Positions 1-43,482 of a DNA stretch of 43,482 nucleotides are shown piece after piece (the first letter of the stretch is position 1; each line of letters starts with the position of its first letter). Below the pieces are notes generated by a model. The model was not told the origin of the DNA, did no database searches, and saw only the letters and a list, made by a program, of their open reading frames with translations. Source of the stretch: Methanosaeta sp. PtaB.Bin018 (GTDB lineage: Archaea; Halobacteriota; Methanosarcinia; Methanotrichales; Methanotrichaceae); contig MVQH01000057.1 in the NCBI GenBank assembly GCA_002067755.1, positions 1-43,482 on the forward strand. Direction: 5' to 3'. The translations under genes and the position numbers were made by a program.

Positions 1-706
1 TGTATGCACCGCTTCTTATGCTCTCAATCGTCGGCTGAACTCCATCGATGGAGATCACCTTCGTGTCTCCACGCAAAACGTAGCTGTATCCCACGTAGCC
101 GATGGCATTATCGCTGCCTCGAATGGCAGTCTTGACCTCAGAGCTATCTGAAGCTTCCATGGACACGCCCGGCGTTTCTGCCTCCTTGCAGCCCATTATG
201 ATCTCATTGAAGGTATCCCTTGTTCCAGATCCCGCCTTCCTTCCTATGGCGAAGATCTCCGAATCCGGGCCGCCAAGGTCCCTCCAGTTGGTAATATCTC
301 CCCTATAAATTTGCTTTACATCCTCCTTTGTGAGGGAGGTCACACCAGAATTATACACCTCAGGGCTGACCACGAGGCAAATGGCATCATAGCCCACTGG
401 AATCTCCTTGAATCTTTTATTGCCTGTCTCGTACCTCTGTCTCTCGACAAGCTGGATCTCCCGGGATGCCATGGCAATGGAGGATCTGCCCTCAGCCACA
501 TCCACAATTCCAACTCCAGTGCCCCCCGCTGTCACGCTCACGTGGTATCTGTCCTGAAGCATGTTGAACTCCTCGGCTCCAAGCTCTGCCAGGGGCATGA
601 CGGTGCTCGATCCGGAGACGGTAACCCTCTGCTCTCGGGCGTTCACTGATGCCGCCACAAAGAATACGACGAGCAACAAGACCAATAGCTTGGATTTAGC
701 CACCAT
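1..706 (-). CDS. pstS: PstS-like phosphate ABC transporter substrate-binding protein (C-terminus cut by window edge)
   Basis: The minus strand is open from ATG 706 to the left edge (about 235 codons). The reading begins MVAKSKLLVLLLVVFFVAAS, a signal peptide, followed at about residue 28 by VSGSSTVMPLAE, the phosphate-binding loop typical of PstS-type periplasmic proteins. Later come SREIQ, ITNWRDLGGP, RKAGSGTRDTF and DNAIGYVGY, all in the family order. It would capture phosphate outside the membrane for a PstCAB importer, which should lie to the left of the window. A weak ribosome site (GGTAAG) sits just before the ATG. It is divergent from the CoA ligase gene, with 155 bp between. It could be a PstS paralogue binding another oxyanion. 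Confidence 0.88.
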   Translation of the reverse strand, partial: MVAKSKLLVLLLVVFFVAASVNAREQRVTVSGSSTVMPLAELGAEEFNMLQDRYHVSVTAGGTGVGIVDVAEGRSSIAMASREIQLVERQRYETGNKRFKEIPVGYDAICLVVSPEVYNSGVTSLTKEDVKQIYRGDITNWRDLGGPDSEIFAIGRKAGSGTRDTFNEIIMGCKEAETPGVSMEASDSSEVKTAIRGSDNAIGYVGYSYVLRGDTKVISIDGVQPTIESIRSGAY

Positions 707-861
707 AAGCTTACCAATTGCTATTGATATTATGTAAGCTTTATCTTGAGCGGCTCCACGCCGAAAATATTGATATACCCCGACGTTTTCTTCAATGGCA
801 CTGTGTATCATACAGGCACACATAAATCGAGCGCATAAATCTAACTCATCAGGGAATTGAA

Positions 862-2193
862 ATGAATTACTGGCAACCAAAAATGGAGCTAATGGATAGG
901 ATTGAGCTGGAAGAGCTGCAGCTCAGAAGGCTCAAGAGCATTGTTGAAAAGGTCTACAAGAATGTGCCATTTTATCACAACAAGCTGAAGGAGGCTGCAG
1001 TCTCGCCACAGGACGTCCAGAGCCTCGAGGACCTCTCCAAGCTTCCAACCACACGAAAGGCGAACTTGCGGGAGAACTATCCATTTGGCCTGTTTGCCGT
1101 TCCGCGCGAGGAGGTCGTCCGGGTGCATGCCTCTTCAGGCACGACTGGAAAGCCGACAGTCGTCGGCTACACTGCCAATGATATCGCAACCTGGTCCGAT
1201 ATGATGGCCAGGGATTTTGTGATGGTCGGCGTCACGAAGGGCGACATCTTCCAGAATGCGGTTAACTATGGCTTTTTCACCGGCGGCCTGGGGGTCCATT
1301 ACGGCATCGAGCGCATGGGCGCCATGGCAGTGCCTTCTGGCGTGGGCAACACTGAACGCCAGCTGGAGATCATGATGGACTTCGGCGTGACTGTTCTGCA
1401 CTGCACGCCATCTTATGCCCTTTACCTGGCAGAAACGGCTAAGGCCAAGGGCATTGTGGATAAGCTGAAGCTTCGAATAGGCTGCTTCGGTGCCGAGCCA
1501 TGGTCCGACGAATCTAGGAAGGAGCTGGAGGAGGCATTGCACATCAAGGCCTACGACTCCTACGGCTTGTCTGAGATGATGGGACCTGGCGTCGCCTTCG
1601 AGTGCCAGGAGCAAAACGGCCTGCACATCTGGGAGGATCATTTTCTGATAGAGATCTTGGATGAGAATGAGGAGCCATGTGCTCCGGGCGAGCCTGGAGA
1701 GCTGGTTGTGACATCTCTGACCAAGGAGGCCATGCCCCTTATCCGCTACCACACCGGCGACATGACCTATGTCCTGGACGAGAAGTGCAGCTGTGGTCGA
1801 ACCAGCAGAAAGCTGCACCGCTTCCTGGGAAGGGCTGACGACATGCTCATCGTGAGGGGCATCAATGTCTTCCCAAGCCAGATCGAGGATGTGCTGGTCA
1901 GCATTCCCGAGATCGGAAACTACTTCCAGGTAATAGTGGACCGCAAAAAGCACGGACTGGACGAGATCAGCATCCAGGTGGAGATGAAGGATGAGGCCTT
2001 CACCGGCGAGCTGCAGGATCTGGCCAGGCTGCAGAGGAGGGTGGAGGACAAGCTCAAGTCAGTGCTCAATGTGCGCAGCAAGATAGAGCTGGTGGAGAAG
2101 GGCTCCATCCCCCGCACGGCCGGCAAGTCCAGGAAGGTCGTGGACCTGCGAGACGTCTACGCCAAGGACGAGAGGGCAACGGCGAAGGTCTGA
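862..2193 (+). CDS. PaaK-family AMP-forming CoA ligase (phenylacetate-CoA ligase / coenzyme F390 synthetase type)
   Basis: Adenylate-forming enzyme of 443 residues, the usual PaaK length. The nucleotide loop SSGTTGKPT lies at residues 91-99, YDSYGLSEMMGPG around 230, the YHTGDM motif in the middle, and the C-terminal lid carries IPRTAGKSRKV with the likely catalytic lysine. Family members activate aryl acids to CoA thioesters; in methanogens close relatives are annotated as coenzyme F390 synthetase, which adenylylates F420. Sequence alone does not decide between the two. ATG 862 follows GGGAATTGAA, a weak ribosome site. It stands alone, divergent from pstS and convergent with glnK. Confidence 0.85.
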   Translation: MNYWQPKMELMDRIELEELQLRRLKSIVEKVYKNVPFYHNKLKEAAVSPQDVQSLEDLSKLPTTRKANLRENYPFGLFAVPREEVVRVHASSGTTGKPTVVGYTANDIATWSDMMARDFVMVGVTKGDIFQNAVNYGFFTGGLGVHYGIERMGAMAVPSGVGNTERQLEIMMDFGVTVLHCTPSYALYLAETAKAKGIVDKLKLRIGCFGAEPWSDESRKELEEALHIKAYDSYGLSEMMGPGVAFECQEQNGLHIWEDHFLIEILDENEEPCAPGEPGELVVTSLTKEAMPLIRYHTGDMTYVLDEKCSCGRTSRKLHRFLGRADDMLIVRGINVFPSQIEDVLVSIPEIGNYFQVIVDRKKHGLDEISIQVEMKDEAFTGELQDLARLQRRVEDKLKSVLNVRSKIELVEKGSIPRTAGKSRKVVDLRDVYAKDERATAKV

Positions 2194-2273
2194 GGAGATC
2201 GACTGGACCGAGGGCATATCCTCAGCGCCATTATGGTCGTGATTCGAAAATGGGTTGACGTTTTTGGTACTCT

Positions 2274-2311
2274 CTTGTGTGGAGCGATCATAAGGATAGG
2301 CTCCACTCAAG
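2274..2311. terminator. Hairpin between convergent paaK-like gene and glnK
   Basis: CTTGTGTGGAGC at 2274-2285 is matched by GCTCCACTCAAG at 2300-2311, giving a 12-bp stem with one mismatch and a 14-base loop. It lies about 80 bp after the CoA ligase stop and 130 bp after the glnK stop, so it could end transcripts from either side. No T-run follows it, so a terminator role is inferred from position only. Confidence 0.4.
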
Positions 2312-2375
2312 ATCATCTGAAGAAAATCAGCATCCGAAGAACGCTAAGTTTCGTATGAGTCAAAATTCAAACCTA

Positions 2376-2407
2376 TAACTGATTCACGACCGTAACTGAT
2401 TCACGAC
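2376..2407. repeat. Short direct repeat, two copies
   Basis: TAACTGATTCACGAC occurs at 2376-2390 and again at 2393-2407, separated by CG, in the non-coding stretch just past the glnK stop codon. Both copies are exact. Function unknown. Confidence 0.6.
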
Positions 2408-2438
2408 AAACACGTCCAAAAAATTGAAGATCGGCAGG

Positions 2439-2777
2439 CTAGAGCGCCTTGCCGTCCATCTCGCCCGTTCTGATGCGAATGGTCTTTTCGACAGGCAGAA
2501 CGAATATCTTGCCATCGCCGATGTTTCCAGTATATGCTGCCTTTCTGATGATCTCTACTACATCATTCTCCCTCTCATCCTGGACAACGACCTCCAGTTT
2601 GACCTTGGGGAGCATGTCCACGGTGTACTCCTCGCCTCGCCAGATCTGCTTGATGCCTTTCTGGCGGCCTCTGCCTTTCACATCCAGCAAGGTGAGGCTG
2701 GCATAGCCCGCCTCATCTAGGGCTTTTTTTACATCCTCTACCTTAGAGGGTCTGATTATTGCCTGGATCATCCTCAT
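2439..2777 (-). CDS. glnK: PII nitrogen regulatory protein, GlnK type (copy 1)
   Basis: Full-length PII protein of 112 residues. The T-loop holds GRGRQKGI and RGEEYTVD, with tyrosine at position 51, the residue uridylylated in bacterial homologues. TGNIGDGKIF and the C-terminal VRIRTGE-like segment are the PROSITE PII signatures. GlnK senses ATP/ADP and 2-oxoglutarate and plugs its partner ammonium channel when nitrogen is plentiful. Its start overlaps the stop of the amt gene by 4 bp, so the two are made from one message. The copy at 5796 belongs to the other amt gene and differs through much of its sequence. Confidence 0.96.
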   Translation of the reverse strand: MRMIQAIIRPSKVEDVKKALDEAGYASLTLLDVKGRGRQKGIKQIWRGEEYTVDMLPKVKLEVVVQDERENDVVEIIRKAAYTGNIGDGKIFVLPVEKTIRIRTGEMDGKAL

Positions 2778-4225
2778 GTTCTCACCGTTTTCGGGGAATT
2801 TGCCGGAGCAGAAGCTGTCTCCGCCACCATCAGGCCTTCGCCAGGTTCTTGTGTCACGAACTCAGGGTAGGCGGAATATCCATGCTCTCCCATGTCCAAT
2901 CCAGCCATCTCTTCTTCTCTTGGAACTCTGAGGCCGACGGTGTGCTTTAGCAGGGCAAACAGTATGTAGCCGAGACCAAATGCCCAGACAGCGACAGTAG
3001 CCGCGTCTATGATCTGAGCCATCATCTGGCCGGTACTGCCAACGATAAGACCGCTCACGCCGCCATATGTGCCATCTGCGAAGATTCCTACCGCCAGGAG
3101 GCCCCAGAGCCCGTTGTAGCCGTGCACAGCCACTGCGCCAACAGGGTCATCCACCTTCAGCACCCATTCATTGAACTTTATTCCATACATCACTATTAAG
3201 CCTGACACCAATCCTACTACCACTGCAGCCCAGCTCGGTATATACGCACATGGAGCTGTGACTCCAACCAGGCCTGCCAGAGCGCCGTTGCAGGTCAAGG
3301 CGATATCAACTTTTCCTGTTCTCAGGAACGTCCAGTAGCAGACCAAAACAGCACCCGCAGCTCCCGCCAGGAATGTGTTGACTGCTATCACAGCTATCCT
3401 GAGGTCCGTTGCTGCCAGTGTCGATCCTGGGTTGAACCCGAACCATCCGAAGAACAGGACGAATGTTCCCAGGACTATGTAGCCCACATCATGACCAGGT
3501 ATTGCATTGGGTGTCCCGTCTTTGTTGAATTTTCCAATCCTCGGACCGAGGAGCATTATAGCTGCCAGGGCCACGAGGCCGCCAACGGCATGCACCACCC
3601 CAGAGCCTGCGAAATCTCTTGCACCCACGCCGAATGGCAGGGTTGATAGCCAGCCTCCGCCCCATACCCAGTGACCGTAGATGCTGTAGATGATGGCAGT
3701 GACGATGCCGCTATAAATCAGATAGGCTTGAAGCTTGAGCCTCTCAGCGCATGCACCTGCAACTATGGTTGCTGCCGTGGCAGCGAAGACTACCTGGAAC
3801 ATCCAGAACATCATGGTTGAGACGTCATAAGCACTTCCAGATAGGAACCATCCGCTCCATCCAATGATGCTGTTTCCATCCTCCAGACCCGCGTAGAGCT
3901 TGGAGCCTCCAAACATGAGGGCAAATCCTACTGCCCAGTAAGCCAAGGCGCCAATGGAGAAGTCCATGTAGCTCTTGGCAAAGTAGTTTACTGTGTTTTT
4001 CACTCGCAGGGCTCCAGCGCCAAGCAGGGCAAACCCGGCCTGCATGAAGAAGACCAGGAAGGCCGCAACGAGAGTCCATGCGAAATTTGTGGCGATCTTC
4101 AGCCCAGCTACATCGTCTGTGTAGGTGCTCGAACCGTTCGGATCGCCCGCCATTGCCATGGTTGCTAATAGCAGCAATAAGGCAGAAGCACTTGCTGCAA
4201 TAGCTGCACACTTTATAATTTTCAT
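2774..4225 (-). CDS. amt: Ammonium transporter AmtB family (copy 1)
   Basis: Membrane protein of 483 residues with about 11 hydrophobic segments after an N-terminal signal-like segment. Family landmarks: FFMQAGFALLGAG at 59-71, GHWVWGGGW near 184-192, DFAGSGVVH with the first pore histidine at 212, and VAVHGYNGLWG with the second pore histidine at 368. It conducts ammonium/ammonia into the cell as a trimer. The acidic second residue usual in the MQAGFA..LEAG motif is glycine here. ATG 4225 has GAGGT upstream. It is paired with glnK (4-bp overlap) and divergent from the second amt gene. Confidence 0.95.
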   Translation of the reverse strand: MKIIKCAAIAASASALLLLLATMAMAGDPNGSSTYTDDVAGLKIATNFAWTLVAAFLVFFMQAGFALLGAGALRVKNTVNYFAKSYMDFSIGALAYWAVGFALMFGGSKLYAGLEDGNSIIGWSGWFLSGSAYDVSTMMFWMFQVVFAATAATIVAGACAERLKLQAYLIYSGIVTAIIYSIYGHWVWGGGWLSTLPFGVGARDFAGSGVVHAVGGLVALAAIMLLGPRIGKFNKDGTPNAIPGHDVGYIVLGTFVLFFGWFGFNPGSTLAATDLRIAVIAVNTFLAGAAGAVLVCYWTFLRTGKVDIALTCNGALAGLVGVTAPCAYIPSWAAVVVGLVSGLIVMYGIKFNEWVLKVDDPVGAVAVHGYNGLWGLLAVGIFADGTYGGVSGLIVGSTGQMMAQIIDAATVAVWAFGLGYILFALLKHTVGLRVPREEEMAGLDMGEHGYSAYPEFVTQEPGEGLMVAETASAPANSPKTVRT

Positions 4226-4294
4226 GCTTTACCTCAATCCCTTTATGGATGGTCTACCTCGATCCATTTATGCAAGAACTCCGACCCGTTGATG

Positions 4295-4303
4295 CTATAA
4301 AAA
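4295..4303 (-). promoter_or_regulatory. Possible TATA box for amt-glnK copy 1
   Basis: Read on the minus strand the site is TTTTTATAG, 70-78 bases before the amt ATG. This would give a leader of about 45 bases carrying the GAGGT ribosome site. Inferred from position only. Confidence 0.4.
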
Positions 4304-4400
4304 CTTTGTTAAAATAATTTCATACTCGTTATGAAAAGATCATCAAGACATCATATTGAAAAAGATTAGTAGCATAGGTTTCATTAGCAAGCCTGTCTGC

Positions 4401-4439
4401 GCTTTGAGATCGTTTATGCTTTGAGATCATTTATGATCT
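4401..4439. promoter_or_regulatory. Tandem repeat and palindrome between divergent amt-glnK operons (candidate operator)
   Basis: A 17-base unit GCTTTGAGATCGTTTAT (4401-4417) is followed directly by GCTTTGAGATCATTTAT (4418-4434), one mismatch. The second unit runs into a perfect inverted repeat AGATCAT-TT-ATGATCT (4424-4439). It lies 44 bp upstream of the TATA-like site of the plus-strand amt gene, inside a 296-bp AT-rich region shared by both operons. A nitrogen regulator such as NrpR is a natural candidate, but I did not find its reported GGAA-N6-TTCC or GGTA-N6-TACC type sites here. Confidence 0.45.
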
Positions 4440-4482
4440 TTTCACAATGAATATGAATTAAGCATATCTTTTCCTAAATATG

Positions 4483-4490
4483 CTTATAAA
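4483..4490 (+). promoter_or_regulatory. Possible TATA box for amt-glnK copy 2
   Basis: CTTATAAA, about 32-39 bases before the chosen ATG 4522. Transcription would begin near 4510, leaving a very short leader that carries GGTGGT. Inferred from spacing. Confidence 0.5.
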
Positions 4491-4521
4491 TTAAGCTTCG
4501 ATCTTGATGAGTGGTGGTAAC

Positions 4522-5784
4522 ATGCGTGCGATCTGCTCATTGCTATCATTAGCTATGCTGATAGGCGAGGCATCTGCAGATGATGGACCAATAAATGCTG
4601 CAGATAACGCCTGGGTCCTGATCAGTGCAGCCTTGGTATTGATCATGATCCCTGGCGTCGGCCTCTTTTACGGTGGGATGGTGCGCAAGAAGAACGCAAT
4701 CTCTACAATAATATTCAGCTTTGCCATCATGGGCATCATAAGCTTGCAATGGATTTTATACGGATACACCCTTGCCTTTGGGAAGGATATATCAGGGCTA
4801 ATAGGAAGCCTGGACTTTCTTGGCTTGGATGGAGTGGGCATGGGCGTGAAGGAGGGCCTAACCATACCTGCTCTGACGTTCATGATCTTTCAGGCCATGT
4901 TTGCCATCATTACCGTCTCTCTGATCACTGGCAGCTATGTAGAACGCATCAAGTTCAGCTCCTTCCTGGTGTTCTCCCTGGTCTGGGCCACCCTTGTCTA
5001 CGACCCAATAGCCCACTGGGTCTGGGGTGGCGGGTGGCTGCAGCAGCTTGGAGCTCTTGACTTTGCCGGAGGAATTGTGGTACATATCAGCGCAGGAGTC
5101 TCGGCTCTGGCCATCGCCATGGTAATCGGGGCGAGGAAGGGCTTTGGCACTGACCCAATGGAGCCTCATAACATCCCAACCACGGTTATAGGCGCAGCTC
5201 TGCTCTGGTTTGGTTGGTTCGGCTTCAACGCGGGCTCAGCGCTTGCGGCAAATGGCCTTGCTGCCAATGCCTTCGTCACCACCAACACATCAGCTGCAGC
5301 AGCGGCGACGACCTGGATGCTCCTCTCCTGGAGGCAGAGAGCACCTTCGGCCCTCGGGATCGTTACAGGTGCAGTCGCAGGGCTGGCAGCCATCACTCCT
5401 GCTGCAGGGTTCGTGACGCCTCTTGCTGCAGTTCCCATCGGCGTTGTCGCTGCCTTCGCGGGCTACTATGCCATCCTCCTCGTGCGGGGGAGCAAGAAGG
5501 TCGATGATTCGCTGGACGTCCTTGCCTGCCATGGCATCGGCAGCACATGGGGCGTTCTGGCAACTGGAATCTTCGCCTCCATCGGCGCAGCTGGGCTCCT
5601 TGCTGGGAACTACCATCAGGTTGTGGTACAGCTGATAGCAATTGCGGTCACATGGGTCTACTCCTTCGTCGTCACCCTGGGCATTGCCAAGGCCATCGAT
5701 TCCGTCATGGGCCTTAGAGTCCGAGATGAGGAGGAAGCTGTGGGCCTGGACATCAGCCAGCATGGTGAAGGCGCTTATATGTGA
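4522..5784 (+). CDS. amt: Ammonium transporter AmtB family (copy 2)
   Basis: Membrane protein of 420 residues from ATG 4522, which has GTGGTGGT just upstream; the frame also opens at TTG 4504 and ATG 4507, but those have no ribosome site. A signal peptide ends near ASA-DD, then come about 11 membrane spans. DFAGGIVVH carries the first pore histidine (188) and LACHGIGSTWG the second (337). It retains GVGLFYGGMVRKKN, the more canonical Amt start motif. It differs strongly from the copy on the minus strand, so this is not a recent duplication. The GlnK gene follows after 11 bp. Confidence 0.95.
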   Translation: MRAICSLLSLAMLIGEASADDGPINAADNAWVLISAALVLIMIPGVGLFYGGMVRKKNAISTIIFSFAIMGIISLQWILYGYTLAFGKDISGLIGSLDFLGLDGVGMGVKEGLTIPALTFMIFQAMFAIITVSLITGSYVERIKFSSFLVFSLVWATLVYDPIAHWVWGGGWLQQLGALDFAGGIVVHISAGVSALAIAMVIGARKGFGTDPMEPHNIPTTVIGAALLWFGWFGFNAGSALAANGLAANAFVTTNTSAAAAATTWMLLSWRQRAPSALGIVTGAVAGLAAITPAAGFVTPLAAVPIGVVAAFAGYYAILLVRGSKKVDDSLDVLACHGIGSTWGVLATGIFASIGAAGLLAGNYHQVVVQLIAIAVTWVYSFVVTLGIAKAIDSVMGLRVRDEEEAVGLDISQHGEGAYM

Positions 5785-5795
5785 GGTCGCTAAAA

Positions 5796-6134
5796 ATGAA
5801 GAAGATTGAAGCCATAATCAGGCCTGAGAAGCTGCATCTTCTCCGCGAGAAGCTTGATCGATTGGGTTTCTCTGGTATGACTGCCACCGAAGTCAAGGGC
5901 CGGGGCAGACAGAAAGGGATTGCCCTGCAATGGAGGGCTGGCGACTACAGGGTAGAGTTTTTGCCCAAGGTGAAGTTGGAGCTAGTAGTAGACGATAAAG
6001 ATGCTGAGAAGGTAATCGACCTGATATGCGATGTGTCGCAGACAGGCGAGGCAGGAGATGGCAAGATATTCATCTACCCTGTAGAGGACGTGGTGCGCGT
6101 CAGGACTGGAGAGCGGGGATGCGGGGCAGTCTGA
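5796..6134 (+). CDS. glnK: PII nitrogen regulatory protein, GlnK type (copy 2)
   Basis: PII protein of 112 residues. T-loop GRGRQKGIALQWRAGDYRVEF has tyrosine at 51; TGEAGDGKIF and VVRVRTGE are the family signatures. The frame opens at GTG 5781, overlapping the amt stop, but ATG 5796 is preceded at 9 bases by GAGGT and gives the conserved N-terminus MKKIEAIIRP, so it is preferred. It should gate the amt channel encoded just before it. Two GlnK forms would let the cell close its two channels under different conditions. Confidence 0.95.
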   Translation: MKKIEAIIRPEKLHLLREKLDRLGFSGMTATEVKGRGRQKGIALQWRAGDYRVEFLPKVKLELVVDDKDAEKVIDLICDVSQTGEAGDGKIFIYPVEDVVRVRTGERGCGAV

Positions 6135-6146
6135 ATTCGGACTGGA

Positions 6147-7496
6147 TCACCTCCTCCAAATCCTGATGATGACTGCAGCTCCGGCCAGGTTGATGGTCAT
6201 GATGATGATGACAGCTATGATCTTTTTCATGCTGCCCAGAGGAGCAGCCCTGTCGGTCAGATCCAAAACGAGGTCTCCGTTCATCAGGACATCTCTGGAT
6301 TCTCCGCCTGCCTGGATGCTGTACAGTCCCCTCTCAAGGCCTTTGAAGTTGTATTGCCAATCTCCAGAAGCATTTGCCAGCAGCCTTCCATCACGAAGAA
6401 GAGCGACGCCTTCGGGAGCACCCACGACACTCAGATCATAGCTGCATTTTATAGGCAGGGGCTGACCCTCGAAAGGATGATCGCAGGAGATATTAAGTGC
6501 ATTTAGCACTGTCGGCGCGATATCCACCTCCGACCACCTGCCCCCCAAATTCAGCTCGTCTATGCCTGGGCCAAGAACGACCAGAGGCACGCGCAGGGCC
6601 TCCAAGCGTTTCGCATATTTCTCAGCAGAGTGGCCGCCCTTGTCTTCTGTGCTCTGAAAGCTCATCCCATGATCTGCAGTGATGATCAAAAGCACATTGT
6701 TCTTCCGGCAGGCCTCGGCCAGTCTCCCAAGAGGTACGTCCAGAGCAGCCACAGCCTCAAGATAACCTTCCAAGCCCAGGTTATGGCCAGCGCTGTCAAC
6801 GGCCCCCACATTCACAAGCATGAGAAAATGATTGCCCAAAAGATGTTCGACGATATCGGCTGCCGCGTCCAGTCCCCAGCAGTTGTAACCCGCATAGCCC
6901 GCGACGCCCTGCGCTTCAGTGTAACTGGCAAACTTGTCCCGCCATTCCTGGAAGAGTGAGCAGAGCCCCGCCGGCGTGCCAGCCCGGAAGCCTGTGATGG
7001 GCTCGGATCCTGAAATTGAATTGTCTTCAAGATACAGGACTGCATCCATCTCTTGCAGCATGGGCATTGCATCGCCGCGCTCTAACACAGCCAGACAGAG
7101 ATAGCCTTCCTTGCGGGCGGCGTCGAATATGGTGGGCCCCAGCAACTGCGGGTCGACGTCGGAGTCGCCGGTGACAAGAACGCTGTGGCTTTTGGTGGTC
7201 TCTGGCACAGGTACTCTGAGGTCCACCACGCGGGCCCCACTGCCTGTCAGGTTGAACAGCAGCGCTTTCTTCAAGAGGGTGCCGTCCAGAGCGTAGGCAT
7301 TGTGCTCAGGATACACATAAGATGCCCCAAGCCCATCCACCACGAGGATGACAGCTCCTTCAGGTCGCACCGCCTGGCCGACCTGAACATCTATGGCGTT
7401 GGCGCTGCTGGCAGACGACAAAATTAGCAATAAGATCAATGGCTTTGCCCATTCTAAAGGGCGAAGGGCCGAAAAAAAGAGAAGGGCATGGACCAT
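6147..7496 (-). CDS. Membrane-anchored alkaline phosphatase/phosphoglycerate mutase superfamily metalloenzyme
   Basis: Protein of 449 residues with an N-terminal signal segment (to about 34) and a C-terminal membrane helix ending in RIWRR, so the enzyme domain faces outward. Metal-site motifs of the superfamily are present in order: VVDGLG with Asp54, TTKSHSVLVTGD at 100-111 (likely nucleophile Thr101 or Ser103), VDSAGHN with Asp234 and His238, TADHGM with Asp275-His276, and GGHS with His289. It probably cleaves a phosphate or sulfate ester outside the cell; the substrate is unknown. A small beta-sandwich segment (about 345-420) precedes the anchor. It starts 18 bp after the fae-hps stop with GGGAGATC upstream, so both are likely co-transcribed. 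Confidence 0.8.
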   Translation of the reverse strand: MVHALLFFSALRPLEWAKPLILLLILSSASSANAIDVQVGQAVRPEGAVILVVDGLGASYVYPEHNAYALDGTLLKKALLFNLTGSGARVVDLRVPVPETTKSHSVLVTGDSDVDPQLLGPTIFDAARKEGYLCLAVLERGDAMPMLQEMDAVLYLEDNSISGSEPITGFRAGTPAGLCSLFQEWRDKFASYTEAQGVAGYAGYNCWGLDAAADIVEHLLGNHFLMLVNVGAVDSAGHNLGLEGYLEAVAALDVPLGRLAEACRKNNVLLIITADHGMSFQSTEDKGGHSAEKYAKRLEALRVPLVVLGPGIDELNLGGRWSEVDIAPTVLNALNISCDHPFEGQPLPIKCSYDLSVVGAPEGVALLRDGRLLANASGDWQYNFKGLERGLYSIQAGGESRDVLMNGDLVLDLTDRAAPLGSMKKIIAVIIIMTINLAGAAVIIRIWRR

Positions 7497-7514
7497 CCTG
7501 GATCTCCCGATCTT

Positions 7515-8702
7515 TCAGAAGTCCGTCATGATCCTGTACTGATCGATCTCCGTCTGCTTCAGGCCCGCCAGGAATTGCTCGGCCATGTCGCGAATGTCCT
7601 TTGATCTTGTGATCGCCCTTCCCACGACGAGTATGTCAGCGCCCGCAGCCAGCGCCTGGGCCTCGGTATCCACGCGAATGCCGCCAGCCACTGCCACCAG
7701 GAGCCTTCTGCCGGGCTTGGCCAGCGCCTGCATCTCGCGAATGTTCTGCCAGGCATGGGCGCTCTTCTCCATGTCGATGGCCCTGTGCAACTCGACAACG
7801 TCTGGCAGGACGTCCAGGCTCTTCAACACCGCAAGCGGGTCGGGCACATTGAGCATATCGATTACAGAATAGATGCCCGTCTTGCGAGCTTCATCGATGG
7901 CCAGCTCAAGGGTCTTCTTGGGCGCAAGGCCCGATATCACTACAGCATCTGCAGTGGAGTCTGCTGCCAGGCGCACCTCCAGGTTGCCGGTGTCCAGGGT
8001 CTTGAGGTCCAGGATGACGAAAGCACCAGGTCGAATGGCACGAATCTCCTTGACTATGTTTATGCCCAGCATCTTGACCAGCGGAGTTCCCACCTCGATA
8101 AGTATGTGATCGCTCTCTGGCAGGGCAGCCAGAACGCGACGCACCTCATCCAGGTCCACAAGGTCGAAGGCCACCTGCAGGTACGGTGGGTCCCAGAGAC
8201 GGGTTACTCTGAAGCCCATGATTGGATGGGTGGATCTGTCCTTCTCGTATAGGACCTTGTCCACATCCGGGAAGCCCTCCATTGCCCGCTGCAGTGCCAG
8301 CTTCGTGGCGCCATAATTGTAGCGGTAGATGGCATCGTAATCCTTGGCCTGCGGGTGGATGAAAACTGACACCACCACCACCAGCTCCTCAGCTCTCTCC
8401 TTTGGAATGATCCCCTCAGCCACAGAGTCCGCCACCGCCTTGGCCACAGCCATCTGGGCAGGCCCAAAGATCTGAGCCGCCTGATCCATGCTCTTTACTG
8501 TGACCTTGGGCACGATTAGGGTAGAAGGCTTTGGAGGAAGATTTGGCCGAATGACCCCCAGAAGAGGAGTGTGCCCTGCCGAGAGCTGTGCGAGTCCGCA
8601 AGCAAAGGCAGTTCCCACTGGCCCCTCCTTCTCTCCGATGAGCAGGTCGATATGTGCTATCTCAGGCTCTTTCCCGATGAGAGCCTCACCTACTAAAAAC
8701 AA
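7515..8702 (-). CDS. fae-hps: Bifunctional formaldehyde-activating enzyme / 3-hexulose-6-phosphate synthase
   Basis: Two-domain fusion known from Methanosarcinales. The Fae part (about 1-160) has [15 protein letters not shown] and [10 protein letters not shown], joining formaldehyde to tetrahydromethanopterin. The Hps part (about 165-395) has [20 protein letters not shown] and VAVAGGIR, and splits hexulose 6-phosphate to ribulose 5-phosphate and formaldehyde. Together they make pentose phosphates by the reversed RuMP route while recapturing formaldehyde. The frame opens at GTG 8720, but TTG 8702 is preceded by GAGGTGA at 4 bases and gives the family N-terminus, so I use it. A TATA-like GATTAATAG at 8744-8736 suggests its own promoter. 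The phosphatase-like gene follows. Confidence 0.95.
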
Positions 8703-8720
8703 AAATTCACCTCGTAGCAC

Positions 8721-8736
8721 GAGAGAAACATCTCTC
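8721..8736 (-). promoter_or_regulatory. Perfect small hairpin in the fae-hps promoter/leader
   Basis: GAGAGA-AACA-TCTCTC forms a perfect 6-bp stem with a 4-base loop between the TATA-like site (8744-8736) and the GAGGTGA ribosome site. It could be an operator or a leader hairpin. Confidence 0.35.
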
Positions 8737-8768
8737 TATTAATCCTTTTTCCACACAACCCTTCAGCC

Positions 8769-9899
8769 CTAGATCCACTGCCAGTAGATCATGGGCGCAA
8801 GCGAGATCAGCGCTAGGCCCGTCACAAGCCTCATCCCTGCACGGTGGTCCTTGCGAAAAGCATCCACCTGCTCTGGGCTCATCCCCAGCGCGATGAAGCC
8901 TCCCAGGACGATGATCGGCAGGACGACGCCCAAGTTGAAGAAGAACAGACAGGCTGCACCTGCAAAATAGCTCTGGGATGATAGGAGATCCAGTATTGCG
9001 AGGTAGATGGCTCCCACGCACGGTGCCTTGACCAGGGAGAAGAGCGCCCCGATCAGGAAGTATGAGCTGAAACTGCCCCTGTCCACTCCTCTCTGGAAAT
9101 GATCGAGCGCCCAATCAGTCCGGAATAAGGATGCTTTTCCCCTGGCCAGCCGCACGGCGTCCAGCACCTGGGATAGGCCTGCCAGCAGTAGAAATGCACT
9201 CAGAGCATAGCGAAAGATGCTCGCCACTGCGTCCGTCGCAAGCAGCCGCTGCATGCCCAGGCCGAAGAGGAAGTACATTGTGAAGATGCCTAAAGAGAAG
9301 AACACCACCATCCTCACCATCTCGCGCTTGCGGCCTGTCGAGGAGAGCACCGATGCCGCCAAGAAGACCAGAATTCCCAGGAGGCAGGGGTTGAATCCCG
9401 CCACCAGCCCTGCGCCCAGGACTGCAAAGATCGTGTAAATGGAGAATTCCCGCAGATTCAGAGATGGGCCGTCTTCGATAATGCTCGGATTTGCGCTCTC
9501 ATTGCTCGGGATGGAGAAGACAGGGTTGAAACTGGGAGTCTGATTTGCCAGTGCTTCTCGAATCAACCTCTCGAGCAAGGCATCGTCCCCCTCATAATCC
9601 CTGTAGTTTATTACGCTCGTCCCAATGATGATCGCAGGGACATCCTTTGCTTTGTACTGCCCAATGATGCGATGGCCTTCATCGGAATAGTAATAGTGCC
9701 TGCTTATGTTGAGTGGTATCTCTTCTCCCACTTGGCCTAGCACTCTTTCTGCTGCTGCACACTTCGTGCAGCCAGGCGAATTGATGAGTATGACCTCGCT
9801 GGCGTCTTTGCCTTGTGCGAGGGTGGTGCTCGCTGCGGCCACGCCTGATATCAGAACCAGGGCAACTATGACCTTCAGGAGAGGCATGAGGGCGCGCAT
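8769..9899 (-). CDS. Exported thioredoxin-like domain fused to a CcdA/DsbD-type membrane thiol transporter
   Basis: Protein of 376 residues. After a signal segment (1-28) a small thioredoxin/glutaredoxin-like domain (about 34-115) carries SPGCTKC with Cys44 and Cys47 and the cis-proline segment KDVPAII. A linker is followed by a six-helix membrane domain in which GFNPCLLG (Cys172) and KAPCVGAI (Cys294) match the paired cysteines of CcdA/DsbD. These proteins carry reducing power from cytoplasmic thioredoxin to exported proteins; here donor and first acceptor are joined. A TATA box (9932-9924) lies close to ATG 9899, giving a very short leader. The adjacent exported rhodaneses with CxxC motifs are plausible clients, which is inference. 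Confidence 0.85.
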   Translation of the reverse strand: MRALMPLLKVIVALVLISGVAAASTTLAQGKDASEVILINSPGCTKCAAAERVLGQVGEEIPLNISRHYYYSDEGHRIIGQYKAKDVPAIIIGTSVINYRDYEGDDALLERLIREALANQTPSFNPVFSIPSNESANPSIIEDGPSLNLREFSIYTIFAVLGAGLVAGFNPCLLGILVFLAASVLSSTGRKREMVRMVVFFSLGIFTMYFLFGLGMQRLLATDAVASIFRYALSAFLLLAGLSQVLDAVRLARGKASLFRTDWALDHFQRGVDRGSFSSYFLIGALFSLVKAPCVGAIYLAILDLLSSQSYFAGAACLFFFNLGVVLPIIVLGGFIALGMSPEQVDAFRKDHRAGMRLVTGLALISLAPMIYWQWI

Positions 9900-9923
9900 C
9901 AGCTACCACATGGAATAGAACAG

Positions 9924-9932
9924 GTATAAAAA
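9924..9932 (-). promoter_or_regulatory. TATA box of the thioredoxin-CcdA gene
   Basis: TTTTTATAC on the minus strand, 25-33 bases before ATG 9899, the usual archaeal distance for a start at or just before the first codon. Confidence 0.55.
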
Positions 9933-9944
9933 GAAGATTCAGGT

Positions 9945-10508
9945 TCAACTGACATACTCAAGCACCGGTCGGCTCCCCGAAGATGCCCTGCTGGAAGCGA
10001 ACCCCACAGACGCGCCGTCCTCGGCCACCAGAGCTATGGAGTAGGGACAGCCTTCAGTGCAGATCTCAACTGCTTTCTTGATAAGTGGCGTGACGTCAAT
10101 CGTGTAGCTGCCCTCTTTGCTGATCTCCACAGACGCAGAGACGTCGGGATTGTATTCTGGCTTGTCATTCCAGGTCGCTGTATCGAAGGTCGCACCATGC
10201 ACCAGATACGCCCTTATCTCGCCTGGCTCCTTTACCTGGACTGCGTCGAGGGCCAATGTGGCAGACTGGATCTGCTCAGGCTTGAAGATTCCCTGGGAGC
10301 CAAAGAGGTTGACAAAACTCAGGTAAACCTCCTGAAAGGACTTGCCATCCTCGGATGCTGCCCAGAGAGTATCATTATCGCTGAAGCTCTGGTCTATGTA
10401 GTTCGCATCCACATAAGTTTCGACATCCGTATTCGCTTTGAAGCTGCCAGCCTCGGCTGACGCCGCAAGCAGCAGGAATAGACCGATAAGAGCATACGAT
10501 GATCTCAA
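9945..10508 (-). CDS. Secreted DNRLRE-domain (CBM96-like) protein
   Basis: From TTG 10508 the product has 187 residues: signal peptide MRSSYALIGLFLLLAASAEA, then one beta-sandwich domain. The pattern of a set-off strand with YVDANYIDQSFSDN, SFVNL, ATLALDAV, TFDTATWNDKP, ITVDVTPLI-like SYTIDVTPLIKKAV and SRPVLEYV at the end is that of DNRLRE domains found in archaeal and bacterial surface proteins, often beside carbohydrate-active modules. The frame opens earlier at 10532, but GGAGG lies 8 bases before TTG 10508, and only that start gives a clean signal peptide. No catalytic residues are apparent. It is divergent from the NosD-like gene. Confidence 0.75.
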   Translation of the reverse strand: MRSSYALIGLFLLLAASAEAGSFKANTDVETYVDANYIDQSFSDNDTLWAASEDGKSFQEVYLSFVNLFGSQGIFKPEQIQSATLALDAVQVKEPGEIRAYLVHGATFDTATWNDKPEYNPDVSASVEISKEGSYTIDVTPLIKKAVEICTEGCPYSIALVAEDGASVGFASSRASSGSRPVLEYVS

Positions 10509-10566
10509 AGTTAATTCCTCCAATGACACCATCTCTCATATGGTAAAAAGGCTTATGTTCATATGC

Positions 10567-10575
10567 CACTTATAT
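10567..10575 (-). promoter_or_regulatory. Possible TATA box for the DNRLRE gene
   Basis: CATATAAG on the minus strand, about 60 bases before TTG 10508, leaving room for the GGAGG site in a leader of about 35 bases. Confidence 0.4.
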
Positions 10576-10606
10576 GGACGATCTCTCATCTATATGACTG
10601 CGTTAG

Positions 10607-10615
10607 CTTTATTAA
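10607..10615 (+). promoter_or_regulatory. Possible TATA box for the NosD-like/rhodanese/protease cluster
   Basis: CTTTATTAA, about 25 bases before a predicted start near 10636, with the GGTGGTC ribosome site and TTG 10649 following. Confidence 0.5.
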
Positions 10616-10648
10616 CATCTCGACTGCTCTTGGTCTTTGGGTGGTCGC

Positions 10649-12088
10649 TTGAGAACTACAGCCCTTTGCATCGCAGGCATAGCATTGCTAATTTGCGTCA
10701 TCGCAGACGGCGCGACGATACAGGTGAGTTCGAACTTACAAGCTGCGATAGATGCAGCCTCCCCCGGCGATACACTTCAGGTGGCTCATGGCGTATACGA
10801 CAAAATAACAATCCAAAAGAGCATAAACCTGGTGGGCAATGGCGCAACCATTCGGGCAGGCAGCAGAGATGCCTGCGTGAGCATCGAGGCCGACGACGTC
10901 CTCATCACAGGTTTCCAGGTCCGTGATGGCTTTTATGGGATAAAGCTCAACAGCGTGAAGGGCTGCAGGGTCTCCAATAACACAGTAATTCGATGCACTC
11001 AGCCGGGCATTGCCTTGCTATTCTCCGATGGAAATATCATCACGGGAAACAATGCCAGTTTCAACGGCCTGGGAGGCGAGGGCTGGTATGGAATCTACCT
11101 CTCCAACTCAGATGACAACCTCATCGCGAACAATGTTGCATATGGCAACGGTGCTTATGGCATAAACCTCTTCCCATCATGTAATAACAACACAATCAGA
11201 GGAAACGTGCTTCAGGGCAACATGTACGGGCTCTACATGTTCACCAACTGTGCAAAGAATCGCATTGAGTTCAACGATATGTCGAAGAACACCAATTCAG
11301 GCCTCGATCTGCGCTTCAACTGCACAGACAACATAATCCTCAACAATACCATTGAGAGGAATGTCGTGGCCGGCGTGACCCTCATGGAATCGGGCCGAAA
11401 TACCATAGAAGGAAACCTGATCAGTGGAAATGGCCGCTACGGACTGCAGGTGCAGGGCAAGTCAGATAATAATATAATTTCCTACAACAACATCTCAGAA
11501 AGCCAGACTGGCATATTCGTGGAGTCAAGCGGAAATATGATCTACGGCAACAGCATTCTGGACAATGTGGTTCAGGCAGAGGACAGGGGCAAGAACGCCT
11601 GGAATGCGAACTATCCGAAAGGCGGCAACCTTTGGAGCGACTACCAGGGAAAGGATGAGATGGCAGGCCCAGGCCAGGACATCTCCGGGAAGGACGGCTT
11701 TGGCGATGAGCCCTACCAGATAAATGAGGTGGCAAAAGACGATTACCCTATCATGGGCAATCAGATCAAGCAGATCAGCGTCATGGACAAGAGCCTCTCC
11801 CCGCAAGATGCAAAAGTTGGCGACAGCATTGCAGTAATGGCAAAGTTGAGATCGAAATATGCGCTTTCTCAGGTTGCAGTGCACGCCTTCCAATCGGGAA
11901 AAGAGGCAAAAGGCTACGCGAGGCTGGTCTTGTCTGAGGATTCCTACAAGGGCACATTCCCCACAGCCCTTCTCGATCCAGGAGAGTATGATATCGTCCT
12001 GAGTGCGAGGGACTCGCGTGGATATGAGCTGCAGGAGACATTAGGCAGCATAACGGTCAGATCAAGGAGTGGTTTTGCCTCATCATAG
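10649..12088 (+). CDS. Exported NosD-like right-handed beta-helix protein with C-terminal beta-sandwich module
   Basis: About 479 residues. A signal peptide (LRTTALCIAGIALLICVIADG) is followed by the NosD opening IQVSSNLQAAIDAASPGDTLQVAHGVY, then about ten parallel beta-helix turns rich in asparagine (NTIRGN, NNTIERN, NTIEGNLISGN). A NosD-type end GNLWSDYQGKD...DGFGDEPYQI...DDYPIM follows. The last 95 residues form a separate module (KVGDSIAVMAK ... YKGTFPTALLDPGEYDIVL), which looks like those of the neighbouring rhodanese and protease. Such proteins bind or cut surface polysaccharide; no catalytic site is clear. TTG 10649 lies after GGTGGTC; an upstream TTG 10637 has no ribosome site. The rhodanese gene follows at 5 bp. 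Confidence 0.82.
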   Translation: MRTTALCIAGIALLICVIADGATIQVSSNLQAAIDAASPGDTLQVAHGVYDKITIQKSINLVGNGATIRAGSRDACVSIEADDVLITGFQVRDGFYGIKLNSVKGCRVSNNTVIRCTQPGIALLFSDGNIITGNNASFNGLGGEGWYGIYLSNSDDNLIANNVAYGNGAYGINLFPSCNNNTIRGNVLQGNMYGLYMFTNCAKNRIEFNDMSKNTNSGLDLRFNCTDNIILNNTIERNVVAGVTLMESGRNTIEGNLISGNGRYGLQVQGKSDNNIISYNNISESQTGIFVESSGNMIYGNSILDNVVQAEDRGKNAWNANYPKGGNLWSDYQGKDEMAGPGQDISGKDGFGDEPYQINEVAKDDYPIMGNQIKQISVMDKSLSPQDAKVGDSIAVMAKLRSKYALSQVAVHAFQSGKEAKGYARLVLSEDSYKGTFPTALLDPGEYDIVLSARDSRGYELQETLGSITVRSRSGFASS

Positions 12089-12093
12089 GTCAA

Positions 12094-13185
12094 GTGAGGA
12101 AAATGGGGAGATTTATGATATCATCTAAATTTTGTTTATTGGGAGTGGGCATTTTTGCACTGGCCGCACTATTGGTGCTGGCCGGTTGCGCAGTGGCGAG
12201 CAATGAATACGGTTGCGATGCCTGCCAGGATTCCGGCTGGTCGGGCGAGGCAAAGCTGGACGAGATAGGAAACCCGAACGCTGGCGCAACATCTCAGATA
12301 CTTCCGGGCCTCAGCACAGTCCAGAAATCCAGGGTCGCCAAGTGGAATCAACCTCTTCACGGCTTTGCTGATGAGCAGAAAAACGTCTCACAGGCCGCTG
12401 CACCAGCCATGGACAGGCCTAGGATGAACGAGGCCATGCGCAGTGACGCCGCCAAAGAGATGCTCGTACCAATAGAGGATGTCTCGGAGACGGATATACT
12501 GCTCGACATCAGCGAGAGCGCGAAAGAGCACATCCATGGATCAATTGCCATTCCTTACACCGAATTCCTGATCAATGGTACTTTTGTAAAATCCCAGGCT
12601 GAGCTTGTCGAGATCCTGGGAGATGCTGGGATTTCCCGCGATGATTCTGTTGTGATATACGGCGAATGCATGCCATGTGGAGGAGGGCCGGCTCCTGCAA
12701 CCTTCGCATATTGGATCATGAGATCTCTGGGCCAGGAAAATGTCAGGGTGATGGATGGAAACGTATCCGACTGGGCTGCAGCCGGAAGGCCAACTGCCAG
12801 TGATACATCCATAAAACCTCAGAAGACATACACTGCCAATGTCACGTCTGAGTTCACAGCCACATACGATTATGTGAAGAGCGGAAAGGCTCAGATCGTC
12901 GATGCCAGAACGATTCAGGAGTTTGGCGCGGGGTCCATACCAGGGTCCATTAACATTCCCAATGAGAGCGTTGTCAGCGGCAGCAAGATCAAGGACGAGG
13001 CAAAGCTGGAGAGGATCTTTGGCATCCTGAACAAAGATCAACCTGTTGTGGTCTTCACCAATACGGGCGTCAAAGCATCTGTTGTCTGGTTCTCTTTGAA
13101 GCTTCTGGGCTATGACGCAAAACTTTACTCCTATGAAGACTGGTTGTACCACCAGGAGACAGAAGGGAATGCGACCAATGTCTAA
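12094..13185 (+). CDS. Exported two-domain rhodanese-like protein (copy 1)
   Basis: About 363 residues from GTG 12094; ATG 12115, after GGGGAG, is an equally good start. The signal segment ends in LLVLAGC, a lipobox-like site (Cys32). Just after lies CDAC (41-44). Domain 1 (about 125-232) has VVIYGECMPCGGGPAPAT with Cys192 and Cys195 in the active loop and VRVMDGNVSDW. Domain 2 (about 250-352) has QIVDARTIQEFGAGSIPGSINIP but the loop FTNTGVKAS (321-329), so it has no catalytic cysteine. In animal rhodanese the active cysteine is in domain 2, so the arrangement is reversed. It may carry sulfane sulfur or act as a thiol oxidoreductase outside the cell. Overlaps nothing; 11 bp to the paralogue. 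Confidence 0.82.
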   Translation: MRKMGRFMISSKFCLLGVGIFALAALLVLAGCAVASNEYGCDACQDSGWSGEAKLDEIGNPNAGATSQILPGLSTVQKSRVAKWNQPLHGFADEQKNVSQAAAPAMDRPRMNEAMRSDAAKEMLVPIEDVSETDILLDISESAKEHIHGSIAIPYTEFLINGTFVKSQAELVEILGDAGISRDDSVVIYGECMPCGGGPAPATFAYWIMRSLGQENVRVMDGNVSDWAAAGRPTASDTSIKPQKTYTANVTSEFTATYDYVKSGKAQIVDARTIQEFGAGSIPGSINIPNESVVSGSKIKDEAKLERIFGILNKDQPVVVFTNTGVKASVVWFSLKLLGYDAKLYSYEDWLYHQETEGNATNV

Positions 13186-13196
13186 GAGGAGGGTGC

Positions 13197-14690
13197 ATGA
13201 GGATAATTAGAGCAGCAGAATGCATTGTATTATCATCGCTAATAGCTGCAGCCCTGATCTTTTGTGCCTTTGCAGAATGCTCTGTTTGCAAAGGTGGCTC
13301 GCCATCAGCTCAGCAGGATGTGCTGAGTTCCGAGTGGGCGGCATTTCTCGGAGATGAGCCTGCAAACTCAAGCTGGGTTTACACCGCCACCGACGATCCC
13401 ATCTTGACCGCAATGAGCGCTGTGAGCGAAGGCGCATCCACCAATGGCGAGAATAGCATCACAGACGCAAGAAGCCCTGGCTTCGCATCTGTGCTCGTCC
13501 CAATAGCAAACGCCAGCAGCTCAGGGGTGATTCTGGACATCAGCCCCAACTCAACTGAGTACATCCCGGGAGCAATAAACATCCCCTACACCAAATTCCT
13601 GGAAGCCGGTGGAGCCCTCAAGCCGGTTTTGGAGATGGCCAAGGTACTGGGTGATGCGGGCATATCTGAGAATGATGATGTGCTGATTTATGGCGAATGC
13701 CAGCCATGCGGCGGCGGACCGTCAGCTGCGACATACGTTTACTGGATCATGAAGTATCTTGGGCATGAGAGGGTGAGGTTGCTGGATGGCGGGATCGATG
13801 ACTGGGTGGCTGCAAAGCAGCCCACAGCTGCAAAGCCCAGTGCGCTTCCCAAGAAGAACTACACCGCCACGATAAATTCCAACCTTCTGGCCACATACGA
13901 GTATGTTCGCAGTGGGGCTGCCCAGATCGTAGACGCCAGGACTGCAGAGGAGGTCAGCGCAGGCTCGATTCCAGGGGCCGTCAATATACCTTATGATAGC
14001 GTTCTGAATGGCAAGAAGATAAAGGACGAAGCTGAATTGGAAAAGCTGTTCGTCCCCCTTAGCAAGAGCAAGCCCGTGGTAGTTTACACAAACACCGGGG
14101 TCAAGGCGTCCATGGTCTGGTTCGCCCTCTCGCTCCTGGGGTATGACGCAAGAATATACTCTTGGCAGGACTGGACGGCAAATTTGCCCAGGCTTGATAT
14201 CGACATCCAAGAGGCAAAAGCTCAGCCAAACCCTGCGAAGATCGGAGATGCGGTTCAGATAACAGTCACCTTTGTGCAGGAGATGCAGACAGCAGACGGC
14301 AACGAGACGCCTGAGCGCAACGAGACTGTGCTGACTGTCAAGGGATGTGCAACCTGTGGATTTGGCTCGCCGCAGGGATTCGCAGACCTCAGCAGCACAA
14401 ATGGCGTGGTGCAGATTGGATCCAGCACAAAGGCCCAACAGGGCGCCTCTGACGATGGCTTCAAGGTCACAGCGAAGGTAAAAAGCCAGGCAGGAGCTAC
14501 TGTCTCCAGCGTCATCATGAAGCGCGTGTCAGGAGATGAGTTCGCTGGATTTTGGAATGCAAACGTCGCCGCAGGAACGTACAGGGTGGACATCGTGGCC
14601 TCCGCCAGTGAGGTCACCAAGACGTTCACAGACGTGCTGGAGATACAGGTCACGGGCACCAGTAAATATAAGAATCTTAAAAGTCAATAG
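13197..14690 (+). CDS. Exported two-domain rhodanese-like protein (copy 2) with C-terminal module
   Basis: 497 residues, ATG 13197 after a strong GAGGAGGGTG site. Signal peptide ends near residue 27 and is followed at once by CSVC (28-31). Domain 1 (about 100-210) has VLIYGECQPCGGGPSAAT with Cys168 and Cys171; domain 2 (about 225-328) has YTNTGVKAS (297-305) without cysteine. The extra C-terminal 165 residues open with NPAKIGDAVQITVTF, hold a third pair CATC (384-387), and end FAGFWNANVAAGTYRVDIVAS, a beta-sandwich module like that of the neighbouring proteins. A tandem duplicate of the preceding gene that has gained this tail. Sulfur transfer or thiol exchange at the cell surface is inferred. 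Confidence 0.82.
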   Translation: MRIIRAAECIVLSSLIAAALIFCAFAECSVCKGGSPSAQQDVLSSEWAAFLGDEPANSSWVYTATDDPILTAMSAVSEGASTNGENSITDARSPGFASVLVPIANASSSGVILDISPNSTEYIPGAINIPYTKFLEAGGALKPVLEMAKVLGDAGISENDDVLIYGECQPCGGGPSAATYVYWIMKYLGHERVRLLDGGIDDWVAAKQPTAAKPSALPKKNYTATINSNLLATYEYVRSGAAQIVDARTAEEVSAGSIPGAVNIPYDSVLNGKKIKDEAELEKLFVPLSKSKPVVVYTNTGVKASMVWFALSLLGYDARIYSWQDWTANLPRLDIDIQEAKAQPNPAKIGDAVQITVTFVQEMQTADGNETPERNETVLTVKGCATCGFGSPQGFADLSSTNGVVQIGSSTKAQQGASDDGFKVTAKVKSQAGATVSSVIMKRVSGDEFAGFWNANVAAGTYRVDIVASASEVTKTFTDVLEIQVTGTSKYKNLKSQ

Positions 14691-14702
14691 TGGGAGTCTG
14701 GT

Positions 14703-16571
14703 GTGAACTCCAGCTCCTTGATTTGTGCTCTCCTTCTGGCCAGCCTAGTTAGCCTTGCTCTTGCAATGCCCCAGTACAACCCACTTGAGAACAAGGCGAC
14801 GGTCTGGTTCCAGAAGGAGTACAACAATTATCTCAGGCCAAGCTCGAATGACAGCATGCCGCCGGTCATCTACAGCGTGAGCGTGACCCCCTCTGTGCTC
14901 AAGACGGGAGACCCAAGGAGCGAGATCAATGCCTTCGTTTACGATTCTGTAGGATTGGAGATGGTCTATGCAGACGTGGGCAGTCGCATGAACCTCATGC
15001 TGGATTTGGACAAAGACGGCAGATACACTGGCTACTGCGGATCTAACCTGCCTCCGGGAAATTACAAAGTGACCATAGTTGCCATTGACAAAGCAGGAAA
15101 CGCCGCCAAAGACGAGTCCAGGAGCATCACCATTCGCGATCCCAATGATCTCAATGGCAATGGCATAGAGGACAGCCTGGAGAGGGAGAGGGCCAGGGAC
15201 ATGAAGGTCATCGTCCTTCATGATGGCAACCTGAGCGGCGTGGCATCAGGGCAAGGAGGAGAGAGGTTAAAAATTCTGCCGGGCAGCGCCATGACCGTCT
15301 CTAGGGACAGCCTGGAGAAGATCTCCAAGATCAAGGGCGTCAAGGGCATCTACAAGGACCAGAAGCTGAAGGTCCTTGGCGCACAGGGAGGGGCTTCGCC
15401 GGCGGCGTCCTCAGTCGATGACCCAAGGAAGAAGAGAGAGAGCTTGACAGGAGAGGGAGTGGTTGTTGCCCTCATCGATACTGGGGCTGACCCAAATCAT
15501 GAGGTCCTGGAGGGAAAGATCGTGGCCTTCAAGGACTTCGTGAACAACCAGAGTGCGCCGTATGATGATAATGGACACGGCACTCACTGTGCCAGCCTCA
15601 TATCCGGAGACGATGGGATTGGGGTCGCACCTGGGTCGAGACTGGTGGTGGTGAAGGTCATGGACAGGGATGGAGCATGCTACTTATCGGATGCCTTGAA
15701 GGCCCTGGACTGGTGCCTGGAGAATAAGGATCGTTATGGGATAAAGGTAATATCATTTAGCGTTGGCGGTGAGAGCCCAAATGAAGGATCATCCCTCCTC
15801 GATGAGGCCTGCAACAAGATGGTCGATGAAGGGCTGGTCATGTGCGTTGCGGCTGGAAACTCCGGCCCAGCGCCAAGCTCTATCGTAGTTCCAGGAGATG
15901 CGAGCAAGGTGATAACAGTGGGGGCCATCGACTCAAGTGGCTCTATATTCGAGCAATCCTCACGCGGACCTGTATCAAGCGGTGAGATCAAGCCCGATTT
16001 GGTGACCATAGGCGTGGACGTGGTCTCGGCACTGGCAGGTTCCAAGAATGGCTTGAGCTCCATGAGCGGCACCTCCATGGCGGTCCCTCAGGTCTCGGGA
16101 GCATCTTGTATCCTGCTGGAGGCTCAGAGCGGCCTTATGCCTGCAGATGTGAAGAGGATGCTTCTCAAGACTGCAGACGACCTGGGCAGGGCAGGGCCAG
16201 ATGACGTATACGGCTACGGAGCTCTGAATTTGACAAATGCACTGAAGAGCGCGCAGACTGCACCAGAGAAGCTGTCTGCGCCCGTTCTGGAGAGCGTGAA
16301 GCTGAACAGAAATGAAGCTCATGTTGGAGATCCAGTGATGATCGAGGCAAGCGCCATTGGAGATCTGAAGGCGATCAATTCGAACATCATTGGGCCGGAC
16401 AGGACGCTTGAGATACCAATGGACGACTTTGACGGCAATGGCATTTACTCAGCTCGCTGGGAGACGAGCTTCTGGACGCCTGGAGACTACCAGGTCCAGG
16501 TCAATTTGCAGGGGAGGTTCGGAGAGGTGGACTTCAGGGCGGTCCCTTTCCGTCTTCTGGCAAAACAATGA
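14703..16571 (+). CDS. Secreted subtilisin-like (S8) serine protease with flanking beta-sandwich modules
   Basis: 622 residues from GTG 14703. Order: signal peptide (1-21); N-terminal module 53-145 (LKTGDPR ... GRYTGYC..LPPGNYKVTIVA); a pro-domain-like segment 166-225 (MKVIVLHDG...GVKGIYKDQKLKVL); the S8 catalytic domain 248-510 with Asp259 (ALIDTGADPNH), His292 (NGHGTHCA), oxyanion Asn386 (AAGNSGP) and Ser458 (SGTSMAVPQ); C-terminal module about 525-620 (HVGDPVMIEAS...WTPGDYQVQV). All catalytic residues are present, so it should be an active secreted peptidase. It is last of four plus-strand exported-protein genes with 5-12-bp gaps, so probably co-expressed. Its target is unknown; neighbours with related modules are candidates. 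Confidence 0.92.
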   Translation: MNSSSLICALLLASLVSLALAMPQYNPLENKATVWFQKEYNNYLRPSSNDSMPPVIYSVSVTPSVLKTGDPRSEINAFVYDSVGLEMVYADVGSRMNLMLDLDKDGRYTGYCGSNLPPGNYKVTIVAIDKAGNAAKDESRSITIRDPNDLNGNGIEDSLERERARDMKVIVLHDGNLSGVASGQGGERLKILPGSAMTVSRDSLEKISKIKGVKGIYKDQKLKVLGAQGGASPAASSVDDPRKKRESLTGEGVVVALIDTGADPNHEVLEGKIVAFKDFVNNQSAPYDDNGHGTHCASLISGDDGIGVAPGSRLVVVKVMDRDGACYLSDALKALDWCLENKDRYGIKVISFSVGGESPNEGSSLLDEACNKMVDEGLVMCVAAGNSGPAPSSIVVPGDASKVITVGAIDSSGSIFEQSSRGPVSSGEIKPDLVTIGVDVVSALAGSKNGLSSMSGTSMAVPQVSGASCILLEAQSGLMPADVKRMLLKTADDLGRAGPDDVYGYGALNLTNALKSAQTAPEKLSAPVLESVKLNRNEAHVGDPVMIEASAIGDLKAINSNIIGPDRTLEIPMDDFDGNGIYSARWETSFWTPGDYQVQVNLQGRFGEVDFRAVPFRLLAKQ

Positions 16572-16578
16572 GGCTGGT

Positions 16579-17124
16579 ATGTCTTTAGAGGAGATTGCAA
16601 GATTTGGCAGGAAAGTGATCGCCTCTGGCCTTACCAGCTCCAGGTTCGGGAACATAAGCATTCTTCAGGGCGACAAGATACTCATAACCTGCACGGGCTC
16701 GATGCTGGATGAGCTGGATTCGAGCCAGATCGTGGCAGTGGATCTGATGTGCCAGTGCGATCTCGATAAAATAGCGAGCAGTGAGACCTGCGTTCATAGG
16801 GCCATCTACCAGAGCCACCCTTGTGGCGCTGTCATCCACACACACTCTCCTTATGCTGTGGCCCTATCTTTGCTGGAGAAGGATGCTGTGTCGCCAATAG
16901 ACAGCGAGGGAGTTGCCTTTTTGGGCAGTATGCCGATAGTAGAGGGCGGCTTTGGAACGGAGGGGCTCGCGCTGTCAGTATCTGCGGCGCTGAAGTCTCA
17001 CAGGGCATGCATTGCTCGCGGCCATGGAGTCTTTGCAGCTGGCGAATCATTGAGCGAGGCGTATGCAGCCGTCTGCATGGCCGAGCACAGCGCTCAGGTC
17101 AGATATCTGGTGAAGAGCTATTAG
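16579..17124 (+). CDS. Class II aldolase/adducin family protein (fuculose-1-phosphate aldolase type)
   Basis: 181 residues from ATG 16579, preceded by GAGG at 5 bases; the frame is open further upstream inside the protease gene, but that part is a shadow. SSRFGNISI, TGSMLDEL, HRAIYQ, VIHTHSPYAVAL (two zinc histidines), DSEGVAFLG and ARGHGVFAAG (third histidine) are the family's metal site. Homologues in methanogens cleave fuculose 1-phosphate to lactaldehyde, a proposed source of lactate for coenzyme F420, and some act on methylthioribulose phosphate. The precise substrate is not readable from sequence. It starts 7 bp after the protease stop, but the function looks unrelated to that cluster. 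Confidence 0.88.
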   Translation: MSLEEIARFGRKVIASGLTSSRFGNISILQGDKILITCTGSMLDELDSSQIVAVDLMCQCDLDKIASSETCVHRAIYQSHPCGAVIHTHSPYAVALSLLEKDAVSPIDSEGVAFLGSMPIVEGGFGTEGLALSVSAALKSHRACIARGHGVFAAGESLSEAYAAVCMAEHSAQVRYLVKSY

Positions 17125-17132
17125 GGGAAAAA

Positions 17133-17140
17133 TTTATATC
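17133..17140 (+). promoter_or_regulatory. TATA box upstream of hairpin and M50 protease gene
   Basis: TTTATATC preceded by a purine-rich GGGGAAAAA (BRE-like), immediately after the aldolase stop. Predicted start near 17160-17163, exactly where the long inverted repeat begins. Confidence 0.6.
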
Positions 17141-17161
17141 TTTACCACCACTCCTTTTAGA

Positions 17162-17220
17162 CGAGCGGGTAATTCTAGTTTTTGAAATCCACACTGAACC
17201 CCCACTCTCCTACCCGCTCG
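17162..17220 (+). ncRNA. Perfect 10-bp-stem hairpin at predicted transcript start (leader element or small RNA)
   Basis: CGAGCGGGTA (17162-17171) pairs perfectly with TACCCGCTCG (17211-17220). The 39-base loop can form an inner stem TTC-t-AGT with ACTGAA. A TATA box lies about 25 bases upstream of its left edge. It ends 36 bases before the M50 protease ATG. It is not a tRNA (no D or T arm) and I see no ACA box directly after the stem. A structured 5' leader or a separate small RNA are both possible. Confidence 0.45.
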
Positions 17221-17256
17221 CTTAATCTATTAATGCAGGAGCACTGAATACATAGC

Positions 17257-18366
17257 ATGAACTCCTCGCTTCAGTTAGGAAAGGTCATAGGGATACCCAT
17301 CAGGCTCCACTGGTCTTTCCTCGTGATCATCCTGTATATCGCATGGGCTTTTGCCTCCTTCAGCGAGCCGCTATTTGGTAGAACATATGGCTTTGGCGCC
17401 ATTGAGCCTGCCAGTTTGAGGTGGACCTTCTCCCTGGTTTTTGCGGTGGTGCTCTTCGCATGCGTGGGCCTGCATGAGCTCGGCCACTCCTATGTGGCTC
17501 ACAAGAGCGGCTTTGGCATTAAGAGCATAACTCTTTACTTTTTCGGTGGCGTGTCCGCGATGGAGGAGATCCCCAGAAATCCTCGCCTTGAGCTGCAGAT
17601 GGCCTTTGCAGGGCCTGCTGTCAGCGCAATTTTAGGCATTGTGTGCATTCTCCTCTCGGATCTGGCGAACATGGGATATGAGAGCAGTCCCGTGGCCATC
17701 ATGCTCTGGACGCTGGGTGTGCTAAACCTCATGCTCATGGCATTCAATCTCCTTCCAGCCTTTCCAATGGATGGCGGGCGCCTCCTTCGCGCCTGGTTCG
17801 CCACGCAGATGCCCTACATCACAGCCACTCGCAGGGCTGCAGGCGTGGGAAAGATGTTTGCGATTCTGATGTTCGTTCTCGGGCTTTTCTCATTCAATTT
17901 TCTGCTCCTCTTTGTGGCGTTCTTCGTTTACGTCGGGGCCTCTGAGGAGGAGAAGGCAACTGAGATCAATGTCAGCCTGGAGGGGATCAGGGTTGGAGAC
18001 ATCATGTCAGCCCAGGTTCGAACAGTCGATGCAGACATGACGCTTCAGGAGCTAAAGGAGCTGATGTTTCAGGAGAAGCACAGGGGCTATCCTGTGATGG
18101 ATGGCGAGAAGATACTGGGGATCGTCACAATCGCAGATCTGCAAAAGGTCTCAGATGAGGATCGCACTACGACTCGCGTTGGCCAGGTGATGGCGAGAAA
18201 GTTATATGTAATTGCTCCCCAGGAAGAGGCATCAACTGCCATGAGAATGATGAATGAGCTGGGAATTCGCAGGCTTCCTGTGATAGACAGCGGCAGGCTG
18301 GTGGGGATTGTGTCCAGGGAGGACCTGGTCAGGGCCATCGAGCTATCCTCTGGGCAGGGATTTTGA
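17257..18366 (+). CDS. Site-2-type (M50) intramembrane zinc protease with CBS pair
   Basis: 369 residues. Six hydrophobic segments; HELGH at 73-77 is the zinc-binding HExxH site and NLLPAFPMDGG at 164-174 supplies the third ligand, Asp172. Two CBS domains follow (about 245-300 and 308-365; VGDIMSAQVRTV and VGQVMARKLYVI), which in relatives bind adenine nucleotides and tune activity. Family members cut membrane-bound regulators or clear signal-peptide remnants. ATG 17257 lies beyond a 59-base hairpin; GGAG is 16 bases upstream, rather far. The TraB gene follows after 12 bp. Confidence 0.92.
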   Translation: MNSSLQLGKVIGIPIRLHWSFLVIILYIAWAFASFSEPLFGRTYGFGAIEPASLRWTFSLVFAVVLFACVGLHELGHSYVAHKSGFGIKSITLYFFGGVSAMEEIPRNPRLELQMAFAGPAVSAILGIVCILLSDLANMGYESSPVAIMLWTLGVLNLMLMAFNLLPAFPMDGGRLLRAWFATQMPYITATRRAAGVGKMFAILMFVLGLFSFNFLLLFVAFFVYVGASEEEKATEINVSLEGIRVGDIMSAQVRTVDADMTLQELKELMFQEKHRGYPVMDGEKILGIVTIADLQKVSDEDRTTTRVGQVMARKLYVIAPQEEASTAMRMMNELGIRRLPVIDSGRLVGIVSREDLVRAIELSSGQGF

Positions 18367-18378
18367 GAGGTAATCTAT

Positions 18379-19608
18379 TTGGAAGATTCAAAGGATAATC
18401 TGATCCAGCCGCAGGATGTGGCAGGCTCCGGAGAGGCTCATGAGATAATAATAATTGGGACTGCTCATGTCTCCGAGAAGAGCGTTCAAGAGGTCGTCTG
18501 GGCCATAGAGGAGAAGAGGCCTGACATCGTGGCAGTAGAGCTGTGCCCAGCCCGCTACAGATCTCTGACAGGCCAGGAAGAGGAGAAGGAGATCAAGATA
18601 AGCGAGCTTCTCAGCGGAGGGAAGCTGTATTTTTTCCTGGTGCAGTGGTTTTTGGCCTACATTCAAAAGAAGATAGGGGACGAGCTGGGCGTCAAGCCAG
18701 GCTCTGAGATGCTGGCGGCCATCGAGGCTGCGAGAAGGGTGGGCGCGCGGGTGGCGCTGGTGGACAGGGATGTGGGTGTGACCATCCAACGCTTCTGGTC
18801 GGCCATGGGGATCCTGGACAAGATTCGGCTGGTCGGCTCGCTCATCCCTGCGGCACTCGGCTGGGGCGAGGAGAAGATCGATATCGACACAATCACCCAG
18901 GAGGACATAGTCTCGCAGATGATCTCAGAGTTTCGCAAGATCTCTCCTGCTGCGGCAGGCGTGCTGGTGGACGAGCGCGATGCCTATTTGGCCAGAAATT
19001 TGCATCTGCTCTCCAGGCAGGGGCGCGTCTTAGCTGTGGTGGGGGCAGGCCACAAGGAGGGCATCGCGCGGCATTTGGCCCACCCCGAGAAGATACCTGC
19101 CCTGGAGGGCTTGAACGAGAGGCCCTCGAAGAAGATCACATTTGCAAGGGTCTTCGGGGTCGTGGTGTCCCTGCTCATCATCGCGACGATTGGTCTTGTC
19201 ATCTTCAAGGCCCAATCAAGCCAGAACATCGTCCTGGCCTTTGGGATCTGGTTCGTCGTCACTGGGGGGCTCTCGGCCCTGGGCGTCGTCCTGGCCAGGG
19301 GCCACCCCCTCTCGGCCCTCACCGCCCTGATGGTGGCCTGGATGACGACGATCAACCCCTTCGTGGCCGCGGGCTGGTTTGCGGGCATGGTCGAGGCCTG
19401 GAAGCTCAAGCCAACTGTGGCAGACCTCAAGCAGCTGGCCCAGGCGAGCAGCTTTGACGAGATGACCAAGAACCGGCTCTTCAAGGTCATTTTGGTGGCA
19501 GCCCTGGCAAACTTGGGGGCCATGGCAGGGACGTTCATTGGAATCTGGATCATATGGCAGAGGATGGGGCTGATCAACCCAGCTGAGCTGCTGGCGGGCA
19601 TACTGTGA
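18379..19608 (+). CDS. TraB/PrgY-family membrane protein
   Basis: 409 residues from TTG 18379, with GAGAGGT upstream. The N-terminal 255 residues form the TraB domain: IIGTAHVSEKS (26-36), VAVELCPARYRSL, the block LVDRDVGVTIQRFW and VVGAGHKEGIARHL. The C-terminal part has about four membrane helices. TraB proteins include the enterococcal pheromone-shutdown factor and relatives of the Tiki metal-dependent proteases; the GTAH and GAGH histidines may bind metal. The exact role in archaea is unknown. It is 12 bp downstream of the M50 protease, so both may act on membrane proteins. Confidence 0.88.
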   Translation: MEDSKDNLIQPQDVAGSGEAHEIIIIGTAHVSEKSVQEVVWAIEEKRPDIVAVELCPARYRSLTGQEEEKEIKISELLSGGKLYFFLVQWFLAYIQKKIGDELGVKPGSEMLAAIEAARRVGARVALVDRDVGVTIQRFWSAMGILDKIRLVGSLIPAALGWGEEKIDIDTITQEDIVSQMISEFRKISPAAAGVLVDERDAYLARNLHLLSRQGRVLAVVGAGHKEGIARHLAHPEKIPALEGLNERPSKKITFARVFGVVVSLLIIATIGLVIFKAQSSQNIVLAFGIWFVVTGGLSALGVVLARGHPLSALTALMVAWMTTINPFVAAGWFAGMVEAWKLKPTVADLKQLAQASSFDEMTKNRLFKVILVAALANLGAMAGTFIGIWIIWQRMGLINPAELLAGIL

Positions 19609-19700
19609 TTTCCTGGCTCGCTCTCTCCAGCCCTTCGCCGACGGATGCAGGCGTGCAGCTCGGCGGCTGGGCTCCCTCCCCCAGAGGGCCAGGCTGGAGG

Positions 19701-19749
19701 CCTCCTGAGTGCTTTGGCCTCAACTGCACACAGCAGGGCGCTCAGGAGG
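19701..19749. terminator. Strong hairpin between convergent traB-like gene and npdG
   Basis: CCTCCTGAGTGC (19701-19712) pairs with GCGCTCAGGAGG (19738-19749): 12 bp with one G-U, 25-base loop holding a small CTGC/GCAG stem. It overlaps a perfect palindrome GGAGGCCTCC (19696-19705). It lies between two convergent genes, 93 bp past one stop and 42 bp before the other, so it is likely a two-way transcription end or mRNA 3' structure. No T-run is seen. Confidence 0.5.
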
Positions 19750-19790
19750 ACTGGATATCATGTGATGGATGCGAAGGCGGATCCAAGACT

Positions 19791-20447
19791 TCATCGCTCT
19801 GAGACTATCCTTATGCCTGCATCTTTTATCTTGTTCTTGCGGGCCACGTTGAGAAGCATCGGCGTCAGGCTTTCTACCATGGCAGAGGCTTGTAGAGGCC
19901 CTGCATTCAGTGGACGGAGGCTCTTTACCTCCATGGCCAGCCCACTGACCTGCTCTACAGCCTCGGGCTCGTCTGCGCAGATGAGGACATCCGCCTTCAG
20001 CTCCCGATCCTGAGCCTGCAGAGCAGCCGCACTGATGGTATGAAAGGCAGACACGATCCTCATGCCATCGGGAAGAAGAGAGCGCACCTGGCATGCAGCA
20101 CTTCCCTCCTTCGGAGGCACGAACTGGAAGAACTTGCCGTTGTAGCTCATGGGCACCACAGGCGAGATCACGAGCTGGCCTGAATAAAAAGACCTCAGAT
20201 CCGAGGTTACAGAGGCTAAATGCTCATAAGGAACGCAGAGCACGACGGCGTCTGCTGCAGCGATGGCGCCGCCGTTATCAGTTCCCCAGACATTCCCCGA
20301 TCCTCCGAGCAGCTTTATGACTGCCGCTGCGCTCTCCATGGCCCTGTCCGCCTTTCTAGAGCCTATGATGATCTCATGACTTGCAGCCCACCTGAGGGCA
20401 AAGCCAGTCCCAATATCGCCAGTTCCACCAACAAGAGCAATCTTCAT
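19791..20447 (-). CDS. npdG: F420H2:NADP+ oxidoreductase
   Basis: 218 residues, the size of the archaeal F420-dependent NADP reductase. Rossmann loop GGTGDIGTG at 7-15, IGSRK (28-32) for the NADP phosphate, then AADAVVLCVPYEHL, ISPVVPMSYNGKF and VSAFHTISAAAL, all conserved in the family. It moves hydride between F420H2 and NADP+ to supply NADPH for biosynthesis. Only a weak ribosome site precedes the ATG. Upstream (on this strand) lies the MITE-like element at 20534-20692. Confidence 0.93.
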   Translation of the reverse strand: MKIALVGGTGDIGTGFALRWAASHEIIIGSRKADRAMESAAAVIKLLGGSGNVWGTDNGGAIAAADAVVLCVPYEHLASVTSDLRSFYSGQLVISPVVPMSYNGKFFQFVPPKEGSAACQVRSLLPDGMRIVSAFHTISAAALQAQDRELKADVLICADEPEAVEQVSGLAMEVKSLRPLNAGPLQASAMVESLTPMLLNVARKNKIKDAGIRIVSER

Positions 20448-20525
20448 GCCAGGGACATGATCCCACCATTATTTTACAGTTTTGCGCCGCCAGGCCGGCG
20501 TGGAAATGGAGATATGGAATGGGCA

Positions 20526-20533
20526 AAAAAACC
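20526..20533. repeat. Target-site duplication, left copy
   Basis: AAAAAACC directly before the element; identical to 20693-20700. The A-run makes chance matching easier than usual. Confidence 0.55.
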
Positions 20534-20692
20534 GGCTCTTCGCTAAATTGTGTGGGTGAGATCGGGCATAAAATATCTCCTCTGTGCCTCTGTGTCTCTG
20601 TGGTTCAGTTAGCGAATCACGTTTCAGTACAGAGTCACGAAGACACAGAGATTTTGCGATTCAAGTTCACCCATACTAAATAGCGAGGAGCC
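20534..20692. mobile_element. MITE-like element, 159 bp, with terminal inverted repeats and 8-bp target duplication
   Basis: Ends: GGCTCTTCGCT at 20534 and AGCGAGGAGCC ending at 20692; over 26 bases the arms match at 21 positions as an inverted repeat (20534-20559 with 20667-20692). The inner arms also mirror each other: CCTCTGTGTCTCTGTGG on the left against CACGAAGACACAGAG on the right. The whole is one long imperfect palindrome with a centre near 20610. AAAAAACC flanks it exactly on both sides (20526-20533, 20693-20700), as expected from an 8-bp target duplication. No transposase inside, so it would move only with help from an outside transposase. Confidence 0.7.
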
Positions 20693-20700
20693 AAAAAACC
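20693..20700. repeat. Target-site duplication, right copy
   Basis: AAAAAACC directly after the element; identical to 20526-20533. Confidence 0.55.
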
Positions 20701-20875
20701 AGCTTTATGTTAGAAGGGATGGCACGAGATGCGAAAGGGAGTAGCAATGAAGGGGGTAATAAACGTCACCTCGTGCCGCTCGGTCTCTGCATTATACACA
20801 ATGCAGCTATCACTATTACGTACTTCTCCTTTATTAAGTTTTAGGACGAAATCAGGGCCAATCCCTGCCAATTTG

Positions 20876-21973
20876 CTAGGGATGATGCAGCCTGCCCCTA
20901 AATTGCTCGGCTCTGAGCCCCAGATATGAGGTTACATCCTCCACGACTTTGAGTGGTGCACTGGTTTTTATGCCAAGTCCACAGAAATGAGTGCGAGATG
21001 ACTTGTACCCAGATTCGCACAAGGCCTCCACGACATCACCTATTCTGCCAGGAGTGATATTTAGCCTCTCACAGATACTATGATGATCATAGTACATGGG
21101 CACATCCACCTCTGCCGCACATGTCTCAAGCAACCTCCTCGCCCTGGCGCTGCTATCCAGATTCTCCAAAGCCCTGCAGATGACATCAGCCTCCTGTATT
21201 TTGCCCAGCCACAAGGGTCCTGCCAGGATTGTTTTGCCATGGCAGTGAGCGCAGATGCCCTCGGGCCTGGGCTGCGGCAAAAGGACGAAGCTGCCGCAGC
21301 CTGGACAGTGCTCAACATACCCCATCTTTTCCAGGCACTCGTCTGCAGCCTTTGCGCCCCCGACCACGCGCAGGTATGTGCGCACATAGTGATCTGTAGC
21401 ATGTGTGAGCATTGGCTGCATGGCCTTGTCAAGCCTTGCAAGCTCGCGGGCTGCCAGGCCCAGCAGTATCCTTGCCCCCATCTCCCTGTGATAGTCGGTG
21501 CGAAGAGGCCTGGCCATATACTTTCGCATGCCACTGTGAAGGTGTGCACCGCATAGGGGCGCAGTATCAGTGGCTGTGACGAAGAGATAAGACTGTGCAG
21601 ACCTGCTGGCTGAAGAGAGGTACGGCGAGGGCGAGCCAAATGGGTCCAGGTCCACAGCCTGAAAGTGCCTCTCGTGCAAGAGGACATTCGCATTTGAGCA
21701 GGTGGTCTCACAGGCAAGGCCATTTCTGGCCGAATTCCTTCTGATAAGCTCGCATGCCCTCGGACTGACGTCGTTTAGAGTGACCTCTTGCACATTTGCC
21801 TCCTTTGCCACCCTCAGGCCACGAATGCCGCTCGCTGATAGGGCATCCACATACTGCACAAGGCAGAGGGCCCTGGCCATGGCCACGCCGATGTCCCTGT
21901 TCAGCTTCATCCTCGGATTGTAGAAGGAGCCATTCACCTCGAAGGTTACTGCCCCCTCGGTGAGCAGTTGCAT
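20876..21973 (-). CDS. trm1: tRNA (guanine26-N2)-dimethyltransferase Trm1
   Basis: 365 residues from ATG 21973. TEGAVTFEVNGSFYNPRMKLNRD, the SAM loop SASGIRGLRVAKE, the catalytic DPFGSPSPYLSS and a zinc ribbon CPGC...CAHC in the second half are all typical of Trm1, which makes N2,N2-dimethylguanosine at position 26 of tRNA. The frame is open to GTG 21994, but a TATA box (TTATAATC, 22003-21996) sits 24-30 bases before ATG 21973, so transcription should begin at that codon; this leaderless start also fits the family N-terminus. Divergent from the CoA-transferase gene. Confidence 0.95.
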   Translation of the reverse strand: MQLLTEGAVTFEVNGSFYNPRMKLNRDIGVAMARALCLVQYVDALSASGIRGLRVAKEANVQEVTLNDVSPRACELIRRNSARNGLACETTCSNANVLLHERHFQAVDLDPFGSPSPYLSSASRSAQSYLFVTATDTAPLCGAHLHSGMRKYMARPLRTDYHREMGARILLGLAARELARLDKAMQPMLTHATDHYVRTYLRVVGGAKAADECLEKMGYVEHCPGCGSFVLLPQPRPEGICAHCHGKTILAGPLWLGKIQEADVICRALENLDSSARARRLLETCAAEVDVPMYYDHHSICERLNITPGRIGDVVEALCESGYKSSRTHFCGLGIKTSAPLKVVEDVTSYLGLRAEQFRGRLHHP

Positions 21974-21995
21974 TGCTTGAAGTGCAGGCTGCACC

Positions 21996-22003
21996 GATTA
22001 TAA
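21996..22003 (-). promoter_or_regulatory. TATA box of trm1
   Basis: TTATAATC on the minus strand, about 27 bases before ATG 21973; implies a leaderless message and decides the start over GTG 21994. Confidence 0.6.
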
Positions 22004-22049
22004 CCCTTTGCCCTCCAAGAGTCTCGAAAGAATCTCATGAGCGCATACT

Positions 22050-22060
22050 ATTTTTATTAA
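22050..22060 (+). promoter_or_regulatory. TATA box of the CoA-transferase/GNAT gene
   Basis: ATTTTTATTAA, centre about 26 bases before ATG 22081, consistent with a leaderless or nearly leaderless transcript. Confidence 0.55.
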
Positions 22061-22080
22061 TACTAAATAGTGATAGATTC

Positions 22081-23955
22081 ATGGACTGGGCTGCCTGCAA
22101 GGAGCGTTTTCCCGAGAAGTTCGTCTCGGAAGAGAGGATATTCGAGCATGTCCATCCCGGGGCCAGGATCTTCATCGGAACAGCCTGTGGAGAGCCTCAG
22201 GCCCTGGTCAAAGCTCTGCTAAACTACGCACAGTCCCATCCCAGCGCCATCTTCGATGCCGAGCTCGTCCAGGTCTGGAGCCTCGGAATTACTCCCACCT
22301 CAGATGAGAGGTTCAAAGAGAGCTTCAGGCTGAACTCTTTTTTCATTGGAGACGGCATCAGATCAGCAGTAAACAATGCTGCAGCAGACTATACGCCAGT
22401 TTTTCTCTCTGCAGTTCCCAGCTTAATTTACAGGGAGGTCCTGCCAATCGACATTGCGCTCATTCAGACCTCTCTGCCTGATGAGGATGGCAATGTGAGC
22501 CTTGGCATAAGCGTTGACATTGTGCTGCCTGCTGCAAAAAAAGCTGCCCTGGTTGCAGCCCAGGTCAATTCCCAGATGCCATTTGTGTATGGAGACGGGG
22601 TGATGAACATTCGAGACCTGGATTTCGTCGTTTTCTGTGACGAACCCTTGTTGACGTTCAAGAGCGAGGCCTCAGGAGAGGTCGTCCATCACATCGGCAG
22701 GCATGTGGCCCGCATCGTTGAGGATGGCGCCACAATTCAGGTCGGCTACGGCAGCCTTCCAGACGCTGTGCTGTCCAATCTCGAAGGAAAAAAGCATCTT
22801 GGGCTGCACAGCGAGCTCTTCAGCGATGGCGTGGCAGATCTCATGAAGCGCGGCATCATCGACAATTCCAGGAAGACCATAGATCCTGGAAAGGCGGTCG
22901 CATCTTTCTGCATGGGCAGGAAGGAGACTTACGATTTCCTTCACAAGAACAGCGATGTGAGCTTCAGGACCATCGACTACACCAACAGCATGCTGGTCAT
23001 AGCCGGACAGAGAAATATGACCGCAATAAATAGCGCTCTGGAAATCGACCTCACTGGCCAGGCCACAGCAGAGTCCCTGGACGGAAAGTTCTACAGTGGA
23101 GTGGGTGGCCAGGCCGACTTCATGCGCGGAGCTGCACTGGCCCCTGGGGGAAAGGCAATACTCGCAATGCCGTCCACCTCTGGAGACGGAAAATCCTCGC
23201 GCATAGTTCCTCGGCTAAGTCCCGGAGCTGGAGTGACGCTTCACAGGGGAGATGTCCATTATGTGATCACAGAATACGGAATCGCCTACCTGCATGGCAA
23301 AAGCATCAGGGAGAGAGCCATGGATCTGATCGCCATCGCGCATCCCAATTTCCGGCCATGGCTGGTGGAAGAGGCCAGGAGGCTCTCCCTGGTATTCAAG
23401 GATCAGGCCTACAGCCGCTCTGTGTATCCGGAGGCCCTGGAAACATGGAAACGCACCAAGACAGGACAGGAAATTATGCTCAGGCCTGTGAGGATAAACG
23501 ACGAGCCCCTGCTCAAAGAGTTCTTCTACTCGCTCTCAGACAAGAGCATGTACAGGAGGTTTGCATCCGCCAGGAAGGACATGCCTCATGCCAGGCTCCA
23601 GGAGTTCGTAGCTGTGGACTATTCGCGTGATATGGTGATCCTCGCTCTATCAAGGCACCATGACAGAGAGATCGTCGTAGGCCTGGCTCAGTACAGCACG
23701 AACGAGAAAGACCACACTGCTGAGCTGGCTTTGGTTGTGAGAGATGACTTTCAAAATCAGGGAATTGGAAGAGAGCTTCATTCCTACATGACCTATCTGG
23801 CGAAGAGACAGGGGCTTCTCGGATTCACCGCCGAGGTGCTGGAGGACAACCTCCCTGCCCTAAACCTGATAAAGAGGATGGGATTTGAAACTGTCAGAAA
23901 AGATGGCGAGGTCCAGCAGATGAGGCTGATGTTCAACAAAGACACTGGCATCTGA
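22081..23955 (+). CDS. Acetyl-CoA hydrolase/transferase-family enzyme fused to a GNAT acetyltransferase
   Basis: 624 residues from ATG 22081; the frame is open upstream but that part overlaps trm1. The first 450 residues are a butyryl/4-hydroxybutyrate CoA-transferase type enzyme: YGSLPDAVL (223-231), LGLHSELFSDG with the likely CoA-carrying Glu245, GVGGQADF (340-347) and ITEYGIAYLHGKSIRERA. Residues 466-620 are a GNAT domain with the acetyl-CoA loop DDFQNQGIGREL (555-566). It probably moves CoA between acetate and another acid, while the GNAT part may acetylate a protein or small molecule. The fusion is known elsewhere but its purpose is not. It stands next to a cysteine-cluster gene. Confidence 0.88.
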   Translation: MDWAACKERFPEKFVSEERIFEHVHPGARIFIGTACGEPQALVKALLNYAQSHPSAIFDAELVQVWSLGITPTSDERFKESFRLNSFFIGDGIRSAVNNAAADYTPVFLSAVPSLIYREVLPIDIALIQTSLPDEDGNVSLGISVDIVLPAAKKAALVAAQVNSQMPFVYGDGVMNIRDLDFVVFCDEPLLTFKSEASGEVVHHIGRHVARIVEDGATIQVGYGSLPDAVLSNLEGKKHLGLHSELFSDGVADLMKRGIIDNSRKTIDPGKAVASFCMGRKETYDFLHKNSDVSFRTIDYTNSMLVIAGQRNMTAINSALEIDLTGQATAESLDGKFYSGVGGQADFMRGAALAPGGKAILAMPSTSGDGKSSRIVPRLSPGAGVTLHRGDVHYVITEYGIAYLHGKSIRERAMDLIAIAHPNFRPWLVEEARRLSLVFKDQAYSRSVYPEALETWKRTKTGQEIMLRPVRINDEPLLKEFFYSLSDKSMYRRFASARKDMPHARLQEFVAVDYSRDMVILALSRHHDREIVVGLAQYSTNEKDHTAELALVVRDDFQNQGIGRELHSYMTYLAKRQGLLGFTAEVLEDNLPALNLIKRMGFETVRKDGEVQQMRLMFNKDTGI

Positions 23956-23981
23956 TTCAAGGCCTCAATTGGCATGATATC

Positions 23982-24632
23982 ATGGGCGATAAGTGCGATT
24001 TTAGTCTATCCCAGATTCGTCGGCTCTGCCACCAGCTTTGCTCTTCCTCCTGCGTGCAAGAGAAGCGTCGAGGCCTGCACGAGCAGCTCTTGCGCCAGCG
24101 GCCCCACTGGTCAGTGCAAAAAAAAGATGAGCAGTTCCATAAAATCGACCTTGGCGTGAAGGTTCCCTTCGATATATCTCTGCCACTGCCTGCCCGCGAT
24201 GAGCGCGAGGATTCGGGCCATGGCGTGAAGCTCTTTTGGGAGCGCTTCAGCTGCCAGCATTGTGGCAGGTGCTGCTACACTCCGGGCGCAGGCCTTCTCC
24301 TGGAGGATGAGGACTTCGAGAGGATTGCGGAGCATATCGGAAAGAAGACCCTAAAGTCCATGTGCAGATACGACAAAGGTCTTCATGCCTGGATACTCAA
24401 GCAGCCCTGCCCGTTTTACAGTCCAGACGAGAAGAAGTGCCAGATCTACGCCATACGGCCCTTAACCTGCACCAAATATCCTCTTCATCCGCCGCTAAAA
24501 GAGATGCCTTACAACCTGGCAGTGGATGCCTTCTGTCCAGCCGCGCGCCAATTTGCCAAAGATTCCCTGGGATGGTGGATCATCTGCGAGAATAACTGGG
24601 CAAAATTGCTCTGCAAAATTGAGGAGCGCTAG
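23982..24632 (+). CDS. YkgJ-family cysteine-cluster protein
   Basis: 216 residues. The core SCQHCGRCCYTPGAG (four cysteines within seven residues), then CPFYSPDEKKCQIYAIRPLTCTKYP and a late FCPAA form the CxxCxxCC...C...C...C pattern of YkgJ proteins, thought to bind zinc or an iron-sulfur centre. Three more cysteine pairs occur in the first 30 residues, in a region that is not conserved in the family and may not be translated; a start nearer the core is possible. Function unknown. Its stop overlaps the convergent phosphatase gene by 4 bp. Confidence 0.82.
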   Translation: MGDKCDFSLSQIRRLCHQLCSSSCVQEKRRGLHEQLLRQRPHWSVQKKDEQFHKIDLGVKVPFDISLPLPARDEREDSGHGVKLFWERFSCQHCGRCCYTPGAGLLLEDEDFERIAEHIGKKTLKSMCRYDKGLHAWILKQPCPFYSPDEKKCQIYAIRPLTCTKYPLHPPLKEMPYNLAVDAFCPAARQFAKDSLGWWIICENNWAKLLCKIEER

Positions 24633-25306
24633 AGCATATCCTCCTTGATCATGTGATCTATGATCTCAGCAAATCCCTCGCCATACCTGGCCTGGGCCAC
24701 GAAGTCCGACATGTCCTTCAGCTCCTGGCAGGCGTTTCCGACAGCTGCCCTGAAGCCTGCCAGCTCGAAGATCGCAAGGTCGCTGTAGCTGTCGCCGATG
24801 GCTGCAAAATCCCTCAAGTCGATGCCCATTCTCTCTGCCACACGCCGAAGCCCTGTGCCCTTGTCCACCCGCCTGTCTTTGATGTGGACTGCATAGGTGG
24901 TATCGATGATATCCACAGGCAGGTTGTGCTCTTGGGCGTAGCGTGTGGCAGCCTGCACATCGAAGTTACGCTGAAGGGCAATGTCGGTGAATCTATAGCG
25001 GCCTGAGTTATACCGCTGCAATGCAAACTCCTCTGCGAGTTTCTGGTAGGCTTCCTCGCAGATTTGCAGGTCCGCCAGGATCTCCATCTCCTCTTCTGAG
25101 TGAGATACTACCCCCCCGTTCTCGGCTATGAAGATGCGGGGCGTGCCGAGCAGGACAGAGGCGGTCCTGGCGAAGCAGTGTGTGTTGCCCGTAGCCAGAA
25201 TTACGGGCGCCTTCAGCATCCTGAGAGCCTTTACGGCTGCGGGGCAGAGAACTCTGTTCCTATCGCTCAGAGTGCCGTCGATGTCCACGACAAGTGCGCG
25301 AATCAA
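24629..25306 (-). CDS. pgp: Phosphoglycolate phosphatase, archaeal HAD type
   Basis: 225 residues. HAD motifs: [10 protein letters not shown] with Asp8 and Asp10, ILATGNT as motif II, KGTGLRR with the motif III lysine, [10 protein letters not shown] as motif IV. The cap and length match archaeal phosphoglycolate phosphatase (TA0175 type), which removes phosphate from 2-phosphoglycolate; other small phosphate esters are possible. TTG 25306 overlaps the radA stop (TTGA), so translation is probably coupled to radA. Confidence 0.88.
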
Positions 25307-26280
25307 TCCTTCAAGCCTTCCATGGTAACTGAGAATACCGCCTCGCCATCGGGCAAATTGGGCGAATCCACCAGCCGAGCAATGCGCTTCTCGCCCTTGG
25401 ACTTTCTAAGATACAGACGGAATGTGGCGGTATGGCCCAAAACATGACCACCCACGGGCTTGGTAGGATCTCCAAAGAATGTGTCGGGCTTTGCCATGAC
25501 CTGATTGGTCACTAGGATCAAGGCGTTGTTCAGATCGGCGAAACGCATCAGGTCGTGCAGGTGCTTGTTCAGCTTCTGCTGGCGGTCGGCAAGTGTTCCG
25601 CGCCCGACGTACTCCGCCCGGAAGTGAGCCGTCACCGAATCCACGATGAGAAGACGTACGGGCTTCTCGGAATCCTTTAGCTTCTCGGCGAGATCCATGG
25701 CATTCTCGGCCAGGAGAATCTGATGGTTGGAGTTGAAGGCACGCGCGACGCTGATGTGCTTTAAGAACTCCTCTGGCTCCCACGTTTGGCCCTCCGGGCC
25801 TGGCGGCAGGCCGCGCACCATCTGTGCGATGCGCTCCGGCCGAAATGTGTTCTCAGTGTCGATGATGATGGTCGAGCCGTTCAGGCCCCCCATCTCCAAA
25901 GGCAGTTGAACGTTTATGGCCAGTTGGTGGGCGACCTGCGTCTTGCCTGAGCCAAATTCGCCGTATAGCTCCACTATGGCCTGCGTCTCCATGCCGCCAC
26001 CCAAAAGTTCGTTGAAGCCCTTGCTGCCAGTAGTGATCTTGCCTACCAGCTTTCTGCGCTCTAATATTCGATCCCCCGTCTCAAAGCCGCCCACGTCTGC
26101 AGCTTCCCTGGCTCCTGCTATGATCTTGGCGGCAGTGGCCTCGCCAACCTCCGCGGCTGCCACCAGCTCTCCTGGAGAGGCGACAGCTATGGCTTCTATG
26201 GAGTTGAAGCCTGCCTCCCGCAGCTTCTCGGCTGTGGCCGGGCCCACGCCCGGGAGATCTTCCAGCAATTTCGTAGACAT
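25303..26280 (-). CDS. radA: DNA repair and recombination protein RadA
   Basis: 325 residues from ATG 26280. N-terminal helix-hairpin-helix domain ([19 protein letters not shown]), then the RecA/Rad51 core with Walker [10 protein letters not shown], Walker [13 protein letters not shown], the L2-region block [25 protein letters not shown] and the ATP-cap end. RadA forms filaments on single-stranded DNA and drives strand exchange. The frame is open for 35 codons upstream but that part overlaps the RPA gene; ATG 26280 has GAGG 10 bases before it. Downstream of the RPA gene on the same strand, gap 37 bp, which fits a shared recombination role. Confidence 0.97.
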
Positions 26281-26317
26281 CTTCAAATTTCCTCGAATAA
26301 TTGTGTGTATTTCTTCT

Positions 26318-27451
26318 TTAACTTGATTGCTGGGGCGGCGCGAAAGTAATCCTGGTGCGCCACCCGCATGACAGCTCGAGTTCATCGTTCCAGCCGCTCT
26401 TCGCCATGCAGTCGATCAGCTCTGCCCTGTAGCCCAGATCAAGGCCCTGTAGGAGTCTGACATGCTCTCCCCATAGGGCTACCTTCACCCTTCCCGTGGC
26501 GTCTGAGATGTGGATGTTTGCGACACAACCCATCGTTCCATCGTCTCTCTGAAACTCGCGCACTTCGCCGATGCCTGTCACAAATCCTGCAACGCTGCAG
26601 AGCATTCCCGGCTTCAGGTCTGCAATAGGTGTCATCACCTCTCTGAAGCTCACCTGTTGGGAGCTCTTTCTGATGGCTGTGTAGCTACCGGCCTGGATCT
26701 CCACTGAGCCATAGCGTTCTCGAGAAGAGCCGTTTATTATCTCAAGGGTCTCGCCCTTCTCCAGGGCCATCCTGGCATTCTCATTCCATAACGTGAGCCT
26801 GATCTTGCCAGTCTCATCCCCCAGGAGCACAGTCCGAACCTGGCCTTTGCCGCCATCTTTGCGCACGAACTCCCTGATCTCGCCTGGATCCACAACCCTG
26901 GCCACGAGGTTCACCTCGCCCATATCCCTCCTTATTTCAGATATCTTGTAGGGATCTGCTCTCGGTTTTATGTCCAGTTCCACCTCTTCGATGTTGCCAG
27001 TGCGACCCAAACTCACCTCAGTTCCTGCATAGCCCTCTCTTGCCAGGCCCCTTACTTTGAGGCACTGATTCACCCTCAGATCGCCAGATCTAATCAGCTC
27101 AGCCGCTTCATCCCAGAGAGTGACGCGCACAGTGCCTGTCTCGTCGCCCAATGTCAGATTGGCAACGCGTCCTATGGACCCATCAGAGCGGTTGAACTCT
27201 CTAACCTCCGAGACCGCAAGCACCTTCCCCGTGAAGGTTACATTCCCCCTCTCAGGCCTGATGCTTCCGATCTTGGTTTGAACCTCAGAGGCTCCCAGGT
27301 CCCTTGCAACGAGCATGGCCGCAGTCCTCTGATCGCACAGTCCTGCCATAAGGGCCACCTTCTCCTCTACTCTGGCCTTGAAATCATCTAAAGTGACCTG
27401 ATCTGCCACCTGGTTATAAATTTCCTCTAATTCCGCGTCCATCCCAGTCAT
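26318..27451 (-). CDS. rpa: Replication protein A-like single-stranded DNA-binding protein with three OB folds
   Basis: About 377 residues. Three OB domains are visible as repeated blocks: [69 protein letters not shown] and [34 protein letters not shown]. No zinc finger is present, unlike some archaeal RPAs. It should coat single-stranded DNA in replication and repair. Start uncertain: ATG 27451 overlaps the preceding stop as ATGA, and ATG 27442 has GGATGA at 6 bases; earlier in-frame starts lie inside the ATPase gene and are unlikely. Directly upstream of radA. Confidence 0.93.
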
Positions 27452-29181
27452 CCTTGAACAGCGCAGGCCTCTTCCATATACCTCAAGTAGGGTGCATGGC
27501 AGCTGGCGAGGAATGCGTTGCAAACTGTATCAGGATCCCCGTCTGCCACCATGGCGCCCTTCTCGATCAGTATCGCCCTGTGAGATACTTCCTTGACGAA
27601 ACCCACGTGGTGGCTGACTAAGATTATCGTAGTATTATATTTTGCATTGATCTTTTTGATGGCGTTGGAGACCTCACGGAGCGTGAGGGGGTCGATATCG
27701 CCAAACGGCTCGTCCAGGATCAAGATCTTTGGTCTGGCCGCAAGGAGTATGGCAAGCGATGCTCTTACCCTCTCACCGCCGCTGAGCTGATCCGGCAGCT
27801 TCCACATAACCTCCGGGTCCAATGACATGAGCTTGAAGACGGGCTTTGCGAACTTTTGGGCCTCAGTTGCCGGAAACCGCGGGAACAGATCGTTGAATAT
27901 ATCTCTTGTAAGTCCCAGGGCCTCAAAGGCAGCTTTCGCATCCTCTTCCGACATATCAGTCAGAGTGTAGATGACGTCCAGCACCTTGTCGCTGATGCCC
28001 ATCTCCTCGGCGACTGAGCGGGCATATTCGATCACGTCGTTGCCCTTGACGCCCAGCTGATAGGCGATCTGATCGAGGATCGTCTCTCCTGAATAGAGGG
28101 CAAACTCCTGATACATTATGCCCATTGTCCGGCGCACATCCATTCTCTCAGGCGAATAGGCCAGCATATCCACCCATTTGTCAGCATATCGATAGCATAC
28201 AGAGCCTTCGTCAGGCATCTTGATGCCCTGCAGGATCTTGAGCAGTGTGGTCTTTCCGCCGCCGCTGTTGCCTATGAATGAGGTGATCTCGCCCTCAAAT
28301 ATCTCAAAGTTGAGGTTCTCCATCTTCAGGGCCTTCAAGACCTCTCCTGTGCCAACCACGTAGTTCCTCTTGCATAGACCCCTCACCTTGATCAGCGGCC
28401 TGGAATCAGGCCTGGGCTTCAATGGCTCGGATTCTGCAATTCCTGCCATGAACCTATCGAGGACCTCTGCCGGCCTCCCATCTGCTACGATCTCTCCGCT
28501 CTCCAGCCAGATCAGCCGGTCTGCCAGATATTCATGGATCTCGGGCAGGTGAGAGACTACTATTATGGTCAGATTCATCTCCCTGTTCACATTCTTGACT
28601 GCGTCGAGGACCTCTTGCTTTGTAGCCGGACACGCCATGGTGGCGGGCTCGTCCAGGAGAAGGATCTTTGGTTTTTTGGCAAGTTGCCTGGCTATGAGCA
28701 GCCTTTGCTTCTCACCGCCGCTGAGGATGGTAGCCAGATGATGTGCCTTATTCTCCAGGCCCACCATCCGCAGGTAGTACATGGCCTCATTGTACATCTC
28801 ATCATAATCGGAATCCTCGGGGGTTGGCAGGACCTCGTAGCCCATTTTGCGAGAATAGACCCTTCGCACCACATTTTTGAGGGCCGACTCAGTCCACAGG
28901 GCGAAGTCCCTCTGGAGATGGATGGCTGTGATGGCCATCTGTTTTCTCACAACATCATCGCTTGAATCGGGGAGGATGGTGATGCCGTCCATGATTATCC
29001 TTCCAGAATCAAAGCTCTCCATCCCTCGCAGGATCTTCATAAGGGTGCTCTTGCCACCCCCGCTCTTTCCCACAATCCCCAATACCTCACCAGGCTTCGT
29101 GGAGAAGCTGATATTTTTAAGCGCTTCTATGTCCCTATCCTTCAACCTGTAGGTTTTGGACAGATTCTCAACCTGAAGCAA
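27448..29181 (-). CDS. atwA: Twin-ATPase ABC protein, methyl-coenzyme M reductase component A2 type
   Basis: 577 residues with two ABC ATPase domains and no membrane segments. Walker A GKSGGGKST (38-46) and GNSGGGKTT; signatures LSGGEKQR and LSGGERVRAS; Walker B LLLDEPA and LILDEPFGD. Length, the GGGK loops and the insert with YSPERMDVRRTMGIMYQEFALY match component A2 (AtwA), which uses ATP to help reduce and activate the nickel cofactor of methyl-CoM reductase, the last enzyme of methane formation. TTG 29181 has GGAGG upstream. It starts 13 bp after metG and overlaps the RPA gene, so five genes seem to form one transcript. Confidence 0.88.
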   Translation of the reverse strand: MLQVENLSKTYRLKDRDIEALKNISFSTKPGEVLGIVGKSGGGKSTLMKILRGMESFDSGRIIMDGITILPDSSDDVVRKQMAITAIHLQRDFALWTESALKNVVRRVYSRKMGYEVLPTPEDSDYDEMYNEAMYYLRMVGLENKAHHLATILSGGEKQRLLIARQLAKKPKILLLDEPATMACPATKQEVLDAVKNVNREMNLTIIVVSHLPEIHEYLADRLIWLESGEIVADGRPAEVLDRFMAGIAESEPLKPRPDSRPLIKVRGLCKRNYVVGTGEVLKALKMENLNFEIFEGEITSFIGNSGGGKTTLLKILQGIKMPDEGSVCYRYADKWVDMLAYSPERMDVRRTMGIMYQEFALYSGETILDQIAYQLGVKGNDVIEYARSVAEEMGISDKVLDVIYTLTDMSEEDAKAAFEALGLTRDIFNDLFPRFPATEAQKFAKPVFKLMSLDPEVMWKLPDQLSGGERVRASLAILLAARPKILILDEPFGDIDPLTLREVSNAIKKINAKYNTTIILVSHHVGFVKEVSHRAILIEKGAMVADGDPDTVCNAFLASCHAPYLRYMEEACAVQG

Positions 29182-29194
29182 TTACCTGTTCCTC

Positions 29195-31201
29195 CTACCT
29201 CACCTTAGTTCCGGTTTTCACAGATTCACGCGGCTGAAGAAGTACCGCTTTACCGTTCGCGTCTGCTGCCAGGAGCATGGCCTGCGACTCGATGCCGAAT
29301 AGCTTGGCAGGCTTCAGGTTGGTCAGGACCACTACCTGCGTGCCCACCAGATCCTCAGGCCTGTACCATTGGGCAATTCCTGCAACCACCTGGCGAGTCT
29401 CGCTGCCTATGTCCACATTTAGCTTCAAGAGCTTTTCAGAGCCCTTGATGCGGCCAGCCTCATTTATCTCGCCAATGCACAATTCCAGGGAGCTGAACTC
29501 CTCGAAGGAGATCTGTCTTTTCTTCTCCACAATTCTACCTTCTGCCTCAGCCTTCTCAACTCTCTCCAAAAATATCCTCTCCAGTCCTTGGACTGTGGCC
29601 TCCTCAATTCGAGAGAACAGGATCTGGGGCCTTCCTAGAGGCTGTCCAGCGATCATTGGCTCCAGTGCATCCTGGAAGGGCTTACAGCTGACATCTCCTT
29701 CCAAGCCGAGCTGCCTCCATGCAAAATCCATCTTGGAGGGCATGATCGGATCCATGAGAATCACAAGGGCCTTGGCGATCTGCAGGCAGCTCCTCAGCAC
29801 AGCGCCGGCCCGAGCTTTGTCGCCCTTGACGAGCTTCCATGGTTCGTGGCTCTGGAAGTATGTATTGCCATAGTCAGCCAGGCTCATCACGCTGTCTGTA
29901 GCCTTCTTGAACTCATACTCTTCCATGGCAGAGACAAAATCCTTCGTCGTCTCCTCTATCCTCTCCATGACCTCTTGGTCCATCTCTCCATGCGGGACAC
30001 GTGCCTCGAAGTTCTTCACAGCGAATGTCAGGGCCCTGTTGAGGAAGTTGCCGAAAGCGCCAACGAGTTCTGTGTTGACCTTATCGGCAAAGATCTTCCA
30101 GGAGAAATTGACCTCCTTGTTGTGGGCGGTGTAGCTGGCGAGATAATAGCGCAGAAGATCCGGATGCAGGCCCTTATCCAGATAATCTTCCTTCACCCAG
30201 ATGACATTGCCGCGTGATTTGGAGAATTTCTTGTCGTCTATCTTGAGCATGCCACTGGCTACGACAGCTGAGGGAAGTGTGTATCCAGCCCCCTTTAACA
30301 TGGACGGCCAGAATATGCAGTGATGATACACGATGTCTCCGCCGATGAAGTGAACTATCCGAGAATCGCTCTTCCAGTACCTCTTCCAGTCGACGTTGTT
30401 CTTTGCACACCACTCCTCTGTGAAGGCTATGTATCCTATCGGCGCATCCACCCAGACATAAACTACCAGATCGCTGCTGCCCGGAAACTTCACGCCCCAG
30501 CTCATGTTCCTGGTGATGCACCAGTCTTTCAGCTCCTGGCGCACCCACTCCATGGCGTAATTTCGGGCGGATGCCGTGCCGCCCAGGGTCTCAAGATACT
30601 TCAGTAAAAAGTCCTTGAACTGAGAGAGACGGAAAAAGTAGTGAACCTGCTTGCGGTATTCGGCTTTGCCGCCGCAGACCTTGCAGACTGCGTTCTTGAT
30701 CTCTCCAGGCTCCAGGTGGCGGCCGCAGCCCATATCGCACTCATCGCCGCGGGCATGTTTGCCGCAGTAGGGGCATTCACCCTCTACATACCTGTCCGGC
30801 AGGAAGCGCTGGCATGTTGGGCAGTAGGCCAGCTCGATCTCCTTTGGATAGACGTGGCCGCCTTCCATAAGCGCCAAAACCATCTCTTGTGTGCGATTGT
30901 GACATGCAGGGTCATCTGTGTCGCCGAATATGTCGAAATCGACTCCCAATCCCTTGAAGACCTCATCGAAGTGCCGATGATATTTGGCTACGAGCGCCTT
31001 TGGCTCAACCCCTTGAGCTTCTGCATTGACCACGATGGGCGTCCCGTGGGCATCGGAGCCGCAGACGAAGAGAACGTCGCGCCCCATCTTTCGCAGGGAT
31101 CGAACGTAGATGTCCGCAGGCACATAAGTTCTGAGATGGCCTAAATGACAGGGCCCATTGGCATAGGGCAGGCCACATGTTACAAGGATAGGCGATGACA
31201 A
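29195..31201 (-). CDS. metG: Methionyl-tRNA synthetase
   Basis: 668 residues. Class I motifs HLGH in [14 protein letters not shown] and KFSKSRG (archaeal form of KMSKS); a doubled zinc knuckle CPTC...CPYC...CDMGC...CKVC around 130-180; anticodon domain; and a C-terminal OB tRNA-binding domain ([27 protein letters not shown]... is its signature region). Charges tRNA-Met for initiation and elongation. TTG 31201 is preceded by a perfect GGAGGTG at 6 bases, a clear case where TTG is the start. A TATA-like CTATATCT at 31243-31236 makes this the likely promoter of the metG-atwA-rpa-radA-pgp string. Confidence 0.97.
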
Positions 31202-31235
31202 CTAGAACACCTCCAACGGTTATGATGTAACAGAG

Positions 31236-31243
31236 AGATATAG
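31236..31243 (-). promoter_or_regulatory. Possible TATA box of metG
   Basis: CTATATCT on the minus strand, 35-42 bases before TTG 31201; places the start near 31213 with the GGAGGTG site in the short leader. Confidence 0.5.
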
Positions 31244-31298
31244 GTTTCCCAGCGTCAGCTGCCAGCTCCCCTAAGGGAACGATCCTGCCTCCGGATCA

Positions 31299-31484
31299 TC
31301 ACAGAACTAGCCCGCAGGCTAGATACTGCTCCTTTGATACTGTGGCAGACTCTTCGATGCAGATCAAGAGCTTTCTGAGGCATGCCATTGCCCCCACGCA
31401 AGCCTCAGATATTTTGTTGCATATCTGAGCAAAGCTATCCAGAGCCTTGATGAGGGATTCATCATTCACGATAATTATCTGCAA
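31299..31484 (-). CDS. Possible small hypothetical protein (61 residues)
   Basis: An open frame with TTG start and no family likeness that I recognise. It is rich in amphipathic helix (ESLIKALDSFAQICNKISEACVGAMACLRKLLICI) with five cysteines. Codon choice resembles that of its neighbours. A TATA-like AATAAAAAC lies about 25-30 bases upstream in an AT-rich region shared with the divergent winged-helix gene. GTG 31469 is an alternative start. Neither start has a ribosome site, so a leaderless message would be needed. Without this gene the 31202-31630 stretch would hold only promoters. Confidence 0.4.
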   Translation of the reverse strand: MQIIIVNDESLIKALDSFAQICNKISEACVGAMACLRKLLICIEESATVSKEQYLACGLVL

Positions 31485-31630
31485 GGCTCTTTTTGCAATA
31501 GTGTTTTTATTTTTTCACATTTTCAGATATTCTTATAAAATTTTAATACAAAAAACCACATCTTGTCAAAAGGAATTTATACTATGACTATATCAAAATA
31601 AATTAAGTCCAATCTTGGTTTGTGATTACG

Positions 31631-31942
31631 ATGTCAAGAAAGATGGGAGAGATACCTGCAAACAGCTCCTCGGCCCTGCAAGAGAGAGCACTAAATCTAA
31701 TAGGCTCAACATCGGATGGCCTGCTCCAGTCGGAGCTCCGAAGGCTCTTATGTATCGATAGCAGTAAATGCTCGAGAATGGTCTGGAGAATGCTGTCGTC
31801 AGGTCACATCTACAGGGAGAGGGTGCCTTCGAGCAGCACTTTTCGCATCAGGCTGTCTCACCAAACGGGCAAGGCCGCAAGATTTAGCTACATCGATAGA
31901 TACTTAACTGAGATCTATCTGGAATACGTGACACGCTCTTAG
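31631..31942 (+). CDS. Winged-helix DNA-binding protein
   Basis: 103 residues from ATG 31631, which follows GTGAT; the frame opens at GTG 31622. The segment ALNLIGSTSDGLLQSELRRLLCIDSSKCSRMVWRMLSSGHIYRERV is a helix-turn-helix plus wing of the MarR/Lrs14 kind seen in many small archaeal regulators. The C-terminal helix (SYIDRYLTEIYLEYVTRS) may serve for dimers. Target unknown; its own promoter region and the lipid prenyltransferase gene, 15 bp downstream, are likely co-regulated. Confidence 0.7.
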   Translation: MSRKMGEIPANSSSALQERALNLIGSTSDGLLQSELRRLLCIDSSKCSRMVWRMLSSGHIYRERVPSSSTFRIRLSHQTGKAARFSYIDRYLTEIYLEYVTRS

Positions 31943-31957
31943 TTGAGGCTGACCCGC

Positions 31958-32794
31958 ATGGGGATTGAGGCTTTGAGGGCATTCTGGGAGATTTTGCGTC
32001 CGCTCAACTGCGCTATGGCAGGCATAGCTGCCGTCATCGGACTGGCAATAACCTCGAGCCAAAATCTCAGGATTTTAATCTTGATCTTCCTGGCAGTTTT
32101 CTTGATCGCAGGCGCTGGCAATGCAGTTAACGATTACTACGATCGAGCGATAGATGCCGTCAACAGGCCGAAGCGACCAATACCCAGCGGTCGAATCGGT
32201 TCCCAGACGGCCCTCAGATATTCGCTTCTCCTTTTTGCAGCTGGCTGCATTATGGCAGGAATTGTGAATCAGATCTGCCTTGGGGTGGCAGTCCTCAACT
32301 CAGCTCTGTTGATCTTTTATGCCAGGAGCCTCAAGGCCACGCCACTCGCAGGAAACATCTGCGTGGCTTTTCTGACGGGCTCAACCTTCCTCTTCGGGGG
32401 AGGTGCCGCAGGCGTTGCCGGACTGCTGGCAAACAAGGTCCCTTTCTTCCTCTCCTTTTTGGCGACCATGAGCCGCGAGATCATGAAGGATGTGGAGGAC
32501 ATTGAAGGAGACCGTCTGGGCGGGGCAAAGACGCTTCCAATCCTGGCAGGGGCGCGAACTGCATCAGCCCTAGCCGCCGCCTTTGCCGCTCTTGCGGTGG
32601 CGCTGAGCTTCACGGCACCCTTTGGTATGGCTTACATGGCAATAGTGGCTGTAGCAGATCTATTCTTCCTGGCCTCGATCACGATTATGGCCAGGGGAGA
32701 TGCCGCAGGATCGCAGAGGGCGCTCAAGATCGGAATGGCATTCGCCCTGGCTGCGTTCCTTGCGGGAGCGCTGCACCAGATGGAGATCTTGTAA
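31958..32794 (+). CDS. UbiA-family prenyltransferase, probably digeranylgeranylglyceryl phosphate synthase
   Basis: 278 residues with eight to nine membrane helices. First aspartate-rich motif NAVNDYYDRAIDAVNRPKRPIPSG and second DVEDIEGDRLGGAKTLPI are the Mg-diphosphate sites of UbiA enzymes; the NRPxRPIPSG form and length fit the archaeal enzyme that adds the second geranylgeranyl chain in membrane-lipid synthesis. ATG 31958 has GAGG 9 bases upstream and is preferred to TTG 31943. It follows a winged-helix gene. Confidence 0.9.
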   Translation: MGIEALRAFWEILRPLNCAMAGIAAVIGLAITSSQNLRILILIFLAVFLIAGAGNAVNDYYDRAIDAVNRPKRPIPSGRIGSQTALRYSLLLFAAGCIMAGIVNQICLGVAVLNSALLIFYARSLKATPLAGNICVAFLTGSTFLFGGGAAGVAGLLANKVPFFLSFLATMSREIMKDVEDIEGDRLGGAKTLPILAGARTASALAAAFAALAVALSFTAPFGMAYMAIVAVADLFFLASITIMARGDAAGSQRALKIGMAFALAAFLAGALHQMEIL

Positions 32795-32798
32795 TCTT

Positions 32799-34478
32799 TT
32801 AGCGGTGTGCAAAGTTCGCAATTATCGGCTCGCCGAGCCGATTGATCCGCACAAATCCATAACGCTCAAACTGCACTACCTGGTTCAGCTCATTGGCGAT
32901 TCCTGCCTCGCCCACGCCCTCGTCGATCCCATCCGGCTTCATCACCTTCACCGCCACGCCGCTTGCGGGCGCCCAATGGATGATCTTCATCCTCTTGCCC
33001 ACATCCCTGCCCTCGAAGCGCGCCCTCGCAGGCTCGAGGCTCAAGATCTCAACATTGCACAGGTCCTTCAGCCGAATCCTGTCTCCTATCTTCAGGCCCT
33101 CAAGATCGCTGTGACAGATGAAGACCTTGTTTTTAGCAGGTATCTCCCTGTATCCTCTGTCTATGGCAGGATGCAGCGGCGCTTTTGCTGTAGCTGGAAC
33201 ATCTCCCTCTATTTGCAGCTCAACTGGATTCCAGACGAAAAAGTAGCGATTGGCCTTGGGATCTATGAGCTTTCTATTCTCGGCATAGATGGAATCCATG
33301 CTGATGGCAATGTCAGTCTCGCCCACTCCAAGGTCTATCATGAACTTGCGCAGGGCCTCTGGCTGAATGCCCCGACAGCGCAAGGCCCGCACCGTTGGCA
33401 CCCTGGGATCGTCCCAGCCAGTATACTCCCCTGCCTCTATGGCCTTGCGCAGCTTGCTGGTGCTGAAAGATCCGAACTGATGGATCCTGATCCTGCCCCA
33501 GTGAATCACCTGCGGATACTTCCAGCCTAGATACTCGTAGAGATACCTCTGTCGGCTACCGCTGTCTGCCAGATCCTTGCCCCTAAGTATGTGAGTCGTG
33601 CCAAGCAGATGATCCTCCACAGCCGACTCGAAATCGAGCAGCGGCCAGACACGAAACTTGCTTCCTACCAGTGGATGAGGAGACGAAACGATCCGGAAAG
33701 CCGGCCAGTCACGAATGGCCGGATCCTTGTGGCCCATGTCCGTCTTGATCCTCAAAACCGCCTGGCCTTCGGCCAGAGTGCCATCGAGCATCTGCCCCCA
33801 GAGCTCTAGGTTCCTCTCCACCGTCTGATCCCTGTGCTCGCATGGCACTCCTCTGTCCTTGTGCTCCTTGAAGACAGACTGAGGACAGCCGCAAACATAA
33901 GCCCCGCCCCTCGAGATCAGCTCCTCTACTATCGGGTAGTATAGATCGATCCTCTCGCTCGCCGTTATCACCAAATCGGGCTTGGCATCCAACCATGCGC
34001 AGTCCTCCAGATACCAGCCGTAAGCCTCCAGCATTGGCCGCTTCTTCACGGGATCTGTGTCATCGAAGCGTATGATGAACTTGCCGCCGTATTTTTTGAC
34101 ATATTCCGAGTTTACGATGATGCCTCGCGCACTGCCAAGCGTCGGCGGCCCATTTGGGTTGGGCGCAAAGCGCATGACCACGCCTCCACTTGCGCCTTGC
34201 AGATCCGGCAGGCCTTTTTCGGGTTCTTTTTTCACAGAGAGCTCCACTAAAAGCTCGGGTGCGATGGCCTCAAGCCTCCTGTGCCACTCATCAGGGCCTG
34301 CCTTTTCTACCTCAGCCAGGACCTCTTTTACAAGTGGCGATACCTCCTTGGCCCGTGCTCGAAGCTCAGGATGCTCGCCCATGAGCTTGCCCATGACAGC
34401 TCCGGCGTTTGGAGCTGCCTTGTACTTCACCGCGTTCTGAAGCGCATACATCTCAATGAGCTCTCTTGTCTTTTCCAT
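32799..34478 (-). CDS. gltX: Glutamyl-tRNA synthetase (archaeal, GlnRS-like)
   Basis: 559 residues. N-terminal helical region, catalytic fold with FAPNPNGPPTLGSARG around 105-119, RFDDTDPVKKRP, VEDHLLGTTHILRGKDL, IHQFGSFSTSKLRKAI as the second ATP motif, and a beta-barrel anticodon part of the archaeal/eukaryal kind. In the first ATP motif both histidines of HIGH are replaced (TLGS at 113-116). It makes Glu-tRNA-Glu and usually also Glu-tRNA-Gln in archaea. ATG 34478 is preceded by GGGAGATC; TTG 34493 is the longer alternative. Confidence 0.95.
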   Translation of the reverse strand: MEKTRELIEMYALQNAVKYKAAPNAGAVMGKLMGEHPELRARAKEVSPLVKEVLAEVEKAGPDEWHRRLEAIAPELLVELSVKKEPEKGLPDLQGASGGVVMRFAPNPNGPPTLGSARGIIVNSEYVKKYGGKFIIRFDDTDPVKKRPMLEAYGWYLEDCAWLDAKPDLVITASERIDLYYPIVEELISRGGAYVCGCPQSVFKEHKDRGVPCEHRDQTVERNLELWGQMLDGTLAEGQAVLRIKTDMGHKDPAIRDWPAFRIVSSPHPLVGSKFRVWPLLDFESAVEDHLLGTTHILRGKDLADSGSRQRYLYEYLGWKYPQVIHWGRIRIHQFGSFSTSKLRKAIEAGEYTGWDDPRVPTVRALRCRGIQPEALRKFMIDLGVGETDIAISMDSIYAENRKLIDPKANRYFFVWNPVELQIEGDVPATAKAPLHPAIDRGYREIPAKNKVFICHSDLEGLKIGDRIRLKDLCNVEILSLEPARARFEGRDVGKRMKIIHWAPASGVAVKVMKPDGIDEGVGEAGIANELNQVVQFERYGFVRINRLGEPIIANFAHR

Positions 34479-34511
34479 TCTTGGATCTCCCAAAAAACCA
34501 ATTACCCTACC

Positions 34512-34928
34512 TTAATTTGATTGTTTTGCATTTATCTTGCCAGCCTTCCGCAGGGCATCGCCGATTATTTTTTTATGATCGAAGGCCAGTGGCGGGAGGC
34601 TCTGCGATGGGAAGACCTCTGCAGATCTTGCATCCGACCCAGATACCAGATCTCCTCGACCCTCTGCAAGATATGCGACGGATACCACGTGCCCTCTGGG
34701 GTCGCGCCCAGGATCTGAGTAGATGCCCACCAGATCCCTTAAAGCGATGTCAAGGCCAGTCTCCTCTCTGGCCTCCCTTTTCACTGCATCCTCAACCGTC
34801 TCGCCCACCTCCACGAAGCCGCCAGGAAGGGCATAGCAGCCCTGATATGGCGGACTGTGCCGCTTTATGAGCACTATCCCTCCGCGAAAGAGTATTATGG
34901 CATCCACCGCCAGGAGAGGAGTCATCAT
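34512..34928 (-). CDS. Nudix hydrolase (ADP-ribose pyrophosphatase type)
   Basis: About 138 residues. A complete Nudix box GGFVEVGETVEDAVKREAREETGL (G-x5-E-x7-REVxEE-x-G) spans about 37-60. The N-terminal strand VDAIILFRGGIVLIKRHSPPYQGCYALPGG is typical of ADP-ribose or NAD-related pyrophosphatases; the true substrate is not readable. GGTGA lies 6 bases before ATG 34928; ATG 34934 is too close to it. Divergent from mfnE. Confidence 0.88.
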   Translation of the reverse strand: MMTPLLAVDAIILFRGGIVLIKRHSPPYQGCYALPGGFVEVGETVEDAVKREAREETGLDIALRDLVGIYSDPGRDPRGHVVSVAYLAEGRGDLVSGSDARSAEVFPSQSLPPLAFDHKKIIGDALRKAGKINAKQSN

Positions 34929-34951
34929 TCTCATTCACCACAACCGAAATG

Positions 34952-34960
34952 CTTATTTAC
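34952..34960 (+). promoter_or_regulatory. TATA box upstream of the 34987 hairpin
   Basis: CTTATTTAC preceded by CCGAAATG (BRE-like). A start about 25 bases on (near 34981-34985) falls immediately before the inverted repeat at 34987. Confidence 0.5.
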
Positions 34961-34986
34961 GACTGAAACCGTCGGGACATACGGCA

Positions 34987-35034
34987 AAGGTCGATTATGG
35001 AATGTCCTTCCCTACCCTACATCCAATCGACCTT
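34987..35034 (+). ncRNA. Perfect 10-bp-stem hairpin at predicted transcript start (mfnE leader or small RNA)
   Basis: AAGGTCGATT (34987-34996) pairs with AATCGACCTT (35025-35034). Above it GGA-a-TGT pairs with ACATCC directly adjoining, making about 16 paired positions with small bulges and a pyrimidine-rich loop CCTTCCCTACCCT. A TATA box lies about 25 bases upstream. It is 91 bases before the longer mfnE start. Similar in layout, but not in sequence, to the hairpin at 17162-17220. Confidence 0.42.
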
Positions 35035-35145
35035 GGCTACCATTGTTACCACTCCTCTGACCTATGGAATATACCTTTTCCATGCCATGATACATCTCCC
35101 AGTCCATCGAAGAGCCTAAAATACATGCTCGTCAATTCAAAGCCA

Positions 35146-35775
35146 ATGCATTTCTATGTATTAAAAGTGGGTGGCAGCCTCATAGCATCCTCAAGAGAGC
35201 TGATACGCTCTCTCTTTACGCTGGCCGATGAAGGCTACAGCTTTCTGGTAGTGCCAGGAGGGGGACCCATGGCAGACCTTGTTTGGGATCTCTTCATCCA
35301 GCACAAGCTCTCGGAGGAGGCTGCGCATTGGATGGCAATTTTGGCAATGGAGCAGTATGCACACTTTTTGGCAGATGGAACTGGCGCGCGGCTCACAAGA
35401 TATATCCGACGTCCCCATAGCGAATGTCCTGCAGTCGAGATACTCCTGCCGTATCAGGCTATGCAGGAGGACGACTTTGGGCTTGAGCATAACTGGAGCT
35501 ACACATCTGACTCAGTGGCGATGCTGGTAGCCTTTAGGCTCGGATCAGCCCTCATCAAGGCCACTGATGTGGACGGGGTCATCTTTGAGGGAGAGGTACA
35601 GGAGGAGTTATGTGCAAGCTCTCTGGTGGGAAAAGAGAGCTGCATCGATCAGGGCACCTTGTGTCTTCTGCAGGGATTGTGCAGGGGCGGAAGCATTTGG
35701 GTATTGAATGGCACTGACCCACAACAGTTCGTCTCGGCACTGAGAGGCGGCAGAGGGGGAACTATCATAAGATGA
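35146..35775 (+). CDS. mfnE: Amino-acid-kinase-family protein, probably MfnE of methanofuran synthesis
   Basis: 209 residues from ATG 35146. KVGGSLI at the start, [40 protein letters not shown] and ATDVDGVI are the pattern of the methanogen kinase MfnE, which phosphorylates the aminomethylfuran-methyl phosphate precursor to the diphosphate in methanofuran synthesis. The frame stays open far upstream, through non-coding DNA, so I take the start that gives the family N-terminus; a TATA-like CTAAAATA at 35117-35124 would make it leaderless. ATG 35125 is an alternative. Alternative identity: another aspartokinase-like enzyme. Confidence 0.82.
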
Positions 35776-35832
35776 TCGTGTCATCAACGGCTAAATGCCA
35801 TTCGTTCTGCGTCCCGTCTGGCTATGGGAAGG

Positions 35833-35839
35833 TTTATAC
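35833..35839 (+). promoter_or_regulatory. TATA box of the zinc-ribbon/aEF-1beta operon
   Basis: TTTATAC, about 25 bases before a predicted start near 35861, with the GGAGATAAC ribosome site and ATG 35871 following. Confidence 0.55.
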
Positions 35840-35870
35840 AGTGAAATACATCAACCAAGAAGGAGATAAC

Positions 35871-36041
35871 ATGAAGGAAGAACTGCCAGAGAGATGCATA
35901 TCATGTGGCATTACGCTGACCGGCGTAGGCGGGACGAAGTTTCCCTGCCCAAGCTGCGGCACCGTGATCGCCAGATGCAACCGATGTAAGAAACAGAGCA
36001 ACGTTTATACCTGCAAAGCCTGTGGCTTTTCAGGGCCTTGA
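35871..36041 (+). CDS. Small archaeal zinc-ribbon protein (HVO_2753 family)
   Basis: 56 residues with four CxxC knuckles: CISCG, CPSCG, CNRC and CKACGFSGP. This two-zinc-finger layout ending in GFSGP is widespread in archaea and in a haloarchaeal member was tied to biofilm and swarming behaviour; it is thought to bind RNA or ribosome-associated factors. The frame opens far upstream at 35772 but ATG 35871 carries GGAGATAAC directly before it. It lies next to the aEF-1beta gene, a common archaeal pairing. Confidence 0.9.
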
Positions 36042-36049
36042 GGTGGATT

Positions 36050-36319
36050 ATGGGAGACGCTGCAGTAAGAATGAAGATCATGCCGGAGAGCACGGACGTT
36101 GATCTGGCCAAGCTCACAGAAGATATCAAGAAAGCAGTACCAACCTTTGCCAGGCTACACGTCATCGAAGAGATGCCCATTGCATTTGGGCTTAAAGCTC
36201 TGATAGTAGTAACCATTATGGACGACAAAGGCGGCCACAGTCCGGATGAGATTGAAGCGGCTTTTGCCAAGCTTGTGGGCGTGGAGTCCGTTGAGGTAGA
36301 GGAGGTAGGGCTAATTTAA
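36050..36319 (+). CDS. ef1b: Elongation factor 1-beta (aEF-1beta)
   Basis: 89 residues, the usual length of archaeal EF-1beta. VRMKIMPESTDVDLAKL, EEMPIAFGLKALIV and the end GVESVEVEEVGLI are diagnostic. It exchanges GDP for GTP on EF-1alpha. ATG 36050 has GAGGTG at 5 bases; TTG 36038 is the longer reading. It follows the zinc-ribbon gene at 8 bp and the tRNA gene starts 30 bp downstream. Confidence 0.95.
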   Translation: MGDAAVRMKIMPESTDVDLAKLTEDIKKAVPTFARLHVIEEMPIAFGLKALIVVTIMDDKGGHSPDEIEAAFAKLVGVESVEVEEVGLI

Positions 36320-36349
36320 AGCCCCACACCATTTTAAGTCTGATGACAA

Positions 36350-36421
36350 GGGCTTGTAGATCAGTGGTAGATCGCCGCCTTCGCAAGGCGGAGGCCACGG
36401 GTTCGAATCCCGTCAAGTCCA
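36350..36421 (+). tRNA. tRNA-Ala (anticodon CGC)
   Basis: A full 72-base cloverleaf without intron: acceptor GGGCTTG with CAAGTCC, including the G3-U70 pair that marks alanine tRNAs, D stem GATC/GATC, anticodon stem CCGCC/GGCGG with loop TTCGCAA (anticodon CGC), T stem ACGGG/CCCGT with loop TTCGAAT, discriminator A at 36421. CCA is not encoded. It sits between aEF-1beta and the end of the cofE fusion. Confidence 0.97.
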
Positions 36422-36434
36422 TAAACAACTCTTG

Positions 36435-37598
36435 TCAGATCTTCAATCCCATGCACCTGCCAGTAAAAGCTCTTGGCAGAAGATCCTCTATTGATGCTAT
36501 CGCAGTGTCCCCTCTCAGATTTACCATGACGACCTGAATCTCTTTGCCAAACTCAATCAAGCTCTGACGGCATATCCCGCAAGGCGAGATTGGCTCCGGA
36601 GTATCTCCCACAACAGCTATGGCCTCAAACTCTCGCTCCCCTGATGCGATAGCTTTGGCCACAGCCGCCCTTTCAGCACAGATATCGGCCCCGGACGAGG
36701 CGTTCTCCATGTTGCCGGCTGAGTATATCCTGCCGCTCTTGCATAGAAGCGCAGCTCCAACTTTGAACCCTGAGTATGGGGCATAAGCATCATTCATCGC
36801 CTCCTTCGCCTGCTCAATGAGTTCATCATAGCCACCGGTGTAAGGCCTGGGACCTGAGCGAAGAGCTCCGAGGTACATGCACTCCTGGGGGGGTATGGTG
36901 GGTATCTCGCTTCTCACCTCTCGAATCGGCACGGGTGCATCTCTGATTATTACGGCTGGAATCCCTTCATCTCCTTCGCCCATCACTATTTGAGCGGCTG
37001 AAACGAGGTTATCGGCCACTGCCTTGCGTGTGATCTTCAGCTCTCTGCCGAAGAGGTCTTTTTGGCCGCGCGCGTCCTCGACCGCCTCCAGACCTGCACA
37101 TCCCAGGGCCACGCCCACGCATCCAAGTCGGAGAGGGTGAGTGCGACTGTCTCCGATTATGACGCCGATCTTCTTGCCTTCTGCCATTGCCTTGCGAATC
37201 TCCATCGCAGATTTTTGCGCATCGGCGGGAGAGAGAACCACGTGTCCAGGTGGCGCATTGGAGTTATCAATCCCAGCATTTGGATAGAGAAATCCCTTGT
37301 TCAGCGTGAGAACGACGCCAGGGATTCCACCAATTATCTCATCTGACTCGCGAAGTATGAGCTCCATCTCGCGCGGATCTTTTTGATACTTGGCTGCTAG
37401 GGTACAGGCTAGGTCGCCTGGCGAGATGTCCTCCAGCTTGAATACGCGTCCTTCCGATGTGGCTACAGTGCTCTCCGAAACTACGAGAATGTCTCCATCC
37501 TGCAAGCTAAGGCCTGCGGCTGCCATGCCTTTTTTCAGAGCCCCGACCAGATCGTCGCCGACTGCTATGAGATCCGTTTTTATCCCCAAAACTTGCAA
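36435..37598 (-). CDS. cofE: Fusion of F420-0:gamma-glutamyl ligase (CofE) and cytidine deaminase
   Basis: 387 residues from TTG 37598, which has GGTGA 5 bases upstream; GTG 37607 overlaps the DHPS-like stop. Residues 1-250 are CofE: VLGIKTDLIAVGDDL, ILVVSESTVATSEGR, GIDNSNAPPGHVVL and GDSRTHPLRLGCVGVALGCAG, which adds glutamate tails to F420-0 using GTP. Residues 255-385 are a complete small cytidine deaminase: AYAPYSGFKVGAAL, CAERAAV (Cys307, Glu309) and PCGICRQ (Cys340, Cys343), the zinc and proton-shuttle set. Both parts keep their active-site residues. CofE and deaminase are usually separate genes. Co-transcribed with the DHPS-like gene. Confidence 0.93.
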   Translation of the reverse strand: MQVLGIKTDLIAVGDDLVGALKKGMAAAGLSLQDGDILVVSESTVATSEGRVFKLEDISPGDLACTLAAKYQKDPREMELILRESDEIIGGIPGVVLTLNKGFLYPNAGIDNSNAPPGHVVLSPADAQKSAMEIRKAMAEGKKIGVIIGDSRTHPLRLGCVGVALGCAGLEAVEDARGQKDLFGRELKITRKAVADNLVSAAQIVMGEGDEGIPAVIIRDAPVPIREVRSEIPTIPPQECMYLGALRSGPRPYTGGYDELIEQAKEAMNDAYAPYSGFKVGAALLCKSGRIYSAGNMENASSGADICAERAAVAKAIASGEREFEAIAVVGDTPEPISPCGICRQSLIEFGKEIQVVMVNLRGDTAIASIEDLLPRAFTGRCMGLKI

Positions 37599-37603
37599 GA
37601 GAC

Positions 37604-38824
37604 TCACCTGTAGCGCTCAGGGCCATCTATCCGCCCGAGGACATCGTTTATGCAGCTCGCCACCTGCGGGAGGCGGAATGGCTGTCCTCTCAGGTTCTTC
37701 ACGAGGCCGCTGATCTGAGAGAGGGTGCCAAAGATTAAAACCTCTTTTGGCTGCTCGTCGCAGCGCAGAGCAAGTTTTGGGATGGCTGCGTCACCACCGC
37801 GAGCCAGCATCTCCTGCTTTATCACCAGGGCCTCCATGGAGCTCAAACCTTGCACAGAGAGGATCCGAAAGGAGCTTTTCTTTGCCAGGATTCCCATGCC
37901 ACGCTCATCGACTCCAGTGCGCTTGAAGGTCTCTGCAATGTCCTCGCCCTGCCCCAGGTATCCCAGTACCTCCACATTTATTTCATCGCACTCAGCGCTC
38001 GCCGGCCGCCCCCTTATCGCCTGAGCCATGCGAATGGTCTCAAGGCTTGCCGAGACATCATGCGTCCTGACGATGTGAGCTCCAAGGTAGACCGCGACTG
38101 CTGTTGCCGCCAGAGTGCCGCCCAGCCTGTCAAAAGGATCTTGCAATTTCAATGTCGCCCCGATAAAGGTCTTGCGGGAGAGCGCCGCAAGATACGGGCG
38201 ACCGAGAGAGCGCATTCGTCTGTAGCCATCTAAGATCGCCAGATCGTGCTCTGTAGTCTTTTCGGGTATCCATCTGCCGACCCCAGGGTCCAGGGTGATC
38301 TTGTGTAGAGATACGCCAGATCGAACTGCAGCCCTCACCCTCTCTCCAAGCAGAGGAATTATCTGGTCGAGCCCCAGTAGGTCGCCAGGCACCCGGTCGG
38401 AGGCCATGATGATGAGGGAGCCGTCATAATCGGCAACGGTTTTTGCCATCATAGGATCATGCAGCCCCGAGACATCGTTTATGCAGGCAGCGCCTAAACT
38501 TAGCGCCTCGGCTGCTATGCTCGCCCTTTGAGTATCTATGGATACATCGATGCTCAGGTTGTCCAGGATCTGCCTTAATGCCGGAATGAGCCGCTCCCGC
38601 TCCTCAGCCTCGTCCACGGTAGGCGATCCTGGTGCGGTAGAGACGGCACCGATATCTATCAGGTCTGCACCCTCGGACTGCATGGCCAGGGCCTTCGAGA
38701 GCGCATCGTCCGGGCAGGCCACAGAGCCCTTGTAAAAGGACTCACGGCTCAAGTTGATGACGCCCATCGACCTCACAGGCTGCATGTCTCCTACGGCGAC
38801 CTTTCCAATAATGCCCTTTATCAC
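37604..38824 (-). CDS. Dihydropteroate synthase-like protein with extra C-terminal domain
   Basis: 406 residues. The first 270 are a TIM-barrel pterin-binding domain: MGVINLSRESFYKG, GADLIDIGAVSTAPGS, SIDTQRASIAAEAL, INDVSG and LDPGVGRW. Methanogens make no folate from p-aminobenzoate by the bacterial route, so these proteins are thought to act in methanopterin synthesis or related C1 work; the reaction is unproven. The last 130 residues are a separate domain that I do not recognise. GTG 38824 has GGAGAC 8 bases upstream. It ends in an overlap with the cofE fusion. Confidence 0.85.
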   Translation of the reverse strand: MIKGIIGKVAVGDMQPVRSMGVINLSRESFYKGSVACPDDALSKALAMQSEGADLIDIGAVSTAPGSPTVDEAEERERLIPALRQILDNLSIDVSIDTQRASIAAEALSLGAACINDVSGLHDPMMAKTVADYDGSLIIMASDRVPGDLLGLDQIIPLLGERVRAAVRSGVSLHKITLDPGVGRWIPEKTTEHDLAILDGYRRMRSLGRPYLAALSRKTFIGATLKLQDPFDRLGGTLAATAVAVYLGAHIVRTHDVSASLETIRMAQAIRGRPASAECDEINVEVLGYLGQGEDIAETFKRTGVDERGMGILAKKSSFRILSVQGLSSMEALVIKQEMLARGGDAAIPKLALRCDEQPKEVLIFGTLSQISGLVKNLRGQPFRLPQVASCINDVLGRIDGPERYR

Positions 38825-38843
38825 AGCTAATGTCTCCGAATAT

Positions 38844-39629
38844 CTATTCCGACAGTCTCAGCATGATGCCTGTCCTTCTTGCTCTCTCTATGGCTCTGTC
38901 GAAAAGTATCAAGCCAACGACCAGGTAAAGGCCTGCAAGCGTTGCTCCAAGAACTAAATTGTGCTGTTCTGGGATAAATACCGACCTGTAATATTCCAGA
39001 AAATATGTCAGTGGTATGGCTCTGGCTGCAGCCTGCAGCGGCAAGGGCAGCACATCAACAGGATAGTAAATTCCGCTGACGAGCAGGATCAAACCGCTGA
39101 GGCTCCACGCAGCCACATCAGCCTTCTGGCCAAAGGTGAGGATGGAGATGCATACGATGATGCCGATGATAGCCGAGACGGCGAATACTCCTGCCAGAAA
39201 TATGAGCACCGGCAGAAGCCCTCCTGCCAGGAAATTGAAGCCGAAGAGGTAGTGGCTGACGACCACCAGGATGAAGAACACGACGCTTCCCCGGACGATG
39301 CCGAATAGCAGTGCCCCGAAGACCAGGTGATAGCTTCGTACAGGCGCGATGAAGGTGTTCTTTATGCTCTTGGACCACATATCAAACAAGAGAACGTAGG
39401 CTACATCTATCTGCGCCACCTGAAGGATGGTGAGAGCTATGGCCCCCACCAGCAGAAAGGAGACCATTCCCTCATCGACCTTCAGAAACTTCGTCAACAA
39501 GCCGATTGAGAGCAGGCTGATCATGGGCCAGAAGAAGATCTCGAAGATGGTGAAGATGTTCCTCCGGGAGATGATCCAGTTCTTGTAGGCAGAGGCCAGG
39601 TATTTATTCAGCTTACCGCGCCAGTTCAA
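38844..39629 (-). CDS. ABC-2-type transporter permease
   Basis: 261 residues, six hydrophobic segments. IFFWPMISLLSIGLL, the long middle helices and SGIYYPVDVLPLPLQAAARAIPLTYFLEYYRS are the ABC-2 membrane-domain pattern seen in NodJ/DrrB-type exporters. TTG 39629 overlaps the ATPase stop and has GGAGGAC at 8 bases. It forms an exporter with the ATPase gene; cargo unknown. Confidence 0.9.
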   Translation of the reverse strand: MNWRGKLNKYLASAYKNWIISRRNIFTIFEIFFWPMISLLSIGLLTKFLKVDEGMVSFLLVGAIALTILQVAQIDVAYVLLFDMWSKSIKNTFIAPVRSYHLVFGALLFGIVRGSVVFFILVVVSHYLFGFNFLAGGLLPVLIFLAGVFAVSAIIGIIVCISILTFGQKADVAAWSLSGLILLVSGIYYPVDVLPLPLQAAARAIPLTYFLEYYRSVFIPEQHNLVLGATLAGLYLVVGLILFDRAIERARRTGIMLRLSE

Positions 39630-40545
39630 GAAATACGTCCTCCAGATCGGGCTGCATTATGATTATATCCAGAATCCTTGCTTTGGCAAAGTGCTTGACG
39701 ATCATGTCCAGGTTCTCAGCGCTCCTGTCGATCATCATCTCCACCCTTCCGGGCGCTGAAAAGACGTTTATGACGCCGGGCAACCTCTCAAGCTCCGCGA
39801 GGCCGACACTGCCCTCGTACAATACAGTCACCTTCTCGCCCAGGCCGAGCTGGTTCTTCAGGTTCTGGGGCGTGTCCAGGGCCACGATCTCACCCTTGCG
39901 CAGGAATGCAATTCTGTCGCAGAGCATCTCTGCCTCGGGCATGTAGTGCGTGGAGAGCACTACGGAGATCTCCTCTTCCTCATGGATTCTCTGGATCAGC
40001 TGGCGCGTCTTCATGGAGATGTCGGGATCAAGGCCGGTGGTGGGCTCGTCCAGGAACAGAAGCCTCGGCCGATTGAGCATGGCCTTGGCCAGAGACAGGC
40101 GCTGCTTCAAGCCCGTTGAGAGGTCCTCAAACTTCATATCCTGAAAATCTCCAAGCTCAAAGGCATCTATTTGATCTCTTACGGTCTGCGAGAGGGCAGG
40201 ACCATACAGGCCGTAGAGCATCCCAAAATGGCGTAAATTCTCTTTTACTGTCAGGCTCCATGGAAAGTTGGGCTTAGCAGTGCTGATGTTTATCAATTTA
40301 CGAATTTCGTCCCGGCCCTTATGCGCATCCAGGCCGAGTATGCGCAGCCTTCCGACCTCCGGGTAGATCAAAGTTGAGAAGATCGATATGAGGGTTGTCT
40401 TTCCCGATCCATTCGGCCCGAGGAGACCGAAGATCTCTCCGGTTTCGACCTCCATGGATATGTCCTTTAGCACAGTGGTGGTGGCCCCAAAAAATCTCCG
40501 GTAGCTCTTGCAAATCCCCTGTGCCTGTACAGGTTTTTCTCCCAT
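39613..40545 (-). CDS. ABC transporter ATPase subunit (ABC-2 partner)
   Basis: 310 residues. Walker A GPNGSGKTT (about 43-51), signature LSTGLKQRLSL in place of LSGGQ, Walker B LLFLDEPTTGLDP, H-loop STHYMPEAE, and a C-terminal extension of about 85 residues that is usual in DrrA-like subunits. It drives the permease encoded next, by 17-bp overlap. Follows the exported-protein gene by 2 bp. Confidence 0.94.
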   Translation of the reverse strand: MGEKPVQAQGICKSYRRFFGATTTVLKDISMEVETGEIFGLLGPNGSGKTTLISIFSTLIYPEVGRLRILGLDAHKGRDEIRKLINISTAKPNFPWSLTVKENLRHFGMLYGLYGPALSQTVRDQIDAFELGDFQDMKFEDLSTGLKQRLSLAKAMLNRPRLLFLDEPTTGLDPDISMKTRQLIQRIHEEEEISVVLSTHYMPEAEMLCDRIAFLRKGEIVALDTPQNLKNQLGLGEKVTVLYEGSVGLAELERLPGVINVFSAPGRVEMMIDRSAENLDMIVKHFAKARILDIIIMQPDLEDVFLELAR

Positions 40546-40547
40546 TG

Positions 40548-41513
40548 CTACCTTCGTCTCCCAAGCCTTCGCATCAGATCTCGCCTTTTTTGGATTACAA
40601 AAATGGATGCTATCAATATTCCGAGCATTGGCACCGCAAGGTTCCAGAGAGATCTGCCTGATCTCTTTACGGTTACAGGAAATGAGAGCATGTCTATGCC
40701 TTCATCTGAGATGATCTCGCAGCCAAGCTGGTAGTCCTGCCAGCTTGCATTCCCGTCTACTCGCACTGAAAAGCTGGCCACTGCCATGGCTCCAGGCAAC
40801 AAGTCCCCCAATGCAGATGCTCCTGTATCGTCGTGAAATGGAGGCGTGACTACGAGGCGAGCTGAGCAGTTGTGAAGAGCGTATGAACCATCATTCTCGA
40901 TTATGGTCATCAGCGTTCTGCGATCCCCTAAAACGAGATCGGACTTCGTTCCCAGGATCCTCAGCGGACTGGGTGTGCCAACGACATACACCCCGATGCT
41001 CAGACTTATGTTTTCCGGCTGCAGGAGAGGCGAACTATCCCCATTGCTCACGCTCACATCAGCCTGGCGCAGAAAATCCAGGCGGAGGGGGAGGGCATAC
41101 CAGCCGCGGGCTTCGTCTCCAACAGAGATGTTGAACTCCAGATCGGCCAGTGAGCCCGATGGCAATGACCCTATGTGCTGCGGCCCCGATCCGACCTTTA
41201 CCGGACCTGCTCCTTCCAGGACAGCAGTGATGCTGAAAGCATCGATGCTGTGCATCTCCTCGGACATCTCATCGAGAACGTCTTCCTTCGAACCGTTGCC
41301 GCTTATCGGCACAAGCTCCTTTAGCCTGCCGTGGTTGGCCAGAGTTATTTGGAGGAGAGAGCCTCCCCGGTAAAGGACTGGATTTGCAACTGAAGCATTG
41401 AGATGAGGCTGTCCAATGGCTTTGTAGTGATCGTCTGCAAAAAACATGAGATCATCTGCCAGGCAGGCTGAGCAGAGAAGAAACAGAGTGCAGACGATCC
41501 CCAGGAGTTTCAT
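40548..41513 (-). CDS. Exported protein with COG1361/CARDB-like domains and C-terminal membrane anchor
   Basis: 321 residues: signal peptide (to about 19), a beta-rich outer part with two domains (YRGGSLLQITLANHG and LVLGDRRTLMTIIENDGSYALHNCSARLVVTPPF are CARDB-like strands), a membrane helix near 295-312 and a short basic tail. In Methanosarcinales such genes often sit beside an ABC-2 ATPase and permease, as here, so it may be the outer partner of that exporter. A perfect palindrome CCTTAATTAAGG (41538-41549) acts as a likely TATA box 25 bases before ATG 41513, which would be leaderless. Confidence 0.75.
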   Translation of the reverse strand: MKLLGIVCTLFLLCSACLADDLMFFADDHYKAIGQPHLNASVANPVLYRGGSLLQITLANHGRLKELVPISGNGSKEDVLDEMSEEMHSIDAFSITAVLEGAGPVKVGSGPQHIGSLPSGSLADLEFNISVGDEARGWYALPLRLDFLRQADVSVSNGDSSPLLQPENISLSIGVYVVGTPSPLRILGTKSDLVLGDRRTLMTIIENDGSYALHNCSARLVVTPPFHDDTGASALGDLLPGAMAVASFSVRVDGNASWQDYQLGCEIISDEGIDMLSFPVTVKRSGRSLWNLAVPMLGILIASIFVIQKRRDLMRRLGRRR

Positions 41514-41537
41514 GTTATCTTGGGATTAACTTGCATC

Positions 41538-41549
41538 CCTTAATTAAGG
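41538..41549 (-). promoter_or_regulatory. Palindromic TATA box of the ABC-2 operon
   Basis: CCTTAATTAAGG, perfect 12-bp palindrome in the 36-bp gap between znuB and the CARDB-like gene, centred 30 bases before ATG 41513. No ribosome site follows, which fits a leaderless start. Confidence 0.55.
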
Positions 41550-42356
41550 CTATCTGGTGAGGGCGATGCTCAGGAAGAACACAACTGCTGCTGTCAGGAT
41601 TATGGTTGCCCCAGAGGGGACGTTCAGCAGATAGGAGACCATCAAGCCTGCTGTCACAAAGACGGCTCCAAGAAGCGCCGACCCGGCCATGATGCCTGTT
41701 ATGCTCTTCATATGCTGCCTGCTGATGGCTCCAGGAATTGTGAGCAGGGCTATGACCATTATTATTCCTACTATCTTGATCAAGACCACAACGCTGAAGG
41801 CAACCATGCAGAGCAAGAGGAGTCGCAATCTTTGCACAGGAAGGCCGATGGCCTCTGCGTAAGCTGGATCGAAGCTCAGGATGAGAAATTCCTTGTAGAG
41901 CAGGAATACCAGGATCAGGACGGACAGGGTGAGTGCCAGGATAAGGGAGACGTCGTTCCAGGTCACCGCCAGGATGTTGCCGAAGAGGTAACCATAAAGA
42001 TCTTTGGCATAGCCCTTGCTCAGGCTCATGAAAATTATTCCGAGAGCCATTCCTGTGGCAAGAAAAACACCGATGGCAGTGTCCTCAGAGACACGCGAGC
42101 GAGAGCTGACGGTGCCAATACCCAGGGCGGTTAAAACTGCCGAGGCTATTCCAAAGCCCAAGGGGTCCATGCCCAGGAGATAGCCAAAACCGATCCCTCC
42201 AAAGGCAGCATGGGCGATGCCATCGCTTATGAATACAATTTTATTTAATATTACGTATATCCCTATTATGCTACATAGCACCGATGCGACGAGGCCTGCT
42301 GCGAGGGCGCTGCGCATGAAGTCGTACTGGAGAAAATCAATTTGAAGCTCAATCAT
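41550..42356 (-). CDS. znuB: Metal ABC transporter permease (ZnuB/MntB type)
   Basis: 268 residues with about eight membrane helices. IGIYVILNKIVFISDGIAHAAFGGIGFGYLLG and ILSFDPAYAEAIGLPV are ABC-3 permease landmarks, and KIVGIIMVIALLTIPGAISRQ the coupling region. Transports zinc or manganese. It overlaps the ATPase gene by 8 bp. Confidence 0.93.
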   Translation of the reverse strand: MIELQIDFLQYDFMRSALAAGLVASVLCSIIGIYVILNKIVFISDGIAHAAFGGIGFGYLLGMDPLGFGIASAVLTALGIGTVSSRSRVSEDTAIGVFLATGMALGIIFMSLSKGYAKDLYGYLFGNILAVTWNDVSLILALTLSVLILVFLLYKEFLILSFDPAYAEAIGLPVQRLRLLLLCMVAFSVVVLIKIVGIIMVIALLTIPGAISRQHMKSITGIMAGSALLGAVFVTAGLMVSYLLNVPSGATIILTAAVVFFLSIALTR

Positions 42357-43104
42357 GTCTCCTCAAAACCCGATGGGGCGTGCCATGTGCGATCATCTCC
42401 ACAGGGCAGCCGTAGGCCTTCTCGATGTCCTCGCGGGCCAGCTCCCCAGAGCCATGGTAATAGAGCCGCTGATTCAAGCAGGCGATTTTTTTCACATGGG
42501 TGGAGACTGCTGTGATGTCGTGTGACACCAGCACAATTGCAATGCCCATATCGCGATTAAGGTGAGAGAGAAGATCGTAAAACTCAGTCTGCTGGGCCGA
42601 GTCCACTCCGGATGTTGGCTCGTCGAGCAACAGCAGCCTCGGATCTGAAACAAGGGATCGCGCCACAAAGACCCTCTGCTGCTCGCCTCCAGAGAGAGAG
42701 CCAATCTCGCGCTCTGCATGGCCGCCCATTCCAACGGCCTCCAAGGCCCGCATTGCAGCATCGCGGTCCTCGCGGCCATAGCGCCGCAGCAGGCCGACAC
42801 GGCTGTATCTTCCCATGAGAACAACTTCCAGGGCTTTGACTGGAAAGCTCTGATCGAAGAGGGTTTTCTGGGGCATGTAGCCGATCTGGCCGCGCGCATC
42901 CTTGGGAGACCTGCCAAATATCAAAACTGTGCCTCGGTCGGGTTTGATGAGGCCAAGCATGACCTTGATGAGCGTGGACTTCCCGCCGCCGTTCGGTCCG
43001 ATCAGGCCCAGGAAATCGCCCTCCTCAAGATCCAGGTTTATGTCCTCAAGGACTGGGTGTGTCCTGTAGCAGACCCACAGGCCGCGAATTGATACGATAT
43101 TCAT
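42349..43104 (-). CDS. znuC: Metal ABC transporter ATPase (ZnuC/MntA type)
   Basis: 251 residues. Walker A GPNGGGKST (about 36-44), Q-loop YMPQKTLFDQSFPV, signature LSGGEQQRVFVARSL, Walker B LLLLDEPTSGVD, H-loop VSHDI, and the C-terminal CLNQRLYYHGSG typical of zinc/manganese importers. Its ATG overlaps the stop of the binding-protein gene by one base, and its own end overlaps znuB. Confidence 0.95.
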   Translation of the reverse strand: MNIVSIRGLWVCYRTHPVLEDINLDLEEGDFLGLIGPNGGGKSTLIKVMLGLIKPDRGTVLIFGRSPKDARGQIGYMPQKTLFDQSFPVKALEVVLMGRYSRVGLLRRYGREDRDAAMRALEAVGMGGHAEREIGSLSGGEQQRVFVARSLVSDPRLLLLDEPTSGVDSAQQTEFYDLLSHLNRDMGIAIVLVSHDITAVSTHVKKIACLNQRLYYHGSGELAREDIEKAYGCPVEMIAHGTPHRVLRRHD

Positions 43105-43482
43105 TATACGAGGCTCTCAGCTATCTTTTTCCCGGCATGGCGCATGTTTTCCAGGTAGTTCTCGGCCAGAGGATCCAGATCGATTATGCTGGCATTCATC
43201 TCTTTGGCGATCACCTCTGCAGCCTTGGGATTGAACTCTGGCTCAACGAAGATTGCAGTGATGTTATTCTTTCTTGCCAGATCGATCACCTCTCCAAGGT
43301 ATTTTGGTCCTGGCTCCTTCTCGTTCTCCATCAGGGGCACCTGGTCGAGGTTGTAGTCGCGGGCGAAGTAGGTCCAGGCAGGATGATGCACGACGAAGAT
43401 TTTGCGGTGTGCATTGGAGAAGCTCTGATTCAGCTCAGCATCCAGGGATTGCAACTTTTGCACATATTCCTCTTTGTTCTTG
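43104..43482 (-). CDS. znuA: Metal ABC transporter substrate-binding protein (N-terminus cut by window edge)
   Basis: The frame is open through the right edge, so only the last 125 or so residues are present. FVVHHPAWTYFARDY carries metal-ligand histidine, followed by EPGPKYLGEVIDLARKNNITAIFVEPEF and IDLDPLAENY with the last ligands, as in cluster A-I zinc or manganese binding proteins. The gene starts beyond the window. Order binding protein, ATPase, permease forms one operon. Confidence 0.93.
   Translation of the reverse strand, partial: KNKEEYVQKLQSLDAELNQSFSNAHRKIFVVHHPAWTYFARDYNLDQVPLMENEKEPGPKYLGEVIDLARKNNITAIFVEPEFNPKAAEVIAKEMNASIIDLDPLAENYLENMRHAGKKIAESLV

Follow-up and report, generated by a model that had tools for sequence, protein, structure and literature searches.

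Exported rhodanese-like proteins with added cysteine pairs in a Methanotrichaceae gene run, and a possible thiol relay outside the membrane

What might a NosD-like beta-helix protein, two tandem-domain rhodaneses and a subtilisin-like protease, all apparently exported and encoded head to tail, be doing together? The four genes lie in a 43,482-nucleotide stretch of DNA from Methanosaeta sp. PtaB.Bin018 (contig MVQH01000057.1; hereafter the window), and a first-pass annotation made from the letters alone took them for a secreted system with gaps of 5-12 bp between its genes, held or matured together through a shared beta-sandwich module. The run itself is borne out: all four genes are on the forward strand with gaps of 5, 11 and 12 bp, Pfam assigns one NosD, two Rhodanese and one Peptidase_S8 protein (Table 1), and a hydrophobic, signal-like stretch opens each of the four when judged by eye, in keeping with secretion. 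We start the NosD-like gene at the TTG at 10637; the earlier start, 10649, is also a TTG, in frame and four codons further on. An aldolase-like gene, conserved as a neighbour, begins 7 bp past the protease stop. The idea that the gene order might recur in relatives proved correct, as the NosD-rhodanese-protease order is found across the Methanotrichaceae and is conserved over six genera. The Methanotrichaceae are acetate-consuming methanogens, and Methanothrix is a major methane-producing genus. No description of a system of this kind was found in the literature searched, which agrees with the annotation's own remark.

Table 1. Features of the run and its neighbours, with positions in the window
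Feature	Positions	Strand	Basis
DsbD/CcdA-type membrane thiol conduit, exported N-terminal Trx-like domain	8769..9899	-	DsbD_TM 3e-9 (Pfam)
DNRLRE/CBM96 protein, exported	9945..10532	-	CBM96 1.6e-14, DNRLRE 3.2e-15
NosD-like beta-helix protein, exported	10637..12088	+	NosD 9.8e-46 (Pfam)
C-terminal Ig-like module of NosD-like protein	11738..12085	+	AlphaFold2, profile matches
Tandem rhodanese 1, exported	12094..13185	+	Rhodanese 2.5e-20 (Pfam)
CDAC, N-terminal CxxC of rhodanese 1	12214..12225	+	recurs in most orthologs
CMPC pair, first rhodanese-domain loop, rhodanese 1	12667..12678	+	column conservation in alignment
TNTGVKAS, second-domain loop, rhodanese 1; Thr replaces catalytic Cys	13057..13080	+	sequence comparison
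Tandem rhodanese 2, exported, with C-terminal Ig-like module	13197..14690	+	Rhodanese 2.3e-24 (Pfam)
CSVC, N-terminal CxxC of rhodanese 2	13278..13289	+	sequence, ortholog comparison
CQPC pair, first rhodanese-domain loop, rhodanese 2	13698..13709	+	insertion relative to 3aax
TNTGVKAS, catalytic Cys to Thr in rhodanese 2	14088..14111	+	sequence comparison
C-terminal Ig-like module of rhodanese 2, plus end of second rhodanese domain	14154..14687	+	AlphaFold2, profiles
CATC in flexible insertion of rhodanese 2 module	14346..14357	+	paralogue conservation
Subtilisin-like (S8) protease, exported; Asp/His/Ser motifs	14703..16571	+	Peptidase_S8 2.7e-54 (Pfam)
N-terminal Ig-like module of protease	14850..15143	+	Y_Y_Y 1.2e-4 (below Pfam cut-off), profile matches
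End of protease catalytic domain plus C-terminal Ig-like segment	16209..16568	+	profile matches
Aldolase-like gene, conserved downstream neighbour	16579..17124	+	sequence, synteny

Both rhodaneses carry two rhodanese domains (two stretches of PF00581 each), and by profile both domains have the rhodanese fold and match thiosulfate and mercaptopyruvate sulfurtransferases (TST/MST) of known structure. Relative to those structures, including 3aax from Mycobacterium tuberculosis, a CxPC pair is inserted and the catalytic Cys is replaced. Because TNTGVKAS stands where that Cys belongs, we treat the proteins, on sequence grounds, as rhodanese-like by fold and do not class them as active TST/MST. Reading the second-domain loop by pattern in 66 Methanotrichaceae sequences gave 59 T, 6 S, 1 D and no Cys, and the rhodaneses of this family lack a CRxGxR-type loop. 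The GECxPCG pair inserted in the N-terminal domain is nearly invariant: across 28 rhodaneses the GEC..CG.GP columns are invariant or near-invariant, with the C, C, G, G and P columns invariant. Within the Ig-like module of rhodanese 2, GCATCGFGSPQG (CATC, 14346..14357) is kept in most module-bearing paralogues, and ANME-1 relatives have a CxxC too. Canonical haloarchaeal and bacterial rhodaneses were rejected as family members, those inspected being without the CxxC pair.

The shared module had been proposed at the ends of the NosD-like protein and rhodanese 2 and at both ends of the protease; rhodanese 1 has none. The motifs quoted for it lie at the positions given. AlphaFold2 models of the two isolated modules from the NosD-like and rhodanese 2 C-termini were both seven-stranded, as a common beta-sandwich would have it, the former with a mean pLDDT of 86.5 and the latter with a confident seven-strand core and a low-confidence insertion (45-101). 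In the protease, the N-terminal module precedes a DLNGNGIEDSLE linker and then a propeptide-like segment. We compared the segments with hhalign, using ortholog profiles widened by ANME-1 relatives. The rhodanese 2 module matched the NosD-like C-terminus at 94.6% probability (wide profile) and the protease N-terminus at 94.5% (wide profile) and 96.7% (ANME-1 profile), far over control peptidase, rhodanese and beta-helix segments, which stayed below 3% against the same module profiles; with narrower profiles the module pairs ranged from 1.6 to 88% and controls reached at most 8%. The fourth proposed copy, at the protease C-terminus, fared less well, with 89.2% over 39 columns using the ANME-1 profile and only 14.6% using the wide profile, and it is the weakest of the four. 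Whole-genome searches add to this picture. In four genomes the module profile finds the rhodanese 2 module, a solo paralogue (the module alone in one small secreted protein) and the protease module. Two further matches, at E ~7e-4, are the C-terminal end of the NosD-like protein in one of these genomes and that of the protease in a second, from another genus; beyond the module family the profile yields a single weak match (E 0.027). A NosD-module profile run over 393 genomes had as its only non-NosD matches the Ig modules of ANME-1 protease-like proteins (5e-6 and 2e-5). Judged from these comparisons, the similarity across the NosD-like protein, rhodanese 2 and the protease exceeds chance, and a generic exoprotein Ig domain spread proteome-wide was unsupported at HMMER sensitivity. 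The NosD module and the protease N-terminal region occur once each per genome in 15 Methanotrichaceae genomes, and the Asp, His and Ser motifs of the protease are kept in 16-17 of 17 orthologs. In one clade rhodanese 2 has lost its module, which is therefore not essential for that protein.

Upstream of the run, and divergently transcribed, lies the gene for the DsbD-type conduit, which adjoins the run in most congeners. Its cysteine sites, PGCTKC (9759-9770) and the membrane FNPC and KAPC, are all kept in 14 of 14 orthologs (as PGCxKC, FNPC and K.PC). A DsbD-type gene stands next to rhodaneses at two loci, the run and a paralogous one, and the DNRLRE/CBM96 gene is by synteny a conserved neighbour at both.

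Few biological envelopes are as tough as the sheaths of archaea, which disulfides stabilise. In a sample of 393 genomes of the phylum, an exported rhodanese called at E < 1e-40 was present in 22, comprising Methanotrichaceae, some ANME-1 and one Archaeoglobaceae MAG, and no genome outside those three families had one at that threshold. The sheath protein SH was found in 20 of the 393, every one of them among the 22 carriers, with a profile of the Methanothrix type; the two carriers without SH are incomplete genomes. Fifteen ANME-1 genomes without the exported rhodanese also lack SH. Outside the Methanotrichaceae, neither the NosD-like nor the protease family tracks SH as the rhodanese does. 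SH relatives have a conserved CxGxxC at their end. In M. thermoacetophila, Mthe_1071, which encodes the rhodanese, comes after mspA and Mthe_1070. The co-occurrence is phylogenetically clustered in three families, and for those carriers that are draft MAGs mis-binning is a possibility. It also counts against a sheath link that SH genes are rarely adjacent, lying beside the run in one of about 17 genomes (L033), and we rejected them as routine neighbours. A further point against it is that DsbD-type conduits supply reducing equivalents, whereas sheath disulfides require oxidation. Methanospirillum is reported to possess a sheath and the rhodanese is confined to three families, and therefore the rhodanese may be dispensable for some sheaths. 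According to two studies, sheath hoops are joined by disulfides, their assembly factors are unknown, and DsbD is noted in sheathed Methanotrichales (PMC11576556; PMC10593813). In the main sheath survey, genomic context yielded no assembly candidates, with no conserved neighbourhood or assembly protein, and the rhodanese run goes unmentioned in the section consulted (PMC11576556). The most informative features go beyond the first-pass annotation: a CxPC pair in a new place, a second domain stripped of its catalytic Cys, a CxxC within the module, a DsbD-type conduit next door, and co-occurrence of the rhodanese with SH.

The reading we prefer, plausible but tentative, is that the run's products form an extracytoplasmic relay, passing on thiol-disulfide (or persulfide) groups to serve surface proteins that bear cysteines, possibly those of the sheath. 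Motifs and synteny suggest the thiol step and the redox activity of the rhodaneses, and co-occurrence points to the sheath as client. The reactive site would have moved, with the catalytic Cys of the second domain lost and a CxPC inserted in the corresponding loop of the first; additional CxxC pairs are present at the mature N-termini of the rhodaneses and, in rhodanese 2, within the Ig-like module. The rhodaneses might then carry thiol-disulfide or persulfide outside the membrane, kept reduced by electrons flowing from the neighbouring conduit and its Trx-like domain, much as in a reductive or isomerase pair of the DsbC-DsbD kind, only built on the rhodanese fold. Bearing the same Ig-like modules, which may serve as tethers, the protease and beta-helix protein could act at the same site, processing or scaffolding surface proteins. 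As clients, surface proteins that bear cysteines would be likeliest, and the disulfide-linked SH proteins most of all. A narrower proposal, which we consider somewhat unlikely, is a thiol machinery dedicated to sheath biogenesis, in which a rhodanese fold with a relocated, doubled CxPC fills the DsbC/DsbA role, is reduced by DsbD, and works with the protease and beta-helix protein.

It is also conceivable that the rhodaneses remain extracytoplasmic sulfurtransferases. Sulfane sulfur, drawn from thiosulfate or polysulfide, would then be carried as a persulfide on the CxPC pair and handed to an acceptor, and the DsbD-type protein would do no more than regenerate the thiol. The fold of both domains and the canonical CxSG site retained in domain 2 by ANME-1 and Archaeoglobaceae relatives fit such a role, but the Methanotrichaceae proteins are missing both the canonical Cys and the CRxGxR-type loop, and the conserved surroundings of the run showed no genes of sulfur metabolism; we think it unlikely. 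We would give similarly low credence to the handling of soft metals or metalloids (copper, arsenic, mercury), whereby the CxxC pairs bind metal, the NosD-like protein serves a copper site and the DsbD-like protein reduces thiols. This idea draws on the paralogous locus, where ArsR regulators, an ArsP-family permease (1e-69) and a DGC protein point to soft metals or metalloids and thus speak against a thiol relay, on a related single rhodanese that adjoins an SBF-family (ACR3-like) transporter, and on a match of the DsbD-type protein to an ArsG-type model that is weak (27.9 bits, cut-off 200). However, these genes (ArsR, ArsP, DGC, SBF) are absent from the run itself across the conserved neighbourhood compared, the NosD-like protein falls far under the NosD_copper_fam cut-off (110.6 bits against 300), and the rhodanese family follows the sheath proteins in its distribution.

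The four genes might, finally, be neighbours without joint function, unrelated secreted proteins kept side by side by genome history, whose common Ig-like fold would be due to chance or to shuffled domains. Such folds are very widespread, Foldseek searches with the modules gave many weak matches scattered over Ig/E-set folds with modest scores and no single informative relative, and the module is missing from rhodanese 2 in one clade. Yet the order is kept over six genera, a whole-genome search with the module profile turns up little besides, and a second locus repeats the rhodanese and DsbD neighbourhood, and we regard this explanation as very unlikely. Under the relay reading, the run shows a rhodanese whose catalytic site would have swapped domains, and a rhodanese distribution approximately matching that of the Methanothrix-type SH opens the question of sheath assembly to direct tests in a major genus of methane producers.

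How does the run compare with known systems? The tandem domains align over ~200 residues with two-domain TST/MST (PF00581; 3aax, 1rhs, 1urh; E to 2.5e-26), but the run's rhodaneses are exported, have the domain 2 catalytic Cys replaced and a CxPC inserted in the domain 1 loop, and add an N-terminal CxxC and another in the extra Ig-like module. As in DsbC-DsbD and ScsBC, exported CxxC proteins stand beside a DsbD-family conduit with its own Trx-like domain; here the exported partner would have a rhodanese rather than a thioredoxin fold, and the CxxC proteins of the run match rhodanese and not thioredoxin families, so that no partner of the DsbC/DsbG/ScsC type is among them. With NosD of the nitrous oxide reductase cluster the NosD-like protein has the right-handed beta-helix in common, but it lies under the curated cut-off, adds a C-terminal Ig-like module and sits in a different neighbourhood, in which homology to the window revealed no nosZ, nosF or nosY. 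Secreted subtilases with accessory Ig-like domains share the S8 domain and its Asp, His and Ser motifs; the protease of the run differs in having one Ig-like module before the propeptide-like segment and another after the catalytic domain, and in an N-terminal region with an ortholog in every sampled Methanotrichaceae genome. The disulfide-linked archaeal sheath with its SH proteins, for which DsbD has been noted as a possible factor (PMC11576556), belongs to the same lineages, the Methanotrichales and part of ANME-1.

The exported rhodaneses of the run have relocated their cysteine site. Compared with their best solved relative, the Mycobacterium tuberculosis sulfurtransferase 3aax, the CxPC pair is an insertion, and the second-domain catalytic Cys is replaced by Thr. 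In an alignment of 28 rhodaneses from the run and from a paralogous locus, the columns of the first-domain loop, G-E-C-x-x-C-G-x-G-P, are invariant or nearly so; this alignment is the better evidence for that loop, because a direct pattern read was partly confused by a leader motif. The second-domain loop, readable in 66 of 77 Methanotrichaceae proteins, has Thr in 59, Ser in 6, Asp in 1 and Cys in none. The second-domain Cys is retained in canonical form by ANME-1 and Archaeoglobaceae relatives, several of which have a domain-1 CxxC as well; these sequences suggest that the CxxC was gained first and the domain-2 catalytic site given up later. Extra CxxC pairs lie just past the signal-like segment and within a flexible insertion of the Ig-like module. 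The neighboring DsbD protein keeps its PGCxKC, FNPC and K.PC site in 14/14 orthologs. We also observed related exported rhodaneses without a CxPC pair at two further loci, L051:352-1407 and L054:16048-17148. The latter copy adjoins a transporter gene of the SBF family (ACR3-like); other parts of these loci hold genes of the ArsR and ArsP families.

Genes of the run and its surroundings in the window
Feature	Position	Orientation	Remark
DsbD/CcdA-type membrane protein with exported Trx-like domain	8769-9899	divergent from run	upstream
DNRLRE/CBM96 protein	9945-10532	divergent from run	upstream
NosD-like beta-helix protein	10637-12088	+	first gene of run
Rhodanese 1	12094-13185	+	5 bp after NosD-like gene
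Rhodanese 2	13197-14690	+	11 bp after rhodanese 1
Subtilisin-like protease	14703-16571	+	12 bp after rhodanese 2
Aldolase-like gene	starts 7 bp past protease gene	+	downstream neighbor
Putative ABC-2 type exporter pair	38844-40545		next to ZnuC/ZnuB-like genes
Putative ZnuC/ZnuB-like metal ABC transporter genes	40548-43104		beside exported protein

The first-pass annotation had described four tightly spaced genes and raised the question of whether their order recurs in other Methanotrichaceae. Genes and short gaps are confirmed, and the order does recur. The window is an entire contig, and the genome's kin are Methanothrix species. Congeners whose contigs span the region have the NosD gene followed by one or two rhodanese genes and then the protease gene; mostly, DsbD and DNRLRE genes precede this set and aldolase, S2P and TraB genes come after it. 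Elsewhere in the family, further genera repeat the NosD-rhodanese-protease order with one to three rhodaneses. The paralogous locus combines an ArsP-like permease, DNRLRE, DsbD, rhodaneses and sometimes a DGC protein, and contains neither a NosD nor a protease gene. In one genome of about 17, a gene for a sheath protein of the Methanothrix type (SH) lies immediately 3' of the protease gene (L033:12542-13351, G001:C12), in the place that the aldolase gene takes elsewhere.

A shared module had been proposed at four ends of these proteins, and the proposal holds, most securely for three of them. With narrow hhalign profiles built from orthologs, the rhodanese-2 module reached 88% against the protease N-terminus and 77% against the NosD C-terminus (controls <=8%). 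With wide profiles, which include ANME-1 relatives, the same pairs scored 94.5% and 94.6%, and the protease N-terminus scored 96.7% against an ANME-1 profile (controls <3%). The protease C-terminal copy is less certain, at 14.6% with the wide profile and, across 39 columns, 89.2% with the ANME-1 one. Run against four whole genomes, a mixed module profile recovered the rhodanese-2 module, a solo paralogue and the protease N-terminal module. At E ~7e-4 it also picked up the C-termini of NosD and of the protease, each in a different single genome, and beyond these gave a single weak match (E 0.027). Across 393 genomes, the only non-NosD matches of a NosD-module profile were Ig modules of ANME-1 protease-like proteins. 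The structure predictions that had been called for agree: AlphaFold2 gives seven strands for the NosD module (pLDDT 86.5) and seven in the same order for the rhodanese-2 module core, whose module averages only 69.8 because of its flexible insertion. Foldseek places both among Ig-like/E-set folds and found a single close relative for neither. A solo secreted protein at L064:7326-7991 (G000:C77), with relatives in further congeners, has the module without the CATC insertion and an N-terminal CxxC-W motif resembling that of rhodanese 1. One clade of the genus (L043-L046) has lost the C-terminal module from rhodanese 2 at the run locus and retains it on paralogues elsewhere in the same genomes.

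Exported rhodaneses of this type, called at E < 1e-40, occur in 22 of the 393 genomes sampled from the phylum (15 Methanotrichaceae, 6 of the ANME-1 family and 1 Archaeoglobaceae MAG); the next-best genomes, at ~1e-29, carry ordinary rhodaneses. SH proteins were sought with a profile of the Methanothrix family around Mthe_0667, located by counting genes back from Mthe_0677. They occur in 20/393 genomes, every one a rhodanese carrier, a co-occurrence spanning few lineages and some draft genomes, with a profile not representative of Methanospirillum. The two SH-negative carriers are incomplete genomes (81% and 75%), and the remaining three sampled members of their genus have both. Fifteen ANME-1 genomes without the rhodanese lack SH, three of them congeners of a positive genome. 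Weak matches aside, only Methanotrichaceae have the NosD module, and presence of the protease N-terminal region in ANME-1 is not matched to SH. Several observations stand beside this survey: a 4.2-kb contig labelled Candidatus Methanosuratincola (L135) holds a Methanothrix-type rhodanese (GECQPCGGGPSAAT, TNTGIKAS), probably through mis-binning or transfer; ORFs >1000 aa on G000:C27 and in congeners match the SH profile weakly and are possibly giant sheath-like proteins; and a repeat-rich stretch beside Cas-like genes in L208, from a genome taken as M. thermoacetophila, is apparently a CRISPR array read as ORFs.

What is directly established are exported-looking proteins, their motifs, the module family, synteny and co-occurrence. 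From these we infer a system in which the CxPC pair would carry out thiol exchange, the DsbD protein would reduce it, the modules would tether the run proteins to one another or to a surface partner, and sheath proteins would be the clients. Sulfur transfer is a live alternative, and so is metal handling, because arsenic-type genes sit at the paralogous locus. For thiol exchange, the likeliest role is reductive or isomerising and not oxidation, since a DsbD conduit delivers electrons: reducing or isomerising wrong disulfides, or holding cysteines open until assembly. The first-pass annotation, which had the proteins held or matured together, was right in its observation and in part in its interpretation; what is added here is that the cysteine site has been relocated and that the rhodanese co-occurs with sheath proteins.

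That annotation knew of no described system of this kind, and our literature searches likewise found no description of this exported rhodanese system. Sheath hoops are joined by disulfides, with assembly proteins given as unknown (PMC11576556; PMC6242892; PMC10593813). According to the archaeal sheath survey, every member of the Methanotrichales and 40% of the Alkanophagales (ANME-1) have SH proteins; it reports SH genes without a conserved neighborhood, and notes DsbB and DsbD in sheathed groups (PMC11576556). The survey also demotes MspA to a possible secondary sheath component (PMC11576556). In M. thermoacetophila, consecutive locus numbers belong to mspA (Mthe_1069), Mthe_1070 and a rhodanese gene, Mthe_1071 (PMC10470525), an order that the genome sequence confirms, and the Mthe_1071 rhodanese carries a GECRPCGG loop.
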